Positions 1 through 64,000 of a DNA stretch of 64,000 bases are shown piece by piece; position 1 is the stretch's first letter, and each line of letters begins with the position of its first letter. The stretch lies in contig NZ_JACXST010000001.1 in NCBI RefSeq assembly GCF_014850975.1, positions 1,922,001 to 1,986,000 on the forward strand. The letters run 5' to 3'. Below the pieces are notes generated by a model. The model was given only the letters and a program-made list of their open reading frames with translations, ran no database searches and was not told where the DNA came from. The translations under genes and the position numbers were made by a program. The DNA comes from Methylomonas fluvii (GTDB taxonomy: Bacteria > Pseudomonadota > Gammaproteobacteria > Methylococcales > Methylomonadaceae).

Positions 1-1
1 T

Positions 2-1372
2 ATAGATATAAATCATCAGCTTAATATGAATTCTTTGTATCAAGCCGTTCGTAATACTCTTTTCCTTGAAACTGCAAGCTCAATTAGTCAGCAAAATATT
101 AGTAATTCGTTTGTTACGACTGATAATATTTCTGGAAACGGAGGGCGGACTGAAGTAAAGACATTTAGTATTTCACCATATTGGACACCTCGTTTTGGTC
201 AGTTTGCGACGGGTTTAGCTAAAGTTGGTTATAGTAAATCTTCCTTTGAGAATTTAAATGGATCTTCAGTCACGCCGCAGTTATCAAGTTTAGTGTCTGA
301 TTCAGATACTATTACGCGCCAGGCTAGATTGTCCAGCGGCAGTTATTTTAATAGAATTAACTGGGGATTAAATTATTCGTCGCAAGAACAGAGTAGGGCT
401 GTCGGGCAAGATGTTCGGTTTGAACAATATCAAGGTAATGCCCGGTATTATATCAATAACAAGTTCAACCTTTTCGGGCAAGCTGGGTTTGAAAATAACG
501 ATTTTCAGACCTCGACAAACAGCATAAGTAATGGTTTTTTTTATACGGTAGGTGGTCAATGGACGCCAAGCAAGTGGTATTCACTTGAGGTCGGTATTGG
601 CAATAACAAGCATGCTACGTTGCAGTTTAATCCATCGGAAAATCTTAGTTCGACTATTACGTATCGCAATAAAGATGTTGGGTTAAACACTGGCGACTCT
701 TGGGATGCAAACTTTAATTATCGAGCTAAGCAGGCCAGTATTGCATTCAATTATTCCCAAGAGACCACGACGATGCAGCAATTGTTTGCCGAGCAAGGGT
801 TTTTTCTTCGGGATGCTTCGGGTAGTTTAACTCAGGTGGTCAATACTCAAGATTTAGTTTCACGGGGATTTCTAACCCCTGGTCCAACTGATCCTATTAC
901 CGGAAGATCATCGTTAATTCCAGGTCCCAATTTTAACAATACTCAGTTAGTTTTCAATCCGTTTGATTTGGTCAATGACGTGATTATTAGAAAACGTGGA
1001 AATCTTTCTTTCTCCTACCAAACAGGTAAGAGCAGTTATACCGCTTCGGTATTTAACGAGCGTAGGACATATGAAACCCGTTCTGGAGAAGACATGTCGT
1101 ATGGGGTTACGGGTAGTTGGCAATGGCAGTTTGCCTCTAGAATGGATCTTTATCTGAGGCCTTCTTGGCAGCATACCGATGGAGAGTTGGCCAGCAATTC
1201 TCGATATGATGTCGCTTTGGGGGTAAGCAGGGGCGTTCCGATTAATCTGGGTCGGCCCTTGTTAATGGATACCAGGCTTGAGTTTCGACATATCAATCAA
1301 ATATCTGATTCGTCTCAATTTAACGGTTATGTTGAAAACAGGGCGACAGCCAATTTTAACGTACGATTCTAA
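2..1372 (+). CDS. XrtA/PEP-CTERM system-associated outer-membrane barrel protein (TIGR03016-like), 5' end cut off
   Basis: The reading frame is open to the first bases of the window, so the ATG at 26 is probably internal and the signal peptide lies outside. The visible part of about 450 residues is made of alternating polar/aromatic strands typical of a beta-barrel. It ends in Asn-Val-Arg-Phe, a terminal Phe as expected for Bam-dependent outer-membrane proteins. Position directly upstream of the XrtA-associated ATPase matches the TIGR03016 family, always found in exosortase A exopolysaccharide loci; a role in polymer or protein export across the outer membrane is inferred. The gene ends 11 bases before the ATPase and is presumably cotranscribed. 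Confidence 0.75.
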   Translation: MDINHQLNMNSLYQAVRNTLFLETASSISQQNISNSFVTTDNISGNGGRTEVKTFSISPYWTPRFGQFATGLAKVGYSKSSFENLNGSSVTPQLSSLVSDSDTITRQARLSSGSYFNRINWGLNYSSQEQSRAVGQDVRFEQYQGNARYYINNKFNLFGQAGFENNDFQTSTNSISNGFFYTVGGQWTPSKWYSLEVGIGNNKHATLQFNPSENLSSTITYRNKDVGLNTGDSWDANFNYRAKQASIAFNYSQETTTMQQLFAEQGFFLRDASGSLTQVVNTQDLVSRGFLTPGPTDPITGRSSLIPGPNFNNTQLVFNPFDLVNDVIIRKRGNLSFSYQTGKSSYTASVFNERRTYETRSGEDMSYGVTGSWQWQFASRMDLYLRPSWQHTDGELASNSRYDVALGVSRGVPINLGRPLLMDTRLEFRHINQISDSSQFNGYVENRATANFNVRF

Positions 1373-1383
1373 ATAGAAACTAC

Positions 1384-2418
1384 ATGTACGACGGATTTTA
1401 TAATCTCACCCAAAAGCCGTTTCAGTTAAGTGCCGACCCAGATTTCTTTTTCCAGAGCTCGGTGCATAAACGTGCTTTAGCGTATATGCATTACGGCTTG
1501 ACGCAAGGTGAAGGCTTTGTTCTCGTTATTGGCTCGCCTGGCACAGGTAAAACTATGCTGGTAAAGAGCTTGATAAAAAATTTGAATAAGGAGAAATTGT
1601 TAATCGGTGTGATGATGACTTCTCAAGTGGGCCCCGAAGACACCTTGCGGATGGCTGCATCGACATTTGGATTTTCATTTTCTCTGACGGATAAAGCCAG
1701 TTTATTATCGGGATTTGAAAAATTTATCGCTGAAAAAGCCAGAGAGGGAAGGCGATTATTGTTGATCGTCGATGAAGCGCAGAATCTGCCTAAACAGTCC
1801 TTGGAAGAATTACGTATGCTTACCAATTTGGATGTTAACGGCAATCCCGTTTTTCAGGTATTTCTGGTTGGGCAAACCGAATTAAAACGTACCATTTACT
1901 CTGCGGATATGGAGCAGCTGAAACAACGGATCGTATCCACATTTCAGCTTGATCCGTTGGATTTGGAAGAGACCAAAGAATACATACTTTTTAGGTTGCA
2001 AACTGCGGGTTGGACGGGAACTCCCGAGTTTACACCAAGTGTTTTCGAGGTGATTCATGAGTTTAGCGGAGGCATTCCTAGGCGCATTAATTCCTTGTGT
2101 GATCGTCTGCTATTGTTCGGTTATTTGGAGGAGTTGAAGCTGCTGGATGAGCAGGCGGTTACCAAAGTGATTGTCGAGGTTAAGGAAGAAATGTTACTCG
2201 AAGCCGCTGACGAGGAGTATGAGAATTCCATGCCGCCTTTGCATCGTTTCAGTGATGTTGACTCAGAATCTCTTGAGCATCGGATTGCCAGACTCGAAGA
2301 TGTTGTCACCAATCTACGAAACAGTCTGAATAAAGAAAAAGCGCTGCTTAGAAAAGCAATTCTGCTGCAATTGGATATGGATGCTGTTTACAGCGATACA
2401 ACAACCTCCTTGGATTAA
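1384..2418 (+). CDS. XrtA-associated ATPase (ExeA-like AAA, TIGR03015 type)
   Basis: A 344-residue AAA ATPase. Walker A GSPGTGKT lies at residues 50-57 and Walker B LLLIVDEAQ has its acidic pair at residues 130-131. A GGIPRRINSLCDR segment in the lid region is typical of ExeA/GspA-like ATPases. The N-terminus (MYDGFYNLTQKPFQL) is the standard start of this family, which fixes the start codon. The C-terminal 60 residues are charged and possibly coiled. In exosortase A loci this ATPase accompanies the chain-length and export proteins; its exact job is not established. It lies 2 bases upstream of wecB, in the same operon. Confidence 0.85.
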   Translation: MYDGFYNLTQKPFQLSADPDFFFQSSVHKRALAYMHYGLTQGEGFVLVIGSPGTGKTMLVKSLIKNLNKEKLLIGVMMTSQVGPEDTLRMAASTFGFSFSLTDKASLLSGFEKFIAEKAREGRRLLLIVDEAQNLPKQSLEELRMLTNLDVNGNPVFQVFLVGQTELKRTIYSADMEQLKQRIVSTFQLDPLDLEETKEYILFRLQTAGWTGTPEFTPSVFEVIHEFSGGIPRRINSLCDRLLLFGYLEELKLLDEQAVTKVIVEVKEEMLLEAADEEYENSMPPLHRFSDVDSESLEHRIARLEDVVTNLRNSLNKEKALLRKAILLQLDMDAVYSDTTTSLD

Positions 2419-2420
2419 AA

Positions 2421-3548
2421 ATGTTCCCTAAAGTTTTGGTTTGCGTGGTTGGCGCGCGACCTAATTTCATGAAAATGGCGCCCATTATTAGGCAGTTGCA
2501 AGCAGTTAGGCATTTGATAACACCTTATCTGGTGCATACCGGTCAGCATTACGACCAAGCCATGAAAGATACTTTTTTCCAACAGCTCGGTATTCCAGAG
2601 CCGGACAAAGATTTGGGTGTCGGATCTGGTAGCCATGCAGTGCAGACTGCAAATGTTATGTTGCGCTTTGAGCCGGTTTTGGATGAGGTTAATCCTTTCG
2701 CGGTATTGGTTGTCGGCGACGTCAATTCCACCATCGCCTGCGGGTTGGTCGCAGTGAAAAAAAACATTCCACTGATTCATGTTGAGGCCGGTTTAAGAAG
2801 TTATGATCGGCAAATGCCGGAAGAAATTAACCGGATTTTGACCGATCAGCTGTCTGACTTGCTATTCACTACGGAACGTGCGGCGGCGGATAATTTGATT
2901 AGGGAGGGTATTGATGAACAGCGGATATGCTTTACTGGGAACGTGATGATCGATACGCTTTTGGCTAACTGCCAGCAAGCTTCTTCTTTGGCGGAAACAT
3001 TGCAGCGATACGGTTCTAAGCAGGCTGTTTCGGAAAAAGCTTATGCCTTATTAACATTGCACAGGCCTTCAAATGTTGACGACCCCGAAACACTGGCGCG
3101 CTTGGTTCGGGTCGTGGGTGATATAAGCGAAAAACTCCCTGTGATATTTCCGGTTCACCCACGCACACAGCAAAAAATTGCCGAAGCGGGTTTATTGCAA
3201 ATATTGCCACAGCAGAGGGTGATTATGTTGCCGCCGGTGGCATATTTGGAAATGCTCGGTTTGATGCAATCCGCCCAATTGGTTTTGACTGATTCCGGTG
3301 GCTTACAGGAAGAAACCACCGCATTGGGTGTGCCTTGTGTGACTTTGCGGGAAAATACCGAAAGGCCGATTACGATCACCGAGGGCTCGAATACTATTGT
3401 AGGAACCGATCCGGCCAAAATCATGCAATGTGTAGATGATATTTTGCACACTGGCGGTAAGAGCGGTCGCGTCCCGGAATATTGGGACGGTAAAGCCGCT
3501 GGTCGCATCGTCGATGAAATTGTGCGTCGTTATGAGTTGGCAGGGTAA
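2421..3548 (+). CDS. wecB: UDP-N-acetylglucosamine 2-epimerase (non-hydrolysing)
   Basis: A 375-residue enzyme of the WecB/MnaA family, which interconverts UDP-GlcNAc and UDP-ManNAc in the cytoplasm. The N-terminal VGARPNFMKMAPI and HTGQHYDQAM segments, the HVEAGLRSYD motif, and the LTDSGGLQEE and RENTERPIT motifs of the UDP-binding half are all present. Length is normal for the family. It sits between the XrtA ATPase and the deacetylase, so the UDP-ManNAc probably feeds the exopolysaccharide made by this locus rather than enterobacterial common antigen. Confidence 0.92.
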   Translation: MFPKVLVCVVGARPNFMKMAPIIRQLQAVRHLITPYLVHTGQHYDQAMKDTFFQQLGIPEPDKDLGVGSGSHAVQTANVMLRFEPVLDEVNPFAVLVVGDVNSTIACGLVAVKKNIPLIHVEAGLRSYDRQMPEEINRILTDQLSDLLFTTERAAADNLIREGIDEQRICFTGNVMIDTLLANCQQASSLAETLQRYGSKQAVSEKAYALLTLHRPSNVDDPETLARLVRVVGDISEKLPVIFPVHPRTQQKIAEAGLLQILPQQRVIMLPPVAYLEMLGLMQSAQLVLTDSGGLQEETTALGVPCVTLRENTERPITITEGSNTIVGTDPAKIMQCVDDILHTGGKSGRVPEYWDGKAAGRIVDEIVRRYELAG

Positions 3549-3554
3549 AACTGT

Positions 3555-4418
3555 ATGAATTTGCCTGTGCGGGTTAATGCCATGACTGTCGATGTCGAGG
3601 ATTATTTTCAGGTCTCGGCTTTTGAGGCGAAGATTCAGCGTGACCAGTGGGATAGATTGCCGCACCGGGTAGAGCAGAACACCCAGAGAATTTTGGATTT
3701 GTTTGCTCAACATCAAGTAAAAGCTACGTTTTTTACCTTGGGCTGGGTGGCTGAGCGTTACCCTCAGTTGGTCAAGCGAATTGTCGATGAAGGGCATGAG
3801 CTCGCGTCGCACGGTTATCAACACACCCGAGTAACCGAGCAAACGCCGGAGCAGTTTCGGGAAGATATTAGAATTAGCCGGCAGATTCTCGAGGATATTG
3901 GTGGTCAGCCAATTGTGGGTTATCGTGCTGCCAGCTATTCTATAGGTGCAAAGAATCTCTGGGCGCTTGAGGTGTTGGAAGACGAGGGCTTTCAATACAG
4001 TTCTAGTATATATCCTGTAAAACACGATTTATACGGTATGCCGAGTGCCCCCCGCTTTGCTTATCGGCCGGATAACGCGCCTAAACTGTTGGAAATACCA
4101 ATTACTACTTTGAACATACTGGATCGTAATATCCCCTGCGGTGGCGGCGGTTTTTTTCGATTATATCCGTATCAATTTTCGAAGTGGGCTTATCGTCACC
4201 TTAATAAACACGAAAACCAGTCAGGTATTTTTTATTTTCACCCATGGGAAATAGATCCAGAGCAACCGCGGCAGCATGACCTATCATTTAAAACCCGCTT
4301 CAGACATTATCTGAATCTGGGGCGAATGCAAAATCGGCTTAACAGCTTACTAACCGATTTTGCTTGGGATACCATGCGGAATGTGTTTCTAACCAAGCAA
4401 ACTGACAAATCATCATAG
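3555..4418 (+). CDS. XrtA-associated polysaccharide deacetylase (NodB domain plus DUF3473)
   Basis: A 287-residue NodB-fold carbohydrate esterase. The MTVDVEDYFQV motif near residue 10 carries the metal/catalytic aspartates, HELASHGYQH is the metal-binding histidine motif, and GYRAASYSI is the third NodB motif. The C-terminal part (FYFHPWEIDPEQPR) is the DUF3473 region that marks the exosortase-locus subfamily (TIGR03006). There is no clear signal peptide, so it may act in the cytoplasm or be exported by another route. It probably removes N-acetyl groups from the exopolysaccharide repeat or its precursor. The FemAB gene starts 7 bases downstream. Confidence 0.88.
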   Translation: MNLPVRVNAMTVDVEDYFQVSAFEAKIQRDQWDRLPHRVEQNTQRILDLFAQHQVKATFFTLGWVAERYPQLVKRIVDEGHELASHGYQHTRVTEQTPEQFREDIRISRQILEDIGGQPIVGYRAASYSIGAKNLWALEVLEDEGFQYSSSIYPVKHDLYGMPSAPRFAYRPDNAPKLLEIPITTLNILDRNIPCGGGGFFRLYPYQFSKWAYRHLNKHENQSGIFYFHPWEIDPEQPRQHDLSFKTRFRHYLNLGRMQNRLNSLLTDFAWDTMRNVFLTKQTDKSS

Positions 4419-4424
4419 TTAGTC

Positions 4425-5444
4425 ATGATCAAATTACTTGAGCCAGCCCAAAGAGAGCGTTGGGATCACTATGTCATGGCGGCGGCCGATGGCAGTTTTT
4501 TTCATTTATCCGCTTGGCAGCAGGTGATAAAGCAGGCTTTTGGACACAACACATATTATTACTACACAGAGCAAGATGGCGAAATTACCGGTATTTTGCC
4601 CTTGACCCATGTCAATAGCTTGTTATTTGGCAATTCTTTGGTTTCAAACGCTTTTTGTGTTTATGGGGGAATTGTCGCGAGCAATGATGAAGCCTTCGTA
4701 GCGTTACAAAGCAAAGCGCAACAACTGGCTAGGGAATTGGGTGTGGATAGCCTGGAGATGAGAAATCGGCAACAGTATCACCCCGATTGGCCACATAAAG
4801 AACTCTATGTCACCTTTAGAAAAGAACTCGATCCAGACGTCGAAAAAAATCTAAATGCGATTCCACGCAAGCAGCGGGCAATGGTCCGGGCTGGCATCAA
4901 AGCCGGTCTTACCAGTGTCATCGACGATAATGTCGAACGTTTGTATCGCGCCTATTCCGAAAGTGTCCGGAATCTAGGCACCCCGGTATTTCCGAAAAAA
5001 TATTTTCAAATTTTGCAAGCTGTATTCGGCGAGAGTTGCGAGGTGCTAACGATAGAGCACGAAGGTCAACTGGTTGCTAGTGTGATGAGTTTTTATTTCA
5101 AGGACGAGGTTTTGCCGTATTACGGCGGCGGCACCGATGCTGCCCGTGATTTGAAAGGCAACGATTTCATGTATTGGGAAGTGATGCGGCGCGCGGTGGA
5201 AAAAGGCTGTAAGATTTTCGATTACGGTCGCAGTAAAACCGGCACAGGCTCCTATCGCTTCAAAAAGCATTGGGGTTTCGAACCGGAACCGCTCTATTAC
5301 GAGGTTGATCTGGTTAAAGCCAAACAAATACCTGAAATTAATCCGCTCAATCCTAAATACCGCTTGTTTATCGCCGCTTGGAAGCACTTGCCTTTGCCGG
5401 TTAGTCAGTTGGTCGGTCCTTGGCTTGCCAAGGACTTGGGCTAA
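4425..5444 (+). CDS. FemAB-family XrtA/PEP-CTERM-associated protein
   Basis: A 339-residue protein of the double-GNAT FemAB superfamily (TIGR03019 type in exosortase loci). The central IPRKQRAMVRAG segment and the C-terminal YDYGRS-like FDYGRSKTGTGSYRFKKHWGFEP segment (residues about 265-288) are the recognisable family features. Relatives transfer aminoacyl groups to peptidoglycan or sugars; here an aminoacyl modification of the exopolysaccharide or its lipid-linked precursor is inferred. Its TAA stop overlaps the next ATG by one base (TAATG), so the two genes are translationally coupled. Confidence 0.85.
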   Translation: MIKLLEPAQRERWDHYVMAAADGSFFHLSAWQQVIKQAFGHNTYYYYTEQDGEITGILPLTHVNSLLFGNSLVSNAFCVYGGIVASNDEAFVALQSKAQQLARELGVDSLEMRNRQQYHPDWPHKELYVTFRKELDPDVEKNLNAIPRKQRAMVRAGIKAGLTSVIDDNVERLYRAYSESVRNLGTPVFPKKYFQILQAVFGESCEVLTIEHEGQLVASVMSFYFKDEVLPYYGGGTDAARDLKGNDFMYWEVMRRAVEKGCKIFDYGRSKTGTGSYRFKKHWGFEPEPLYYEVDLVKAKQIPEINPLNPKYRLFIAAWKHLPLPVSQLVGPWLAKDLG

Positions 5445-6649
5445 TGGAAAAGCCTAAATTACTTTATTTAGTCCATCGTATTCCTTATCCCCCTAACAAG
5501 GGCGATAAGATTCGTTCCTTTCATTTTTTGTTGGCGTTAGCGGCTGAATACCGGATATTTCTCGGTACCTTTATCGATGACCCGGATGATAAGCAGCATA
5601 TCGACGCCTTAGATTCTTTCTGTGCAGATACTTGCTGTATCGAATTAAATCCCCAGAGCGGTAAAATTAAAAGTCTGACAGGTTTGCTGAGTGGAGAAGC
5701 CTTGAGTTTGCCCTATTACCGTAACCGCGGATTACAGGAATGGGTAGATAAGACCATCGAAGAACAGGGTATCGAGCGGGTAATGATCTTTTCGTCGCCA
5801 ATGGCGCAATATGTTGAGAAATATACCAACTTGCATTGGGTAGCCGATTTTGTCGATGTTGATTCCGATAAATGGCGGCAATATGCGCTTAGCAAGCATT
5901 GGCCCGCAAGTTGGATCTATCGGCGAGAAGCCGAGAAATTGTTGAGCTATGAGCGCCGTATCGCCGGTAGGGCCGATGCGACAATATTAGTATCCGAACA
6001 AGAAGCAGGTTTGTTTAAAACTTTGGCGCCTGAATCGGCAAGCAAAATTGGTTTTGTAAACAACGGAGTGGATACGGATAAGTTCGATCCGGATTTGTCA
6101 TGGCAAACGCCTTTCCCGGCCACCCAGCAGGCTATAGTTTTTACGGGGGCGATGGATTATTGGGCTAATGTCGATGCGGTCAAATGGTTTGCCGAGCAGG
6201 TTTTTCCTACTATTAAAAGCCGCTTGCCTGGCGTACATTTTTACATAGTGGGTTCCAAGCCTGCCAAAGAAGTGTTGCAACTGGCGGATAAAGACTCCGC
6301 CGTCATTGTGACCGGTCGGGTTGACGATGTGAGGCCCTATGTTGCTTACGCTGACGTTGTCGTCGCGCCCTTGCGAATTGCCAGAGGCATTCAAAACAAG
6401 GTGTTGGAAGCGATGGCGATGGCGAAGCCCATAGTGGCTACTTCGGCGGCTATGGAAGGTATACCCGGTGGAGCGGATTTGCAGGTGGCGATAACCGACG
6501 CTCCGGAAGACTTTGCCAGCCAAGTTTTACAGTTTTTGGACCAGCCGGTCGAATCGGCTAACGTCAATCGCCGCTATGTAGAAAGCGATTTCAGTTGGGA
6601 GCAAAACGGCCAACGCTTGTGCCGATTGATAGCGGGCGAGTCTGCATAA
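5444..6649 (+). CDS. XrtA-system glycosyltransferase, TIGR03087-like (GT4)
   Basis: A GT-B fold glycosyltransferase of 401 residues. The ATG at 5444 is preferred because the product then begins MEKPKLLYLVHRIPYPPNKGDK, the usual start of this family; an in-frame TTG at 5420 would lie inside the FemAB gene. The acceptor-side glycine-rich region PYPPNKGDKIRS and the donor-side APLRIARGIQNKVLEAMAM motif (C-terminal half) are clear. It probably adds one sugar of the exopolysaccharide repeat on the cytoplasmic face. The next glycosyltransferase begins immediately after its stop. Confidence 0.87.
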   Translation: MEKPKLLYLVHRIPYPPNKGDKIRSFHFLLALAAEYRIFLGTFIDDPDDKQHIDALDSFCADTCCIELNPQSGKIKSLTGLLSGEALSLPYYRNRGLQEWVDKTIEEQGIERVMIFSSPMAQYVEKYTNLHWVADFVDVDSDKWRQYALSKHWPASWIYRREAEKLLSYERRIAGRADATILVSEQEAGLFKTLAPESASKIGFVNNGVDTDKFDPDLSWQTPFPATQQAIVFTGAMDYWANVDAVKWFAEQVFPTIKSRLPGVHFYIVGSKPAKEVLQLADKDSAVIVTGRVDDVRPYVAYADVVVAPLRIARGIQNKVLEAMAMAKPIVATSAAMEGIPGGADLQVAITDAPEDFASQVLQFLDQPVESANVNRRYVESDFSWEQNGQRLCRLIAGESA

Positions 6650-7786
6650 ATGTCCAGACAGTTGCCGCCCTTAATCGTGCATATCATTTATCGGCTAGGC
6701 ATTGGTGGTCTGGAGAACGGTCTGGTCAATATCATTAACAATTTGCCGGAATACAATTACCGGCACGCTATTATCTGTTTAGCGGATAGCACCGAATTCA
6801 GCCAACGTATCAAGCGGCAAGATGTGATTGTTCATCAGTTGCATAAGCGCCCAGGGCAGGATTGGGCATCGTTTTATACGGTCTATCGCTTGTTGAAACA
6901 ATGGCAGCCGGCTATTGTGCATACCCGTAATTTAGCGGCTATCGAATATCAGGTTAGCGCGTTGTTTGCCGGCGTGCCTTATCGAGTTCATGGCGAGCAT
7001 GGCTGGGATGTCTTCGATCCGGATGGCAGTAATGTCAGATATCAATGGTTAAGGCGGGGTTTAGGTTTAATCATCCATCGCTTCATTCCTTTGTCGCAGC
7101 ATTTGCAGGATTATTTGCTGAATCGAGTTGGCATTCCTTCGGCTAAAATTACGCGCATCTGTAACGGCGTCGACACCAAAACATTTTACCCTCGTGTCGG
7201 AATTAGACAAATACCGGACGGTTGCTCGCTGAGTTTGGATGAAAAGCTGGTGATCGGTACGGTCGGACGCATGCACGGCGTGAAAGATCAATTGACTCTG
7301 GTTAGGGCGTTTATCGATGCTTGTCAAAAATCCCCGGAATTTGCCCAATTTACCCGCTTGTTTTTGATTGGTGACGGGCCTTTGCGAGCCGAAGCGCTTG
7401 AGTTATTGAGTGCCGCCAGCCTTACCGATAAAGCCTGGTTGCCCGGCGAACGTAACGACATTGCAGAAATCCTGCGTAGTCTGGATATTTTCGTATTGCC
7501 TTCTAAGGCGGAAGGCATTTCCAATACTATATTGGAAGCGATGGCTAGTGGTTTGCCGGTTATAGCGACTCGTGTCGGCGGTAACCCCGAGTTGGTGCTG
7601 GATGGCAAGACCGGATGCCTGGTAGAAAAAGAGGATGTAGCGGGCTTGTCATTCGCGATGCGTGATTTGGCGTTGGATGATAGCAAACGGCAGCAACTGG
7701 GCGAAGCTTCGCTGAGGCGGATTCAGGCGGAATTTTCAATCGATAGCATGGTGGATCGCTATCGGCAAGTTTATGACAAGCAGTAA
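6650..7786 (+). CDS. XrtA-system glycosyltransferase, TIGR03088-like (GT4)
   Basis: A 378-residue GT4 enzyme. The N-terminal IYRLGIGGLENGLVNIIN acceptor loop and the C-terminal PSKAEGISNTILEAMASGLPVIA donor motif with its E-x7-E pattern are both present. TIGR03087-like and TIGR03088-like transferases usually sit side by side in exosortase A loci, as here with zero spacing. It adds a further sugar of the repeat unit; donor and linkage cannot be read from the sequence. Confidence 0.87.
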   Translation: MSRQLPPLIVHIIYRLGIGGLENGLVNIINNLPEYNYRHAIICLADSTEFSQRIKRQDVIVHQLHKRPGQDWASFYTVYRLLKQWQPAIVHTRNLAAIEYQVSALFAGVPYRVHGEHGWDVFDPDGSNVRYQWLRRGLGLIIHRFIPLSQHLQDYLLNRVGIPSAKITRICNGVDTKTFYPRVGIRQIPDGCSLSLDEKLVIGTVGRMHGVKDQLTLVRAFIDACQKSPEFAQFTRLFLIGDGPLRAEALELLSAASLTDKAWLPGERNDIAEILRSLDIFVLPSKAEGISNTILEAMASGLPVIATRVGGNPELVLDGKTGCLVEKEDVAGLSFAMRDLALDDSKRQQLGEASLRRIQAEFSIDSMVDRYRQVYDKQ

Positions 7787-7806
7787 ATGATCCAGAGAGA
7801 ACTCAT

Positions 7807-9690
7807 ATGTGCGGCATAGTCGGTATTTTCGATATTACAGGTGCTAGTGAAATAGACCGCAATTTGTTGTCGCGGATGAACGAATCCCAGTTCCACCGGG
7901 GGCCAGACGAAGGCGGTTTGCATACCGAGCCTGGTTTGGGTTTTGGTCACCGCAGACTGTCCATTATTGACTTGTCCAGCGGTCAGCAACCCATGCATAG
8001 TCAGGATGGCAATGTGGTGCTGACTTATAACGGTGAGGTCTACAATTTTCCTGAATTGCGAGAAGAGTTGGAGGCATTGGGCTTTAGCTTCAGGACGCAT
8101 TGCGATACAGAAGTCATTCTCTATGCTTGGCAAGCGTGGGGCGAGTCGTGCGTGGAACGCTTGCGCGGCATGTTTGCCTTTGGGATTTGGGATAGGCCGC
8201 GGCAGACCTTATTTTTGGCCAGAGATCGTCTCGGCGTAAAGCCGCTGTTTTATGCCGAATTAAGTAACGGTCAGTTCATTTTTGGTTCCGAATTGAAAGC
8301 ATTGAAACAACACCCTTTACTGCCAAAAAATGTTGACCCTACAGCGGTAGAAGACTATTTCGGCTTTGGTTACATTCCCGATCCAAAAACCATATATAAA
8401 GGTGTTTATAAGCTTGAGTCCGGATATTGTTTAACGATTAAACGAGGACAGAACGGCTTTCGGCCTAAACAATATTGGGATGTTAAATTTCAGACGGCTT
8501 CTGCGGGCAACCCAGCAGAAGCTGGTGAAGAGTTAATCCAGCGCTTGCGCGAGGCAGTGAAAATTAGAATGGTCGCTGATGTGCCATTGGGCGCATTTCT
8601 GTCTGGCGGCGTCGATTCCAGCGGTGTCGTGGCATTGATGGCGGGACTATCCAAAGATCCGGTCAATACTTGTTCGATTTCCTTCGGCGATCCTAAATTT
8701 AACGAAGCGCAATTCGCCGCCCAAGTTGCGGAGCGTTACCACACCGCACACCGAGTCGAACAAGTCGATCCCGAAGACTTTAGTTTGATTGATCAATTAT
8801 CCGGTTTGTATGACGAGCCATACGCCGACAGTTCTGCGTTACCTACTTACCGAGTTTGCGAATTGGCCAAGAAACAGGTCACTGTGGTGTTATCTGGCGA
8901 CGGCGGCGACGAGAATCTGGCTGGTTACAGGCGCTATCGCTGGCATACCTATGAAGAGAGGATGAGGGCATTATTGCCTGATGCGTTGCGGATGCCTTTG
9001 TTCTCGACCTTAGGCAAGGTATATCCGAAGCTGGATTGGGCGCCCAAGGTATTAAGGGCAAAAACAACTTTCGAGTCTATTGGTAGAGATTCGATGGCAG
9101 GTTATTTTCACAGCGTGTCGGTACTGTCCAACGGCATGCGCAGCCAATTATTTAGCGATAGTCTAAAAAGCGAGTTGCAGGGTTATGAGGCTATTGAGGT
9201 ATTCCGTCGGTATAGCCAGCAAGCTCCGGATCATCCTCTGTCAATGGTGCAATATTTGGATTTGAAAACTTATTTGGCTGGAGATATTCTGACTAAGGTT
9301 GATCGGGCTAGTATGGCTCATGCTTTGGAAGTTCGGGTGCCGTTGTTGGATCATAAACTGGTGGAATGGATGGCGACCTTGCCTCCTGATTTAAAACTAC
9401 ATGGGCGAGAAGGTAAATATCTATTCAAGAAAGCATTGGAGCCTTATCTACCTAATGATATTCTTTATCGACCCAAAATGGGTTTTGCGGTGCCATTAAG
9501 TAACTGGTTTAGAGGGCCGTTAAAGGGGCGAGTGCAGCAGGCCTTGCTGGGGGAAACTCTGAAAAGCACAGGGTGGTTCGATGACGCTTATTTGCATCAT
9601 TTGGTTACTCAGCATCAGTCCGGGCTGCGCGATTACAGTGCGTCGATTTGGTCTTTGCTGATGTTTGAAGCGTTTCTTCGAAATAGTTAA
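7807..9690 (+). CDS. XrtA/PEP-CTERM system amidotransferase (asparagine synthase-like)
   Basis: A 627-residue class II glutamine amidotransferase joined to an asparagine synthase domain. The product starts MCGIVGIFD, so Cys2 becomes the N-terminal nucleophile after Met removal. The adenylating PP-loop LSGGVDSS is at residues 265-272 and DGGDENLAGYRRY follows. It resembles AsnB, but in exosortase A loci this subfamily (TIGR03108) is thought to amidate a sugar acid or other precursor rather than serve asparagine supply. ATG at 7807 follows an AGAGAG-type ribosome site. Compare the second copy at 16695, which lacks the cysteine. Confidence 0.87.
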   Translation: MCGIVGIFDITGASEIDRNLLSRMNESQFHRGPDEGGLHTEPGLGFGHRRLSIIDLSSGQQPMHSQDGNVVLTYNGEVYNFPELREELEALGFSFRTHCDTEVILYAWQAWGESCVERLRGMFAFGIWDRPRQTLFLARDRLGVKPLFYAELSNGQFIFGSELKALKQHPLLPKNVDPTAVEDYFGFGYIPDPKTIYKGVYKLESGYCLTIKRGQNGFRPKQYWDVKFQTASAGNPAEAGEELIQRLREAVKIRMVADVPLGAFLSGGVDSSGVVALMAGLSKDPVNTCSISFGDPKFNEAQFAAQVAERYHTAHRVEQVDPEDFSLIDQLSGLYDEPYADSSALPTYRVCELAKKQVTVVLSGDGGDENLAGYRRYRWHTYEERMRALLPDALRMPLFSTLGKVYPKLDWAPKVLRAKTTFESIGRDSMAGYFHSVSVLSNGMRSQLFSDSLKSELQGYEAIEVFRRYSQQAPDHPLSMVQYLDLKTYLAGDILTKVDRASMAHALEVRVPLLDHKLVEWMATLPPDLKLHGREGKYLFKKALEPYLPNDILYRPKMGFAVPLSNWFRGPLKGRVQQALLGETLKSTGWFDDAYLHHLVTQHQSGLRDYSASIWSLLMFEAFLRNS

Positions 9691-9796
9691 ATGATCGACT
9701 TTCAAATTCTGGATCTGTACCTGTGTGCAATAGACAGATACAAGGTATTTTGCTAGAGTGCGAACCAATTCAAAGTTTAATTTAAGAGGGTTCCAG

Positions 9797-10585
9797 ATGA
9801 ACAGAATAGATGAACAGAAACGTACTGCAGAAGAATCCCAGAACGTTGGTAGATCACTTGATAAATCCAGAAGGTCTTTCGCGAAAGCTGGTGTGATTGC
9901 GCCAGTTTTAATGACACTCACAAGTAAGACCGCTTTAGGCAGTGTGTATCAATGTACTATCTCAGGAGTGCAATCAGGTAATGTGTCGAGTCATTCCGAG
10001 GATATGTCGGTTTGTAGGGCTGGACATACAGCGTTAGCCTGGAGTGGTAATGTCGATACCGTTGATGTAAATACTCAGTCTGGCACCCATCCAAATATCA
10101 ACGACTGGATCACCGCGAGAATCAATCCTTTTTTGGTTAGTAAATCGTGGCCGAAAAACACCACAAACTATACTTACAAGTATTACAAATCTAATAGTTG
10201 GGTAAACGCTTCAACATCTGCCCAAATTAAGATGTGTCAACTGATAGTCAGTAATTTTCCTAAGACCGGCACTAATGTAGATAGCTCAGGAAAGACCACG
10301 GAAACGTATAGTGCAACTACTTTTTCATCCGTATTCGGTTCGGCGTCGGCTACGACCACGTTTTTTGAAACATTACTTTATAGTCCTAGTGTGGACATCC
10401 GCGGAGCCGCTAGTGTTGATTATCTAAACGCTAGTTTAGGGTTAATACCTGATGTAAGCGGCGAAGACATCAAAAAACTTTACCTTCTGGGAATTAATTC
10501 AGCAAACACTTTTTATGACGGGAGTTTGTTAGTTTCTAATTCTGAAGCGGCTAAGGAATTACTTAGAAGTCTGGTTCCTCTTTAA
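9797..10585 (+). CDS. Unknown exported protein with Tat-type signal, in PqqD/HprK-related module
   Basis: A 262-residue protein that I do not recognise. ATG 9797 is chosen because AAGAGGG lies just upstream and because the family-like hydrophobic segment then starts near residue 25. Residues about 22-50 read as a twin-arginine signal: SRRSFAKAG followed by a hydrophobic stretch and an Ala-rich end before SVYQC. The mature part is Ser/Thr/Asn-rich with a few cysteines (the first right after the signal) and no known catalytic motif. It immediately precedes the PqqD-like gene (3-base gap), so it may be the client or substrate of that module. No homolog can be named from sequence alone. Confidence 0.7.
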   Translation: MNRIDEQKRTAEESQNVGRSLDKSRRSFAKAGVIAPVLMTLTSKTALGSVYQCTISGVQSGNVSSHSEDMSVCRAGHTALAWSGNVDTVDVNTQSGTHPNINDWITARINPFLVSKSWPKNTTNYTYKYYKSNSWVNASTSAQIKMCQLIVSNFPKTGTNVDSSGKTTETYSATTFSSVFGSASATTTFFETLLYSPSVDIRGAASVDYLNASLGLIPDVSGEDIKKLYLLGINSANTFYDGSLLVSNSEAAKELLRSLVPL

Positions 10586-10588
10586 TTT

Positions 10589-10858
10589 GTGGCTTGGACT
10601 CTTTCCTCAAGTTTTCCTATTCAGATAGCATTGCTTGATAAGCAGGCCATAGTTTTTCATCACGGTAGTGGAGAAACTCATTGTTTAGATGAGGAGGCGA
10701 GCTTAATATTATTGACAATTATGCATTCTCAAGCACCGATTAGTGAATCAACCTTGCTAGGTATGGCTGTTGATGCAGGCCTGCAGAGAGTTGATCCGCA
10801 ATCTTTAGCGGGCATGTTAGGCGTGTTGCAGAGCATTCAAGTTGTTGAAAATATATAA
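10589..10858 (+). CDS. PqqD-like peptide chaperone of the HPr-rel-A system
   Basis: An 89-residue protein starting at GTG 10589. The pattern of a short beta-rich N-terminus, HHGSGETHCLDEEASLILL and a helical C-terminal half matches PqqD-like RiPP-recognition domains, in particular the version paired with HprK-related kinase A (TIGR04353 type). PqqD domains bind leader peptides and present them to modifying enzymes. No radical SAM enzyme is nearby, so the partner here is more likely the kinase or nucleotidyltransferase. It is 3 bases after the Tat-signal gene and 5 bases before the kinase. Confidence 0.75.
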   Translation: MAWTLSSSFPIQIALLDKQAIVFHHGSGETHCLDEEASLILLTIMHSQAPISESTLLGMAVDAGLQRVDPQSLAGMLGVLQSIQVVENI

Positions 10859-10863
10859 ATATT

Positions 10864-11769
10864 TTGAGCGAACCTAATTCCACTTCACCTTTGATAGCGT
10901 CTGGGCGGTTTGTTATCAGAATTGGCCCTTTTTCAATTAGAATCCATTCTGCTATACCGTCAGTTCAGCAGGGTATCCTTGAGCTTTACTCTGCCTATCC
11001 GATATTACTCCCAGATACTTTTTGCGACTTTTATGTCCGCTTAATTCAGCCTGCGGGCGTAAGGCGTTTCTTTCGCAAACAGGTGCTATTTGCCTTTGAT
11101 CAATTTATTCCTTTCAAGCCTTTGCCTTATGCGCAGGCATTTCCATTCTTTGAATGGGGGTTGAACTGGTGTATATCCGGCTACTCACACCGGTTTCTAA
11201 TTATTCACGCCGCTGTGGTGGAGCGAAACGGTAAAACATTAATTTTACCTGGCGCGCCGGGGTCAGGTAAGAGCACATTGTGTGCAGCATTAATCAACAA
11301 CGGTTGGCGACTATTATCTGATGAATTAACTTTGGTGGATCGAGCAACCGGGTATGTTGTTCCAGTACCGCGTCCAGTTAGTTTGAAAAACGAATCTATA
11401 TCGGTGATCGCGGATACTTTTCCATTTTGCCAATTCAGCCCTGTTGTTCACGATACTTTGAAAGGATCGGTTTGTCTGATGAAGCCGCCCTCCGAATCGG
11501 TGTCAAAAGCTGATCAAACCGCCCTACCATGCTTGGTTGTATTTCCGAAGTATCGAGCAGAATCGTCTTTGAGTTTATCTGCGGTGCCGAAGTCTGAGGC
11601 GTTCATGCGGCTGGCGGACCTTTCATTCAATTACAGTGTACTAGGTGCGCAGGGTTTTGAGACCTTGGCGGGCCTGGTAAACAGCTGTCAGGCGTATGAT
11701 TTTATTTACGATGGCGATTTTAACCACGCGTCTGATTTATTTGTGCAATTATTGGATGATGTACGCTAG
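10864..11769 (+). CDS. HprK-related kinase A
   Basis: A 301-residue P-loop protein with Walker A GAPGSGKST at residues 130-138 followed by an LLSDELTLVD segment, the arrangement of HPr kinase/phosphorylase C-terminal domains. The annotated start is a TTG at 10864 giving MSEPNSTSPL; no better ATG is visible close by. HPr itself is not encoded in the window, so the target is unknown. The gene belongs to the conserved HprK-related/PqqD/nucleotidyltransferase set that occurs in exosortase loci; the reaction has not been established for this subfamily. Confidence 0.8.
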   Translation: MSEPNSTSPLIASGRFVIRIGPFSIRIHSAIPSVQQGILELYSAYPILLPDTFCDFYVRLIQPAGVRRFFRKQVLFAFDQFIPFKPLPYAQAFPFFEWGLNWCISGYSHRFLIIHAAVVERNGKTLILPGAPGSGKSTLCAALINNGWRLLSDELTLVDRATGYVVPVPRPVSLKNESISVIADTFPFCQFSPVVHDTLKGSVCLMKPPSESVSKADQTALPCLVVFPKYRAESSLSLSAVPKSEAFMRLADLSFNYSVLGAQGFETLAGLVNSCQAYDFIYDGDFNHASDLFVQLLDDVR

Positions 11770-11777
11770 AGAGTCGC

Positions 11778-12857
11778 ATGATGCCTGATTTGTTGAATGA
11801 ATACTTGATGGTCAAGGCGAAGGATAGTATTGACTCGAATTCCGATTGGGAGCTGTTGTTAAGGCAAGCAAGGAGCGCCGGAGTATTGGCCAGACTGGCA
11901 TTTTTCCGGAAAAAATTTCGATTGTTCAGCCCACCACAGCCTTTTTCTTATCATCTTGAATCAGCCGAGACTTATTGGCTGTCTCAAAAGCGCATCGTCA
12001 ATTGGGAACTGCATAACCTGTTGCAGGTCTTTAAACTTTTGAATATTCGGTTGATTTTGTTGAAAGGCACCGCTTATTCAGCAGCCGGATTGAATGCTGG
12101 TTTGGGGCGCGTATTCAGCGATATTGATATACTGGTGCCGAAGACTCAGTTGAAACAGGTCAAAGATGCGTTGAAATGGCACGGATGGCTTCCTGAGCCG
12201 ATGGATAATTACGATCAGCGCTATTACGAGCAGTGGATGCATGAATTGCCGCCGCTTAGGCATATCAAGCGTGGGACTTCGCTGGATATTCATCACAATA
12301 TACTCCCGCAAACCTGCAATTTATATCCTGATGCCGAGTTGTTGCTAAAAGCGGCTGTTAAGATAACTGATACCGATTATTGGGTTTTGGCCCCTGAGGA
12401 TATGGTTCTCCATAGTGCCAGCCATTTATTCTGGGGAGGAGAGTTTGAAAATGGTTTGCGCGATTTGAGCGACATAGATTTGCTCCTACGCGAATTTAGT
12501 GGCAACGATCCGAGTTTTTGGGAAAACCTGCATAATCGAGCAGAAATGTTGGGATTGGGTAAGCCCTTGTTTTACGCCCTCCGCTATGCCACTAAAATAT
12601 TGGCAACGCCGGTTCCTGATAATGTCATTAAGGCTTCTAACATCTATGCGGGAGGCGGAAAAAACAGAGTTATGGACTATCTTTTCTCGCAAGCCCTAAA
12701 ACCACACCATTGTAGCTGCGCGGACAGCCTGACCGGCTTTGCTCGTTGGCTGTTGTTTCTTCGCTCGCATTGGTTAAAAATGCCCTTGCATATACTAGTG
12801 CCGCATTTAATCAGAAAGGCTTGGTTTCGGCTGGCTGACAACACTAAAACAACATAA
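11778..12857 (+). CDS. Nucleotidyltransferase-family protein (PF14907 type)
   Basis: A 359-residue protein. LLKGTAYSAAGL followed by GRVFSDIDILVP (residues about 95-120) is the helix plus DxD signature of the pol-beta-like nucleotidyltransferase superfamily in its PF14907 form; a third acidic residue is likely in SLDIHHNI. The family often travels with PqqD-like and HprK-related genes and with asparagine-synthase-like proteins. The product and acceptor are unknown. It starts 8 bases after the kinase and closes the four-gene module. Confidence 0.75.
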   Translation: MMPDLLNEYLMVKAKDSIDSNSDWELLLRQARSAGVLARLAFFRKKFRLFSPPQPFSYHLESAETYWLSQKRIVNWELHNLLQVFKLLNIRLILLKGTAYSAAGLNAGLGRVFSDIDILVPKTQLKQVKDALKWHGWLPEPMDNYDQRYYEQWMHELPPLRHIKRGTSLDIHHNILPQTCNLYPDAELLLKAAVKITDTDYWVLAPEDMVLHSASHLFWGGEFENGLRDLSDIDLLLREFSGNDPSFWENLHNRAEMLGLGKPLFYALRYATKILATPVPDNVIKASNIYAGGGKNRVMDYLFSQALKPHHCSCADSLTGFARWLLFLRSHWLKMPLHILVPHLIRKAWFRLADNTKTT

Positions 12858-12921
12858 ATCATGGCAATCATGTCGAACCCGGCAAGTTGCCAATAGGAAC
12901 ATTCCTTAACCCGTTCTTGAC

Positions 12922-14139
12922 ATGAAGATATTACACATATTGGATCACTCCATTCCTTTGCACAGCGGATACACCTTCCGTACTCGCGCGATTCTCGAGC
13001 AACAACGCAAACTGGGTTGGGAGACGTTTCATGTCACATCCGCCAAACATCAAGTCGCGGAAGCTCCCATTGAAACCGTTGATGGACTTACCTTTTATCG
13101 ATCTGTTATCCCACAAGGTTTAGCGGCGAAATTGCCGGTTTTAAATCAATGGGCCATCGTACAGTCGTTGGCGGAACGGCTGGATGAAATTATTCCGCAG
13201 ATCAAACCGGACATTCTGCACGCCCATTCGCCCGCGTTGAACGGGCTTGCGGCCTTAAAAGTAGCTAAAAAATATGGGTTGCCGTTGGTCTACGAATGCC
13301 GGGCATTTTGGGAAGATGCGGCCGTCGATCATGGCACCACCCATGAAGGTAGTTTACGTTACCGATTGACTAAGGCATTGGAAACACATGTTTTTAAGCA
13401 TGCCGATGCGGTCACGACTATTTGCGAAGGTCTGCGCCGGGATATTATCGGCCGCGGAGTCGCAGCAGAGAAAATTACCGTGATTCCCAACGCCGTTGAT
13501 ATCGATAAATTTACCTACGGCGACGCCGCCGAGCCAAACTTGCAAGCAGAGTTAGGATTGAGCGGCAAAATTGTGCTCGGTTTTATCGGGTCTTTTTATG
13601 CTTATGAGGGGTTGTTGCTATTGCTGGATGCATTGCCGGCGATTATCCAGCAGCAGCCTGATGTGCGTTTATTGTTAGTGGGCGGTGGGCCGCAACAGCA
13701 ACAAATCGTGCAGAAAATTGAGGCGCTGGGCTTGCAGGATTGGGTCATTCTGCCCGGCCGTGTTGCTCACGATCAAGTGCAGCGCTATTACAATCTGGTC
13801 GATATCTTTGTTTATCCGCGCTTGGCGATGCGCTTAACCGATTTGGTGACCCCTTTAAAACCTCTGGAAGCCATGGCGCAAGGTCGCTTATTGGTGGCCT
13901 CGGATGTCGGTGGGCATCATGAGTTAATTCGAGACAGGGAAACTGGCTATCTCTTCAAAGCTGGAGATAAGACAGCTTTGGCACAAACGGTGTTGGCGGC
14001 CCTCGATCAGCAAGATCAATGGGAGCAAGTGCGGCTAGCCGGTAGGCGCTATGTCGAAGAAGAGCGTAATTGGCAGCGCAGTGTCAGTCATTATCAGGCT
14101 GTTTACGGCAGGATAATGGCGGGTAACAATGGCAGATAA
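12922..14139 (+). CDS. Exosortase A system-associated glycosyltransferase (GT4, TIGR04063-like)
   Basis: A 405-residue GT-B glycosyltransferase. The N-terminus MKILHILDHSIPLHSGYTFRT is characteristic of the exosortase A-associated subfamily, and the donor-site region PLKPLEAMAQGRLLVASDVGG lies near residue 315. It is probably a cytoplasmic enzyme of exopolysaccharide repeat assembly. Its last 11 bases overlap the start of the next glycosyltransferase, which implies coupled translation. Confidence 0.85.
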   Translation: MKILHILDHSIPLHSGYTFRTRAILEQQRKLGWETFHVTSAKHQVAEAPIETVDGLTFYRSVIPQGLAAKLPVLNQWAIVQSLAERLDEIIPQIKPDILHAHSPALNGLAALKVAKKYGLPLVYECRAFWEDAAVDHGTTHEGSLRYRLTKALETHVFKHADAVTTICEGLRRDIIGRGVAAEKITVIPNAVDIDKFTYGDAAEPNLQAELGLSGKIVLGFIGSFYAYEGLLLLLDALPAIIQQQPDVRLLLVGGGPQQQQIVQKIEALGLQDWVILPGRVAHDQVQRYYNLVDIFVYPRLAMRLTDLVTPLKPLEAMAQGRLLVASDVGGHHELIRDRETGYLFKAGDKTALAQTVLAALDQQDQWEQVRLAGRRYVEEERNWQRSVSHYQAVYGRIMAGNNGR

Positions 14140-15334
14140 CTCGCCAAGGCTGATTGTTTTCAGTTCTTTGTATCCCAGCCGTGTCAGACCTAACGCTGGC
14201 GTTTTTATTCGAGAGCGTATGTCCAAAGTAGCCGGGCTTTGTTCTTTAGTTGTCATTTCCCCGGTGCCCTGGTTCCCACTGCAAAGCCTGATTCAATGGT
14301 TTAAACCGAATTACCGGCCGCAACCGGATAAGTACGAAAATCAAGACGGTATTTCTGTCTATTTCCCGCGCTTTTTATCGATACCCGGAATCGGACGCTC
14401 TTGGGACGGCTTTTTTATGGCGTTGTGTAGTTTGGTGACTTGTCGACAATTAAAAAAGAGCTTCGCATTTAATTTGATCGATGCACACTTCGCATACCCT
14501 GACGGTTATGCGGCCACGTTACTCGGCAAATGGTTTAAGGTGCCGGTCACCATCACTTTACGCGGCACAGAAGTGCCATTGTCTAAAATTCCCAGTCGCC
14601 GCCAACGATTATTAAAAGCTCTCAATGATGCCGCCCGAGTATTTTCGGTATCGGATTCTTTAAAGCGGCACTTAGTGAATTTAGGCGCCGACGCTCAGAA
14701 AATCCAGGTGGTGGGCAACGGCATCGATACCGCAAAATTTTTTCCTATCGATAAAAAGCAGGCAAGGCAACATTGGCAAATTCCTGAAGACGCCCAGGTA
14801 CTGATCTCGGTCGGCGGATTGGTCGATAGAAAAGGTTTTCACCGGGTGATCGAAGTTTTGCCTGCATTAATCGAAAAATACCCGCGATTGCTATACTTGA
14901 TCGTCGGAGGCGCAAGTCCGGAAGGCGATATTCGCAGTCGCTTGGAGCAACAAGTTGAAACGCTGAATATTGGCCGGCATGTTCGTTTTCTTGGGGCTTT
15001 GCCTGCTGAACAATTGTACGGCCCATTATCGGCAGCTGATTTATTCGTCCTGGCAACGGCCAACGAGGGCTGGGCCAACGTGTTTTTGGAGGCTATGGCT
15101 TGCGGCTTGCCGGTGATTAGTACCGATGTTGGTGGCAATCGCGAGGTGGTTGCTAATGAAACATTGGGTACTATCGTGCCCTTTGGGGATGCTGACGCAT
15201 TGTTACTGGCGCTTGATCATGCTTTGCAACGGCAGTGGGACCGGCAAGCTCTTGTAAATTATGCGGCTGATAACTCTTGGGATAAGCGGGTGGATATTTT
15301 GTTGGCAGAATTTAAAAAACTGGTGGAGTCATGA
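14129..15334 (+). CDS. Glycosyltransferase family 4 protein
   Basis: A 401-residue GT4 enzyme with an N-terminal FSSLYPSRVRPNAGVFIRER acceptor segment, a central LISVGGLVDRKGFHRVIE motif and a C-terminal NEGWANVFLEAMACGLPVIS donor-binding motif. It resembles WcaL/TuaC-like transferases, but the sugar cannot be read from the sequence. It overlaps the upstream gene by 11 bases and the downstream gene by 4 bases (ATGA), so the three are a tight translational block. Confidence 0.85.
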   Translation: MADNSPRLIVFSSLYPSRVRPNAGVFIRERMSKVAGLCSLVVISPVPWFPLQSLIQWFKPNYRPQPDKYENQDGISVYFPRFLSIPGIGRSWDGFFMALCSLVTCRQLKKSFAFNLIDAHFAYPDGYAATLLGKWFKVPVTITLRGTEVPLSKIPSRRQRLLKALNDAARVFSVSDSLKRHLVNLGADAQKIQVVGNGIDTAKFFPIDKKQARQHWQIPEDAQVLISVGGLVDRKGFHRVIEVLPALIEKYPRLLYLIVGGASPEGDIRSRLEQQVETLNIGRHVRFLGALPAEQLYGPLSAADLFVLATANEGWANVFLEAMACGLPVISTDVGGNREVVANETLGTIVPFGDADALLLALDHALQRQWDRQALVNYAADNSWDKRVDILLAEFKKLVES

Positions 15335-16680
15335 GCTTTTATACGTCTTTTTGTTCAACGGTAATCTTTCCGCTTCACGAAGCCTTAAAAAAGCACACTA
15401 CCGTCAAAGTAAGGCGCGGCATGGAGCGCAGTCAGTGGCTAAAACCCGACGAGATTAGGCAGTTGCAGCTGCAAAATTTACGCGCATTTCTGCAAGATGT
15501 ACAAGTGCATGTACCTTACTACAGGCAGTTGTTCGCCAACTTGAGGTTTGATCCGGCGAACCTTGATAGTGTGCAAAAATTAGCCGAGCTACCGTTGTTA
15601 AGTAAGCCGGAAATCAGGCAGCATCTTGATGAAATGAAAGCGGACGATGCCCAAAGACTCGCGCGTTTCAACACTGGCGGTTCCAGTGGAGAACCATTGA
15701 TTTTTTACATCGGTAGCCGCCGAGTTAGTCATGATGTCGCGGCAAAGTGGCGGGCTACCCGTTGGTGGGGTGTCGATATAGGTGACCCGGAAGCAGTAAT
15801 TTGGGGGTCTCCAATCGAACTAGGTGCGCAGGATAAAATTCGCTTGTTACGCGATAAATTGTTGCGTACGCATCTGATTCCGGCGTTCGAAATGTCGTCG
15901 GAGAAGTTGGACGGCTTTATTCGACAAATCCAGCAGATTCGTCCGAAAATGTTATTTGGTTATCCTTCCGCGTTGGCCCATATTGCCAGTCATGCTGAGA
16001 AGAGGGGCGTGGCATTGAATAACTTGGGGATTAAAGTGGCTTTCGTGACATCGGAACGGCTTTACGATCACCAGCGGACAAAAATAGAAAGCGTGTTTGC
16101 TTGTCCGGTCGCGAATGGTTACGGCGGGCGTGATGCCGGTTTTATTGCCCATCAGTGTCCCGGAGGCAGTATGCATATTACCGCTGAGGACATTGTCGTC
16201 GAGATTGTTGACAAACAAGGTCAGCCTTTACCTAACGGAGAGCTCGGTGAAATCGTGGTTACGCATATGGCGACCAGAGATTTTCCGTTTATTCGGTATC
16301 GTACCGGCGATATGGGAATATTGTCGGATAAAGTCTGTTCTTGTGGGCGCGGACTACCAGTGCTGGAGGAGATTCAAGGTCGAACCACCGATTTTGTAGT
16401 TGCTCAGGATGGAACGGTATTGCACGGCTTGGCATTGATTTATGTCTTGCGAGATTTAGAAGGCGTTGATTCCTTTAAAATCACCCAATACAGTTTGGAT
16501 AAAACTACTGTGCAAATTGTTAAAACCCTGAAATATCAAGCGGCTTACGAACAAAAAATCGTCGACGAATTTAAAAAACGTTTAGGACCAGCAGTTACCA
16601 TCAATATCGAATACACCGATTACATTCCCAAGGAACGTTCAGGAAAGTTCCGTTATGTGATCAGTCACGTCAAGGCATAA
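15331..16680 (+). CDS. CapK/PaaK-like adenylate-forming enzyme
   Basis: A 449-residue member of the phenylacetate-CoA ligase/CapK group. The NTGGSSGEPL motif (residues about 111-120) is the ATP-binding loop, and YRTGDMGIL plus a CSCGRGLP cysteine cluster follow in the C-terminal half. CapK-like proteins occur in capsule and exopolysaccharide clusters, where they probably activate a carboxylate for transfer to a sugar. There is no phenylacetate pathway around it, so the paaK name should not be applied. It overlaps the upstream gene by ATGA. Confidence 0.85.
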   Translation: MSFYTSFCSTVIFPLHEALKKHTTVKVRRGMERSQWLKPDEIRQLQLQNLRAFLQDVQVHVPYYRQLFANLRFDPANLDSVQKLAELPLLSKPEIRQHLDEMKADDAQRLARFNTGGSSGEPLIFYIGSRRVSHDVAAKWRATRWWGVDIGDPEAVIWGSPIELGAQDKIRLLRDKLLRTHLIPAFEMSSEKLDGFIRQIQQIRPKMLFGYPSALAHIASHAEKRGVALNNLGIKVAFVTSERLYDHQRTKIESVFACPVANGYGGRDAGFIAHQCPGGSMHITAEDIVVEIVDKQGQPLPNGELGEIVVTHMATRDFPFIRYRTGDMGILSDKVCSCGRGLPVLEEIQGRTTDFVVAQDGTVLHGLALIYVLRDLEGVDSFKITQYSLDKTTVQIVKTLKYQAAYEQKIVDEFKKRLGPAVTINIEYTDYIPKERSGKFRYVISHVKA

Positions 16681-16694
16681 CTATATCGATCACT

Positions 16695-18479
16695 ATGACA
16701 AAATTTGCAGGATGGATGGGGAGCGGTCTCCAGAAAGATGAATCTATCGCTTTGCTCGGGCAAATGACGGCGGCAGATTCGATATTTAATGTTCAGCATG
16801 GTCAGAACTACGCTTTTTCAACCGCCGCGACCGATATGACGAACAGCAATGGGGTATTGTTGCTTGCCCCGCAGTCCGGTTCGCGACTAGGTCGCTCACA
16901 GAGTTTGTGGGATGCCTATTTAAGTCGCGGTGTCGATTTTTTAGACGGTTTCCCGGAAGCTGATACCTTGTTGCTTATCGATACCAATCAGCAGCTGCTG
17001 ATGTTGGCTACCGATCCGATTGGTCTCAGTAATATCTATTACGCAGAAATTGCCGGTGGCCTAATATTTGGCTCAAGTGCTGATTTTGTAGTGCGTCATC
17101 CTCAGGTCAGTAACGACATTGCGCCGCAAGCGGTATTTGATTACATCTATCTCAACCATTGTCCCAGCCCTACAACGATATATCGGCAAGTTAAAAAGCT
17201 GGAAGGTGGGCAGTGCTTGGTTTATCACAATGGACGAATCAGCTTAAAACGCTATTGGCTACCGGTATTTCGTGAGCAATCCTGTGATTTGCAGCAAGCC
17301 GGCCTGGAATTGCAGCAGCAGTTGATCGAAGCGGTTAGAAGTATGGCCGATAGCGAGGACAATACCGGTGCGTTTCTGAGTGGCGGGCTGGATAGTTCCA
17401 GTGTGGCGGGGGCCTTGGCAAAGGTATTTCCAGGCAAGGCGAAAACCTTTTCCATGGGTTTTGACGCCGATGGCTATGATGAAATCGAGTACGCCAATAT
17501 TGCAGTGCAACGTTTCAACGCGCGGCAACACCAGTACTACGTCACTCCCGAGGATACCGTTAATGCCGTGCCGGCAATAGCGGCTTACTATGATGAGCCG
17601 TTTGGGAATGCGTCGGCTTTGGCTGCGTATTATTGCGCCAAGTTGGCGAAGGATCACGGTGTTGACCGTTTGCTCGCTGGGGATGGTGGGGACGAGATTT
17701 TTGCTGGTAACGAGCGCTATGCCAAGCAAATGTTATTCGAGAGTTATCATCGCCTGCCAAAATTCCTCAGTGCTGGCCTTGAGGCAACATTAAATGCCTT
17801 ACCGGATGTAATAGCCAAACAGAAACTACCGTTTAAGGCAAAACGCTATATCGATCAGGCGAACGCAGCGATGCCGGACCGCCTCCAGGATTACAATTTT
17901 TTGCATCGGCATGCTGCAGCAGATATTTTTCAAGCTGATTTTTTAGCGGAAATTGATACTTCTGCGCCCTTACGCCAGTTTAGGGAAGACTATTGGCGGC
18001 CGGAGTCCGCTAGTACCTTGAACCGTATGCTGTATCTGGATTGGAAAAATACGCTCCACGATAACGATTTGGTCAAAGTCAACAGAATGTGCGAAATGGC
18101 AGGTGTTGAAGTTTGCTACCCCTTATTGGATCGACGTATTCTCGACTTATCTTGCCGAATTCCCTCAAATGACAAGTTGCGAGGACAAAAACTGCGTTGG
18201 TTTTACAAACAGGCTATGACGGGTTTCCTCCCGGAGCGGATTATCAATAAGCCCAAGCACGGCTTTGGGTTGCCTTTCGGCGTTTGGCTGAAGGATCATC
18301 AGCCGCTTAAGCAACTGGCTTATGGCGCAATAAACGATTTGAAGCGGCGCGAGTTTTTTAAACCGGACTTTTTGGATCATGCTATCGAGATGCATCAAAG
18401 CGTGCATGCTGCCTATTACGGTGATTTAGTATGGATGTTGATGATGCTGGAGCTTTGGTTTGCCGGTAAGAGTTTGTAG
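16695..18479 (+). CDS. Asparagine synthase-like protein lacking the glutaminase cysteine
   Basis: A 594-residue asparagine synthase homolog. The synthetase half is intact, with PP-loop LSGGLDSSS at about residues 228-236 and GDGGDEIFAGNERY downstream. The N-terminal domain keeps the fold outline but begins MTKFAGWMG instead of MCGIVG, so the N-terminal cysteine nucleophile is absent. It may use free ammonia or another amine, or form an amide on a glycan or peptide, perhaps with the CapK-like enzyme encoded 14 bases upstream. It is the last gene of the exopolysaccharide run. Confidence 0.82.
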   Translation: MTKFAGWMGSGLQKDESIALLGQMTAADSIFNVQHGQNYAFSTAATDMTNSNGVLLLAPQSGSRLGRSQSLWDAYLSRGVDFLDGFPEADTLLLIDTNQQLLMLATDPIGLSNIYYAEIAGGLIFGSSADFVVRHPQVSNDIAPQAVFDYIYLNHCPSPTTIYRQVKKLEGGQCLVYHNGRISLKRYWLPVFREQSCDLQQAGLELQQQLIEAVRSMADSEDNTGAFLSGGLDSSSVAGALAKVFPGKAKTFSMGFDADGYDEIEYANIAVQRFNARQHQYYVTPEDTVNAVPAIAAYYDEPFGNASALAAYYCAKLAKDHGVDRLLAGDGGDEIFAGNERYAKQMLFESYHRLPKFLSAGLEATLNALPDVIAKQKLPFKAKRYIDQANAAMPDRLQDYNFLHRHAAADIFQADFLAEIDTSAPLRQFREDYWRPESASTLNRMLYLDWKNTLHDNDLVKVNRMCEMAGVEVCYPLLDRRILDLSCRIPSNDKLRGQKLRWFYKQAMTGFLPERIINKPKHGFGLPFGVWLKDHQPLKQLAYGAINDLKRREFFKPDFLDHAIEMHQSVHAAYYGDLVWMLMMLELWFAGKSL

Positions 18480-18673
18480 TCAACCAAGCCCCGAGTTATT
18501 TAGCGATTTATAGGGAGTGACAAAAAACGTCAGTTATGAACAAAAACTACTTTTTTGACAAGGTTGTGGCTACAGGAATATTGCCTTTTTTTATTTGTAA
18601 GGGCGTTGTGTAAGGCTTTGAAATGTATGTGGAATAGGCTTAATTTTATCGTTTTATTCTGTTCGGAAGATAA

Positions 18674-18690
18674 TTGGCATGCTAATTGTT
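18674..18690 (+). promoter_or_regulatory. Possible sigma-54 promoter of the pilin gene
   Basis: TTGGCATGCTAATTGTT matches the -24 GG element well, with 10 bases between GG and the -12 dinucleotide, but that dinucleotide is GT instead of GC. It lies about 50 bases upstream of the pilin start in a 255-base gap with no gene. Major type IV pilins are commonly sigma-54 dependent, which supports the reading; the imperfect -12 element lowers confidence. Confidence 0.35.
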
Positions 18691-18740
18691 AACAAGTTTG
18701 AGAGTTTTAAGTTCCGTTCATCATAAAAAAGAAGGTGGTT

Positions 18741-19211
18741 ATGAATAAGCAAATGCAAAAAGTACAACAAGGTTTTACCTTGATCGAGTTAATGATCGTG
18801 GTCGCCATTATCGGTATCCTGGCAGCCATCGCGATTCCGGCTTATCAAGATTACACCGTTAAATCTAAAATCTCGGAAGGACCAAGCTTAGCTTCACCAG
18901 CATTTACTGCTGCCGGTGTGTCTTGTAGTGAGCAAACCCTAGGTTCAGGTACTAATACGAGTAGTAACTTTAATTTGCCGGCAGCTGCTCTTATTTGGGG
19001 GAAATATGTTAAATCAGTCGCCCTTACATCAGGCTCTACTAGTAGTGCGACCGTAACAATTACTTATAGAACTATTGGTCAAGCGGTTACCCCCGGGACT
19101 GACAATATTCTTGAGTACGATGGAGCATGTACAAGTGGTGCGGGCATGAGATGGACTATAAACGGCGGCGTGACAAACACTGTCCAAACTAAATATCACC
19201 CTAAAACCTAA
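18741..19211 (+). CDS. Type IV pilin (PilA-like major pilin)
   Basis: A 156-residue prepilin. ATG 18741 follows an AAGAAGG ribosome site; a GTG two codons upstream is less likely. After a 10-residue leader ending in Gly comes [20 protein letters not shown] with Glu at mature position 5, the classic prepilin peptidase and methylation site. Two cysteines (in SCSEQ and GACTSG) could form the C-terminal disulfide loop. A strong terminator follows, so the gene can be expressed separately from its neighbours. The next gene may act on the pilin. Confidence 0.9.
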
Positions 19212-19236
19212 CTGATTCGTTTCGAACTTAATGAAA

Positions 19237-19259
19237 GGGGCTGCGAAGCCCCTTTTTTT
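19237..19259 (+). terminator. Rho-independent terminator after the pilin gene
   Basis: GGGGCT and AGCCCC form a perfect 6-bp stem around GCGA and are followed by seven T residues. It lies 26 bases after the pilin stop and 27 bases before the next start. Confidence 0.9.
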
Positions 19260-19285
19260 ATGGCATTGCTTAAATTGGAAAAGAT

Positions 19286-21346
19286 ATGGCTAAGGTTAAT
19301 AGATTTACCGGATCAAAAGCTATAAATTCTGGTGTGCTGGCACTGCTGTTAACGGTAGTGATAGTAAGCGTATACCTTGCCGGAAAATCAGGTCCTTTTC
19401 TGGCTGACGACTATCCGAATATCATTGATAACCAAGGCGTTGCTTTGCAGGGATTGAGCGCAAAAGAACTAGCTGCTGCTTGGAGCGGGAATACCAGTGG
19501 ACCTTTCAAGCGCCCTTTAGCCAGTCTAACTTTTGCGCTAAATTATTTTTACGCTGGACAGCAATTTGACCCAGTCCCATTCAAGTTGGCCAATATTGGG
19601 ATCCACGTCATCAATAGCTTTTTAGTTTTCTTGCTAAGTTGCCAACTGTTTCAGATTGCCTCACCTAATTCTCCTGTTAGAAAACTAGCTTTCCTTTCCG
19701 CTCTAATTTGGGCGGTGCATCCGTTACAACTGACTTCTGTGCTGTATGTCGTCCAGCGTATGAACAGCATGGCCTGCATGTTTATGCTGAGCGGATTTTT
19801 AGTGTTTTTAAAAGGTAGGTTGCAGCTAGAAAAGCCTGCTGGCCTTCCGTTTATGGTGCTGGGCTGTGTGCTTGGTACGGGCTTAGGGCTTTTATCCAAG
19901 GAAAATGCATTGCTTTTGCCGCTATTGATTTTTGTCAGTGAAGTAACCTTGTTACCGCCGATCCCAATAGCGTCCCGCTTTAAAGTGTACAGCTATTACC
20001 TTGTCACCGTCATATTGCCGGTATTGTTTGGCTTGGCGTACTTGCTGACTCATCCGGAATATGTGCTGGGCGGTTATTTGACGCGCGAATTTACGCTGGC
20101 AGAGCGTTTAATGTCCGAAGCCAGAATACTGTTTTACTATCTGGGGCTGCTGTTCTATCCGGATAATACCCAGCTAAGTTTGGCGCACGATGATTTTGTT
20201 TTGAGCAAGGGCCTGTTTCAGCCTATTGGTACTGTGCTGTCGATTACCGGTATTGTAGTGTTGATAGTGGTAGCGATTTATAACACTTGTCAAAACAAAA
20301 CTCGTTTTTTGAATTTTGCGGTTCTTTGGTTTTTTGTCGGACACGCTATGGAGTCCACTATATTTTCTTTGGAATTGATATACGAACATCGTAATTATTT
20401 GCCCAGTATCGGAATTGTTTTAGCGCTAGTGGCTTTGTTGTACGAGCTACTAACGAAGCAAATCAGCAGTGGGCTACTCAATGGATTGTATGCCTGTATC
20501 ATTGGCAGCTTGGCTTTGGCTACGCATACCCGTGCCGCAATCTGGTCAAATCTCGACAGTTTTAGTTACTTTGAGGTGCGTAATCATCCCGGCTCCGTGC
20601 GGGCCAATAGCGCTTATGCCAACAATCTCGAACTCAAACGCGGTCCCAACGCAGAAACCTATCAGTATTATCTGACAGCCTCCAAACTAAACGTTTTTGA
20701 AGTGTCAACCTTGATTGAAATGTTCATGGAACTCAACAGATTGATAAATTTTCAAGGTGTAGCTAAAAATCAAAAATACGCTGCGTTACCTATGCGATAC
20801 GATGAGCCCTTGGTGCTTGATGTTAAGTATATGGAAGCGTTGAGAGATTTGGTGCACAAGGAAGTTCTGCATAGAATATCGGATAAGTCTCATCCGTTGC
20901 GTACCATGGATTCGATACGGACTGCTGCTACTTGTTTGATCAATGGCGATTATGAATGCAAAACGATTGCAGTAAATGTTTTGGAATGGTCAGACGCGGC
21001 GTTGATGCAGCCAAACTTCACCGATAAACCGATGATGCATCTTATCAAAGCAAAGGTCTATTTCACTCAAGGGCAAACAGAAAGCACATTTGAGGAAATG
21101 GATAGAGCTATTGCGCTGGATCCAAATAGAATGTATTTCCGCGCCGAAAAAGCCTACTTGTTTATCGAGTTAAACGAATACGACAAAGCGGAGGATGTAA
21201 TCCGTGAAGCTGAATTGCTGGGTGTGGCAAATGGTTTTGATGCGAAGGAATTTCAAAAACTCAGAGATGCGATTGTTTATAAAAAAGCTATCGCCCAGAC
21301 TACAAAAGCCATAATTTCGCCCTCCGATATTATTCAGCATCCCTAG
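19286..21346 (+). CDS. GT-C-like multispanning membrane protein with C-terminal TPR repeats, possible pilin glycosyltransferase
   Basis: A 686-residue membrane protein. About ten hydrophobic segments fill residues 15-430, with a DDYPNIIDN motif in the first periplasmic loop (residues about 37-45) similar to the acidic motif of GT-C glycosyltransferases such as TMTC and PMT proteins. A soluble C-terminal domain of about 250 residues ends in TPR-like helices (AKVYFTQGQ, AYLFIELNEYDKAE). Its position right after the pilin gene suggests O-glycosylation of pilin from a lipid-linked sugar, but this rests on context. A general Wzy or ligase role is the alternative. Confidence 0.6.
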   Translation: MAKVNRFTGSKAINSGVLALLLTVVIVSVYLAGKSGPFLADDYPNIIDNQGVALQGLSAKELAAAWSGNTSGPFKRPLASLTFALNYFYAGQQFDPVPFKLANIGIHVINSFLVFLLSCQLFQIASPNSPVRKLAFLSALIWAVHPLQLTSVLYVVQRMNSMACMFMLSGFLVFLKGRLQLEKPAGLPFMVLGCVLGTGLGLLSKENALLLPLLIFVSEVTLLPPIPIASRFKVYSYYLVTVILPVLFGLAYLLTHPEYVLGGYLTREFTLAERLMSEARILFYYLGLLFYPDNTQLSLAHDDFVLSKGLFQPIGTVLSITGIVVLIVVAIYNTCQNKTRFLNFAVLWFFVGHAMESTIFSLELIYEHRNYLPSIGIVLALVALLYELLTKQISSGLLNGLYACIIGSLALATHTRAAIWSNLDSFSYFEVRNHPGSVRANSAYANNLELKRGPNAETYQYYLTASKLNVFEVSTLIEMFMELNRLINFQGVAKNQKYAALPMRYDEPLVLDVKYMEALRDLVHKEVLHRISDKSHPLRTMDSIRTAATCLINGDYECKTIAVNVLEWSDAALMQPNFTDKPMMHLIKAKVYFTQGQTESTFEEMDRAIALDPNRMYFRAEKAYLFIELNEYDKAEDVIREAELLGVANGFDAKEFQKLRDAIVYKKAIAQTTKAIISPSDIIQHP

Positions 21347-21457
21347 TTCAAATTCACTAAAATACCCGCATAGATTTTCAATCTGGTTTGCTAGGATTAG
21401 CTTAATGCTATTCGAGTTTGAGCAAATTGCCACCAACAGCCCTTAAAGCCTGGGATT

Positions 21458-24400
21458 ATGCGGATACTCAATATAGTCTTCAAAAATATCAATTCATTGG
21501 AAGGCGAAGGCCGAGTCGATTTCGACCAAGGACCTATCGCCGACAGCGGTGTGTTTGCGATCACTGGCCCCAACGGCTCAGGCAAAACCAGTATCCTCGA
21601 TGTCATCACGCTCGGTCTATACGGAGAAACTTTTCGTTTCGACAAGCCCGCCGAACATGTAATCACCAAACAGGCACACGATAGCTTCGCACAAGTTGAA
21701 TTTGCTTTGGATGGGGAGAGGTTTCGTTCCTCATGGCAGGTAAAACGGCCTGCTGATGCTAATCAAGATCAGGTCTTACAGCCGGAAATGAGCTTGACTA
21801 AGCTAAATGATGATTCGGAGTTACTCGCCAGGACACCAAATACAGTACGGACCAAAATTGCCGAGTTGACGGGCATGGACTTTCATAAATTCAGCAAATC
21901 CATGGTCTTGCCGCAGGGCGACTTTGCGGCTTTTCTAAATGCGCTGGATAGCGAGCGCATGGACATTCTCGAAAAAATCAGCGGTACCCACATCTATGTT
22001 GAGTATCGGCAACGGACCGAAGATAACTTTCATACATCGCTCAATCGTTTAACCCAGCTACAGCAGGATATCGATCTGATTCCTTTACTCAGTCCGGAAG
22101 CCTTGCAAGCCGGCGAGCAAGACTTACAGGATTTCAAGGACCAAGTTGCGGAGTTAAAAAACCAACAAAAACAGTTGCAACAGCAACTACTGACAATTGA
22201 AAACATTCATTCGCTAGAAGGGCGCCAAAGACAACTTCTAGAACAGTCAAAGAAAGTTGAAGCGCAAATTAAGCTATTACAAGACGATTTACAGAAAATT
22301 GCCGATTGTCAGCAAGCGACGCAGTTTCGCGAAGAAGTAATTTTATTGGATGGTAAGCAGGGACAGATTGTTCAAAGTCAGGCTACCTTGGATGCTTATC
22401 GACAGGAGTTGCATGCTCTACAGCGCCAACTTGGTGAAGATGTCAGTAATGCAATCGTACCAAGCCTGAACGGTAAAAGCATAGAGGAGCAAAAACAGGC
22501 TATTGATGCGCTGAAATTGAAAGTGGGTGATCTGAAGCTGGAGTTGCCGCGTGAAGCGGAACTGGTGCAGACGCTGCAACAGCAATTGGATGAGAGAAAG
22601 GCCAGTCTTGCGGAAATAGACGGCTGGTTACAAGATCATCAGGTGGATGCTAGTTTGCAGTCTGACTTTCCCGATGTCGTACAGTTACGTAATCTCCGGA
22701 CAGAATTGGCGGAACTGGCCGGTAAGCAGAAGACACAAGCCAATTGGACTAAAAACACGACAGCGGCGCTGAAAAAAAACCAAAAAGCTTTGCGCGATAC
22801 GAAAACGGCGGTTGCCGATTTGAATGAGCGTATTGAAGCTGCACGCAAAACCCTGCTGGAGTTGGCGCAAGGTAAAAGTTTCGAGGAGTTGAAGGAATTA
22901 CTGGTAGACCAGCAAACACGGGTGAATGATTTTCGGGAGCTGCACTCGCTGGCTGCGGTTAACGCCAAATTTACCAAAAAAAGTTTTTTTAGTTGGTTCT
23001 CGCGCAATAAAGCGCCGGAGCTGCCCGATGAAGTGAGCTTGCAAGCCAAATTGGATGCGCTGCGAGACGAGATGGATCGTGAAGAGAATATCGGCAAAGC
23101 GCTGGAGCAAGCGGTACTTAATGAGGCATTGCTGAAAAAATTTAGCAGTGATCGCGGCAAGTTGGTTGATGGTAAGCCGTGTTATTTATGTGGCTCCTTA
23201 GATCACCCCTATGTCTCTAAACCGCCAATCCAAACCAACTCTAAAAAAGCCTTAGTCGATCAGCGCGGCAAGATGCAGGCTTTAAAAGCGGCTATCGATA
23301 GTGTCTCCGGTCAGTTGGCAGTGGCAAAAAAGCAAGGTACACAATTGTCGGCACGGCAGCAAAGATTGCAGCAAATGCGCTCGCAATGGTTGGTTTTGAG
23401 CAACCGTTTAAATGTCGTCAGTGCAGAGTTGGATATCAATAATTTGTCTTTGCAAAAACGTTTGTGGGACGAAGAAGCCCAGGAGTTGGAGAAAATCAAA
23501 AACCTGGTCAATGATCACGCGCAATTGCAGCGTAATGTGGCTAAGTGGACGGCCGAGGTAGAAGCCAAGCAGGCTTTGGTGGAAAAATTAACGGCGTCGG
23601 TGGAGCAGCTTGATGCGACCTGGCGTAATCGGCCGCAGGAATATATCGAATCGGAACAGCTTTTCGCTAGTCGTACGGCGGAACAAAAGGCGCTTGTCGA
23701 TAAACTGGAAAAACAGTTGGCTTTATTGGGTGAGAAACTCCCTGGAAAAGGCAAAGAAAATATAGTCTTCGATAAGCTTAATAGCCGGCGCCAGGATTAC
23801 CAAATCCGCGAGTTACGTCAGAAAGGCTTGCTTGAGGAAATTGCTAGCTTGCAAGAGAGACTGCACGCCAGTCAGGTAAAAATAGCCAGTTATCAGGAGC
23901 AGATGGTAGATGCTTTGACTAGCTTGCAAACGGAAGAATCGCTGGGTTTGCATCTGCTTATCTTGGAGAAGCAAAAACTCATCGTCGAACTGGAACGGCA
24001 AATAGCCACCCAGCAACTCGAACTAGATGCGATGCGGCGAGTGCTGGTTAATAAAATTGCGGGCGGCGTTTTTGCTGATGTCGATAGTTTGCGGTCGGCT
24101 TTAGAGCTGATTGATAGACAGGCGGAAATTGAACAAAAGCTGGAACAGCAAAATACGCAATTGGCCGCAATCGGCGAAGAATTGGCTAAACTGTCAGCCG
24201 ATTTACAAAATGAATTGGCGGTTATGCCGTCCCATTTAAACGAAGCCGATCTTTTGCGAATGCAGCGTCAGCTATCCCAAAAAATCGATATTGCCGAACA
24301 AGAAGTGGCTACGTTGGAAATTAAGCTGAATAAACAGTCAGCTTATCAAGAAAAACATCAGAGCCTTCAGGCGCTTTTGGCTGAGCAAAGGGTGATACAC

Positions 24401-24904
24401 GCGCTAGCCGAAGCGGAATTGAAATTGATTAATGACGAGCAGGGCGGTTTCCGGCGGCGTATTCAACAGGTGTTGGTGGATAATTTGTTGTCGCAAGCCA
24501 ACCGGATTTTGGAAAAACTAAGCGGACGTTACTATATTCGCAGTTTGGCCAGTGATAATGGTTTGGCGCTAGAGGTTGAAGATACCAAACAAAAATATCT
24601 ACGGCGATTGCCGAAAACCTTGTCTGGTGGCGAGAGCTTTGTGGTGAGTTTGGCCTTGGCTTTGGCGCTAACCGAGATTGCCAACAACGGTAGGGCGATC
24701 GATTCGCTGTTTCTGGATGAGGGCTTTGGCAATTTAGATGCGGAAGCGCTGTATCTGGCAATGAGTGCTTTAGAAGGTTTGAAGACTCAAGGGAAAACGG
24801 TCGGTGTAATTTCCCACGTCGAAGGGGTAAAAAAGCGCATTAAAACGCAGATTGAATTGGTAAAAAAAGCCAACGGCATGAGCGAGCTGAAGATGGTTGC
24901 GTGA
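21458..24904 (+). CDS. sbcC: SbcC-like SMC-family ATPase/exonuclease subunit
   Basis: An 1148-residue Rad50/SbcC-type protein. The N-terminal ATPase half carries Walker A GPNGSGKTS near residue 37 and a Q-loop VLPQGDFAAFL. Long coiled coils flank a zinc hook Cys-Tyr-Leu-Cys at residues 575-578. The C-terminal half has the LSGGESFVVSLALALAL signature and Walker B FLDEGFGNLD. SbcC works with the nuclease SbcD on hairpins and blocked ends, but no sbcD lies on either side here. The length and the hook exclude an ordinary SMC or RecN protein. Confidence 0.88.
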   Translation: MRILNIVFKNINSLEGEGRVDFDQGPIADSGVFAITGPNGSGKTSILDVITLGLYGETFRFDKPAEHVITKQAHDSFAQVEFALDGERFRSSWQVKRPADANQDQVLQPEMSLTKLNDDSELLARTPNTVRTKIAELTGMDFHKFSKSMVLPQGDFAAFLNALDSERMDILEKISGTHIYVEYRQRTEDNFHTSLNRLTQLQQDIDLIPLLSPEALQAGEQDLQDFKDQVAELKNQQKQLQQQLLTIENIHSLEGRQRQLLEQSKKVEAQIKLLQDDLQKIADCQQATQFREEVILLDGKQGQIVQSQATLDAYRQELHALQRQLGEDVSNAIVPSLNGKSIEEQKQAIDALKLKVGDLKLELPREAELVQTLQQQLDERKASLAEIDGWLQDHQVDASLQSDFPDVVQLRNLRTELAELAGKQKTQANWTKNTTAALKKNQKALRDTKTAVADLNERIEAARKTLLELAQGKSFEELKELLVDQQTRVNDFRELHSLAAVNAKFTKKSFFSWFSRNKAPELPDEVSLQAKLDALRDEMDREENIGKALEQAVLNEALLKKFSSDRGKLVDGKPCYLCGSLDHPYVSKPPIQTNSKKALVDQRGKMQALKAAIDSVSGQLAVAKKQGTQLSARQQRLQQMRSQWLVLSNRLNVVSAELDINNLSLQKRLWDEEAQELEKIKNLVNDHAQLQRNVAKWTAEVEAKQALVEKLTASVEQLDATWRNRPQEYIESEQLFASRTAEQKALVDKLEKQLALLGEKLPGKGKENIVFDKLNSRRQDYQIRELRQKGLLEEIASLQERLHASQVKIASYQEQMVDALTSLQTEESLGLHLLILEKQKLIVELERQIATQQLELDAMRRVLVNKIAGGVFADVDSLRSALELIDRQAEIEQKLEQQNTQLAAIGEELAKLSADLQNELAVMPSHLNEADLLRMQRQLSQKIDIAEQEVATLEIKLNKQSAYQEKHQSLQALLAEQRVIHALAEAELKLINDEQGGFRRRIQQVLVDNLLSQANRILEKLSGRYYIRSLASDNGLALEVEDTKQKYLRRLPKTLSGGESFVVSLALALALTEIANNGRAIDSLFLDEGFGNLDAEALYLAMSALEGLKTQGKTVGVISHVEGVKKRIKTQIELVKKANGMSELKMVA

Positions 24905-24910
24905 TATGAC

Positions 24911-24934
24911 GGTGGAGTGGGTGAGCGCTCCACC
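24911..24934. terminator. Hairpin between convergent sbcC and the TIGR04073 gene
   Basis: GGTGGAG pairs with CTCCACC around a 10-base loop, in the 44-base gap between two convergent stops. There is no T-run on either strand, so it may be a weak bidirectional terminator. Confidence 0.4.
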
Positions 24935-24948
24935 ACAAAATTAAGTAA

Positions 24949-25329
24949 TTAATTACTTGGACGGAAGGCTTTGCCGTAGGTGGTTTCCGCGTTGAAATTA
25001 TCCCAAACATATAAAGGATGGACGATAGGCTGCGTAGGGATTGGCGAGGAAACCAAATCCAGCACGCCGACGCCGATTCTTCCACCCATGTTCAATAACC
25101 CTTTAAACGTACCGCCGATAAAGCCGTAAATAACATTGCTTTGATTGTTGATTAAAATAATGTTTTTCGGTATTTCCAGAGAAGATGTGGCGATGTTGGC
25201 AAGGCCGGTAGTCAGTTTTCGCCCGAAGGTTTCGCCATAGGTTTCGGTCTCTTCCGCCAGGCTTGGCAAACTGGTCAATAGAAAAGCTGCCGATAAAACA
25301 GTGGCCAGGGTGCGAGTATTTCGATTCAT
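24949..25329 (-). CDS. Exosortase system-associated protein, TIGR04073 family
   Basis: A 126-residue secreted protein. Residues 1-25 form a Sec signal peptide ending in SLA before EETETYG. The mature part contains FGRKLTTGLANIATSSLEIPKN and a glycine-rich GGTFKGLLNMGGRIGVGVLDL segment, the pattern of the small TIGR04073 family found only in genomes with exosortase. Function is unknown; outer-membrane or periplasmic location is likely. It is unlinked to the main polysaccharide locus but belongs to the same system by phylogenetic distribution. Confidence 0.8.
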   Translation of the reverse strand: MNRNTRTLATVLSAAFLLTSLPSLAEETETYGETFGRKLTTGLANIATSSLEIPKNIILINNQSNVIYGFIGGTFKGLLNMGGRIGVGVLDLVSSPIPTQPIVHPLYVWDNFNAETTYGKAFRPSN

Positions 25330-25432
25330 GACTGATCCTGTATATTAGAACGGATGTGAGTATCTGTTGGTCGAGTCGGATTTACCGCTTCGACCGACAA
25401 TCGCTCGAAAGTATAGCAGAGCCCTGAACGGT

Positions 25433-27709
25433 TTACTTTTTCAACGCCTTGGCAAACGCACTGCTCATGCTGTTCTGTAGTGCGGGTTGCTGTTTAGGTT
25501 TATGAACGGTTTTTTGCGGTTTTTCTTTTGGAATAATCTCACCGGCATCCACGTTTTTTCGCATGCTTAGAGAAATACGCTGGCGTGCCACATCCACTTC
25601 CAGTACGCGCACTTTTACCATATCGCCGGTTTTTACGACGCTACGCGGATCTTTAACAAATTCGTCCGCTAGATGAGATATATGCACCAAACCGTCTTGA
25701 TGTACGCCAATATCGACAAAAGCACCGAAATTGGCAACGTTGGTCACCACGCCGTCTAAAGTCATGCCAGGTTCAAGATCGGTAATCTTCTCCACGCCAT
25801 CCTTGAATTGTACGCTTCTAAACTCCGGACGCGGGTCGCGGCCTGGCTTTTCCAACTCCTGCAAAATATCCGAAACGGTGGGAACGCCAAAATTGGCATT
25901 GGCATAGTTTGCCGGGTTCAGGCCGCGTAGAAACTGGCTTTGGCCGATCAAGTCGCGGATTGATTTTCCTGTATCATCAAGGATTGCATTGACCACGGGG
26001 TAGGCTTCCGGATGTACGGCAGAGGCGTCTAGTGGGTTGTCGCCGGTCATGATTCTGAGAAAGCCGGCGGCTTGTTCGAACGCTTTATCGCCTAGGCGCG
26101 GGACTTTTTTCAGCTGATCGCGGTTCGCAAACGGGCCGTTGGCATCGCGAAATGCAACTATATTTTCACTGATGCTGCTACTTAGTCCGGATACCTGTTT
26201 CAGCAAAGCTACCGACGCTGTATTTACGTCTACGCCGACCGCGTTCACGCAATCCTCTACCACGGTATCGAGCATACGGGCCAATTGCACTTGGTTGACA
26301 TCATGTTGATATTGACCCACGCCTATCGATTTTGGATCGATTTTTACCAGCTCTGCCAGTGGGTCTTGTAGTCGGCGGGCGATCGATACTGCGCCGCGTA
26401 ACGATACATCGAGGTCAGGAAACTCCTTAGCAGCTAGTTCCGATGCCGAATATACTGACGCGCCGGCTTCGGAAACGGTGATTTTTTGAAAATACAGCTC
26501 TTTATGTTGCTTCATCAAGTCCGCAACCAATTGATCCGTTTCCCGAGAAGCAGTGCCATTACCGATACTCACCAACTGTACTTGGTGCTGCTTGATCAAT
26601 TTAGCCAGAACCGCTATCGATTGATCCCACTGGTTTTTGGGTTGATGCGGGTAAACGGTTTCTGTGGCCAACAACTTGCCGGTTGCGTCAACCACTGCAA
26701 CTTTGACGCCTGTGCGAATGCCGGGGTCCAGTCCCATGGTTGCTTTGGGGCCGGCTGGCGCCGCCAGCATCAAGTCGCGCAAATTGCTGGCAAACACTCT
26801 AATGGCTTCTTGCTCGGCGGCTTCGCGCAGTCTCAGATTTAGATCCATATCGATACGGGTAAACAGTTTGATCTTCCAGGCAAAGCGGGCAGTCTCGGCT
26901 AGCCAGGCATCGGCGGGTTTTGCTGTGTCTTTAATTTGCAGGCGTTGGCTGACGAATTGGGCGCATAATTGATGCTCTTCTTGATCTAGTTCTGCCGGTT
27001 TTAGGGTTAAAGACAGTAAATCTTCGTTGCGGCCCCGGAACAAAGCTAATGCGCGATGCGATGGAATTTTATTGATCGCTTCGCTGTAGTCGAAATAATC
27101 CTTAAATTTTACCGCCTCTGCTTCTTTGCCTGCCAATACGCTAGCGTGCAGGATGCCCTTATTCCAAACGCGTTCACGCAATTCGGTGAGTAATTCGGCA
27201 TCTTCGGAAATGCGCTCCATGATGATCTGACGGGCGCCCTCCAGGGCCGCCGTGACATCCGCGATACCTTTTTCAGCATCGATATAGCTAGCTGCGACTT
27301 GCTCGGGGATTAAGTTGCGATTATCCAGGATGGCGTCGGCCAATGGTTCAAGGCCCGCTTCGCGAGCAATTTGCGCTTTAGTGCGGCGTTTGGGTTTATA
27401 GGGCAGGTAGAGATCTTCCAGAAGCGTTTTGGTATCGGCGTCGAGTATCGCTAGTTCCAGTTCTCGGGTGAGCTTTCCTTGCGAGCGAATGGTGTCGAGA
27501 ATTGAGTCGCGGCGGCTATTAAGCTCTCGCAAATAAATCAATCTTTCCTCAAGGTTTCGCAATTGCGTGTCGTCCAGGCCGCCGGTTACTTCTTTGCGAT
27601 AGCGGGCTATGAAGGGCACCGTGGCTCCATCGTCCAATAGGGCGGCGGCGGCAGCGACTTGTTGCGGCTTAACTGAAAGTTCTTCGGCAATGCGTTGGAT
27701 AACGTCCAT
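25433..27709 (-). CDS. tex: Tex-family RNA-binding transcription accessory protein
   Basis: A 758-residue Tex protein. Start ATG 27709 gives [18 protein letters not shown], the usual N-terminus; an upstream in-frame start at 27742 would add 11 residues with no support. A Tex N-terminal HTH region, a YqgF/RNase H-like domain ([14 protein letters not shown], about residues 325-340), helix-hairpin-helix motifs and a C-terminal S1 domain ([22 protein letters not shown]) are all visible. Tex binds nucleic acid and affects transcription and stress tolerance. It is a chromosomal housekeeping gene, apparently monocistronic. Confidence 0.93.
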
Positions 27710-27808
27710 CTGTAGCTTAAATAAAATTGGTAAAAGGCCCAATTCTACATTAGCGTGGGTTCTTGAAAAAGCGAACTATCAGAAATGGAGTGAGAAACTT
27801 GCGGGCAT

Positions 27809-27842
27809 AAAAAAGGCACCAGCTGAATTCTCAGCTGGCGCC
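27809..27842 (-). terminator. Rho-independent terminator of the small membrane protein gene
   Basis: On the minus strand a stem of about 12 bp (GGCGCCAGCTGA with one G-T pair to CAGCTGGTGCC) is followed by six T residues. It lies about 20 bases after the stop of the 65-residue gene and separates it from tex downstream. Confidence 0.88.
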
Positions 27843-27860
27843 CAAATCGCTAAGCAAAAA

Positions 27861-28058
27861 TTATTTTGCTTGGCTTAAAACGTCATTGTTAAAGTCTTTG
27901 TGCTTCGCCAAAACTTGAGCTTCAGCTTGAGCAGAAGTTTCGCCGCCGTATTGAAGATGTTTGGTTTCGTCTGCTTTCAGCATAACGACGCCGGCAATAG
28001 CAATTGCAGTAACGACAGCAACTACAGTAAAGGTATTGTCTTTTTCTTGTTCAGCCAT
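27861..28058 (-). CDS. Small single-span membrane protein, unknown function
   Basis: A 65-residue protein starting MAEQEKD at 28058; GAGGAT lies about 9 bases upstream of this ATG, while the in-frame start at 28073 has no ribosome site. Residues about 10-27 are one hydrophobic segment (VVAVVTAIAIAGVVML) followed by a polar Ala/Gln/Lys-rich tail. Own leader and a strong terminator indicate an abundant short transcript. I do not recognise a family. Confidence 0.65.
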   Translation of the reverse strand: MAEQEKDNTFTVVAVVTAIAIAGVVMLKADETKHLQYGGETSAQAEAQVLAKHKDFNNDVLSQAK

Positions 28059-28073
28059 TTTTATAATCCTCAT

Positions 28074-28580
28074 CTTGTTGTTGTAATAATTAGCCCTAAA
28101 AGGGGCAACTCGAGTTGTATGTCGAAGTTAGTATTATTGTTGGTCGACGGTGCATTTTTTACACTCAAAACTGTTTTGTGTCAAAACAATATTTTTGCGA
28201 TTAATTTTTTTGTTCTACGGTTGTTTTTGTTGTTTAGTGAAATCAATTGATTACGTGTTTTTCTTCTGGTTAAAAAGTATCCAATCTTGATGCGATGTAG
28301 TTGTTGAATATCTGTTTTGGTGCGGCTTGCGATGCATTTGTTCAGTATGCCCCAAGTCGGCAATACAGGGTAGAAGTCTAGGGATGCTTCGGGGAATCCC
28401 AGCCGCTTGTCGAGTGTTCGGCAAGGCGATGAGAGGGCGGGGTATTGTTAACTTCGGCCATCGTGTAGGTTGCATGATAGGATTGGACTTTAAATCTGGC
28501 AGTCTGTTTCTTCCCGCAGAGTTGTGTTGTTCGAACAGGTACGGCTGGAAAATAATCTTTATCTAAATTTGGTGGTATTC
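28074..28580. other. 507-base gap without a supported gene
   Basis: Very T-rich near 28130-28260, then more balanced. Several short open frames exist but none has a ribosome site, hydrophobic pattern or composition that convinces. The region should hold the promoters of the small minus-strand gene and of sirB2. I see no structured RNA here with confidence. Confidence 0.5.
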
Positions 28581-28943
28581 ATGCTTAAACACATACATCT
28601 TCTTTTCGTGGCAGTTTTGGTCGTCAGTTTTATCGGGCGAGTCGCGCTTGCCGAGCTAAAGCCAGCCCTGTTGGAGCAGAAATGGCTAAAAATTGCTCCG
28701 CACATTATTGCGAGTTTGGTCTTGTTGACCGGATTTGCCTTGGTTTTCCAAGGAGACTGGTTATCAACCGAATTTGCTTGGATTGTCGCCAAGCTATTGA
28801 TGTTGTTGGTTTACATAGGCCTGGGAATTTTGACGCTTCGCCAATCGGGACCCTCGCGATGGCTGGCTTTCGGTGGTGCGTTGTTTTGCCTGTATTACAT
28901 CTCTAAGGTCGCTGTAACTAAGCAAGTTTTTTTCTTTTTTTAA
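28581..28943 (+). CDS. sirB2: SirB2-like integral membrane protein
   Basis: A 120-residue protein with four hydrophobic helices. ATG 28581 gives MLKHIHLLFVAVLVVSFIGR, the normal start of the SirB2 family (PF04247); longer in-frame starts add unrelated residues. The family motif region KIAPHIIASLVLLTGFAL is present. SirB2 was named as an invasion-gene regulator in Salmonella, but in environmental bacteria its biochemical role is unknown. The C-terminus ends in a run of four Phe. Confidence 0.78.
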   Translation: MLKHIHLLFVAVLVVSFIGRVALAELKPALLEQKWLKIAPHIIASLVLLTGFALVFQGDWLSTEFAWIVAKLLMLLVYIGLGILTLRQSGPSRWLAFGGALFCLYYISKVAVTKQVFFFF

Positions 28944-29132
28944 GTATTGTTCTGTGTGTCTTGGTTTACCCTCGGAGGCCATGTTTCTCGGAGGGGTTAG
29001 ATAATTTTGGGCCTGCCAAAAATAGTTATTGACAGTTGGTGAAACCTGTAGACTAACGAAAAAAGCTTGTCAAAGCGTTTTTATTCGGATAACCTCGAAC
29101 CTCCTGTCAATACTCAACGTAAGGAGGGTAGG

Positions 29133-29537
29133 ATGCGAAAAACGAAATTGACGGCAATTTTATTGCTTTCAGCGAGTCTAGCGTCTTTTAGCTCTGTAGG
29201 TTTAGCGAAAACAGAAAGGAACGGTTTTCTTTCCCTTGAACAAAGCGGAGTCGCATCGTATTACAGCGACAAAATGCATGGTCAGCGGACAGCAAACGGT
29301 GAATTTTATGATAAAAACGCATTAACTGCGGCTCACGCGAGCTTGCCGTTTGGTTCTTTGGTGCGTGTCGTTAATCTTAGTAATAATCGTAGTGTCGAGT
29401 TGCGGATAAATAGCCGCGCTCACAAAGCCAATAAGCGGCTGCTTGATGTGTCAAAAAGGGCCGCCAGCGAACTTGGTTTCATTCAAGCAGGCTTGGCGAA
29501 AGTCAAACTTGAAGTTCTGCGTGTAGGCGACGCCTAA
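29133..29537 (+). CDS. RlpA-like double-psi beta-barrel protein with altered catalytic motif
   Basis: A 134-residue secreted protein. ATG 29133 follows AAGGAGGGTAGG, a strong ribosome site. Residues 1-25 form a signal peptide without a lipobox cysteine. The remainder is an RlpA/DPBB domain: GVASYYSDKMHGQRTANGE, TAAHASLPFGSLVRVVNLSNN, then LRINSRAHK. In active RlpA lytic transglycosylases the last motif reads IN-Asp-Arg-Gly-Pro; here the catalytic Asp is Ser and Gly-Pro is Ala-His. It has no SPOR domain. It may bind rather than cleave peptidoglycan. Confidence 0.8.
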   Translation: MRKTKLTAILLLSASLASFSSVGLAKTERNGFLSLEQSGVASYYSDKMHGQRTANGEFYDKNALTAAHASLPFGSLVRVVNLSNNRSVELRINSRAHKANKRLLDVSKRAASELGFIQAGLAKVKLEVLRVGDA

Positions 29538-29549
29538 GCTGTCCGTCAC

Positions 29550-29581
29550 GATGTAATTCGGTCTGTGGGCCGGATTACATC
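29550..29581. terminator. Bidirectional hairpin between rlpA-like gene and purD
   Basis: GATGTAATTCGG pairs almost fully with CCGGATTACATC around an 8-base loop in the gap between convergent genes. T-runs are poor on both sides, so termination efficiency is uncertain. Confidence 0.55.
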
Positions 29582-29616
29582 GTCACTTTCTATTCTGAAA
29601 TCTCCCAAACTTACTG

Positions 29617-30900
29617 TTAAGCGGTTTGTTTAATCGCTTTAAAGCCAATGTCTGTTCGGAAATACACATCCTGCCAGTCGATTTGTCGGCATAGCTTGTA
29701 GGCTTTTTCTTGGGCTTGAGCGATGCTGTCACCCAATGCGCACGCGCATAATACTCGGCCTCCAGCTGTGATTACTTGGCCTGCAACTTGTTTGGTGCCG
29801 GCATGAAACACTTTAAAATCGTCACCAATATTGCCCGGTAATCCGCTGATTGGATGGCCTTTGGCGTAATCGTCGGGATAGCCGCCGGCTGCGAGTACGA
29901 CACCTAATGAAGGGCGTTCGTCCCACTCCGTAGTCGTATGATCAAGATTTTTATCTATGGCCGCCAGACAAAGTTCAACCAAATCGCTTTTTAAACGCAT
30001 CATGATCGGTTGGGTTTCCGGATCGCCAAAGCGGCAATTGTATTCCAGCACTTTGATACTACCGTTCTTGCCTATCATTAGGCCAGCATAGAGAAAGCCG
30101 GTATATTCGTTACCGTCTTCACGCATACCTTGCAGGGTGGGTAAAATTACCTCATCCATGACGCGCTGGTGAATCTCCGGCGTCACGACAGGTGCGGGAG
30201 AATAGGCCCCCATGCCGCCAGTGTTGGGACCTTGGTCACCGTTATCGCGAGCCTTGTGATCTTGAGATGTCGCCATGGCCAATGCATGCAAACCGTCGGC
30301 GATAACGATAAAACTGGCTTCTTCGCCATCCAAAAATTCTTCAATCACCACCCGATGCCCGGCCGAGCCAAGCGTATTACCGGCTAACATGTCTTGAACC
30401 GCGGCAATTGCCTCTTGTTCGGATTGGGCGACGACCACACCTTTACCGGCTGCCAAACCATCGGCTTTCACAACGATGGGGGCGCCATTTTCGCGGATAT
30501 AAGTGATTGCCGGTTCAGCTTCTGTAAAGCTTTTGTATGCGGCTGTGGGGATGCCGTGGCGGATCATAAAATCCTTACAGAACGATTTGGAGCCTTCCAA
30601 CTGCGCGGCTTGAGCGGTCGGTCCGAAGCACTTCAAACCAGCGGCGGAAAATCGGTCAACGATGCCTTTGACTAAGGGTACCTCCGGTCCAATGATGGTT
30701 AGCTCAATGTCTCGGGCTTGAGCGAAACTTAGCAAGCCTTCAATGTCGTCGGCTTGAATGTCGACATTGTCAATGCCGGGTTCAAGAGCTGTGCCGGCGT
30801 TACCCGGCGCAACGTAGACGTTGCCGGCTTTTGCGGATTGCCTGACTTTCCAGGCCAAGGCGTGTTCTCGGCCGCCACTACCTACTATCAAAATGTTCAT
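29617..30900 (-). CDS. purD: Phosphoribosylamine--glycine ligase
   Basis: A 427-residue GAR synthetase, the second step of purine synthesis in the cytoplasm. The N-terminal MNILIVGSGGREHALAWK, the ATP-grasp core (IVVKADGLAAGKGV, VIEEFLDGEEASF) and NCRFGDPETQP metal-binding motif are all present. Length and ends match the family. It is the last gene of the dusB-fis-purH-purD run, 16 bases after purH, so expression is probably tied to growth-rate control of that operon. Confidence 0.96.
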   Translation of the reverse strand: MNILIVGSGGREHALAWKVRQSAKAGNVYVAPGNAGTALEPGIDNVDIQADDIEGLLSFAQARDIELTIIGPEVPLVKGIVDRFSAAGLKCFGPTAQAAQLEGSKSFCKDFMIRHGIPTAAYKSFTEAEPAITYIRENGAPIVVKADGLAAGKGVVVAQSEQEAIAAVQDMLAGNTLGSAGHRVVIEEFLDGEEASFIVIADGLHALAMATSQDHKARDNGDQGPNTGGMGAYSPAPVVTPEIHQRVMDEVILPTLQGMREDGNEYTGFLYAGLMIGKNGSIKVLEYNCRFGDPETQPIMMRLKSDLVELCLAAIDKNLDHTTTEWDERPSLGVVLAAGGYPDDYAKGHPISGLPGNIGDDFKVFHAGTKQVAGQVITAGGRVLCACALGDSIAQAQEKAYKLCRQIDWQDVYFRTDIGFKAIKQTA

Positions 30901-30916
30901 ATTAGGTTGTCCCGTA

Positions 30917-32497
30917 TTAATGTCTGAAATGCCGCATGCCGGTCAACACCATCGCGATATTGTGTTCGTCGGCGGCGGCAATCACTTCTGCATCGCGCAT
31001 TGAGCCACCTGGATGAATTACCGCGGTTATGCCGGCCGCCGCGGCCGCGTCGATGCCGTCGCGGAACGGAAAAAAGGCGTCGGAGGCCATGACCGAGCCC
31101 GGCACCGTTAAGCCTTCGTCGGCAGCCTTGATGCCGGCGATTTTTGCCGAATAAACTCGACTCATTTGTCCGGCACCAATGCCGATGGTTTGGCCGTCTT
31201 TGCCGTAGACAATCGCGTTGGATTTGACGAATTTGGCGACTTTCCAGACAAACAGTAGGTCCGCCAATTCTTGTTCAGTCGGTGCGCGTTTGCTGACTAC
31301 TTTCAAATCGGCAGCGCTGATCTGGCCGGTATCCTTGTCCTGAACTAATAAGCCGCCTGCGACGCGTTTAAAATCCAGGGCTGATTCATGGGTATTTGCC
31401 CAATAGCCAGTCTCCAGCACCCGAACGTTCTGCTTTTTAGCCAACGCCGCTTGCGCTCCCGCTGATATGGTCGGTGCGATGATCACTTCGACGAACTGGC
31501 GTCCCGCGATTTCCGCCGCAGTCTTTTCGTCCAATTCGCGGTTGAAAGCGATAATGCCGCCAAATGCGGAGGTCGGGTCAGTTGCGTACGCCAGATTGTA
31601 GGCGTCGAAAATGTCACCGCTTACCGCAACGCCGCAAGGATTGGCGTGTTTGACGATCACGCAGGCCGGTTGGTCGTTAAACGCTTTCACACATTCCAAT
31701 GCCGCATCGGCGTCGGCAATATTGTTATAGGACAGTTCCTTGCCTTGCAATTGCTTGGCGGAGGCTATGCTGCCAGTTGGTGGATTTTTTTCACCATAAA
31801 AAGCCGCGTTTTGATGGGGATTTTCGCCGTAACGCATGCTCTGCAGGCGGTGGAATTGCAGATTTAGGGTTTCCGGGAAATCGTCGCTATGGACGACTTT
31901 GCTGAGGTAAGCGGCAATCATCGTGTCGTAACGCGCGGTATGCTCGAAGCTCTTTAGCGCCAATTTAAAACGGGTGTCGTGGCTTAGGGCGCCGGCATTC
32001 GCTTGTAACTCGGCCAAAATTTTCGGGTAATCGACTGGAACGACAACGATAGCCACGTCGTTATGGTTCTTGGCTGCGCCTCGGATCATGCTTGGGCCGC
32101 CAATGTCGATATTTTCTATCGCGGTTTCCAGGTCGCAATCGGGTTTTGCGACGGTTTGTTCGAACGGATACAAGTTGACTACCACCATATCGATAGCTTT
32201 GATGCCGTTCTCAGTCATCACTGCGTCATCGATGCCGCGCCGACCTAGAATCCCGCCGTGAACTTTGGGATGCAGGGTTTTAACGCGGCCGTCCATCATC
32301 TCCGGGAAGCCGGTGTAGTCGGAGACTTCGGTAACGGCAATATTATTGTCGGCCAGCAGTTTAGCCGTACCGCCGGTAGATAACAGCTCAATGCCCAGGT
32401 GGCTGAGTTCTCGGCAAAATTCCAGAATACCGGCTTTGTCGGAAACGCTGACCAAGGCGCGGGTGACTTTTTTGTTTATGCCCAAAGTGGGATTCAT
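30917..32497 (-). CDS. purH: Bifunctional AICAR formyltransferase/IMP cyclohydrolase
   Basis: A 526-residue PurH carrying out the last two steps of IMP synthesis. The N-terminal IMP cyclohydrolase (MGS-like) domain starts with [18 protein letters not shown] and includes [10 protein letters not shown]; the C-terminal AICAR transformylase contains [24 protein letters not shown] and [17 protein letters not shown]. The formyl donor is 10-formyl-tetrahydrofolate, whose pool the cyclohydrolase at 52596 may also affect. It lies 37 bases after fis in the same direction. Confidence 0.96.
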
Positions 32498-32534
32498 GCA
32501 AACCTCAAGAAAGGGTAAAGAGAAGGGGTGGAAA

Positions 32535-32798
32535 TTAACCTATGCCGTAATGTTCAAGCTTTTTGCGTAAGGTGCTGCGGCTAAGGCCGAGGATAATCGC
32601 GGCTTTGCTTTGATTGTAATCGCAGTGTTTCAGCGTGGTTTCCAATAAGGGTCTTTCCACTTCTGCTAACACCAAATGGTATAAGCCGCTGGAGTCGTGA
32701 CCGTTTAGGTGGGCGAAATAGTCTTCGACGCAATGACGGACATGGTCAGACAGCGTTTGCTCGCTGCCGGTGACTTTATGTGTAAGATGTTTTCCCAT
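32535..32798 (-). CDS. fis: DNA-binding protein Fis
   Basis: An 87-residue Fis nucleoid protein. The C-terminal half [30 protein letters not shown] is the helix-turn-helix; the N-terminal arm is shorter than in E. coli. Its ATG directly abuts the dusB stop (no spacing), so the two are translationally coupled as in most gammaproteobacteria. Confidence 0.94.
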
Positions 32799-33776
32799 CT
32801 AGGCGGCTCGTGGTGTCAGCAAATTGAAAGAGGCATTGACGAGCGCGAGTTGCCGCGCAGCGTGTTGGGCTTGGTTAATTGCAGTCTTTTGGTCGGCAGG
32901 CAGAGTGCCGAGATGATCGAAATACCAGCCGATGTGCTTGCGGGCGATTCTAACACCACTGTCGTTGCCATAAAAACTGTATAAATTTTCCAGGTGCCGG
33001 TTGATAACGGCTTTGATGTCGGTCAAGCAAAGTGGTGAATATGTCGTGTTGCTGAGATGGGCGACTAGGTCGTTAAATATCCAGGGATTGCCTTGTGCTG
33101 CTCGCCCTATCATCACCGCGTCGGCACCCGTATATGCCAAGACTTGCCTAGCTTTGGCGGCGCTATCGATGTCCCCGTTTGCGATAATCGGAATACTGAC
33201 GCTTTGTTTGACCTGTTTGATAGTGTCGTACTCGGCATTGCCGGTAAATTTGCAGGCTCGGCTGCGTCCGTGGATGGTGAGCGCTTGGATGCCGCAGCTC
33301 TCGCCAATCTTGGCGATGCTTGGCGCGTTTCTATTAGCTAAGTCCCAGCCCGTGCGAATCTTGAGGGTTACCGGGATTTCCACGGCATTGATTACCGCGT
33401 CTAAAATTTTAGCCACCAAGGACTCGTTTTTTAGTAGCGCGGAGCCCGCAGCCACCGAGCAAACTTTTTTTGCCGGGCAGCCCATATTAATGTCGATAAT
33501 TTGGGCGCCTCGGTCTTGGTTTAATTTGGCCGCTTCCGCCATTTGCCGAGGATCGGTACCCAAAATTTGTACCGAACGCAGGCTAGCGTCGCCGTTGTAA
33601 TCGAGCTTTTTAAGAGTGCGCGGGTGATGTTGCAAGCTGCGATTTGAAATCACCATTTCCGACACCGTGAGGCCCGCTCCAAATTCGCTGCAGATTTGCC
33701 GGAACGGCGCGTCTGTAATGCCCGCCATCGGTGCTAATAATACTGGGTTGGGAAGTTCGTAAGGGCCAATTCGCAT
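32799..33776 (-). CDS. dusB: tRNA-dihydrouridine synthase B
   Basis: A 325-residue flavoenzyme that reduces uridine to dihydrouridine in tRNA. The start MRIGPYELPNPVLLAPMAGITDAPFR, the catalytic cysteine region DINMGCPAKKVCS (about residues 96-108), KIRTGWD and the FMN-binding GADAVMIGRAAQGNPW motif are all present. Genes dusB-fis-purH-purD run in the same direction with short gaps, and the operon promoter should lie in the 267-base gap upstream. Confidence 0.96.
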   Translation of the reverse strand: MRIGPYELPNPVLLAPMAGITDAPFRQICSEFGAGLTVSEMVISNRSLQHHPRTLKKLDYNGDASLRSVQILGTDPRQMAEAAKLNQDRGAQIIDINMGCPAKKVCSVAAGSALLKNESLVAKILDAVINAVEIPVTLKIRTGWDLANRNAPSIAKIGESCGIQALTIHGRSRACKFTGNAEYDTIKQVKQSVSIPIIANGDIDSAAKARQVLAYTGADAVMIGRAAQGNPWIFNDLVAHLSNTTYSPLCLTDIKAVINRHLENLYSFYGNDSGVRIARKHIGWYFDHLGTLPADQKTAINQAQHAARQLALVNASFNLLTPRAA

Positions 33777-34058
33777 GAAAAGCCAAGCTAGTCGAAAAAG
33801 GCGGCAAATGATACCCGAAAACGCGCGGATTAACGATGGTTACAGGAAAGTTCTTGAAAATCGTTGTTGGCGTTGAGTTAGGGGCAAGTCCCGAGTATCA
33901 ATTTGGCGCTTAAATCTGTTATGGCCATTATTGCCGCGAAATCCAGGGATGAAGTAGAAGCGTAAGCAATCGGCGAGATTTCCGGATTTGTTGAAGAGGA
34001 TTGCAACGTTTGCCCGCGATGAAGTAGTCTTGGTCGAACAATTATGGAGTTAGATTCA

Positions 34059-34682
34059 ATGGATAAACAAAGCTCAAATACTGTTTGGCATCATGCCACG
34101 GTAACGCGTAGCCGCCGAGAGATATTAAACGGGCACAAGTCTGCCATTTTGTGGTTTACCGGTTTATCCGGGGCCGGCAAGTCGACCTTGGCTCATGCCG
34201 TCGAGGAGCGTTTGTATCAATTAAAGTGCCGAACATTTGTATTGGATGGCGATAACGTTCGCCAAGGCTTATGCGGCGACCTGGGGTTTAGTCATCAAGA
34301 CCGGCAGGAGAATATCCGTAGAATTGCCGAAGTCGCCAAGTTGATGCTGGAAGCCGGTACGATAGCGTTAACTGCCTTTATTTCGCCCTTCCGGGCCGAA
34401 CGGCAATATGCGCGAAATTTGGTACCGCACGGCGATTTTATCGAAATTTACTGCAACTGCGAGTTGTCTGTTTGCGAACAGCGCGACGTAAAAGGTCTTT
34501 ACAAAAAAGCTCGACAAGGCGATATCAAACTATTCACCGGTATATCTTCGCCGTATGAAGTGCCGGAAAACCCGGAGATGATAGTAGGTACCGGGATATA
34601 TGAGTTGGAAGCTTGTGTCGACCAAGTGATGAGCATGCTCGAGCAGCGCGGTGTTATCGCCTCTACTAAAAGCGAAATGTAA
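34059..34682 (+). CDS. cysC: Adenylyl-sulfate (APS) kinase
   Basis: A 207-residue CysC that phosphorylates APS to PAPS. Walker [12 protein letters not shown] lies near residues 35-45, followed by [17 protein letters not shown] and [11 protein letters not shown], the full APS kinase signature. ATG 34059 is preferred over the ATG at 34044 because a GGAG site lies 9 bases before it and the product then matches the family start. cysD/cysN are not adjacent. The next gene, a DHH phosphoesterase, starts 1 base after the stop, which ties the two functions together. Confidence 0.92.
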
Positions 34683-34683
34683 A

Positions 34684-35637
34684 GTGAATATCGACGTATT
34701 TAATGGCGATGCGGATGGTATTTGTGCGCTGTTACAGTTGCGATTGGCTTTTCCCATGGCGTCTAAACTTGTTACTGGGGTCAAGCGCGACATTGGTTTA
34801 TTAAGTGGAGTTTGCGCTGAGGCAGGCGATCAGATAGTTGTGCTCGACATATCTCTCGATAAGAATCGCTTACCGCTATGCGAGCTTCTTAACAAAGGTG
34901 TCAGTATTTTTTACATGGATCACCATTATTCAGGTGAGATTCCAGTTCACCAAGGTCTGACCTCTTTAATAATCACTGATGCGAATGTTTGCACAAGTTT
35001 ATTGATGAACATTTATTTGAAGCAACACTTTGCCGAATGGGCTGTGACGGGGGCTTTTGGTGATAATTTGGATGCTTCGGCAAGCGAAGCCGCTAAGGTA
35101 CTTAATTTAACGGCCCAAGAATTGCTTCAACTAAAGCAACTGGGAATCGCTATCAATTACAACGCTTACGGTACGTGTATCGATGATCTATATTTTGCTC
35201 CAGATGAGCTCTATAGGCAGCTGGAAGGTTATATATCGCCGTTTGATTTTATCCGGGATAAGGCGGAAATTTATCAGCAATTATTTAATGGTTATAACGA
35301 GGATATGAGTCTAGCTGCACAAGTTGACGCTGAATATCAGACAGACAGCATCGCGGTTTATATTTTGCCTGATGAAAAATGGGCAAGGCGGGTATCTGGT
35401 GTGTGGGGTAATCAACTGGCTAATCAATATCCGGATAGGGCTCACGCAATCGTTAGCAACAATCAAAGGGGAGGTTATCAAATTAGTGTTAGAGCCCCTT
35501 TGAATAATAAAGTTGGTGCCGATGTGTTATGCGCCTTATTTTCCGGTGGCGGCCGTAAGGCAGCGGCGGGTATTAATCATATTCCCTGTCAGCAGTTGAC
35601 CAATTTTGTAGCGGCTTTTCAAATCCAATATCAATGA
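34684..35637 (+). CDS. DHH-family phosphoesterase (possible pAp phosphatase)
   Basis: A 317-residue DHH/DHHA1 protein starting at GTG 34684 (MNIDVFNGDADG). Motif I is FNGDADGICAL, motif III is DHHYSG near residue 79, and the C-terminal DHHA1 substrate motif is GGGRKAAAG. Relatives include RecJ and the NrnA nanoRNase/pAp phosphatases. Length is close to NrnA. Since the gene is coupled to cysC, hydrolysis of 3',5'-pAp left after PAPS use is a reasonable inference. A nuclease acting on other short nucleotides cannot be excluded. Confidence 0.72.
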   Translation: MNIDVFNGDADGICALLQLRLAFPMASKLVTGVKRDIGLLSGVCAEAGDQIVVLDISLDKNRLPLCELLNKGVSIFYMDHHYSGEIPVHQGLTSLIITDANVCTSLLMNIYLKQHFAEWAVTGAFGDNLDASASEAAKVLNLTAQELLQLKQLGIAINYNAYGTCIDDLYFAPDELYRQLEGYISPFDFIRDKAEIYQQLFNGYNEDMSLAAQVDAEYQTDSIAVYILPDEKWARRVSGVWGNQLANQYPDRAHAIVSNNQRGGYQISVRAPLNNKVGADVLCALFSGGGRKAAAGINHIPCQQLTNFVAAFQIQYQ

Positions 35638-35649
35638 GCCAAGTTTTTT

Positions 35650-38046
35650 GTGAAAAATAGCTTATTAATTGCTTGTGTTGTTTATACGATTTTTGTCGTT
35701 TACGGCAGCTTGGTGCCATGGCAATTTAATAGTATTTCGTTAAGCGATGCTTGGTTTCGTTTTCATAATATTGAATATTTGACCCTAGGTATTGCGTCAA
35801 GAGCAGATTGGGTTGCCAATATTCTGTTATTTATACCGCTTGCCTTTCTTTGGCTGGGTACGTTTTCCCTAAGGCAGCAAATTGTTGGCAGGTGCGTGTC
35901 GTCAGTTTTTGTCTTGATAGTCAGTTTTTTGCTTTGTTCGACTATCGAGTTTACTCAGTTATTTTTTCCTCCCAGAACAGTGTCGTTAAACGACATAATA
36001 GCTGAAACGTTGGGCGCCATAATTGGCGTTTTTGCTTGGTGGGTTTTTGGTGAAAGATTTGCCAATTGGTTGAAAAATTGGCAAATAAATAAAAGAAATT
36101 CAGTTCCCTATTTGCAAATCTATTTGGGATCTATGTTTTTTTACAGCGTCATGCCATTGGATTTAACCCTAAGTCCTGTTGAGTTTTATCATAAATGGCA
36201 TGAAGGACGGGTTGTTTTACTGCCATTTTATGGGTTAAAGGGAGAAGCTTTTCGAGATATATATGACTGCTTGTCTGATGTCATATTATGGGTGCCAATT
36301 CCTTGGTTATGGTATAAGCTGAAGCCTTTGGGTAAAGTCGATCTATTAAAAAGAGTTTTTTTCTCGGCAGCTATAATTGAATTTTTTCAGCTGTTTGTAT
36401 ATAGCAGGGTTACCGATATTACGGACATTTTTCTTGCGTTGGTGGGTGGTTTTATTGGCGTACAATTGATAGCTTTAGGTTCAAGTGGGCTTGCTTTAGT
36501 CGGAAGCGGTAATGGTTTGAAAAACCATCATAGTTACACTGTTTTATATGCTTGTTTAGCGTATTTTTTATGGATATTAGTTGTCGGCTTTGTGTTTTTG
36601 TACCCTTACGATTTTGAATGGAGTTATTTAAGACTTTCAGCTTGGAGTGATAGGTTTCTTAGAGTGCCGTTTTACGCCTATTATTATGGTACGGAATTCA
36701 GGGCTATTACAGAGGTTTTTCATAAAATTTTATTTTTTATGCCTTTGGGTTTTATAGGATATGCTTTTCAGCCTGTTAATAGCCGTAATCAATCAAGTAT
36801 CTTTGTCTTAGCTGTAATAGTGATGACGGCTCTGAGTATTGAATTTGCGCAATTGTTTTTGCCAAATAAAAATGTTGATATCACCGATGTCATTTTAGAG
36901 GTTTTTGGAGGGTATATCGGTTATTCGGTGCTCCAACTGCTACGGCTCAATAGACCTTCTTTGCCGGAGCCTAAAAACAAGCTGGAAAATGAGGTTTTGT
37001 TTGCGATTTCAAGGGGGCGGACTAATTTTGCTGAAGGCTCGGCTTCCGTGAGTCGTCCAAGAAATATAACGAGTTATAGGAGTAGGATTCCCCTATTTTT
37101 GCTGGCAGTGGGATCTGTGTTTGTGAATTTTGGTACGTTGATATTTATCAGTGGCTCTGAGGCTATGCCTTATAATATAAGGGAGTTATTTGCGAAAGAA
37201 TACCCTATCATTAGTGCTTTAGGCATAACTATATTAATTTATTGGTGCTTTGCATATCCTTTATTCGCGTTGATGAATTTTTTGAAAAATGATAGGGCAG
37301 AAGTTTTTTTTTATGCTCGTTTTTTAGCAGTGCATGCGCTGATAGCATGGATATTGGTAAGGCTTATTGTTCCGCTAGAAAGTATACATGATGTGTTGGG
37401 CTCTCCAATTTTGAGTATTCCCGAAGAGCTAGAGCTAGCGTTTCGGTTTTTAGGGTTGTTTGGTGTTTATTCTTTAATCGCATTGACAGCTACTCATACG
37501 GCGCTTTTTTGGGTTGTTTCAAGTCGGCAGTTGGTGCGGCTTTTCGTTTTAGGTTTTTTTTGGATATTATTGTTACTGCCATTTGGGTATTGGATAGTGG
37601 TTATTGAAGCTGCGACGGACAACCTAACAGAGTTAATGACTAACAGTGGCCATTCTTTCGCGGTCATCTGTATTGGTATTTATTTTTTTCTGGTCGGCTG
37701 GCTAGGTTCGTCCATTTTATTTTTAACGGTTTTTAATAAAAATCGTCGCATTATTGTCACCGGATTTGTATTTATAATTTCTTTTCCCATAGGCTATCAG
37801 TTGTTAAGTTGGGGAACGGAGCAGTTCATTTTAAAATATGATACTGTTTTTTCGGCTATGCAATTTTTGTTAAGTGCTGATAGAAATCATTTAATTTCAG
37901 GCGATATATTAAGGGCGCGTTTTTTTGCGGCGCACTTTGGACTGGTTTCATTGGTGTTTATGGCTCAGGCCCCTCTGTGTATGATTTTTCGCAACATAGT
38001 CGCGTCAAAATATTCAGCGAAGTTAAATGGTCAAAGAGGTGTGTAA
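35650..38046 (+). CDS. Large membrane protein with three tandem VanZ-like units
   Basis: A 798-residue polytopic protein starting at GTG 35650. Three VanZ-like segments repeat: TQLFFPPRTVSLNDIIAETLG (about residue 100), FQLFVYSRVTDITDIFLALVG (about 245) and AQLFLPNKNVDITDVILEVFG (about 402). Each pairs with an upstream helix holding a Tyr-Gly-Ser-Leu/Val-Pro or Phe-Leu-Tyr-Pro-type motif. Residues 470-798 are further transmembrane helices without a named domain. VanZ proteins are linked to glycopeptide resistance and envelope traits, but the activity is unknown. The gene is visibly AT-richer than its housekeeping neighbours, which suggests transfer. Confidence 0.75.
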   Translation: MKNSLLIACVVYTIFVVYGSLVPWQFNSISLSDAWFRFHNIEYLTLGIASRADWVANILLFIPLAFLWLGTFSLRQQIVGRCVSSVFVLIVSFLLCSTIEFTQLFFPPRTVSLNDIIAETLGAIIGVFAWWVFGERFANWLKNWQINKRNSVPYLQIYLGSMFFYSVMPLDLTLSPVEFYHKWHEGRVVLLPFYGLKGEAFRDIYDCLSDVILWVPIPWLWYKLKPLGKVDLLKRVFFSAAIIEFFQLFVYSRVTDITDIFLALVGGFIGVQLIALGSSGLALVGSGNGLKNHHSYTVLYACLAYFLWILVVGFVFLYPYDFEWSYLRLSAWSDRFLRVPFYAYYYGTEFRAITEVFHKILFFMPLGFIGYAFQPVNSRNQSSIFVLAVIVMTALSIEFAQLFLPNKNVDITDVILEVFGGYIGYSVLQLLRLNRPSLPEPKNKLENEVLFAISRGRTNFAEGSASVSRPRNITSYRSRIPLFLLAVGSVFVNFGTLIFISGSEAMPYNIRELFAKEYPIISALGITILIYWCFAYPLFALMNFLKNDRAEVFFYARFLAVHALIAWILVRLIVPLESIHDVLGSPILSIPEELELAFRFLGLFGVYSLIALTATHTALFWVVSSRQLVRLFVLGFFWILLLLPFGYWIVVIEAATDNLTELMTNSGHSFAVICIGIYFFLVGWLGSSILFLTVFNKNRRIIVTGFVFIISFPIGYQLLSWGTEQFILKYDTVFSAMQFLLSADRNHLISGDILRARFFAAHFGLVSLVFMAQAPLCMIFRNIVASKYSAKLNGQRGV

Positions 38047-38144
38047 TAGCGTACTTAGTCGTGTTTTAGTTTGCTAAGTGGCTATTTTAATTTTTTATTC
38101 TGTTTTTTAAATAGATATGTATTTTTGCGCTTGGGTAGTCTTGC

Positions 38145-39022
38145 ATGATATTTAGAGGTTTTCCATTTGCACTTATGCTGATGGCGTTATTGAGTTTGTT
38201 CTTTGCTAATGTGCTTGCGATGGGTGTCCAGGCTGAGCTTGTCGTAGATGATGTTAAAGTGAAAGACGACAAAGAGAAGATTCAATCAGCTCCAGATGGC
38301 GTTAAAGATATTCTAAGTTCGGTTGATCTTAAAAAAGATATTGCTAAAATTCATAATCATGAAATAGCTGTCCAAAATATCAGGCCCAAGGTTTCTCCGG
38401 ACGAATTTGCTGTTGATGATTCTTCGATCTCACGACCTATATTTCGTCAGCAGGAAAATATTAATAAGCCTACGCAGTTTTCCTTCTTTGTTCCAGATTT
38501 TTCCGATGCCGATTTCATTAGGGGAAGGGGGGCTATAACTACTCCGATGATGTATTTTCCTCTAAAAAATTCCTGGATGAAATACGGAGTAGTCTTGGGG
38601 AAGGAATATATAGCAAATTAGTTTGGACCTATTACGATCTTAAAGACCTTGACAGCAGAATATATGCGAGTATGGTTGGGTATGATTTAAGTGGCAGCAA
38701 TTTGTTGGGAAAGTTACAACAATTTATCGGGGTGGATGAGAATCTGAATGCTATGATAGTTTTCAAGAGCAGTCTTGGGATAACTGGGAAACCTGACGGC
38801 TTTGGGGGTAGCAAAAATCAAGATTTCAATAATAGCTCTAAGGTTATTCTTGACTTTTCTCAACGTAATTTCGCCAGAAAAGAAGATGTCGACATTGGGC
38901 GACTTCAATATATTTTAAGGTATTTAACTATAAGAAATATTATATACGGTTTGTTGGGTCTAATGGGGGGTAGTATGGTTTGGCGAATATTTAGGTTTGT
39001 TATTGAGCAGGATACAAGTTAG
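38145..39022 (+). pseudogene. Secreted/membrane-anchored protein of unknown function, interrupted by a -1 frameshift in a G run
   Basis: Two overlapping frames look like one gene of about 292 residues. The first frame (from 38145) gives a signal peptide (about residues 1-30) and an acidic region, and stops at 38621. From the GGGGGG run at 38527-38532 a second frame reads on as RGRGGYNYSDDVF and continues through LDEIRSSLGEGIYSKL and MVGYDLSGSNLLGKL to a C-terminal transmembrane segment near 38940-38990. One missing G, or -1 slippage on the run, joins the two. It could be a sequencing error, phase variation or real decay. No family is recognised. It follows the VanZ gene and shares its AT-rich composition. 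Confidence 0.65.
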
Positions 39023-39100
39023 GGTAAAGCCAACTCGATTAAGATGCACCTGAGGAAAAGTAGAATCAAAGAACGTCATAAGATAATAATGAATTTTTAA

Positions 39101-39895
39101 TCAATTAACTTTATTTTTTTGCATATATCCCACCATATAAGTTATTCCTACAGGCAATATGCCAATGCGCTGTAAACCTATGTCCCACTTATAATAGGGA
39201 GCAGAAATTGAATCAACCATGGTTTTTAGTTCCTCAGGTGTGTATGTGCGTAAGCATGAAACGATGCCATCAAACATCACTATAAAGGGAATTAAAGGAA
39301 TGAAATAAGTATAAAATATTCTATTCCAACGCCATGGGCGAATAAATGGAGTATTAAGCCAAACCAAAAAAGGCGTAAGCAGCATATAAAGCAACAACAA
39401 AGGATGGCGTTGTGTACTTTCAAAAATTGCAATGCCGGTTTTTGCATCGACAGCGTCTTGTAAAACGGCTTTAGCCTCTTCAGGTTTCAAATGATGAAAC
39501 GATGAAAAGAAAGTGCGAAAACCTTTTATCTCTCTGGGTACCTGCATCGCATTTATTGACTCGGTACAGAAAACGATACCAATATTTTGTGTATGTGCCG
39601 CTCGAAAGGCGTCCAAGTTTGGGTACAAATCTGTCAGCGTGACAGATAAAATCTGGTTATCGGACTGTTTAAGTACATCTTGCCACAGTGATAACCAAGG
39701 CCCTGCGCCGCCGGAGCAAAGATCAACAATCAATTTGTGTCCGCTCTGATCTAAAGCCTTGACCAAGCGCTGAGTGATTGGTTGATATAAATGGTAAGAC
39801 TGAACAATGTGTTGTAAGAAATCGGTAACACCATCTCGCAATACTTTTGGGCACCAGCCTTGATCTTCGATTTCAAAAAAATGGATCCGGTTCAT
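39101..39895 (-). CDS. Class I SAM-dependent methyltransferase-like protein with membrane segment
   Basis: A 264-residue protein. LIVDLCSGGAGPWLSL (about residues 55-70) is SAM-binding motif I, and FSSFHHLKPEEAKAVLQDA resembles the post-motif region of ubiE-like methyltransferases. Residues about 165-210 are strongly hydrophobic (LLLLYMLLTPFLVWL, YFIPLIPFIVMF), so the enzyme is probably membrane-attached and may act on a lipid or quinone-like substrate. Substrate unknown. A terminator sits right in front of its ribosome site (see 39914-39937). Confidence 0.65.
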   Translation of the reverse strand: MNRIHFFEIEDQGWCPKVLRDGVTDFLQHIVQSYHLYQPITQRLVKALDQSGHKLIVDLCSGGAGPWLSLWQDVLKQSDNQILSVTLTDLYPNLDAFRAAHTQNIGIVFCTESINAMQVPREIKGFRTFFSSFHHLKPEEAKAVLQDAVDAKTGIAIFESTQRHPLLLLYMLLTPFLVWLNTPFIRPWRWNRIFYTYFIPLIPFIVMFDGIVSCLRTYTPEELKTMVDSISAPYYKWDIGLQRIGILPVGITYMVGYMQKNKVN

Positions 39896-39913
39896 TGTAG
39901 TTTTCTCTCAAAT

Positions 39914-39937
39914 AAAAATGCCCTCCGAAGAGGGCAT
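39914..39937 (-). terminator. Terminator just upstream of the methyltransferase start
   Basis: On the minus strand ATGCCCTC pairs perfectly with GAGGGCAT around a TTCG loop, and a run of five T residues follows. It ends only about 19 bases before the methyltransferase ATG, with a GAGAG ribosome site between. It can terminate transcripts coming from the PEP-CTERM gene, or act as an attenuator. Confidence 0.8.
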
Positions 39938-40105
39938 ATTGCACTTGAATAAATCTGGTCTACACATAATGGAATTATGCTGTTAAGTAATTTTATATAA
40001 AATACAACTTAAGCTTCCCTTGCATGTAGGCATTCTTCTTCAATGTTGCCAAAAAGATTGCTGATTTTTATTTTTGATAATAAAAAGTCGGCATTTAATA
40101 TTCTT

Positions 40106-40858
40106 TTAGATTGAGCTTTTCTTCCTAGCGGAAAAACCTAACAAGCCTAAACCTATTAACGCTAAAGATCCGGGCTCAGGGATTGTGGCGTTAGCGCCAA
40201 GATCCCCTGAGCCAGTTGAATAATAATTTGTGGCTCCGCCAGGGCCAGCAGATACCACCAAACTTGTTGGCTGAAGGCTAGAACCCCATGAAAAATCGGC
40301 GATTGTTCCGGTGCCTGGCACGATAATAGAATTCGTATCAAAGATATCCGATCCCAAGCCGGCAAGAATCAAATCAAAAAATGCAGTGCCACCACCACCG
40401 CCAAATATATTTAAGCTACCCAGGAAAGTTTCACCTGATGCTAACAAGTCATGGCCTGAAATAGTCATCCATACAGTGCCATCCTCCGCCGAGGCTTGGT
40501 TTAGAGCGTCATACGCTGTTGTGGTATCGGTATAAAACGTGATAACACCGCCCGTAAACAAAGTGTCGCCCGGAATATTTATTTGATTTGTGGTGTAGTC
40601 GGTAGTAACGGAATATGTCAACTGACCACCAGGGAAAACACTGTAGCTGGTATTGTTAAATCCTGTTACTTCGCCCCAAGCAGTAAACGAACCTGTGTTA
40701 TCAGCGTTTCTTGTCACTATTTGCGCAAAGCCACCGCTATCAAACTCCGTGATAGTGTTAGGGGTTATCACGCCATCTATGCTTGCTGCGTTTGCTGCGA
40801 AACCTGCGCTTACAAGGCTAAGAGCGGCAACACTCTTTATAAAATTTAGTTTGTTCAT
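40106..40858 (-). CDS. PEP-CTERM sorting-domain protein (exosortase substrate)
   Basis: A 250-residue secreted protein. Residues 1-24 form a signal peptide ending in NAA. The C-terminus has the full tripartite sorting signal: IPEPGS, a hydrophobic stretch ALIGLGLLGF, then ARKK. The mature body is Gly/Thr/Asn/Ser-rich and beta-like, with one GGGGG-type turn, as usual for these cell-surface or matrix proteins. XrtA would cut at PEP and probably join it to the exopolysaccharide made by the locus at 1-18480. A sigma-54 promoter candidate lies upstream at 41034-41052. Confidence 0.9.
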   Translation of the reverse strand: MNKLNFIKSVAALSLVSAGFAANAASIDGVITPNTITEFDSGGFAQIVTRNADNTGSFTAWGEVTGFNNTSYSVFPGGQLTYSVTTDYTTNQINIPGDTLFTGGVITFYTDTTTAYDALNQASAEDGTVWMTISGHDLLASGETFLGSLNIFGGGGGTAFFDLILAGLGSDIFDTNSIIVPGTGTIADFSWGSSLQPTSLVVSAGPGGATNYYSTGSGDLGANATIPEPGSLALIGLGLLGFSARKKSSI

Positions 40859-41033
40859 GACTATTCCTTAAACAGTTAAATAAAGTTAGCGATCAATGTC
40901 GCTGATGTAAATTTCTTGCAAGCCACACATGACATACAGGAGTTTGAAATGCACGCCAGTGCGATGTCTCATATCTTACGAAGGCGAACTTCACTTTCAG
41001 AGTCGATCATGAAGACAAACTTCACGTTAAATA

Positions 41034-41052
41034 AAGCATATGTCATGCCATA
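41034..41052 (-). promoter_or_regulatory. Sigma-54 promoter candidate of the PEP-CTERM gene
   Basis: The minus strand reads TATGGCATGACATATGCTT: GG and GC are separated by exactly 10 bases (GC at 41036-41037 and CC at 41048-41049 on the + strand). The leader to the ATG at 40858 would be about 165 bases. PEP-CTERM genes are commonly under sigma-54 and the PrsK/PrsR pair, neither of which is encoded in this window. The rest of the gap at 40859-41198 shows no gene. Confidence 0.55.
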
Positions 41053-41198
41053 TATATAAGTTATTGTTTATTATATTATTTTTTGGTTCGTTGTTATGAT
41101 GATTTTGAATGGATGTAAAATTATCCGACAGTGTCCTAGGGGCTATACTTTGCACTTTCTTGTTCTTTGTCAGTATTCAGCTGGATCTGAGTTGAAAA

Positions 41199-41384
41199 TG
41201 ATCTTGTCTCCATTTCGCAGGCAGGTTACTAAGAGATTTGTTTAAGTTCAAAGGCTTCAGGCGACAAATAACCCAGTTTGGAATGAAGCCGTTTGCGATT
41301 GTAATGCACGTTGATGTATTCGAAGACCACTCGCTTGGCGATCTCACGTTTTGGTAACCGCTCTCCGTGGATGGCCTCGACCTT
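41199..41384 (-). mobile_element. IS3-family remnant: 3' end of transposase orfB
   Basis: The minus strand encodes about 51 residues (KVEAIHGERLPKREIAKRVV, then FEYINVHYNRKRLHSKLGYL and SPEAF) that match the end of the IS3-family rve integrase domain, including the second-to-last catalytic block. The stop is at 41229. TGATCTTGTCTCCATTTCGC at 41199 looks like the terminal inverted repeat. The upstream part of the element is gone, and IS256 copy 1 lies 60 bases away. Confidence 0.75.
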
Positions 41385-41445
41385 ATACGTCCCAGTTAAA
41401 GAGTAAGCCTTGGAGCGAGTCAAGCAAGACGGGGGTCCCCAAGGG

Positions 41446-42855
41446 GAGAAATAGTCAAATCTGGTGTATAGGCAAATTGAATCAGGCGGCGATCTGCTGA
41501 TTTTCTGCGGCTTTATCCGACTCAGTAATGACAGCAATGCCATCCTGAAATCGAATGCCGTTGATCACATCCGGTAGTTGTTTAAATCCGCGTATCTTGC
41601 GCCAACTTTTTTCGGCGGTCAGTGCCAACTGGAACACTAGGCCTAGCAGCGAATGCCGTGACACGCAGTTCTTGGTCCGCGTTGTCCGATGGCGAATGGT
41701 CGCAAAGCTCGATTCGATCGGATTGGTGGTGCGGATGTGTACCCAGTGTTCAGCGGGAAAATCGTAAAACGCCAGTAACGATTCACGGTCTTTTTCCAGA
41801 ATATTGACCGCTTTGGGGTATTTGGCCTCAAAGTCACGCCGGAAGCTGTCAAAGGCTTTGCTGGCATGGTCTTTGGTTTCTGCCAGCCAGATATTTTTCA
41901 AGCCAGCCTTGGCTTTAGCCTGAATCGAATCCGGTAATGCAGCCAGCACATTCGCCGTTTTATGCACCCAGCAGCGTTGCGTCCGTGTCTGCGGCCAGGT
42001 TTCATTCACCGCCGCCCAGAAACCCAGAGCCCCATCGCCGGTGGCCAGTTTCGGCGCGTCCTGTAAACCGCGAGTCTGCAAATCTTGCAACACGCTCAGC
42101 CAGGATGCCTTGGATTCTCGATAGCCATCCGAGAGCGCCAAAAGCCGCTTTTCACCGTGCTCATTGACACCAATGATCACCAACAGACACAAGCGGTCAT
42201 CTTCGCCGCGCAGGGTCGAATAAATACCGTCGGCCCACACATACACATAGCGCTGATTCGACAAATCCCGCCGATGCTAGGCTTGATAATCCTCGGCCCA
42301 TTGCGCTTTCAAACGACTGACCACCGCTGGCGACAAGCCTTTCGCCTCTGTGCCCAGCAGGACCGACAAGGCGTCCTGCATGTCACCCGTCGATATACCG
42401 CGCAAATACAGCCAGGGCAATGCCGCTTCCACCCGCTTGGCCTTGCGAACATACGGCGGCACTAGCGACGAGTTGAACTTGACCCCGCCGCCAGAACGAT
42501 CTCGAACCTTGGGGATTTTGACCGTCACGTTACCCACACCCGTCACGATTTCCCGCTCCGGCAAATAGCCATTACGCACCACCGTTTGTCGGCCCCGTAA
42601 ATCGGTCACCTTGGCATATTCGCCCAGAAACGCTTGTAACTCCGCCTCAACGGCCTGTTGGATCAAGGCCTTAGCGCCCATCTTCAACAAATCTGTCAAA
42701 GGGTCGTTGAGCGCACTAGCGCTATCCCACTCTTTTGCATTATCTTTACTCATGGCGTCTCTCATTTTGCTGGTATTCGATCTCGACAATCTCATTTCAG
42801 CAGAGGGCGCCACCTTTCTTCAAGTCCGGCTGTACACCAGATTTAGTTATAACTC
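41446..42855 (-). mobile_element. IS256-family insertion sequence, copy 1 (no target duplication)
   Basis: A 1410-base element with imperfect terminal inverted repeats of about 26 bases (GAGAAATAGTCAAATCTGG at one end, GAGTTATAACTAAATCTGG at the other). It is the same length as copy 2 and differs by only two bases that I could find, one in the inverted repeat and one silent in the transposase. The flanking octamers CCCAAGGG and ATGATTTA do not match, so the original target duplication is missing. Confidence 0.88.
41482..42753 (-). pseudogene. IS256-family transposase interrupted by in-frame TAG, copy 1
   Basis: The frame would encode 423 residues (Mutator-type transposase) starting MSKDNAKEWDSA, but an amber TAG at 42277-42279 stands where relatives usually have Trp (YQA-stop-HRRDLS). 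The N-terminal part holds the DNA-binding region. The part after the stop holds the whole DDE core: YVWADGIY, LATGDGALGF and PIESSFATIRHRT. Translation of the second part would have to restart near a TTG at 42264. The same stop is present in copy 2. Confidence 0.85.
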
Positions 42856-43017
42856 ATGATTTAGGCCTTGATTGGCTACCTTGTCGAAATGGCAACATAC
42901 CATTCACAAGCAACTTGCTGCCGCTACGAAATTAATTCGGCGCCTATAGGTTTTTTGCTAGTTGGAGTCCCCCGTTAAATCTACTATTCTTCTAAACAAA
43001 ACTAACAGGAGATCCCC

Positions 43018-44625
43018 ATGGAAAGCCCTAATCTTGAGCAAGCACTTTCGGACTGGCGTCATCTTTTAGGTGACGATTCGGTCATCACATATCAGAAGTT
43101 TTTGCAAGATACAGCAGCCAATTGTGCTGCACTAACGAATCAGTCTCCTGCGTTACTTCGGCCTGATTGCACCTCTGCCGTTCAGCAAGTAGTGCAAATA
43201 GCCGCGAAACATCAAATTTCTCTTTATCCTTTCAGCACCGGTTGTAACTGGGGCTATGGCTCAAAAAACCCGGCTCAGGACCACTGCGTGTTGGTTGATT
43301 TATCACGGATGAATAAAATCCTGGACTTTGATAAGGAAACAGGCCTGCTAACTATTGAGCCTGGAGTTACGCAGCGTCAGCTTGACGCTTACCTAAAGCA
43401 GCATCACCATCCTTATTTGATTCCGGTTACCGGGGCTGGACCTGATTGTAGTCTGGTTGGAAATGCCTTAGAGCGAGGCTACGGCATCACCCCTTATGCG
43501 GATCACTTCGCCGCGGTAATGGGACTGGAAGCTGTGTTGCCCAACGGAAAAATTTATCGCTCCATGCTTTCAGGCTTGGGAGGTGGGGCGGTTGATAAGG
43601 CTTTTAAATGGGGGATGGGTCCATACATGGATGGTCTTTTCTCGCAAAGTAATTTTGGGATTGTCACCAAGATGACGATTGCTTTGGCGCCAACGCCAGA
43701 GCGAGTTGAAGCGTTTTTTTTCAGTGTAAAAAAAGCTGACGATCTGGGGTTGGCGGTTGAAAAAGTCCGGCAGGTGTTGCGTGAGGTGGGAACGGTGACG
43801 GGTTCTATCAATTTGATGAACAAACACCGGGTATTGTCGATGTCGGAGCCTTACCCAAAAGATCGCTTGGGCTCGGATGGATTGATTCCGGAGGATGTGC
43901 TGCAGCAGCTTATGAAGCGCAATCAGGTCATGGAATGGACCGGTGTGGGTGCTATTTATGGCAATAAGAAAGTTGTTGCTGCGGCGAGAGGAGAGATTCG
44001 AAGAATATTAAAGCCTGTAGCCAAGCGGCTGATTTTTTTTACTCCGGGTTTAGTTAAATTTCTGCATAGTACCGCGCAGGCTTTGCCGATTATCCGCGAT
44101 TTGCATTTGGTCAATGTGTTGGGGACGTTGAATAAAACCATGCAATTGTTTGCGGGAGAGCCGAGCGAGATTGCCTTACCCCTTGCTTACTGGCGGTCAG
44201 GCGTCATGCCAACTGATGGTACCTCGATGAATCCGGATAAGGACGGTTGTGGGCTTATTTGGTATTCGCCGCTTTTACCCATGAAGCCCGATTTAACTCG
44301 CGAATATGTCGAAATGGTGAAATCCATCTGTATCAAACATAGAATCGAGCCTTTGATCACCTTGACTAGTATTTCGGATCGCTGTTGGGATAGTACCATT
44401 CCAATTTTGTTTGATAGGCAAGACGCAGATGAGGTTGCCAGGGCACAAGCTTGTTATCATGAACTGTTAGATACAGGGCGAAAACATGGTTTTGTGCCTT
44501 ATCGCCTCGGCATTCAGTCTATGGAACTGCCTGCTAAGGAAAATGCTGTTCCTGATGTTTTGCGTTCTCTAAAGCAGGCAGTCGACCCAAACAATATTAT
44601 TGCACCGGGTCGTTATGGCTTATAG
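43018..44625 (+). CDS. FAD-linked oxidoreductase of the vanillyl-alcohol oxidase/p-cresol methylhydroxylase type
   Basis: A 535-residue flavoenzyme with AGGAG 7 bases before its ATG. The PCMH-type FAD-binding domain is clear: LLRPDCTSAVQQVVQIAAKH, YPFSTGCNWGYGS, LTIEPGVTQRQLDAYL and TGAGPDCSLVGNALERGYG. The C-terminal cap ends with VDPNNIIAPGRYG, the standard end of this family. It resembles PchF-like phenol oxidases that hydroxylate or oxidise a para-substituted phenol; no cytochrome partner is encoded beside it. It is the only gene between the two IS256 copies, so it may be their passenger. Confidence 0.85.
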   Translation: MESPNLEQALSDWRHLLGDDSVITYQKFLQDTAANCAALTNQSPALLRPDCTSAVQQVVQIAAKHQISLYPFSTGCNWGYGSKNPAQDHCVLVDLSRMNKILDFDKETGLLTIEPGVTQRQLDAYLKQHHHPYLIPVTGAGPDCSLVGNALERGYGITPYADHFAAVMGLEAVLPNGKIYRSMLSGLGGGAVDKAFKWGMGPYMDGLFSQSNFGIVTKMTIALAPTPERVEAFFFSVKKADDLGLAVEKVRQVLREVGTVTGSINLMNKHRVLSMSEPYPKDRLGSDGLIPEDVLQQLMKRNQVMEWTGVGAIYGNKKVVAAARGEIRRILKPVAKRLIFFTPGLVKFLHSTAQALPIIRDLHLVNVLGTLNKTMQLFAGEPSEIALPLAYWRSGVMPTDGTSMNPDKDGCGLIWYSPLLPMKPDLTREYVEMVKSICIKHRIEPLITLTSISDRCWDSTIPILFDRQDADEVARAQACYHELLDTGRKHGFVPYRLGIQSMELPAKENAVPDVLRSLKQAVDPNNIIAPGRYGL

Positions 44626-44636
44626 ACAAATTGGAG

Positions 44637-44644
44637 GTCGCTGG
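44637..44644. repeat. Left target-site duplication of IS256 copy 2
   Basis: GTCGCTGG occurs directly before the element and again directly after it at 46055-46062. Eight bases is a normal duplication length for IS256. Confidence 0.9.
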
Positions 44645-46054
44645 GAGTTATAACTAAATCTGGAGTACAGCCGGACTTGAAGAAAGGTGGCGCCCTCTGC
44701 TGAAATGAGATTGTCGAGATCGAATACCAGCAAAATGAGAGACGCCATGAGTAAAGATAATGCAAAAGAGTGGGATAGCGCTAGTGCGCTCAACGACCCT
44801 TTGACAGATTTGTTGAAGATGGGCGCTAAGGCCTTGATCCAACAGGCCGTTGAGGCGGAGTTACAAGCGTTTCTGGGCGAATATGCCAAGGTGACCGATT
44901 TACGGGGCCGACAAACGGTGGTGCGTAATGGCTATTTGCCGGAGCGGGAAATCGTGACGGGTGTGGGTAACGTGACGGTCAAAATCCCCAAGGTTCGAGA
45001 TCGTTCTGGCGGCGGGGTCAAGTTCAACTCGTCGCTAGTGCCGCCGTATGTTCGCAAGGCCAAGCGGGTGGAAGCGGCATTGCCCTGGCTGTATTTGCGC
45101 GGTATATCGACGGGTGACATGCAGGACGCCTTGTCGGTCCTGCTGGGCACAGAGGCGAAAGGCTTGTCGCCAGCGGTGGTCAGTCGTTTGAAAGCGCAAT
45201 GGGCCGAGGATTATCAAGCCTAGCATCGGCGGGATTTGTCGAATCAGCGCTATGTGTATGTGTGGGCCGACGGTATTTATTCGACCCTGCGCGGCGAAGA
45301 TGACCGCTTGTGTCTGTTGGTGATCATTGGTGTCAATGAGCACGGTGAAAAGCGGCTTTTGGCGCTCTCGGATGGCTATCGAGAATCCAAGGCATCCTGG
45401 CTGAGCGTGTTGCAAGATTTGCAGACTCGCGGTTTACAGGACGCGCCGAAACTGGCCACCGGCGATGGGGCTCTGGGTTTCTGGGCGGCGGTGAATGAAA
45501 CCTGGCCGCAGACACGGACGCAACGCTGCTGGGTGCATAAAACGGCGAATGTGCTGGCTGCATTACCGGATTCGATTCAGGCTAAAGCCAAGGCTGGCTT
45601 GAAAAATATCTGGCTGGCAGAAACCAAAGACCATGCCAGCAAAGCCTTTGACAGCTTCCGGCGTGACTTTGAGGCCAAATACCCCAAAGCGGTCAATATT
45701 CTGGAAAAAGACCGTGAATCGTTACTGGCGTTTTACGATTTTCCCGCTGAACACTGGGTACACATCCGCACCACTAATCCGATCGAATCGAGCTTTGCGA
45801 CCATTCGCCATCGGACAACGCGGACCAAGAACTGCGTGTCACGGCATTCGCTGCTAGGCCTAGTGTTCCAGTTGGCACTGACCGCCGAAAAAAGTTGGCG
45901 CAAGATACGCGGATTTAAACAACTACCGGATGTGATCAACGGCATTCGATTTCAGGATGGCATTGCTGTCATTACTGAGTCGGATAAAGCCGCAGAAAAT
46001 CAGCAGATCGCCGCCTGATTCAATTTGCCTATACACCAGATTTGACTATTTCTC
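44645..46054 (+). mobile_element. IS256-family insertion sequence, copy 2 (with 8-bp target duplication)
   Basis: A 1410-base element with the same ends as copy 1, in the opposite orientation. Flanking GTCGCTGG duplications show that this copy arrived by transposition and has not rearranged since. It landed 19 bases after the stop of the oxidoreductase gene, in the arm of a hairpin that lies between that gene and the GDSL hydrolase gene. Confidence 0.93.
44747..46018 (+). pseudogene. IS256-family transposase interrupted by in-frame TAG, copy 2
   Basis: Identical to copy 1 apart from a silent change (ACT for ACC, in the TTNPIES region). The amber TAG is at 45221-45223, and the reading frame continues unchanged after it to 46018. 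The DDE residues all lie in the second part. Because the inserted copy carries the same stop, the element must have moved with it, either by readthrough, by reinitiation or with transposase supplied in trans. Confidence 0.87.
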
Positions 46055-46062
46055 GTCGCTGG
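46055..46062. repeat. Right target-site duplication of IS256 copy 2
   Basis: Second GTCGCTGG, matching 44637-44644 exactly. Confidence 0.9.
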
Positions 46063-46087
46063 GTTTGGCTAATAAAGACAACCCAGC
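46058..46087. terminator. Hairpin hit by IS256 copy 2
   Basis: GCTGGGTT at 46058-46065 pairs with AACCCAGC at 46080-46087. Before the insertion it stood between the convergent oxidoreductase and GDSL genes and was probably a bidirectional terminator; T-runs are weak. Confidence 0.45.
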
Positions 46088-46100
46088 ATTTAGGTGGCTG

Positions 46101-47093
46101 TTAGTTTTTAATCGAATCTAGCATGGCTTCGGCGAAAACTTTGTGAACCTCTGTGGTTGGGTGGATTTCATCCCAAAATATCAAACCGTTTCCTGTATCG
46201 AAAGGAACAGATGAACAATTGTCTTGAGTCAATACGGGACTATAGAGACATCCTGCCGCAGGCCCTGCTACAACTTGATCATCTCTAACGATCAAGGACT
46301 TGGTTATGGCGTAAATGTCGACTTTATAAATTCTGATTTTGGGTAGCTTTGCAAGTTCTCTCAATTCTGTCCTTAGCCTGTTGTTGTGGTCAATAGTTTG
46401 AAATGAAAGGAGGTCCAGAATTTCCGGATGAGGATTAGCGGGGTCTTGGTAAGCTATGAAATTAGCAATCGGTACTTCACTTAGGTCAGGGAGGTTGGGC
46501 ACTAAAAAATGGCGAATCCCAGAAGCATACAAGTTACGAATCGATTTGCTGATATTGTCGACAACTTGTTCTGTAGGAATCACGGTACCCTTGCCAAATT
46601 GATTGAGGTAATCGTTTGCGCCACTCCAAACAAAAGCCAAAGAGTTTTCAACAAAGCTGTCATTTTTTATGACCTTGAACATTCCTACTTGCCCTAGTAA
46701 GCCGGTCACATTAAATTGTCCTAATACCGAATTGCCGAAACTAGTTTCAGAGCCACCATAAGCAAAGCTTATGGCTAGGTTTTTATTTGGTTTTAGCGTT
46801 AGTCTTTCTGGAGAGAGCGTCAATATAGGTTTTACTTTAGATGAGTTGCCGAGTGACTTCCAGAATTGTTCAGCGGCATTTGGACCGTTCGAAAATCTAC
46901 CGTTGAAATATCGCTTTTGCGGGGGGACGGGTATGGGAAGCCCTGAAGCGGATGTCTGTGTATAAACGTTGCCGGTGTCCGATAAGCTATCGCCGAAAAC
47001 ATAAAGATTCTGGTTGCTCTCCGCCAAGGCTGAGTTGCTGAGTTGCAGCGTTATTAAGGTAAATAAAATAAATCGTAGCATTGAAGTTTTCAT
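46101..47093 (-). CDS. Secreted SGNH/GDSL lipase-esterase
   Basis: A 330-residue protein with a signal peptide (residues 1-24, ending ALA). The GDSL block FGDSLSDTGN near residue 34 holds the catalytic Ser, WSGANDYL is block III with its Asn, and DEIHPTTEVH near the C-terminus holds the Asp-His pair. It acts outside the cytoplasm on an ester, for example a lipid or an O-acyl group on a polysaccharide; the substrate is not readable from the sequence. It lacks an autotransporter domain. Confidence 0.85.
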   Translation of the reverse strand: MKTSMLRFILFTLITLQLSNSALAESNQNLYVFGDSLSDTGNVYTQTSASGLPIPVPPQKRYFNGRFSNGPNAAEQFWKSLGNSSKVKPILTLSPERLTLKPNKNLAISFAYGGSETSFGNSVLGQFNVTGLLGQVGMFKVIKNDSFVENSLAFVWSGANDYLNQFGKGTVIPTEQVVDNISKSIRNLYASGIRHFLVPNLPDLSEVPIANFIAYQDPANPHPEILDLLSFQTIDHNNRLRTELRELAKLPKIRIYKVDIYAITKSLIVRDDQVVAGPAAGCLYSPVLTQDNCSSVPFDTGNGLIFWDEIHPTTEVHKVFAEAMLDSIKN

Positions 47094-47167
47094 TTTTTTC
47101 TTCTCCCTAATTGGGTGGCAGGATTAACGGTAAGTTATTGGTCACTACAAGTTTTATAAATATTTTT

Positions 47168-48556
47168 TTATCTCGCTCCTTTACCCCACAAAATAACTTC
47201 CACGGTGCTCAGCATTATCGTCAAGTCCAGAAACAGGCTGTAGTTTTTGACGTAATACAAATCAAATTGCAGTTTTTGTCGGGTATCGTATTCGCTGGCG
47301 CCATAGGGGTAACATAGTTGTGCCCATCCGGTGATGCCGGGTTTAACCCTATGCCGTTCTTTATAATAAGGAATATTCTCTTCAAAGCCTTTTACGAATT
47401 CCGGTCTCTCAGGGCGGGGGCCGACAAAGCTCATATCGCCTTTTAGTACGTTTAGCAGTTGCGGCAGCTCGTCTATCCGATATTTACGAATCACTTTGCC
47501 GACGCGAGTCACGCGATCATCGGTTTGGCTCGCCCATTGCGCGCCATTTTTTTCAGCGTCGATACGCATACTGCGAAACTTAATGACATCGAAGGGTATG
47601 TCTCGGTAGCCGACACGTTTTTGTCGATAGAAAACCGGTGCTCCAAAGCCGCTTTCGATATAGATTGCCAGCATAGTGAGTATCATTAGCCACCAGCTTA
47701 CGGAGAGTAGCAACAGGCTGGCTAGAATATCGAAGCTGCGCTTGACGATAGGACGCAGTCCGCCGCTCACAAAACCATCGGAAAACATCAGCCAGCTAGG
47801 GCTCAGCGCCTCTAGAAAAACCAATCGTTGCTCTCTCTCGTAGAAGGTTTGCAAGTCCATGATTTGCACGCCGGACATTTTTATATCCAACAGTTCTTCA
47901 ACGGGCAGCTTTTTTCTACGATCATCCACAGCGATAACTATTTCATCGACGTTAGCGGCTTCGACAATATCGGTTAGCCTGATTTTTTCATTGAGCGCAA
48001 TCGCATGGGGTACGCTTATTGGTTCGTCCTCCAGCGTGATGTAACCGACTATTTCGAATCCTCTATAAATATAGCTGGAATTAACGACGCTGAGTTCGCC
48101 CGCTCTTTGGCCGCAACCCACCACTAACACCCTGCGTTTTAAATTATCCAGATTGACGAAGCGATAAAATAAATAACGTGTTAACAGCAAACCCACAAAA
48201 GAAAAAATAATTGCGGAAATTAAGACGCTGCGTGCCAGCATCAAATCGGGAATGATGTAATAGATGAAAGCCAGTATAAAAACCGCAACGGCAAAGCTGA
48301 AGCTGATGCGCTGTAGAATATTGTATTCTTCTTTATCCAATGTTTTTCGGTATAAGCCTAAGCCGGAGCAACTGGCTATGAACACGATGGAATAAACCGC
48401 TGCAGCGGCCGCAAGCTCGGGTTGGGAGTACCAAGACGCTGTGTATAAAAATCTTAGGCCCGCGCCGCAATACATGGCCAGATAAAACACTAGCGATTCC
48501 GCCATCAGTAGCCATAAATAGGCGGTGGAAATGTAATGTCGAAAAATTCTTATCAT
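47168..48556 (-). CDS. XrtA-system priming sugar transferase (TIGR03013-like)
   Basis: A 462-residue polyisoprenyl-phosphate hexose-1-phosphate transferase. Residues 1-130 form about four to five transmembrane helices, residues 140-260 a CoA-binding-like domain ([13 protein letters not shown]), and residues 265-462 the catalytic bacterial sugar transferase domain with [26 protein letters not shown] and GITGWAQL. It transfers the first sugar-1-phosphate to undecaprenyl phosphate and so starts the exopolysaccharide made by the locus at 1-18480, although it is encoded about 29 kb away. Confidence 0.9.
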
Positions 48557-48586
48557 ATAAAGCTACCGCTAACTCCTGGATAATAA

Positions 48587-49363
48587 CTATTTGACGATAT
48601 TCTGGTTTAGAAGCGTCTTGATATGTTCAGCGGGAATAGCATAGGTGATGCCGCTGGGATTGGATATGGCATTTTCTTTGCTGCCCTGTACAAAGACTTT
48701 GTTAATGATACCAATTACTTTTCCGGAATTGATGTCGTATAAGGGGCTGCCGCTATTGCCTGGGTAGGCAGTGGCGTCTAATTGGAATACATTGAAAGGC
48801 GTCTGTAGTCGTTTCAGCATGTTGACGTTTAACTGCCGAGTGGCGATTGCCGGTATGGCATTGGGTGAAATAGCTGAAATGATGCCGCGGTGGGTAACAG
48901 GATACAAGCCCAGCACCATCCCTATCGGATAACCGGTGAACGCATATTGCTCTCCCTCCCGCACTCTCAGGGAATCACCGATTTCCAGCGCCGGTAACAT
49001 TCCACCATCTACCTTTAGCAATGCCAGATCGTGATCTTCGTCGGTTACGGTCAGTTCGGCGATTTGCATCTGCTCTTTTTGCTCGTGGCGATAAAAAACC
49101 GCATAACGTTCAAGGTGCTCTTCGTCTAGTTTTTTTGCGGTTACGTGAGCGTTGGTAACCACTTTTCTGCCATCGGCAACGGCGAAGCCGGTGCCCAGGA
49201 AAACCGCGCGCGGGTTTCGTGTTGGCATATAAGTGCCGATGGCTACTATTCCGGGTTTGACTCGGGTGAGAATGTCTGGAAGGTTAACTTCATCGGCATG
49301 GCTGGTGGCGATGGTGGATAGTCCGGTATATAGCGCCAAGAGATAAAGTATTTGGTTTTTCAT
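48587..49363 (-). CDS. Secreted trypsin-like serine protease (DegP/S1 type)
   Basis: A 258-residue periplasmic protein with a signal peptide (residues 1-23). The triad is visible: His in TNAHVTAK, Asp in DEDHDLALLKV and Ser in YPGNSGSPLYD. There is no PDZ domain, so it differs from DegP/DegS. It lies 30 bases upstream of the priming transferase in the same direction, so a role in processing proteins of the exopolysaccharide/exosortase system is possible but not shown. Confidence 0.82.
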   Translation of the reverse strand: MKNQILYLLALYTGLSTIATSHADEVNLPDILTRVKPGIVAIGTYMPTRNPRAVFLGTGFAVADGRKVVTNAHVTAKKLDEEHLERYAVFYRHEQKEQMQIAELTVTDEDHDLALLKVDGGMLPALEIGDSLRVREGEQYAFTGYPIGMVLGLYPVTHRGIISAISPNAIPAIATRQLNVNMLKRLQTPFNVFQLDATAYPGNSGSPLYDINSGKVIGIINKVFVQGSKENAISNPSGITYAIPAEHIKTLLNQNIVK

Positions 49364-49599
49364 GGCTGGAGGAGTTAAGGGGCTTTAATTGGCAGAGCCT
49401 GGAAAGTTTAGTCTAACTTAGCATGAATGCGGGCGTCGCCGTGAATTAACAGTTGTTTACACTTTGGTAGCAGACAGGTATCGGCCGACATAGCGCTTAA
49501 TTTCCGCCTGGAACAACGCGCGTGGGCATTGACCCGGTAAAATTATATACCGAGTGAACTAGTTGATTTCTATTGAGTCTTATTTTCTGGAGATAGTAA

Positions 49600-49697
49600 G
49601 ACAATTACCGGTAGTGCCTGGCAGGTGGTGTATCAGCGAGTTTGAGATTAAAAAACGCAGGTCGCTGGCCTTCTGTTAAATCGCTACCGGTTTTTTT
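49600..49697 (+). ncRNA. Candidate small RNA ending in a terminator
   Basis: In a 343-base gap without a gene, CCGGTAG (49608-49614) pairs with CTACCGG (49684-49690), which is followed by seven T residues. Inside, CAGCGA (49634-49639) pairs with TCGCTG (49662-49667). Both neighbouring genes run on the minus strand, so this plus-strand terminator serves no known gene. The 5' end and promoter are uncertain. I do not recognise a known RNA family. Confidence 0.35.
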
Positions 49698-49706
49698 GTG
49701 CTTATA

Positions 49707-50441
49707 TCAGACCGATTCTGTTTGAAAATCGTTGTTCTTCCAACACAAAACCTCCGCGCCATCGGGTTTCCAATCCGCCAACACGTAGCGCTTGGCCGGC
49801 AGGCCATCCAGCATAAATTCGTGTAACTTCGGTCTGTGCGTGTGTCCATGAATCAATGTGCAGCTACCATACTTCCGCAGGCTTTCGACCACTGTATCCT
49901 GGTTAACATCCATAATATCCTGGGTTTTGCCGCGTTTATGGTAATAGCTGCGGAACCGATACCAACGCGCCGCTATCAGCCGCAGCCACAAGGGTTTGGA
50001 CAGCACATTGTGCTGCCATTCCGGGCTGTGCGATTTACTGCGAAAAGCCTGGTAGGCCAAGTCGTCGCTACAGAGTAAATCGCCGTGGGTCAGCAAGATC
50101 CTTTGGCCGTTCAATTCAATAGCCGCGTATTCGTCCAGCAAGCGAATGCCGGTTTCCGTGCAGAAATCCTGGCCCAGCAGAAAATCGCGGTTGCCCTGCA
50201 GCAGAAAAATCTCGGTGCCGGAGTCGGCAAGTTGTCTAAGGGCTTTTTTGATGGCGGGGATAGGTCGGGTATTGTCGTCGTCGCCTATCCAGGCATCGAA
50301 TAAGTCACCAAGGATATAAAGCGATTTTGCTGCGATGGCGCGCTGCTGCAAAAAGCTCAGGAAACGCCGGGTGATCTCCGGTTTTTCCAAAGCTAGATGT
50401 AGGTCGGAGATGAAGAGTACGTCTTGTTTCACGTTAAGCAA
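49707..50441 (-). CDS. lpxH: UDP-2,3-diacylglucosamine diphosphatase
   Basis: A 244-residue calcineurin-like metallophosphoesterase that cleaves UDP-2,3-diacylglucosamine to lipid X in lipid A synthesis. Metal-binding motifs FISDLHL, LGDLFDAWIGDD, LQGNRDFLLG, THGDLLCSDD and HGHTHRP are all in place. It runs with the cyclophilin gene upstream (gap 40 bases). Confidence 0.94.
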   Translation of the reverse strand: MLNVKQDVLFISDLHLALEKPEITRRFLSFLQQRAIAAKSLYILGDLFDAWIGDDDNTRPIPAIKKALRQLADSGTEIFLLQGNRDFLLGQDFCTETGIRLLDEYAAIELNGQRILLTHGDLLCSDDLAYQAFRSKSHSPEWQHNVLSKPLWLRLIAARWYRFRSYYHKRGKTQDIMDVNQDTVVESLRKYGSCTLIHGHTHRPKLHEFMLDGLPAKRYVLADWKPDGAEVLCWKNNDFQTESV

Positions 50442-50481
50442 CAGCGGTTTCCACCCACTTACCGGCGGAAACCGCTAATCA

Positions 50482-51063
50482 TTACTCAATAACTTCGGCT
50501 TTATCGATAACGATGTCGGTTTTCGGTACATCCTGATGCGGACCGCGGTTGCCGGTGGCTTGCTTGGCCATAGCATCAACGACATCCATACCTTCGACAA
50601 CTTCACCGAACACCGCGTAACCCCAGCCACTTGGGCTTGGGCTGGTGTGATCCAAAAACGAATTATCTTTATAGTTGATAAAAAATTGCGCGGTTGCCGA
50701 ATGCGGATCGTTAGTGCGGGCCATTGCCAAGGTGCCGCGTTTGTTTTTCAGACCGTTGTCGGCTTCGTTTTTGATCGGGGCATTGGTTTCTTTTTGTTTG
50801 AATGAGGTATCGAAACCGCCGCCTTGTGCCATAAAGCCTGGGATTACTCGGTGGAAAATAGTGCCCGAATAGAAGCCCTGTTTCACATAGGCCAAAAAGT
50901 TGGCGGCGGAAACCGGTGCTTTTTCGTCTTCCAATTGAATGACGACGTCGCCCAGGGAAGTGGTTAATTTGACTTTGCTATGGGTATTGGACATTTTATT
51001 TTCTGTTGCAAATGAAAGGGTTGAGAATAAAAACAGCATCAGGTAAACCAGGGTGGTGCGCAT
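50482..51063 (-). CDS. Peptidyl-prolyl cis-trans isomerase, cyclophilin type, exported
   Basis: A 193-residue cyclophilin with an N-terminal signal-like segment (residues 1-19, ending SFA), so it is probably periplasmic like Ppi[33 protein letters not shown] and [16 protein letters not shown] are the active-site and core motifs. If translation began at the internal MSNTHSK the product would be cytoplasmic PpiB-like; the hydrophobic leader favours export. Confidence 0.88.
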
Positions 51064-51177
51064 TAAAAGCTCCTTAATCTCGCTGCAAGCCGCGAATTCT
51101 ATGTGTTTTTATCTTGAAAGAGAAGCCGAAATCTTGATAGATTGCCAGATGTTTCGCTGCATCCATCTACCACTGTC

Positions 51178-52587
51178 ATGCTCAAAATCTACAACACGCT
51201 AACTCGAAGTAAGCAAGAATTCATTCCCAAACAGCCCGGCAAGGTCGGCATGTATGTCTGTGGTATGACGGTCTATGACTATTGTCATATCGGCCATGCG
51301 CGGGTCATGGTGGTATTCGATACGGTCGCCCGCTATTTGCGCCACTCAGGTTATCAGCTCACCTATGTCAGAAATATTACCGACATCGACGATAAGATTA
51401 TTCAGCGAGCTAACGAGAGCGGCGAAGCGTTTACCGCGCTGACCGAACGCTTTATCGAGGCGATGCACGAAGACGAGCGCGCTTTGTCGGTGTTGCCGCC
51501 GGATATTGAACCCAAAGCCACGCAATCCATTGCCGACATCGTGAGTATGATTTCGACATTAATCGAGCGCGAGTTTGCTTATGTCGGCAGCAACGGTGAT
51601 GTGTTTTACGCGGTAAACCGCTTTGATGGCTACGGCAAATTATCCGGCAAAAATATCGACGACCTGCAAGCCGGCGAACGCGTGGATGTCGATACCGCCA
51701 AGCGTGACCCGCTGGACTTTGTACTCTGGAAAATGGCCAAGCCTGGCGAACCTTATTGGGATTCGCCGTGGGGGCAGGGTAGACCAGGCTGGCATATCGA
51801 ATGCTCGGCGATGTCGACCTGCTGCCTGGGCAATCATTTTGACATTCACGGTGGAGGCATGGACTTGCAATTTCCTCATCACGAAAACGAAATCGCCCAG
51901 TCGGAAGGCGCCACTGGAGAACCCTTCGTCAATTACTGGATGCATAACGGTTTCGTGCGGGTCAACGAAGAAAAAATGTCCAAATCCCTGGGCAATTTTT
52001 TCACGGTACGCGAGGTGTTGAAGCAATACCGCCCCGAGGTGATTCGTTTCTTCATCCTTTCTAGCCATTATCGCAGCCCGCTGAATTATTCGGATGAGCA
52101 GTTGGACGCGGCTGAGACGGCGTTGACTCGACTTTATATGGCTCTAAGAGGTGTAGAAATAGCTGAAACCTTGGTTGATCTCGTATACAAGCAGCGTTTT
52201 GAAGAGGCGATGGATGACGACTTCAATACTCCGATAGCGATTTCTGTATTATTTGATTTAACCAAAGAACTTAACAAATCCAAAGGAAACGCTGATCGAC
52301 TACAGGTTTTGGCAGCAACTTTGAAAGAACTCGCTGCTATTCTGGGCATCTTACAAGAAGACGTGGAGGTTTTTCTAAAAGGCGGTACGACAGTGGTGGG
52401 GTATTTTGAGGCTGTAATGCCTATGCCTCAGCTTTCGATCAATATTGAGCAGTTAATTCAAGATAGGACGAATGCCAAAAAAAACAAAGATTGGACTACT
52501 GCGGATAAAATTCGTGATGATTTGAAGCAAAGGGGTGTGATTTTAGAAGATGCACCTAATGGTGTAACAACTTGGCGTAAGGGTTGA
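51178..52587 (+). CDS. cysS: Cysteinyl-tRNA synthetase
   Basis: A 469-residue class I synthetase. ATG 51178 ([12 protein letters not shown]) fits the family; the in-frame start at 51142 adds 12 unsupported residues. The HIGH-type motif YCHIGHARV, zinc-binding Cys and His residues ([25 protein letters not shown]) and KMSKS motif [12 protein letters not shown] are present. Translation of fchA starts 8 bases downstream, so the two are cotranscribed. Confidence 0.95.
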
Positions 52588-52595
52588 TTTGAGCG

Positions 52596-53225
52596 ATGGG
52601 CGAAATCAAAGATAAATCGGTAGACACATTCCTGGACGAATTGGCCAGCAAGCAAGCTACTCCTGGTGGTGGTAGTGCGGCGGCGGTGATGGGCGCGCAA
52701 GCGGCGGCCTTGACCAGTATGGTTTGTAACCTGACCATCGGCAAACCCAAATACGCCGCAGTAGAAACGAAAATGCAGGCACTACTGGCCGAATCCGAAG
52801 CCTTGCGCCACGCCTTAATCGGTATGATCAAAGCCGATGTCGATGTATTTGACAAACTGATGGCTTGTTATGGCCTACCGAAAAGAACGGACGCAGAGAA
52901 AGCCGTGCGCGCCGAGCAAATCCAAACCGTACTAAGAGAGGCTACCTTAGTGCCCCTGGAATGCGCGAAAGCCTGCGCCAAGACTATCGAATTGAGTCGG
53001 GTGGCTGCCGAACACGGCAACCTAGGTGTGATCAGCGATGCCGGCGTGGCAGTGATGGCCGGCTATGCCGGATTAAAAAGCGCGGCGCTGAATGTGCAAA
53101 TCAATGCTGCGGGTTTGAAAGACCGGGCGTTTGCCGAGGCTCAACTCGCCGAGTTGGATACGTTGCTGCAAGCAGGCGAACTGGCTGCCGAGCAGATTTA
53201 CCAAATCGTCAGGGAAAAGCTTTAA
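52596..53225 (+). CDS. fchA: Cyclodeaminase/methenyl-tetrahydrofolate cyclohydrolase family protein
   Basis: A 209-residue all-helical protein of the FTCD_C family. LASKQATPGGGSAAAVMGAQA near residue 17 is the folate-binding signature. In methylotrophs FchA converts methenyl-H4F to 10-formyl-H4F; in histidine degradation the same fold is a formimino-H4F cyclodeaminase. No histidine genes are nearby, so the cyclohydrolase role is favoured. Gene symbol by family resemblance. Confidence 0.78.
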   Translation: MGEIKDKSVDTFLDELASKQATPGGGSAAAVMGAQAAALTSMVCNLTIGKPKYAAVETKMQALLAESEALRHALIGMIKADVDVFDKLMACYGLPKRTDAEKAVRAEQIQTVLREATLVPLECAKACAKTIELSRVAAEHGNLGVISDAGVAVMAGYAGLKSAALNVQINAAGLKDRAFAEAQLAELDTLLQAGELAAEQIYQIVREKL

Positions 53226-53240
53226 ATCCTTCCTTGGAAA

Positions 53241-53262
53241 GGGCCAATTTCGATGGCCCCTT
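53241..53262 (+). terminator. Hairpin between fchA and nifA
   Basis: GGGCCA pairs with TGGCCC around a 7-base loop; it is followed by CTTCC rather than a long T run. It lies between convergent fchA and nifA. Confidence 0.5.
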
Positions 53263-53294
53263 CCGCATCTCTAATTATTTGAGCTGCAGGTTTT

Positions 53295-54821
53295 CTAAAT
53301 CTGCTTAACGTTGATATTCAAGGTCTGAATCCGATAGGCAATCTGCCTGGGCGTCATATCCAGTAGACGCGCCGCTTTGGCTTGCACCCAGCCGCTTTGT
53401 TCCAGCGCGGCGATCACCCGCTCCCGTTCGTCCATGTTCTCGTCGTGCAGGTCGATGTGTTTGATCGATTGCGGGGTGCGGCTGATGCCGATTTCGTTTT
53501 CCAGCCCGGTGCTGGCAATCACGTCGCGGTCGATAACACCTTCCTGGCTCATAATCGCTGCCCGTTCCAAACGGTTTTCCAATTCGCGGACGTTACCCGG
53601 CCAATCGTGTTTCATCAAAATCCGGATCGCGCTTTCCTTGATTTCCAGTGGCCGGCCGCCTTGTTGGCGGGAAATCCGGTTTAACAGAAAACTGGCCAGT
53701 TCCGGAATGTCCTCGATACGCTCGCGCAGCGGCGGCATATTAATGGGCATCACGTTCAAGCGGTAATACAAGTCCTCGCGGAAATTGCCCTCGGCCACTT
53801 CCTGCTCCAGGTTGCGGTTGGTGGCGGCGATAATGCGCACATTCACTTTCAGGGTGCGGACGCCGCCGACCCGCTCGAATTCGCCTTCCTGCAGCACACG
53901 CAACAATTTGGCTTGAAAAGACGCGGAAATCTCGCCGATTTCGTCAAGAAACAGCGTGCCATTGTCCGCCAGTTCGAAGCGGCCTTTGCGCTGGCCGATT
54001 GCGCCGCTGAATGCGCCTTTCTCATGGCCGAATAACTCAGATTCAAGCAAGGTGTCGGGTAACGCTGCGCAGTTCAACTTAAGAAACGGGCCGTTGGCGC
54101 AGGCGGAATTGAAGTGAATAGAACTGGCGACTACTTCCTTACCGGTGCCGGATTCGCCGCGAATCAACACGGTGGTATGCCATTTCGCTACCTGGCGGAT
54201 GATGTCGAATACTTTCAGCATCGGCTCGGAGTGGCCGATGATGTTTTCGAAGCGGTAGTTTTTGACCAGTGTTTGTTTTAAATAGTCGCGTTCGCTGGCC
54301 AGTTCGTTTTGCTTGCGCTCCATGACGCGCAGCATGTTTACGCTTTGGGCGATCAGATTGGCGACCATCTCCATGAAGCGGGCGCGTTCGCCCAAAAAAG
54401 TCGAGCTACAAGGCTGGGCGGCTAAAATTCCCACTACTTCGCCTTGTTCGATGGCTAATGGGGAGCCGATAAACGGTAAATCTGGGTTATAAACGCCCAA
54501 GCGACTCAAAAATCGCGGTTCGTCGGCGATGCGTTCCACGACAATCGTGCTGCCTTCGTCGAGGATGGCACCCACCAAGCCTTCGCCCGGCTGGTAGCGT
54601 ACCGAACGATCTATGCCTTCGCCGTATATCTCGCAAATGCTCATGCTGTCGTCATCGACGTCGCGTAGCGTGATCATGCCGAAGTGCAGGCCGTTACGCT
54701 TGTGCAATATCTCCAGAATACCTTTAAGTTTGGTCCGCAAGTCGTGTGTACTGTTCAACAACTGACTGACCAAAAACAGCGTATCCAGCTCGGATTCAAC
54801 CAGCAATAAACGATCACTCAT
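53295..54821 (-). CDS. nifA: Nif-specific sigma-54 activator NifA
   Basis: A 508-residue enhancer-binding protein. The N-terminal GAF domain spans about residues 20-165, the sigma-54 AAA domain about 205-435 with GESGTGKEVVA and the ESELFGHEKGAFSGA loop (GAFSGA in place of the usual GAFTGA), and a Fis-type HTH closes the protein (AKAARLLDMTPRQIAYRIQ). The linker between AAA and HTH has no cysteines, so this is the oxygen-tolerant class that depends on NifL. It overlaps nifL by 8 bases (ATGAGTGA). Confidence 0.93.
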   Translation of the reverse strand: MSDRLLLVESELDTLFLVSQLLNSTHDLRTKLKGILEILHKRNGLHFGMITLRDVDDDSMSICEIYGEGIDRSVRYQPGEGLVGAILDEGSTIVVERIADEPRFLSRLGVYNPDLPFIGSPLAIEQGEVVGILAAQPCSSTFLGERARFMEMVANLIAQSVNMLRVMERKQNELASERDYLKQTLVKNYRFENIIGHSEPMLKVFDIIRQVAKWHTTVLIRGESGTGKEVVASSIHFNSACANGPFLKLNCAALPDTLLESELFGHEKGAFSGAIGQRKGRFELADNGTLFLDEIGEISASFQAKLLRVLQEGEFERVGGVRTLKVNVRIIAATNRNLEQEVAEGNFREDLYYRLNVMPINMPPLRERIEDIPELASFLLNRISRQQGGRPLEIKESAIRILMKHDWPGNVRELENRLERAAIMSQEGVIDRDVIASTGLENEIGISRTPQSIKHIDLHDENMDERERVIAALEQSGWVQAKAARLLDMTPRQIAYRIQTLNINVKQI

Positions 54822-56451
54822 GGATATTCACCATGGTCAGGTTTTTTTGACAGGGAAAACGGATGATAAAACTGCAGCCGTTTTTATATTGCGGGTCGAT
54901 TTCTATCATGCCGTTATGCTGATTGACGATTTCCTTACTCATGACCAGTCCCATGCCGGCCTGGACGCCGGCGGTGCTTTGATTGGTGGTGAAAAACGGT
55001 TCGAACACTTTGCTACGTTGGTTGGCCGCTATGCCGGGGCCGGAATCGGCTACCGACACGCAAACCCAATCATGTTCGATAGTCGTGCTGATTTTGATGA
55101 TGCGTTCCTGGCTGCTGGCCCGATTCATGGCATTGACCGCGTTGTCGATCAATTGCTTGAACAACATGCGTAACTTGTTTTCGGAGCCGAGGATATTCGG
55201 CAACACCGGGTTGGGCAGCCAATCCACTACGATGCCGTTTGCCAGAAATTTGGTGCTATACAGCAGCATCACTTCGTGCAACAGCTGATTCAAATTCACC
55301 GGCACCACCGCGGACTCCGGAATTTCCGGCACACAGCGCTGCAAGGTGGCAAGCGTTTCTTCCCCCATTTTTTGCACTTGGCCCAACAGGTCGCGGATCG
55401 GGCTGTTGTTGGCATCGTTGCGTTGGGTCATGATTTGAATCGCCGCGTGGATCTGGTTTAAGGGCTGGCGAATCTGGTGCATTGCGCCTAGCAGGGTTTC
55501 GCGGATGCTGCGGATGTGTTCTTCTTCCGCCAACATGGTGCGCAAAGTTTGTATCTGCAGCTTTTCCTGCTGCCGGCGCAAGGGGCTGATGTCGTTGATG
55601 GTCAGCAACAAATAGTCCTTGGATTGTCTGGCGAAGAAGCTGTCTGCACAGACATCGTTTTCAATAAACCAGTTGCCGGAGCAGGAAAACCAGCGCGTGC
55701 CTTTAAGCCCGGCACTTTCAATCCTTACCTCACGGTTGGCAAAACCTTGTTGCCTGTCGATGTTTTCGCCCCACAAGTCGCCCATGTCCTGTTCCAGAGC
55801 TTCCAGGAAAAATAAAGCGGGCTCCTTCTTGTCCAGTTCGCTGATCAGCATTTTGTACATTTGATTGTCGAGGACAACGCGTTTGTCGCTATCCAGCACC
55901 ACCATGGCGACGGGGGAGGCGTTCAACACCGATTCGATCAGCTGTTTCTGGTTGCTGACCTGCTGTTCCGCGTAATGCGCCTGGGTGACGTCGCGGTGCA
56001 TACCTATGTAGTGGCTAATGGCGCCGCGGTCATCGAACATCGGGGCAATAGTCAGGTCGGCCAGATAACGCTGACCCATCTTTTGCCGGTTTATCAGTTG
56101 GCCGTGCCACACCTGCTTGCGGGAGATGGTATGCCAAAGATCGTAGTAGATTTGTCTGGGCGTAGACTTGTCGGACAGTTCGGATTCGTTCTTACCTAGT
56201 ATTTCGGCGGCGTTGTAGCCGGTTACATCGGTGAAGGCTTGGTTGATATACAGGATGTTGGCTTTCTTATCGGTAATTGAAATGGCTACCGGCGCCTGCT
56301 CCACAGCCTTAACGAATAAAGAAAACGGCAGGGTTTTTGAGGCTTTGCCGCCTTTGAGCGATTGGCCAAGTGGATTTTGGCTTGGCGATAGTATATCGGC
56401 CGTTTCAATCTCAATCTGGCCTTGCAGGTAGTCAGGGGTGGATTTGGTCAT
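54814..56451 (-). CDS. nifL: Redox/nitrogen sensor and NifA anti-activator NifL
   Basis: A 545-residue protein. PAS1 (about residues 48-160, with FTDVTGYNAAEILGKNE and GMHRDVTQ) is the FAD redox sensor, PAS2 follows (about 170-290), then a histidine-kinase-like region with MHQIRQPLNQ and an ATP-binding GHKL domain (NAVNAMNR, DSGPGIA, GMGLVMSKEIV). NifL inhibits NifA by direct contact when oxygen or fixed nitrogen is present. It is the first gene of the nifLA pair and is divergent from rnfA. Confidence 0.92.
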   Translation of the reverse strand: MTKSTPDYLQGQIEIETADILSPSQNPLGQSLKGGKASKTLPFSLFVKAVEQAPVAISITDKKANILYINQAFTDVTGYNAAEILGKNESELSDKSTPRQIYYDLWHTISRKQVWHGQLINRQKMGQRYLADLTIAPMFDDRGAISHYIGMHRDVTQAHYAEQQVSNQKQLIESVLNASPVAMVVLDSDKRVVLDNQMYKMLISELDKKEPALFFLEALEQDMGDLWGENIDRQQGFANREVRIESAGLKGTRWFSCSGNWFIENDVCADSFFARQSKDYLLLTINDISPLRRQQEKLQIQTLRTMLAEEEHIRSIRETLLGAMHQIRQPLNQIHAAIQIMTQRNDANNSPIRDLLGQVQKMGEETLATLQRCVPEIPESAVVPVNLNQLLHEVMLLYSTKFLANGIVVDWLPNPVLPNILGSENKLRMLFKQLIDNAVNAMNRASSQERIIKISTTIEHDWVCVSVADSGPGIAANQRSKVFEPFFTTNQSTAGVQAGMGLVMSKEIVNQHNGMIEIDPQYKNGCSFIIRFPCQKNLTMVNIHE

Positions 56452-56557
56452 GGCAAATGGTTCTCGCGTGTTTTTCTAGGCTTAAGTTGGAAAACTACAT
56501 GCAATTTGGGCGCCAAATGCGTTTTCGCTTAGCGGCTGTTGGAAAATCCCGGCGATT

Positions 56558-56573
56558 TGTATGGTTTACGACA
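56558..56573 (+). promoter_or_regulatory. NifA upstream activator sequence 1
   Basis: TGT-N10-ACA, perfect match (TGT 56558-56560, ACA 56571-56573). It lies about 110-120 bases upstream of the sigma-54 core, a usual distance for NifA. Confidence 0.8.
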
Positions 56574-56598
56574 AATTTTAGCGGACTTGTTTCAGCTC

Positions 56599-56614
56599 TG
56601 TGTTTTTTAGAACA
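56599..56614 (+). promoter_or_regulatory. NifA upstream activator sequence 2
   Basis: Second TGT-N10-ACA, extended to the palindrome CTCTGT-N10-ACAGAG, about 65-80 bases upstream of the sigma-54 core. Confidence 0.85.
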
Positions 56615-56678
56615 GAGATGTTGGCGGCTAATCTCCCTGCTTTGCACTAAAACGGGGAGTTGTGGCGTTTTCGCAGCA

Positions 56679-56695
56679 TTGGCATAAATGATGCT
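56679..56695 (+). promoter_or_regulatory. Sigma-54 promoter of the rnf operon
   Basis: TTGGCATAAATGATGCT has GG at 56681-56682 and GC at 56693-56694, exactly 10 bases apart. The rnfA ATG at 56726 lies about 20 bases after the expected transcript start. It also rules out the upstream in-frame start at 56660. Confidence 0.85.
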
Positions 56696-56725
56696 GTCTT
56701 GTTACAAAACACCGGGTCCAAAACG

Positions 56726-57307
56726 ATGAGCGAATACTTACTACTGATATTGGGTACAGCCTTGGTCAACAATGTCGTGTTGGTCAAGTTTTTAGGTTTA
56801 TGCCCGTTCATGGGGGTTTCCAACAAGCTCGACACTGCATTGGGCATGGGTTTGGCGACCACGTTTGTCTTGACGCTGGCGTCCGCGGCCAGCTGGGTGC
56901 TGGAGCATCGTTTATTGATACCGTTCGATATTGGCTTCCTGAGGGTGCTGGGTTTTATTCTGGTGATCGCGGCGGTAGTGCAATTTACCGAGATGGTGAT
57001 ACATAAAACCAGTCCGGTCATGTACCAAGTTTTAGGGATTTTTTTACCGCTGATTACCACTAATTGCGCGGTTTTGGGTGTGGCGCTGCTTAACATCCAA
57101 GAGAAATACAATTTCGTGCAAAGCCTGTTGTTTGGCTTTGGTTCGGCAATGGGTTTTACCCTGGTGATGGTGCTCTTCGCCGGACTGCGTGAACGCTTAG
57201 CGCTCATGGCAGTGCCGGCGCTTTTTTCCGGCACCCCCATCGCATTTATCACCGCCGGCATCCTGTCGCTGGCATTTATGGGATTCGCGGGGCTTTACAG
57301 CAAATAA
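56726..57307 (+). CDS. rnfA: Ion-translocating Rnf complex subunit A
   Basis: A 193-residue membrane protein with six transmembrane helices. ATG 56726 gives [24 protein letters not shown], the normal RnfA start; a longer frame from 56660 would include the promoter. [12 protein letters not shown] carries the conserved cysteine. It forms the membrane core with RnfE and RnfD. First gene of the NifA-controlled operon. Confidence 0.95.
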
Positions 57308-57317
57308 GAGGCACATC

Positions 57318-57851
57318 ATGTACGTTTTATCTGCCATTGTTATTTTGACATCGCTGGGATTGTTACTGGGCGTGGCTTTGGGGATTGCCGCCAAATATCT
57401 GAAGGTGGAATCGGACCCTTTAGTAGAAACCATCGAGGCCTTAATGCCCGGTTCGCAATGCGGCCAGTGTGGCTTTCCCGGCTGCCGACCAGCCGCCGAA
57501 GCTCTGGTATCGGGCGCCGCACCGGTGACATTGTGTCCGCCAGGCGGCACATCTCTCGTCGAACAGCTCGCCAAATTACTAGGCGTCGATGTCGATTTAA
57601 GCCAAACCCAAGATCAAGAAGCTATGGTGGCTAGGGTTAGCGAAGAAACCTGCACTGGCTGCACCCGCTGTTTCAAGGTTTGTCCCACCGACGCTATCGT
57701 CGGTGCACCAAAACAGATCCATGCCGTAGTAGCGGATGCCTGCATCGGTTGCAAAAAATGCGTGGAAGTATGTCCCACCGAATGTCTGCAAATGCACCCT
57801 GTTGAAGTGACCTTGCGCAACTGGCGCTGGCCGAAACCGTTAGCCGCCTGA
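57318..57851 (+). CDS. rnfB: Rnf complex ferredoxin-type subunit B
   Basis: A 177-residue protein with one N-terminal membrane helix. Residues about 40-60 hold a GSQCGQCGFPGCRPAAE 4Fe-4S (Fes) motif, and two C-terminal CTGCTRCFKVCPTDAIVG and CIGCKKCVEVCPTECL clusters follow. It passes electrons between the complex and soluble ferredoxin or flavodoxin. Gap to rnfA is 10 bases and to rnfC 13 bases. Confidence 0.95.
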   Translation: MYVLSAIVILTSLGLLLGVALGIAAKYLKVESDPLVETIEALMPGSQCGQCGFPGCRPAAEALVSGAAPVTLCPPGGTSLVEQLAKLLGVDVDLSQTQDQEAMVARVSEETCTGCTRCFKVCPTDAIVGAPKQIHAVVADACIGCKKCVEVCPTECLQMHPVEVTLRNWRWPKPLAA

Positions 57852-57864
57852 GACGGAGACACCT

Positions 57865-59367
57865 ATGTTCGCCCTGTTCGAGAATCCCCGCTTGCGCGGC
57901 GGCATCCACGCTGAAGAGCACAAATCCGATACCTCTCCGCTCAGCATTGTTACCAATTTTCCAACGCCTAAAAAATTGTATATTCCGGTACAACAGCATG
58001 TCGGCAAACCTGCCGAGCCGGTGGTAAAAGTCGGCGAGAAAGTGTTGAAGGGCCAATTGCTGGCCTATAGTCAAGGCACCATTTCGGCGCCTGTGCATGC
58101 ACCAACATCGGGCGTTATCGCCGATGTTAAGGACTTTCCGGCACCACATCCGTCGGCTTTGCCGATAAGGACCGTGGTGATTGAAAGCGACGGCAAAGAG
58201 CAATGGGCCGATTTAATCGTTCCGGAAGACCCGTTTCAACTCGAGCCGGAAGAAATCTGCCAGCGCGTCGGCGCCGCCGGTGTGGTGGGTTTGGGCGGAG
58301 CGGTGTTTCCGTCGGCTGTCAAGCTTAGTCTTGGCCGTAAAAACAAGATCCATACCTTGCTGATTAATGCCGGCGAATGCGAGCCGTATCTGACTTGCGA
58401 TGATCGCTTGATGCAGGAGAGAGCCGAACAAATCGTTGCCGGCATCCGGCTAATGTTGCGCGGCATGGATGCGCCCAAAGCCTTAGTGGGTATCGAGGAC
58501 AACAAGCCCGAGGCTTTTACGGCCATGCAGGTGGCCAGCCAGAGTTTTTCAAATATCGTCGTGGCCCAAGTGCCGACGCGCTACCCGATGGGTTGGGACC
58601 GGCAAATGTTGCGCTACTTAACCGGTCAGGAAATTCCCGCCGACGGTCGGGCTACCGACATTGGAGTGGTGGTGCACAACGTCGCCACGGCCTTTGCGGT
58701 TTATCAAGCAATATGCTTGGGCCAACCTTTGATTAGCCGAGTAGTCACTGTCTCAGGTGCTGCCGTCGCCAAACCTAGAAACGTGGAAGTGCCCATCGGT
58801 ACTTTGATGTCGGAAGTGTTGGGGTTTTGCGGCTTGGAAAAATCGAAAATGGCTCGCTTGGTGATGGGTGGGCCGATGATGGGCGATGCGCTACCGATAG
58901 CCGAAGTGCCGGTGGTTAAAGCTTGTAATGGCATTTTAGCCTTATCTGCTGCCGATATTGATGAGCCTCCGGTACAGCCATGTATTCGTTGTTCCAGTTG
59001 CGTGACCGCTTGTCCGGTAGGTTTATTGCCCTTGGAAATGGCCAGCCGTATCAAAGCCAACCAGCTGGACTCGGCGGTTGATTTAGGCCTAAAAGATTGC
59101 ATTAGCTGTGGCAGTTGTTCTTATGTCTGCCCGTCGAATATACCCTTGGTGCATTACTTTAAATTTGCTTCCGGCGAGTTAGTTAAACGCCAACAAGCCG
59201 AGCACAAAGCCGAACAAACCAAGCGTTTAGTCGAAGATAGAAATAATCGGATGGAACGGGCCAGATTGGAAGCCGAAGCAGAAGCCCAACGCGCTCAGGA
59301 AGCAAGAGTCGCCCGTTTGGCTGCCGCACAACAGGCGCAATCCGCGCCAGCAGAGGAAACCGTATGA
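57865..59367 (+). CDS. rnfC: Rnf complex subunit C (NADH- and FMN-binding)
   Basis: A 500-residue peripheral subunit. GLGGAVFPSAVKL and NAGECEPYLTCDDRLM mark the NADH/FMN-binding Nqo1-like domain, and two clusters (CIRCSSCVTACPVG, CISCGSCSYVCPSN) lie at about residues 373-430. The C-terminal 60 residues are a charged Ala/Glu/Arg-rich helix. It oxidises or reduces NAD(H). It overlaps rnfD by 4 bases (ATGA). Confidence 0.95.
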   Translation: MFALFENPRLRGGIHAEEHKSDTSPLSIVTNFPTPKKLYIPVQQHVGKPAEPVVKVGEKVLKGQLLAYSQGTISAPVHAPTSGVIADVKDFPAPHPSALPIRTVVIESDGKEQWADLIVPEDPFQLEPEEICQRVGAAGVVGLGGAVFPSAVKLSLGRKNKIHTLLINAGECEPYLTCDDRLMQERAEQIVAGIRLMLRGMDAPKALVGIEDNKPEAFTAMQVASQSFSNIVVAQVPTRYPMGWDRQMLRYLTGQEIPADGRATDIGVVVHNVATAFAVYQAICLGQPLISRVVTVSGAAVAKPRNVEVPIGTLMSEVLGFCGLEKSKMARLVMGGPMMGDALPIAEVPVVKACNGILALSAADIDEPPVQPCIRCSSCVTACPVGLLPLEMASRIKANQLDSAVDLGLKDCISCGSCSYVCPSNIPLVHYFKFASGELVKRQQAEHKAEQTKRLVEDRNNRMERARLEAEAEAQRAQEARVARLAAAQQAQSAPAEETV

Positions 59368-60425
59368 GTAATAAACCGATTAGCGGGCCTCACGTGGCGG
59401 CTACCCGCCGTGTCGATCAAATCATGCGCTTGGTGATTATCGCCTTGGCACCGGCCACGGCCTGCGGCGTATTGTTGTTCGGCTGGCCGGGTTTGTATTT
59501 GCTGGCGGTGACCGTGCTGTCTGCAATGGCTTTCGAAGGTTTGTGCCTGAAAATTAAAGGCGTGGCGGCCATGCCTTATCTGCGGGACGGTTCTGCGATA
59601 GTCACCGGTTTGCTGGTGGCGATGACCTTGCCGCCTTGGGCGCCGTGGTGGATAGGCGTGGTTGGCTCGGCTCTGGCGATTGTACTGGGCAAGCACGTTT
59701 ACGGTGGCTTGGGGCAAAACCTGTTCAATCCGGCCATGCTGGCCAGGGTGGCTTTACTGATTTCCTTTCCTATCGAGATGACTACTTGGGCCAACGTATC
59801 GCCGCTGTTCACCGGGCCCGGCGTGATAGATAGCTTGGCGATAACCTTTGGTGGCTTGGATAATCCTGACGCGGTGACCGGTGCTACGACCTTGGGTTGG
59901 GTGAAAACCGAGTTTTCGCAAAACCGGCTGTTGCCCGGCAGTTTGATCGAGTATTCGGGATTTTTAGCGTTTCTCGGCTGGGAGCGCGGCAGTCTTGGGG
60001 AAACCTCATCTTTATTATTATTGGCCGGTGGAATCTGGCTGATGAGGCAGGGCGTCATCAAGTGGCATATTCCAGTCTCATTGCTGCTCAGTATTTTTCT
60101 GCTATCGACGATTTTTCATACTTGGGACAGTCAGCATTACCTGGGGCCGTGGGTACATCTGAATTCCGGGGCGGTGATGCTGGTAGCGTTTTTTATCGCC
60201 ACGGATTACGTCACTTCGCCTAACACACCTTTAGGCCAAGTGATTTTCGGTGCCGGCTGCGGTTTGCTGATTTTCGTGATTCGCTCTTGGGGCGGCTATC
60301 CGGAAGGCACCGGTTTTGCGATTTTATTGATGAATGCGGTTACGCCGCTGATCGATCATTACATTCGTCCGAGAATTTATGGCCGCTACCGAAACGGCAA
60401 GCCGCTCGATATTTCCAATTCCTGA
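59364..60425 (+). CDS. rnfD: Rnf complex subunit D (covalent FMN)
   Basis: A 353-residue membrane protein. The VTGATTLG motif near residue 175 holds the Thr that binds FMN covalently. Most of the rest is hydrophobic helices (MLVAFFIATDYVTSPNTPLG is a family signature). Overlaps rnfC by ATGA; rnfG follows 8 bases later. Confidence 0.94.
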   Translation: MSNKPISGPHVAATRRVDQIMRLVIIALAPATACGVLLFGWPGLYLLAVTVLSAMAFEGLCLKIKGVAAMPYLRDGSAIVTGLLVAMTLPPWAPWWIGVVGSALAIVLGKHVYGGLGQNLFNPAMLARVALLISFPIEMTTWANVSPLFTGPGVIDSLAITFGGLDNPDAVTGATTLGWVKTEFSQNRLLPGSLIEYSGFLAFLGWERGSLGETSSLLLLAGGIWLMRQGVIKWHIPVSLLLSIFLLSTIFHTWDSQHYLGPWVHLNSGAVMLVAFFIATDYVTSPNTPLGQVIFGAGCGLLIFVIRSWGGYPEGTGFAILLMNAVTPLIDHYIRPRIYGRYRNGKPLDISNS

Positions 60426-60433
60426 GACTGGCT

Positions 60434-61174
60434 ATGAATTCCGAACCCGTTAAATCACCCGCTAAAGCGCATCAATATATAGAGTACGTTTTACGTACTT
60501 TCAGCGACTTAAGGCAAAAACTGGCCGTGTGGCTGGAGCCAGCTCATTTGGAACAATTGCGGCCGCTATTGCAGTATCAGGCTGGTGTGCTGGGTGGTTT
60601 TGCGTTGTTGGCGGCGATTTTACTGGGCGTGGCCGATCTGGCGACACGCGGTGTGATCGAGTTGCGCTTGCAGGAGGATCTACAGGCCAACCTGGAGCAA
60701 GTGGTTCCGGCTGAGCTTTACGATAATAATTTGCTGAAAGACAGCGTGTTGCTGCCATCTGCCGATGCCAATCTGGGTGCAGAACAAACTGAGGTCTACC
60801 TGGCTAAAAAGGCAGGTTTGGTCAACGCGGTCTGTTTTAAATTCGTCGCACCTGACGGGTATGCCGGGCCGATCAGTTTGGTGATGGGTATCGACAGTAA
60901 GGGCGAAATTCTCGGCGTGCGGGTTATTGCGCATGTCGAGACGCCGGGCTTGGGCGACAAGATCGAGGTGACCAAGTCCAAATGGGTGCTGTCGTTTAAC
61001 GGCAAGTCCTTGGATAACCTAACGGTCGAACAGTGGGCGGTAAAAAAGGACGGTGGGGTGTTCGACCAGTTTAGCGGGGCGACGATCACGCCGCGCAAAG
61101 TCGTACAGGCAATCAAGCGGGGCTTGGAGTTTTACAAAGTGCATCAGGCGGAGTTGTTGAGCTCTAGCCGATAG
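60434..61174 (+). CDS. rnfG: Rnf complex subunit G (covalent FMN)
   Basis: A 246-residue protein starting at ATG 60434 (MNSEPVKSPAK); a longer in-frame start at 60287 lies inside rnfD. One membrane helix (residues about 55-75) is followed by a periplasmic FMN-binding domain with SGATITPRKVVQAI near residue 213, where the Thr binds FMN. VRVIAHVETPGLGDKIE is the conserved FMN-domain core. A structured repeat separates it from rnfE. Confidence 0.93.
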   Translation: MNSEPVKSPAKAHQYIEYVLRTFSDLRQKLAVWLEPAHLEQLRPLLQYQAGVLGGFALLAAILLGVADLATRGVIELRLQEDLQANLEQVVPAELYDNNLLKDSVLLPSADANLGAEQTEVYLAKKAGLVNAVCFKFVAPDGYAGPISLVMGIDSKGEILGVRVIAHVETPGLGDKIEVTKSKWVLSFNGKSLDNLTVEQWAVKKDGGVFDQFSGATITPRKVVQAIKRGLEFYKVHQAELLSSSR

Positions 61175-61180
61175 TTTTTA

Positions 61181-61460
61181 TGTGTCGCTATCGCGACGCT
61201 TAGTTTGTATGTCGGTTCGCGGACCGACAGCCGCGATACTTTTCTTTGCTCCGCCAAAGAAAAGTATCCAAAAGAAAGGCGGCCCGAATGCCGCTTTGTT
61301 CCTGCGCTCCGAAGCGTTTGGCGAGGGTTTTCGGAAGGGGCTTCCCAGCCCCTCCGAAAACGAGCGGCATCCATGCCGCTCCCCTAACGGGCTAGTCTCG
61401 GCAAACGCTTCGGTGCTCGGCGCGGCATACGGGAAGAAAACCGTCGCGATCTTCTCGGGT
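61181..61460. repeat. Structured intergenic repeat inside the rnf operon
   Basis: The 321-base gap between rnfG and rnfE is filled with palindromes: GTCGGT-N6-ACCGAC (61211-61228); a perfect 14-bp stem (61235-61268, arms ending CTTTG and CAAAG); a GGGGCT/AGCCCC stem extended by TTTTCGGA/TCCGAAAA (near 61330-61360); GAGCGGCAT/ATGCCGCTC; and an outer pair GAAGCGTTTGGCGAG (61311-61325) with CTCGGCAAACGCTTC (61397-61411). It looks like a dispersed REP/BIME-type element. It contains no gene. Confidence 0.8.
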
Positions 61461-61495
61461 ATTAACACCTGCTCACGATTTTTGGAGAAACCATC

Positions 61496-62206
61496 ATGAA
61501 TCTTTCGATTCTGTTTTCAGAACAATATAGAAAAATCGCCCGCGACGGCCTGTGGGACAACAACGTGGTTTTGACGCAAAACCTGGCACTGTGTCCGTTG
61601 CTGGCTGTCACCGGGACTGCAACCAATGGCCTGGGCATGGGCTTGGCGACCATGGTGGTGATGGTGGCATCCAACGCCGCGGTATCGGTGAGCCGGCATT
61701 TGATTCCTTCGGAAATCCGGATTCCGATTTTCGTTTTGTTGATTGCCGCGTTGGTCACGCTGGTGGATATTTTCCTGAATGCTTGGATGCATGAACTGCA
61801 TAAAGTGCTGGGCCTGTTTATTCCGTTGATTGTGACCAACTGCGTCATTCTCGGCCGGGCCGAAGCCTTTGCCTCCAAGCAACCGGTCATGCCGTCGATG
61901 TGGGATGGGTTGATGATGGGTGTGGGTTTTACTGCGGCGATGGTGGTACTGGGGGCGATGCGGGAGATTAGCTCTGCCGGCACTTTATTTGCCAACGCCT
62001 CAGTGCTGTTGGGCGAGAGCTTTCGGTTTTTGGAAACTACCTTGATTCCCGAATACAAAGGCTTTTTGCTGATGGCTTTGCCGCCGGGCGGTTTCATCAT
62101 GCTGGGTTTCATGGTGGCGCTGAAACGGCTGCTGGACCGGAAAGCGGCTGCCAAAATGAGCGAACCGGCCATTATTGATGCGATTGTCTTGGAAGAAGGG
62201 GCGTAA
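61496..62206 (+). CDS. rnfE: Rnf complex subunit E
   Basis: A 236-residue membrane protein homologous to RnfA, with six helices. DNNVVLTQNLALCPLLAVT and VTNCVILGRAEAFA carry the conserved cysteines that coordinate the membrane iron centre with RnfA. ATG 61496 follows a TTTGGAG site (GGAG about 8 bases upstream). rnfH starts 3 bases after its stop. Confidence 0.94.
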   Translation: MNLSILFSEQYRKIARDGLWDNNVVLTQNLALCPLLAVTGTATNGLGMGLATMVVMVASNAAVSVSRHLIPSEIRIPIFVLLIAALVTLVDIFLNAWMHELHKVLGLFIPLIVTNCVILGRAEAFASKQPVMPSMWDGLMMGVGFTAAMVVLGAMREISSAGTLFANASVLLGESFRFLETTLIPEYKGFLLMALPPGGFIMLGFMVALKRLLDRKAAAKMSEPAIIDAIVLEEGA

Positions 62207-62209
62207 ACT

Positions 62210-62473
62210 ATGAATGTGGGTGTATGTTATGCGCAGGCGGACAGGCAAATCTGGTTGCGGCTGGAGGTGCCGGAGGGCAGTACCATCGCCGAAGTGATTG
62301 AATTGTCCGGCGTGTTGACGCAGTATCCGGAGATCGATCTGGAGAGCCAAAAGGTCGGGATTTTCGGTAAACTGGCCAAATTGGATGCGTCGGTTAAGGA
62401 AGGAGACCGCGTGGAGATTTATCGTAAAATCACCGCGGATCCCGCGCAAGTTCAGCGCAGGCGGGTGGCATAG
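62210..62473 (+). CDS. rnfH: RnfH-family ubiquitin-like protein
   Basis: An 87-residue RnfH (PF03658) protein. VCYAQADRQIWLRLEVPEGST and VGIFGKLAKLDASVKEGDRVEIYRK are the family core. In Rhodobacter RnfH is needed for the nif-linked complex. Gap to bfd is 3 bases. Confidence 0.9.
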   Translation: MNVGVCYAQADRQIWLRLEVPEGSTIAEVIELSGVLTQYPEIDLESQKVGIFGKLAKLDASVKEGDRVEIYRKITADPAQVQRRRVA

Positions 62474-62476
62474 CCC

Positions 62477-62698
62477 ATGTATGTGTGTCTCTGCAAAGCG
62501 GTAACCGACAGTCAGCTCGATGCTGCCATAGAGAGCGGTTTATGCTCGCGGAAACAGTTGGTGCAATGTTTCGGCGTTGGCGGCGATTGCGGTAAATGTA
62601 ACAAGGACATTGCGCAAATTTTGGATAGAAAAAATGCATGTCGGCTATTGCAGGCTGCGAATGACGCCCAACTAATCACAAAAACCCAGGAGATTTGA
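62477..62698 (+). CDS. bfd: Bacterioferritin-associated ferredoxin
   Basis: A 73-residue [2Fe-2S] protein. [11 protein letters not shown] and a C-x2-C late in the first half (CGKC) supply the four cysteines of the BFD domain. It reduces bacterioferritin iron so it can be released. It abuts bfr by one base. Confidence 0.87.
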
Positions 62699-62699
62699 C

Positions 62700-63164
62700 A
62701 TGCAAGGCGATAAAAAAGTAATCGAATTTTTAAATAAGGCACTGGAAAACGAATTAACCGCCATCAATCAATATTTTTTGCATGCCCGGATGTTCAAAAA
62801 TTGGGGCTTTCAAAAGCTGAATGAAAAGGAATATCACGAATCCATAGACGAGATGAAACACGCCGATCAATTGATCGAAAGGATTTTGTTTCTGGAAGGC
62901 CTGCCCAATCTGCAAAGCCTGGGCCGTTTGATGATAGGCGAAAATCCTAAGGAAATGCTGGAATGCGACCTTAAGTTGGAACATCTGGCCTTACCGTTGT
63001 TGAGAGAGGCGATTGCTTATTGCGAAAGCATCAACGACTACGTCACCAGAGAGTTGTTCGAGCATATTTTAGAAAACGAAGAAGAGCACGTCGATTGGTT
63101 GGAAACTCAGATGGAGCTGATTGAAAAAGTCGGTATTCAAAACTATCTGCAATCGCAGATGTAA
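62700..63164 (+). CDS. bfr: Bacterioferritin
   Basis: A 154-residue bacterioferritin. The ferroxidase ligands Glu18, Glu51 and His54, the heme-binding Met52, and late EEEHVDWLE residues are all in the expected places. It stores iron; placed after rnf in a NifA-controlled operon, it may supply iron to nitrogenase metalloclusters and Rnf. A GC-rich hairpin follows. Confidence 0.94.
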
Positions 63165-63190
63165 ATAGGCGCTCCAGTCAAAAAATTGTA

Positions 63191-63211
63191 CGGGGCCGAT
63201 TGCCGGCCCCG
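63191..63211 (+). terminator. Hairpin after bfr
   Basis: CGGGGCCG pairs with CGGCCCCG around a 5-base loop, 27 bases after the bfr stop, with only a short T content after it. A likely end of the rnf-bfr transcript. Confidence 0.65.
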
Positions 63212-63636
63212 TTCGGATAGCAAGCCCTGTCACTTCAGTATTGGCTCAACGGTTGTAATATCGTTGTTGCACATCGTTTTTTGGATTTTTCTGAAATTCT
63301 TTGATACCTCCATGTTCTTAACAGGGTTGCGGTATCTAGCCGCGATCCGAAGACTGCGAGACTTGATCATTGCTGGATGAATGAGACGCTAATTCTCGCA
63401 ATCGCGGTTTTGGCGTACCCTCCAGGTCGGCCATCTCCGTCTATAGTTATGCTGCCTCGCTTGCCCCAGGGTTAAAACAGAGGCGCATTCATATCGGCAG
63501 GTGGCCAACTTTCATAGATGTTCCCCAATGATGAATGAGTTATCCTTAGCGGTATTGCGCAACATTGATGCCTGGGGCTGTAGGCTTAAAATGGCCTTTA
63601 ACGCGCTAACAACACCGAAAACATAGATAGGAATTT
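63212..63636. other. 425-base gap without a supported gene
   Basis: No convincing reading frame. The sequence ATGGCCTTTAACGCGCT at 63591-63607 has GG-N10-GC spacing and lies 30 bases before the next start, so it could be a weak sigma-54 promoter, but the match is poor outside those four bases. Confidence 0.4.
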
Positions 63637-64000
63637 ATGCCGCACAGTGCCTTTACGCTGGAATCGTTGCTGGAAACTCATGATCTGCCGCTGATCATAA
63701 TCGGCGCCGATTTACGTATCGTGGCAGTGAATCGCGCTTGGGAAAATAGTTTTGGCGTCATGCGGCAGAATTTGGTCGGCCAACCGTGCTGCGCCGAAAA
63801 TCGCAATTGCCGTCATCAGCGCTTGTTTCAAACTCTGGAGGCCTACGCCGGTATTTTTGCCGACACCAACGATGCCAGTTCCCAGCGCTCTTTTAGTGCG
63901 CGCGGTTTTCCGTTGCTGGATGCCGATGCCACATTGTATTTGGGCGAAACGCTAACCGTGTTGAAAAGGTCCGCGGCAAAAGGCAACGAGGCACCGGCCA
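63637..64000 (+). CDS. PAS-like sensor protein, cut off by the window end
   Basis: The frame runs open from ATG 63637 (MPHSAFTLESLLETHDLP) to the last base, at least 121 residues. LIIIGADLRIVAVNRAWENSFG is a typical PAS start. A cluster Cys-Cys-x5-Cys-Arg-His (GQPCCAENRNCRH) follows and may bind iron or a metal. Proteins with this pattern are often sigma-54 regulators or histidine kinases; the output domain is beyond the window. The start is supported by position after a gap and by the PAS pattern, with only a weak ribosome site (AGGA). Confidence 0.65.
   Translation, partial: MPHSAFTLESLLETHDLPLIIIGADLRIVAVNRAWENSFGVMRQNLVGQPCCAENRNCRHQRLFQTLEAYAGIFADTNDASSQRSFSARGFPLLDADATLYLGETLTVLKRSAAKGNEAPA

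Follow-up and report, generated by a model that had tools for sequence, protein, structure and literature searches.

A four-gene unit of Methylomonas fluvii as a candidate pathway for leader-guided modification of Tat-exported proteins

A 64,000-nucleotide stretch of the genome of the methane-oxidizing bacterium Methylomonas fluvii (hereafter the window) carries a gene for a twin-arginine protein followed by genes for a PqqD-like protein, an HprK-related kinase and a nucleotidyltransferase. The question raised by this locus is what the two enzymes modify, and which role the PqqD-like protein plays there. A preliminary description had proposed a modification system acting on the exported protein, situated in an exosortase locus and operating without a radical SAM enzyme. 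The four open reading frames were confirmed in the window, all on the plus strand and with the claimed gaps of 3, 5 and 8 bases (Table 1); the mechanical ORF of gene 1 begins earlier, with a GTG at 9758. The scan of 20 window genes between 26 and 27742 named no radical SAM gene, and such a partner for gene 2 was therefore rejected, as anticipated.

Table 1. Positions in the window of the four genes, of elements within them and of flanking genes.
Feature	Position	Strand	Remarks
Gene 1, presumed substrate	9797..10585	+	262 aa, ATG start; twin-arginine leader, then variable body
Leader/signal of gene 1, residues 1-48	9797..9940	+	conserved columns over 138 loci
R25 R26 of leader	9869-9874	+	twin-arginine motif
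Conserved P36 of leader	9902-9904	+	leader columns, 138 loci
C53-x2-S56-x3-S60 motif directly after leader	9953..9976	+	candidate phosphorylation site(s)
Exchange cassette (variable body of gene 1 and whole gene 2)	10020..10863	+	comparison with genome G187
Gene 2, stand-alone RiPP recognition element (predicted), PqqD family TIGR04353	10589..10858	+	89 aa, GTG start
Gene 3, HprK-related kinase A	10864..11769	+	301 aa, TTG start; profile match, motifs
Gene 4, nucleotidyltransferase PF14907	11778..12857	+	359 aa, ATG start; profile match, invariant residues
TIGR03108 amidotransferase, flanking gene	7807-9690		profile match
PaaK/CapK-like ligase, flanking gene	15331-16680		
Second Asn-synthase-like gene, flanking	16695-18479		

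The kinase and the PqqD-like protein had been recognized as a named pair, and both genes passed the curated cut-offs. Gene 3 scored 365.8 bits with TIGR04352 (HprK-related kinase A, cut-off 200). It displays a P-loop (G130-T138), H115, D153 and E154, and the active-site residues were invariant in 25 aligned kinases. With structures of HPr kinases, the kinase profile aligned in the P-loop region alone (E 0.0035), and the assignment as a true HPr(Ser) kinase/phosphatase was rejected (TIGR00679, 22.8 bits against a cut-off of 240). Gene 2 was barely above the threshold of TIGR04353 (36.0 bits, cut-off 35), a model which matched 45 of 52 aligned gene 2 proteins. Its predicted structure (pLDDT 94.9) shows strands followed by three helices. 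The top PDB match of this model was the lasso element TbiB1 (TM 0.73), and further matches were the RiPP recognition elements (RREs) of MccB, of a sactisynthase and of TfuB1. Gene 2 is predicted to adopt the winged-helix RRE fold. The fourth gene was correctly described as a nucleotidyltransferase, with 170.7 bits for PF14907 (NTP_transf_5, cut-off 31.2). Residues K96 G97, R111, D115-x-D117 and D170 are invariant; D115, D117 and D170, present in 153 of 153 aligned proteins, are taken from the fold to be the catalytic acids.

The preliminary description would have been refuted by homologues of gene 1 occurring mostly without the kinase, but the outcome was in its favour. Gene 1 was detected in 42 of 201 genomes of the order, and all 42 belong to the 76 genomes harbouring the kinase (hypergeometric P 1.2e-22, which is not an exact probability because the genomes are related). 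In 41 of them the kinase match lay downstream of the gene 1 match, 333-1716 nt away; in the 42nd (G106) the two lie on separate contigs, each near an end. A profile of type-A gene 1 proteins had a match in 15 of 20 kinase-positive genomes, 14 times beside the kinase, and in 2 of 60 genomes below the kinase cut-off; in one genome (G468) the match was found away from the kinase. An upstream twin-arginine gene was recovered in 159 of 177 kinase loci (138 by profile, 21 by eye), which are not all independent, as L127/L218, L152/L238 and L154/L221 share the same gene 1 sequences and L129/L130 nearly do. As controls, the reverse strand gave a leader-profile match in 1 of 177 loci and the downstream side in 3 of 177, and no twin-arginine gene was found in front in 11 of the 166 loci with enough upstream sequence. 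In 156 of 177 loci a nucleotidyltransferase match was present at most 400 nt from that of the kinase, and in 12 there was no same-strand match. The two are fused in L085; this is the only fusion, and the other long frames over kinase and nucleotidyltransferase (L088, L110, L114 and L167) were rejected for want of the P-loop in that frame. The 80 named loci are the best 80 of 194 confirmed.

The four genes form a conserved unit, in agreement with the proposed modification system. The two asparagine-synthase-like proteins and the CapK-like enzyme were indeed found around it, but these and the other polysaccharide genes are outside the unit: among 152 loci of 9 kb or more, 61 contain a relative of one of the polysaccharide genes of the window and 88 a neighbour cluster of polysaccharide type. 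Likewise, XrtA-type polysaccharide genes flank the four genes, but the exosortase itself is absent from the window: the only two matches of the genome to PF09721 are on contig C2, while the window is on C1. As PF09721 also had no match in 29 of 61 module genomes, some of them incomplete assemblies, an exosortase was rejected as a member of the unit, and the exosortase/polysaccharide locus is context only.

The leader of gene 1 was analysed across loci. The motif SRRSFAK is present at residues 24-30, as noted before. The twin arginine reached 98 and 100% in the leader profile, which was itself seeded with RR sequences. The conserved positions include T40-L41, and the columns read P-x-[VIL]-[LM]-[TS]-L. 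The leader ends with the AxA-like A46-L47-G48, suggesting a signal-peptidase site after position 9940. At E 1 the Tat signal model TIGR01409 recognized a single one of 59 leaders. Counted on the same sequences in which the motifs had been found, 117 of 138 proteins carried a loose leader motif and 134 of 136 a cysteine at most 15 residues after it; for ordinary Tat proteins from these genomes the counts were 4 of 29 and, among controls that could be placed, 1 of 27. Judged from these comparisons, the leader is set apart from other Tat signals. Of 116 proteins, 104 contained the pattern C-x(1,4)-S-x(3)-S, likewise counted where it had been found, against 2.45 expected by shuffling.

Behind the leader, S56 and S60 are invariant in 59 aligned type-A proteins. 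In body type B the conserved serine precedes the first cysteine and a C-terminal [ST]C[WFY]xS tail is conserved as well, so that a single common site is not established across body types. Similar leaders are joined to several such bodies across the kinase loci, as called by simple patterns of which none fitted 41 of 138 proteins. No known fold had been expected for gene 1, and none was found: it had no Pfam or NCBIfam match at E 0.1 and no PDB match with E below 1. Among 59 family members, one had a weak Pfam match and NCBIfam matches were scattered, one member each, and a known family or fold was rejected on these grounds. Comparison with G187 revealed an exchange cassette of about 51% identity between flanks of 85-100%, the rest being about 95% identical; body and recognition element were thus replaced jointly and with sharp boundaries between close species. 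Gene 1 is probably the substrate of the unit.

From these data we infer a substrate, its phosphorylation and the site thereof, a second modification, Tat export and a function of the product, as follows. By the logic of RiPP pathways, the operon would perform RRE-guided phosphorylation, then perhaps a second modification, of full-size Tat-exported proteins, a reading which we favour with modest confidence. Gene 1 would be a precursor in which the N-terminal leader doubles as Tat signal in front of a full-size body. The RRE of gene 2 would hold the precursor in the cytoplasm and present it to the kinase, which would phosphorylate a serine just after the leader, S56 and S60 being the best candidates. 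Gene 4 would then act on the phosphoserine, most likely by adding a sugar or a nucleotidyl group, and a host signal peptidase would take off the leader. Tat transports proteins whose folding and modification have been completed in the cell, which makes it a fitting route for such a pathway. If true, RiPP-type leader-guided modification would be extended from peptides to full-size exported proteins, RiPP recognition would be linked to the Tat export gate, and the function of the HprK-related kinase would become testable by one mass measurement. Possible, though doubtful, is a broader version: the RRE, bound to the leader, would also be a quality gate delaying export while directing kinase and nucleotidyltransferase to the nearby serine, and the products would be widespread phospho-(glycosyl)ated folded secreted proteins of Pseudomonadota, whose body and RRE would be exchanged between strains as one cassette, with the modifying enzymes left in place.

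Other readings of the same loci were considered. The RRE may serve above all as a chaperone that proofreads gene 1 for Tat export, with the kinase and nucleotidyltransferase acting on another target, for instance a polysaccharide precursor or lipid carrier from the neighbouring locus. The marks of a Tat signal in the conserved leader are in line with this, as is the frequent location amid polysaccharide genes of the XrtA type (such a neighbour cluster in 88 of the 152 loci). The remaining 64 loci, however, show no such cluster within the fetched stretch, and the kinase homologues of the clusters for paeninodin and for linear polyphosphorylated peptides (LPP) have the precursor peptide as their target (PMC9266682; PMC13381572). 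We regard this reading as unlikely.

Gene 1 could also be a disguised precursor of a small RiPP, from which a protease frees a short modified peptide while the body acts as carrier. This is rather improbable: a constant leader and variable body recall the LPP precursors of 35-200 aa (PMC13381572), and a secreted trypsin-like protease gene lies nearby in 34 of 152 loci, but the precursors are long (median 203 aa, n=137), the C-terminal part of gene 1 is modelled as a helical domain (pLDDT 73-92 for most of residues 151-260, a fair to good confidence), and the scan of 20 window genes named no protease. Still less credible is a conflict module composed of a secreted effector (gene 1) and its partner (gene 2). 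It would explain why body and gene 2 are replaced together in close species and fits the strong diversity of bodies; the exchange may, however, simply reflect physical linkage, profile searches of Pfam and NCBIfam matched no toxin or immunity family, each of the 42 genomes had a single gene 1 match, and an RRE fold is predicted for gene 2.

Leader-guided phosphorylation, the preferred reading, was compared with known systems. The SynChlorMet cassette (ScmC, TIGR04249; ScmD, TIGR04248) likewise pairs an HprK-like with a PqqD-like protein. It contains radical SAM genes, and the ScmC model matched gene 3 only weakly (34.1 bits, cut-off 125). Genes 2 and 3 fall within the HPr-rel-A system (NCBIfam TIGR04353 and TIGR04352), whose models name the enzymes without a substrate; the present analysis describes the Tat-leader gene that precedes them, with its body types. 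No account of the four-gene system or of a target of HPr-rel-A was found in the non-subscription literature searched, and gene 1 offers a candidate substrate for it.

Lasso peptides of the paeninodin/pseudomycoidin type share an RRE (B1), an HprK-like kinase acting on the precursor and PsmN, a nucleotidyltransferase homologue connected with hexose on phosphoserine; PsmK/PsmN put a phosphate and then a hexose on a serine (PMC9266682). The phosphorylated serine is C-terminal there (PMC9266682), and no lasso cyclase or B2 peptidase was found in the four-gene unit. The cyclase model NF033535 (cut-off 525) gave 255.6 bits for the upstream flanking gene, which is a TIGR03108 protein (1081.8 bits, cut-off 816.9), and 132.5 bits for the second Asn-synthase-like gene; a lasso peptide cluster was rejected.

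A likeness is also found with the LPP peptides, described as having a discrete RRE, an HprK-like kinase and an NTP transferase, a core set without cyclase as here, gene 4 being likened to LppN by description (PMC13381572). Further parallels are precursors with conserved N-terminus and variable C-terminus, a polysaccharide-locus context and a serine near the leader that the LPP kinase phosphorylates (Ser3 of the core, the leader being removed by a homologue of signal peptidase), just as the candidate serines of gene 1 follow its leader. The role given to gene 4 is a guess, because deletion of lppN caused no detectable change (PMC13381572). LPP systems, as portrayed there, belong to Bacillota and possess their own SipW-like peptidase and MsbA-like exporter, whereas the present unit belongs to Pseudomonadota, with a 262 aa precursor and a Tat signal, and neither protein was found among the 20 window genes (26-27742) scanned against NCBIfam. 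The LPP leader motif YxxPxVLxHQxIxFETxxS does not appear in the gene 1-type leader columns of 138 loci, which lack the aromatic residue of [Y/W]xxP, the binding motif of lasso and LPP systems. The unit had been put forward as an undescribed system; since phosphorylated lasso peptides and LPP peptides already offer the combination of an RRE with HprK-like kinase and NTP transferase in the absence of a radical SAM enzyme (PMC9266682; PMC13381572), it is a new variant of that combination and does not stand alone. By analogy, the four-gene unit is best read as a proteobacterial counterpart of these peptides.

The four genes of the unit are separated by 3, 5 and 8 bases and sit in a row of XrtA-type polysaccharide genes (TIGR03016, TIGR03015, wecB, TIGR03006, TIGR03019, TIGR03087 and TIGR03088). 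Over 9400-13100, promoter-like sites showed no excess (6 vs 6.7 by shuffling) and terminator-like sites were at about chance level (5 vs 4.2).

Coordinates of the unit, its neighbours and related features in other loci
Feature	Sequence	Positions	Strand	Remark
Amidotransferase, TIGR03108	window	7807-9690		upstream flank of the unit
Gene 1, presumed substrate	window	9797-10585	+	read directly from sequence
Gene 2, recognition element (RRE)	window	10589-10858	+	read directly from sequence
Gene 3, HprK-related kinase	window	10864-11769	+	read directly from sequence
Gene 4, nucleotidyltransferase (NTase)	window	11778-12857	+	read directly from sequence
Glycosyltransferase, TIGR04063	window	12922-14139		downstream flank of the unit
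Prepilin-type protein	window	18735-19211		N-terminal methylation motif; directly behind the second Asn-synthase-like gene
HprK-like kinase with Sulfotransfer_1 gene	L120	7440-9298		own genome, contig C3
HprK-like kinase with Sulfotransfer_1 gene	L121	5024-6774		own genome, contig C3
HprK-like kinase with Sulfotransfer_1 gene	L122	4753-6828		own genome, contig C3
Kinase match in two pieces	G143, contig C2 (L161)	2023541-2025066		pieces about 0.7 kb apart
Trypsin-like protease	L227	10076-10858		example
Trypsin-like protease	L102	6213-6998		example
Free-standing type-A protein	G484 (L244)	3490-4386	-	without such a leader

Gene 1 matched no family in Pfam or NCBIfam, and its own genome at one place. 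Within the order, a match at E 0.001 was obtained in 42 of 201 genomes; all 42 belong to the 76 genomes whose kinase exceeds the TIGR04352 cut-off, and the other 125 gave no match (hypergeometric P 1.2e-22, genome relatedness being ignored). In 41 of these genomes the kinase match follows 333-1716 nt further downstream on the strand of gene 1, while in the remaining one (G106) both matches are on different contigs. The kinase was downstream in 29 of 30 gene 1 loci fetched and was not seen there in L010, the locus of G106. As the bodies differ, many gene 1 matches reach no further than the leader and some tens of residues at the start.

A set of 177 kinase loci was compiled from a phylum sample (56), the order (40, of which 34 from kinase genomes without and 6 with a gene 1 match), L123, and 80 named loci (the best 80 of 194 confirmed). 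The phylum sample comprised 398 genomes, 61 of them over the TIGR04352 cut-off; from these, the window's own genome was left out, as were G222, G277, G373 and G389 (match partial or near a contig end). A profile of the twin-arginine leader (at least 12 bits) detected an upstream gene in 138 of the 177 loci, or 134 when only the 166 whose upstream stretch reaches 1300 nt are counted, against 1/177 on the reverse strand and 3/177 in a downstream region. By eye, a twin-arginine gene was recognised at the same place in 21 of the 39 profile-negative loci, 8 of them in genomes of one family (f53) with proteins ending in GFTC[FY]ASLQ, which brings the total to 159/177 or 155/166. The leader columns of the 138 loci show RR at 98/100%, K or R at 88%, P at 78%, T or S at 96%, L at 87%, S at 80%, and A or G at the end. 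Thirty ordinary Tat loci from 15 of the unit's genomes served as controls, 29 of which were readable, including four copies of one hydrogenase subunit and three of another protein. In its loose form, the leader motif [PG]-x-[VILMAF]-x-[TS]-[LVIMF] was found in 117/138 gene 1 leaders vs 4/29 controls, and a strict version in 75/138 vs 0/29. A cysteine within 15 residues behind the signal occurs in 134/136 gene 1 proteins vs 1/27 placeable controls.

Simple patterns applied to 138 proteins assigned 48 bodies to type A (C..S...SGN, often with SPGxW and LNA), 42 to type B (tail [ST]C[WFY]xS) and 7 to type D (tail like AILSSxSAxS); the other 41 had no type, many of them being A-like. Directly behind the leader, the motif C-x(1,4)-S-x(3)-S is present in 104 of 116 placeable proteins (out of 118 type A and unassigned ones) vs 2.45 expected from shuffling; four Tat controls, all one hydrogenase subunit, also matched it. 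Type B displays S-x(1,4)-C at this place in 41/41 proteins vs 5.7 expected. In an alignment of 59 proteins, namely the window's and 58 of 65 from the named loci (seven with other bodies being excluded), S56 and S60 are invariant at a mean column identity of 13%; positions around S56 vary in some Methylomonas members. The predicted model of gene 1 has a mean pLDDT of 64.5, poor at residues 34-50 and 87-140 and mostly helical over 151-260 (pLDDT 73-92), and Foldseek returned no solved structure at E below 1.

The 59-protein profile matched 15 of 20 kinase-positive genomes vs 2 of 60 without a kinase above the cut-off, in a non-random pick where 40 of the 60 had a weak kinase-profile match. Fourteen of the 15 matches adjoin the kinase, that of G468 being on another contig. 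One match below the cut-off, in G484, is a free-standing protein with a GYWK...LLNA body and no matching Pfam model; the type-A body thus also exists outside the unit. The other, in G583, is the Tat signal of a protein reading like a TRAP-type binding protein, so ordinary Tat signals can be picked up weakly by the leader portion of the profile.

DNA identity to the close genome G187, calculated per 20-base bin and listed to 11019, lies at 85-100% for the leader and Ser motif (9700-10019). It falls to 10-85%, on average about 51%, in the remainder of gene 1 and in gene 2 (10020-10859), and returns to 90-100% from the kinase start. At the protein level, identity amounts to 97% for the amidotransferase, 55% for gene 1, 41% for gene 2, 96% for the kinase and 94% for the NTase. 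The same drop from about 10000 to 10860 is seen in G036, G076 and G134 with lower flanks (about 68-95%), and none over that stretch in the closer genomes G174 and G156; zero values past 12000 in this comparison are locus ends. Body and RRE are thus exchanged as a pair, and the leader remains with the enzymes. Such joint exchange is compatible with an RRE that is matched to the body, though mere linkage could also account for it.

Gene 2 was predicted with a pLDDT of 94.9, and the top PDB fold for the model was TbiB1 (lasso RRE with leader peptide; TM 0.73, E 5.9e-4), with a sactisynthase, MccB and TfuB1 lower in the list. The sequence profile also reached TfuB1 at E 0.015 and TbiB1 at E 0.045, in both cases along most of the length; designed helical proteins and MepR ranked above TfuB1, none of their matched stretches passing by itself. 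TIGR04353 matches 45 of 52 gene 2 members, a lasso PqqD model 3.

Residues invariant in 25 kinases include Y42, E97, N101, H115, G133, G135, K136, T138, D153, E154, K175, T198, K200, G201 and N256. The NTase lies on the kinase strand in 165/177 loci, at most 400 nt from the kinase match in 156, and was not found in 12 (L203 and L084 have less than 200 nt of sequence left). Its residues K96, G97, R111, D115, D117, Y149, H155, D170 and H172 are conserved in 153/153 proteins aligned to the window's. Both enzymes are fused in one 706 aa frame in L085, from a fragmented genome with 8% contamination. The split kinase match of G143 would be an insertion or a broken gene.

Neighbourhoods were counted in the 152 loci with 9 kb or more of sequence. 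In ten of them (L076, L077, L078, L086, L089, L090, L091, L094, L096 and L097), a TPR-sulfotransferase, named from one representative, directly follows the kinase, 815-932 nt behind its match start, the NTase being displaced downstream or not found. Three more HprK-like kinases, all scoring under the TIGR04352 cut-off, are encoded in the window's own genome; each lies immediately before or overlaps a Sulfotransfer_1 gene, and L122 also carries a lasso-type PqqD (PF05402, 72.9 bits). These kinase-sulfotransferase pairs are analogous to that of kinase and NTase.

Of the 152 loci, 61 contained a gene related to one of the window's polysaccharide genes, and 88 a recurrent polysaccharide-type cluster, with glycosyltransferases, amidotransferase, PrsT, PrsK, PrsR, TIGR03007, TIGR03015 and two unnamed members (names from one representative each). 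Exosortase PF09721 occurs in 32/61 unit-bearing genomes vs 11/60 others (Fisher P 1.2e-4). It is absent from the window; both matches of this genome are on contig C2 (342799 and 687693), and the window's XrtA-type genes on another contig. A trypsin-like serine protease gene neighbours the unit in 34/152 loci, mostly directly upstream of gene 1 or downstream of the NTase; its nearest NCBIfam models are of the MarP/Do family, below cut-off.

Nothing was found in the open-access literature on such an RRE/HprK-related kinase/NTase unit with a Tat protein. Precursors of linear polyphosphorylated peptides (LPP) have a conserved N-terminus and a variable C-terminus, their core Ser3 receives phosphates from the LPP kinase, and no effect of deleting the NTP transferase could be detected in the host that was used (PMC13381572). 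The source on pseudomycoidin describes a C-terminal Ser phosphorylated by PsmK, on which a hexose requires PsmN (PMC9266682). The unit of the window is best accounted for as the same logic, which would here be applied to a full-size protein predicted to be exported by Tat.
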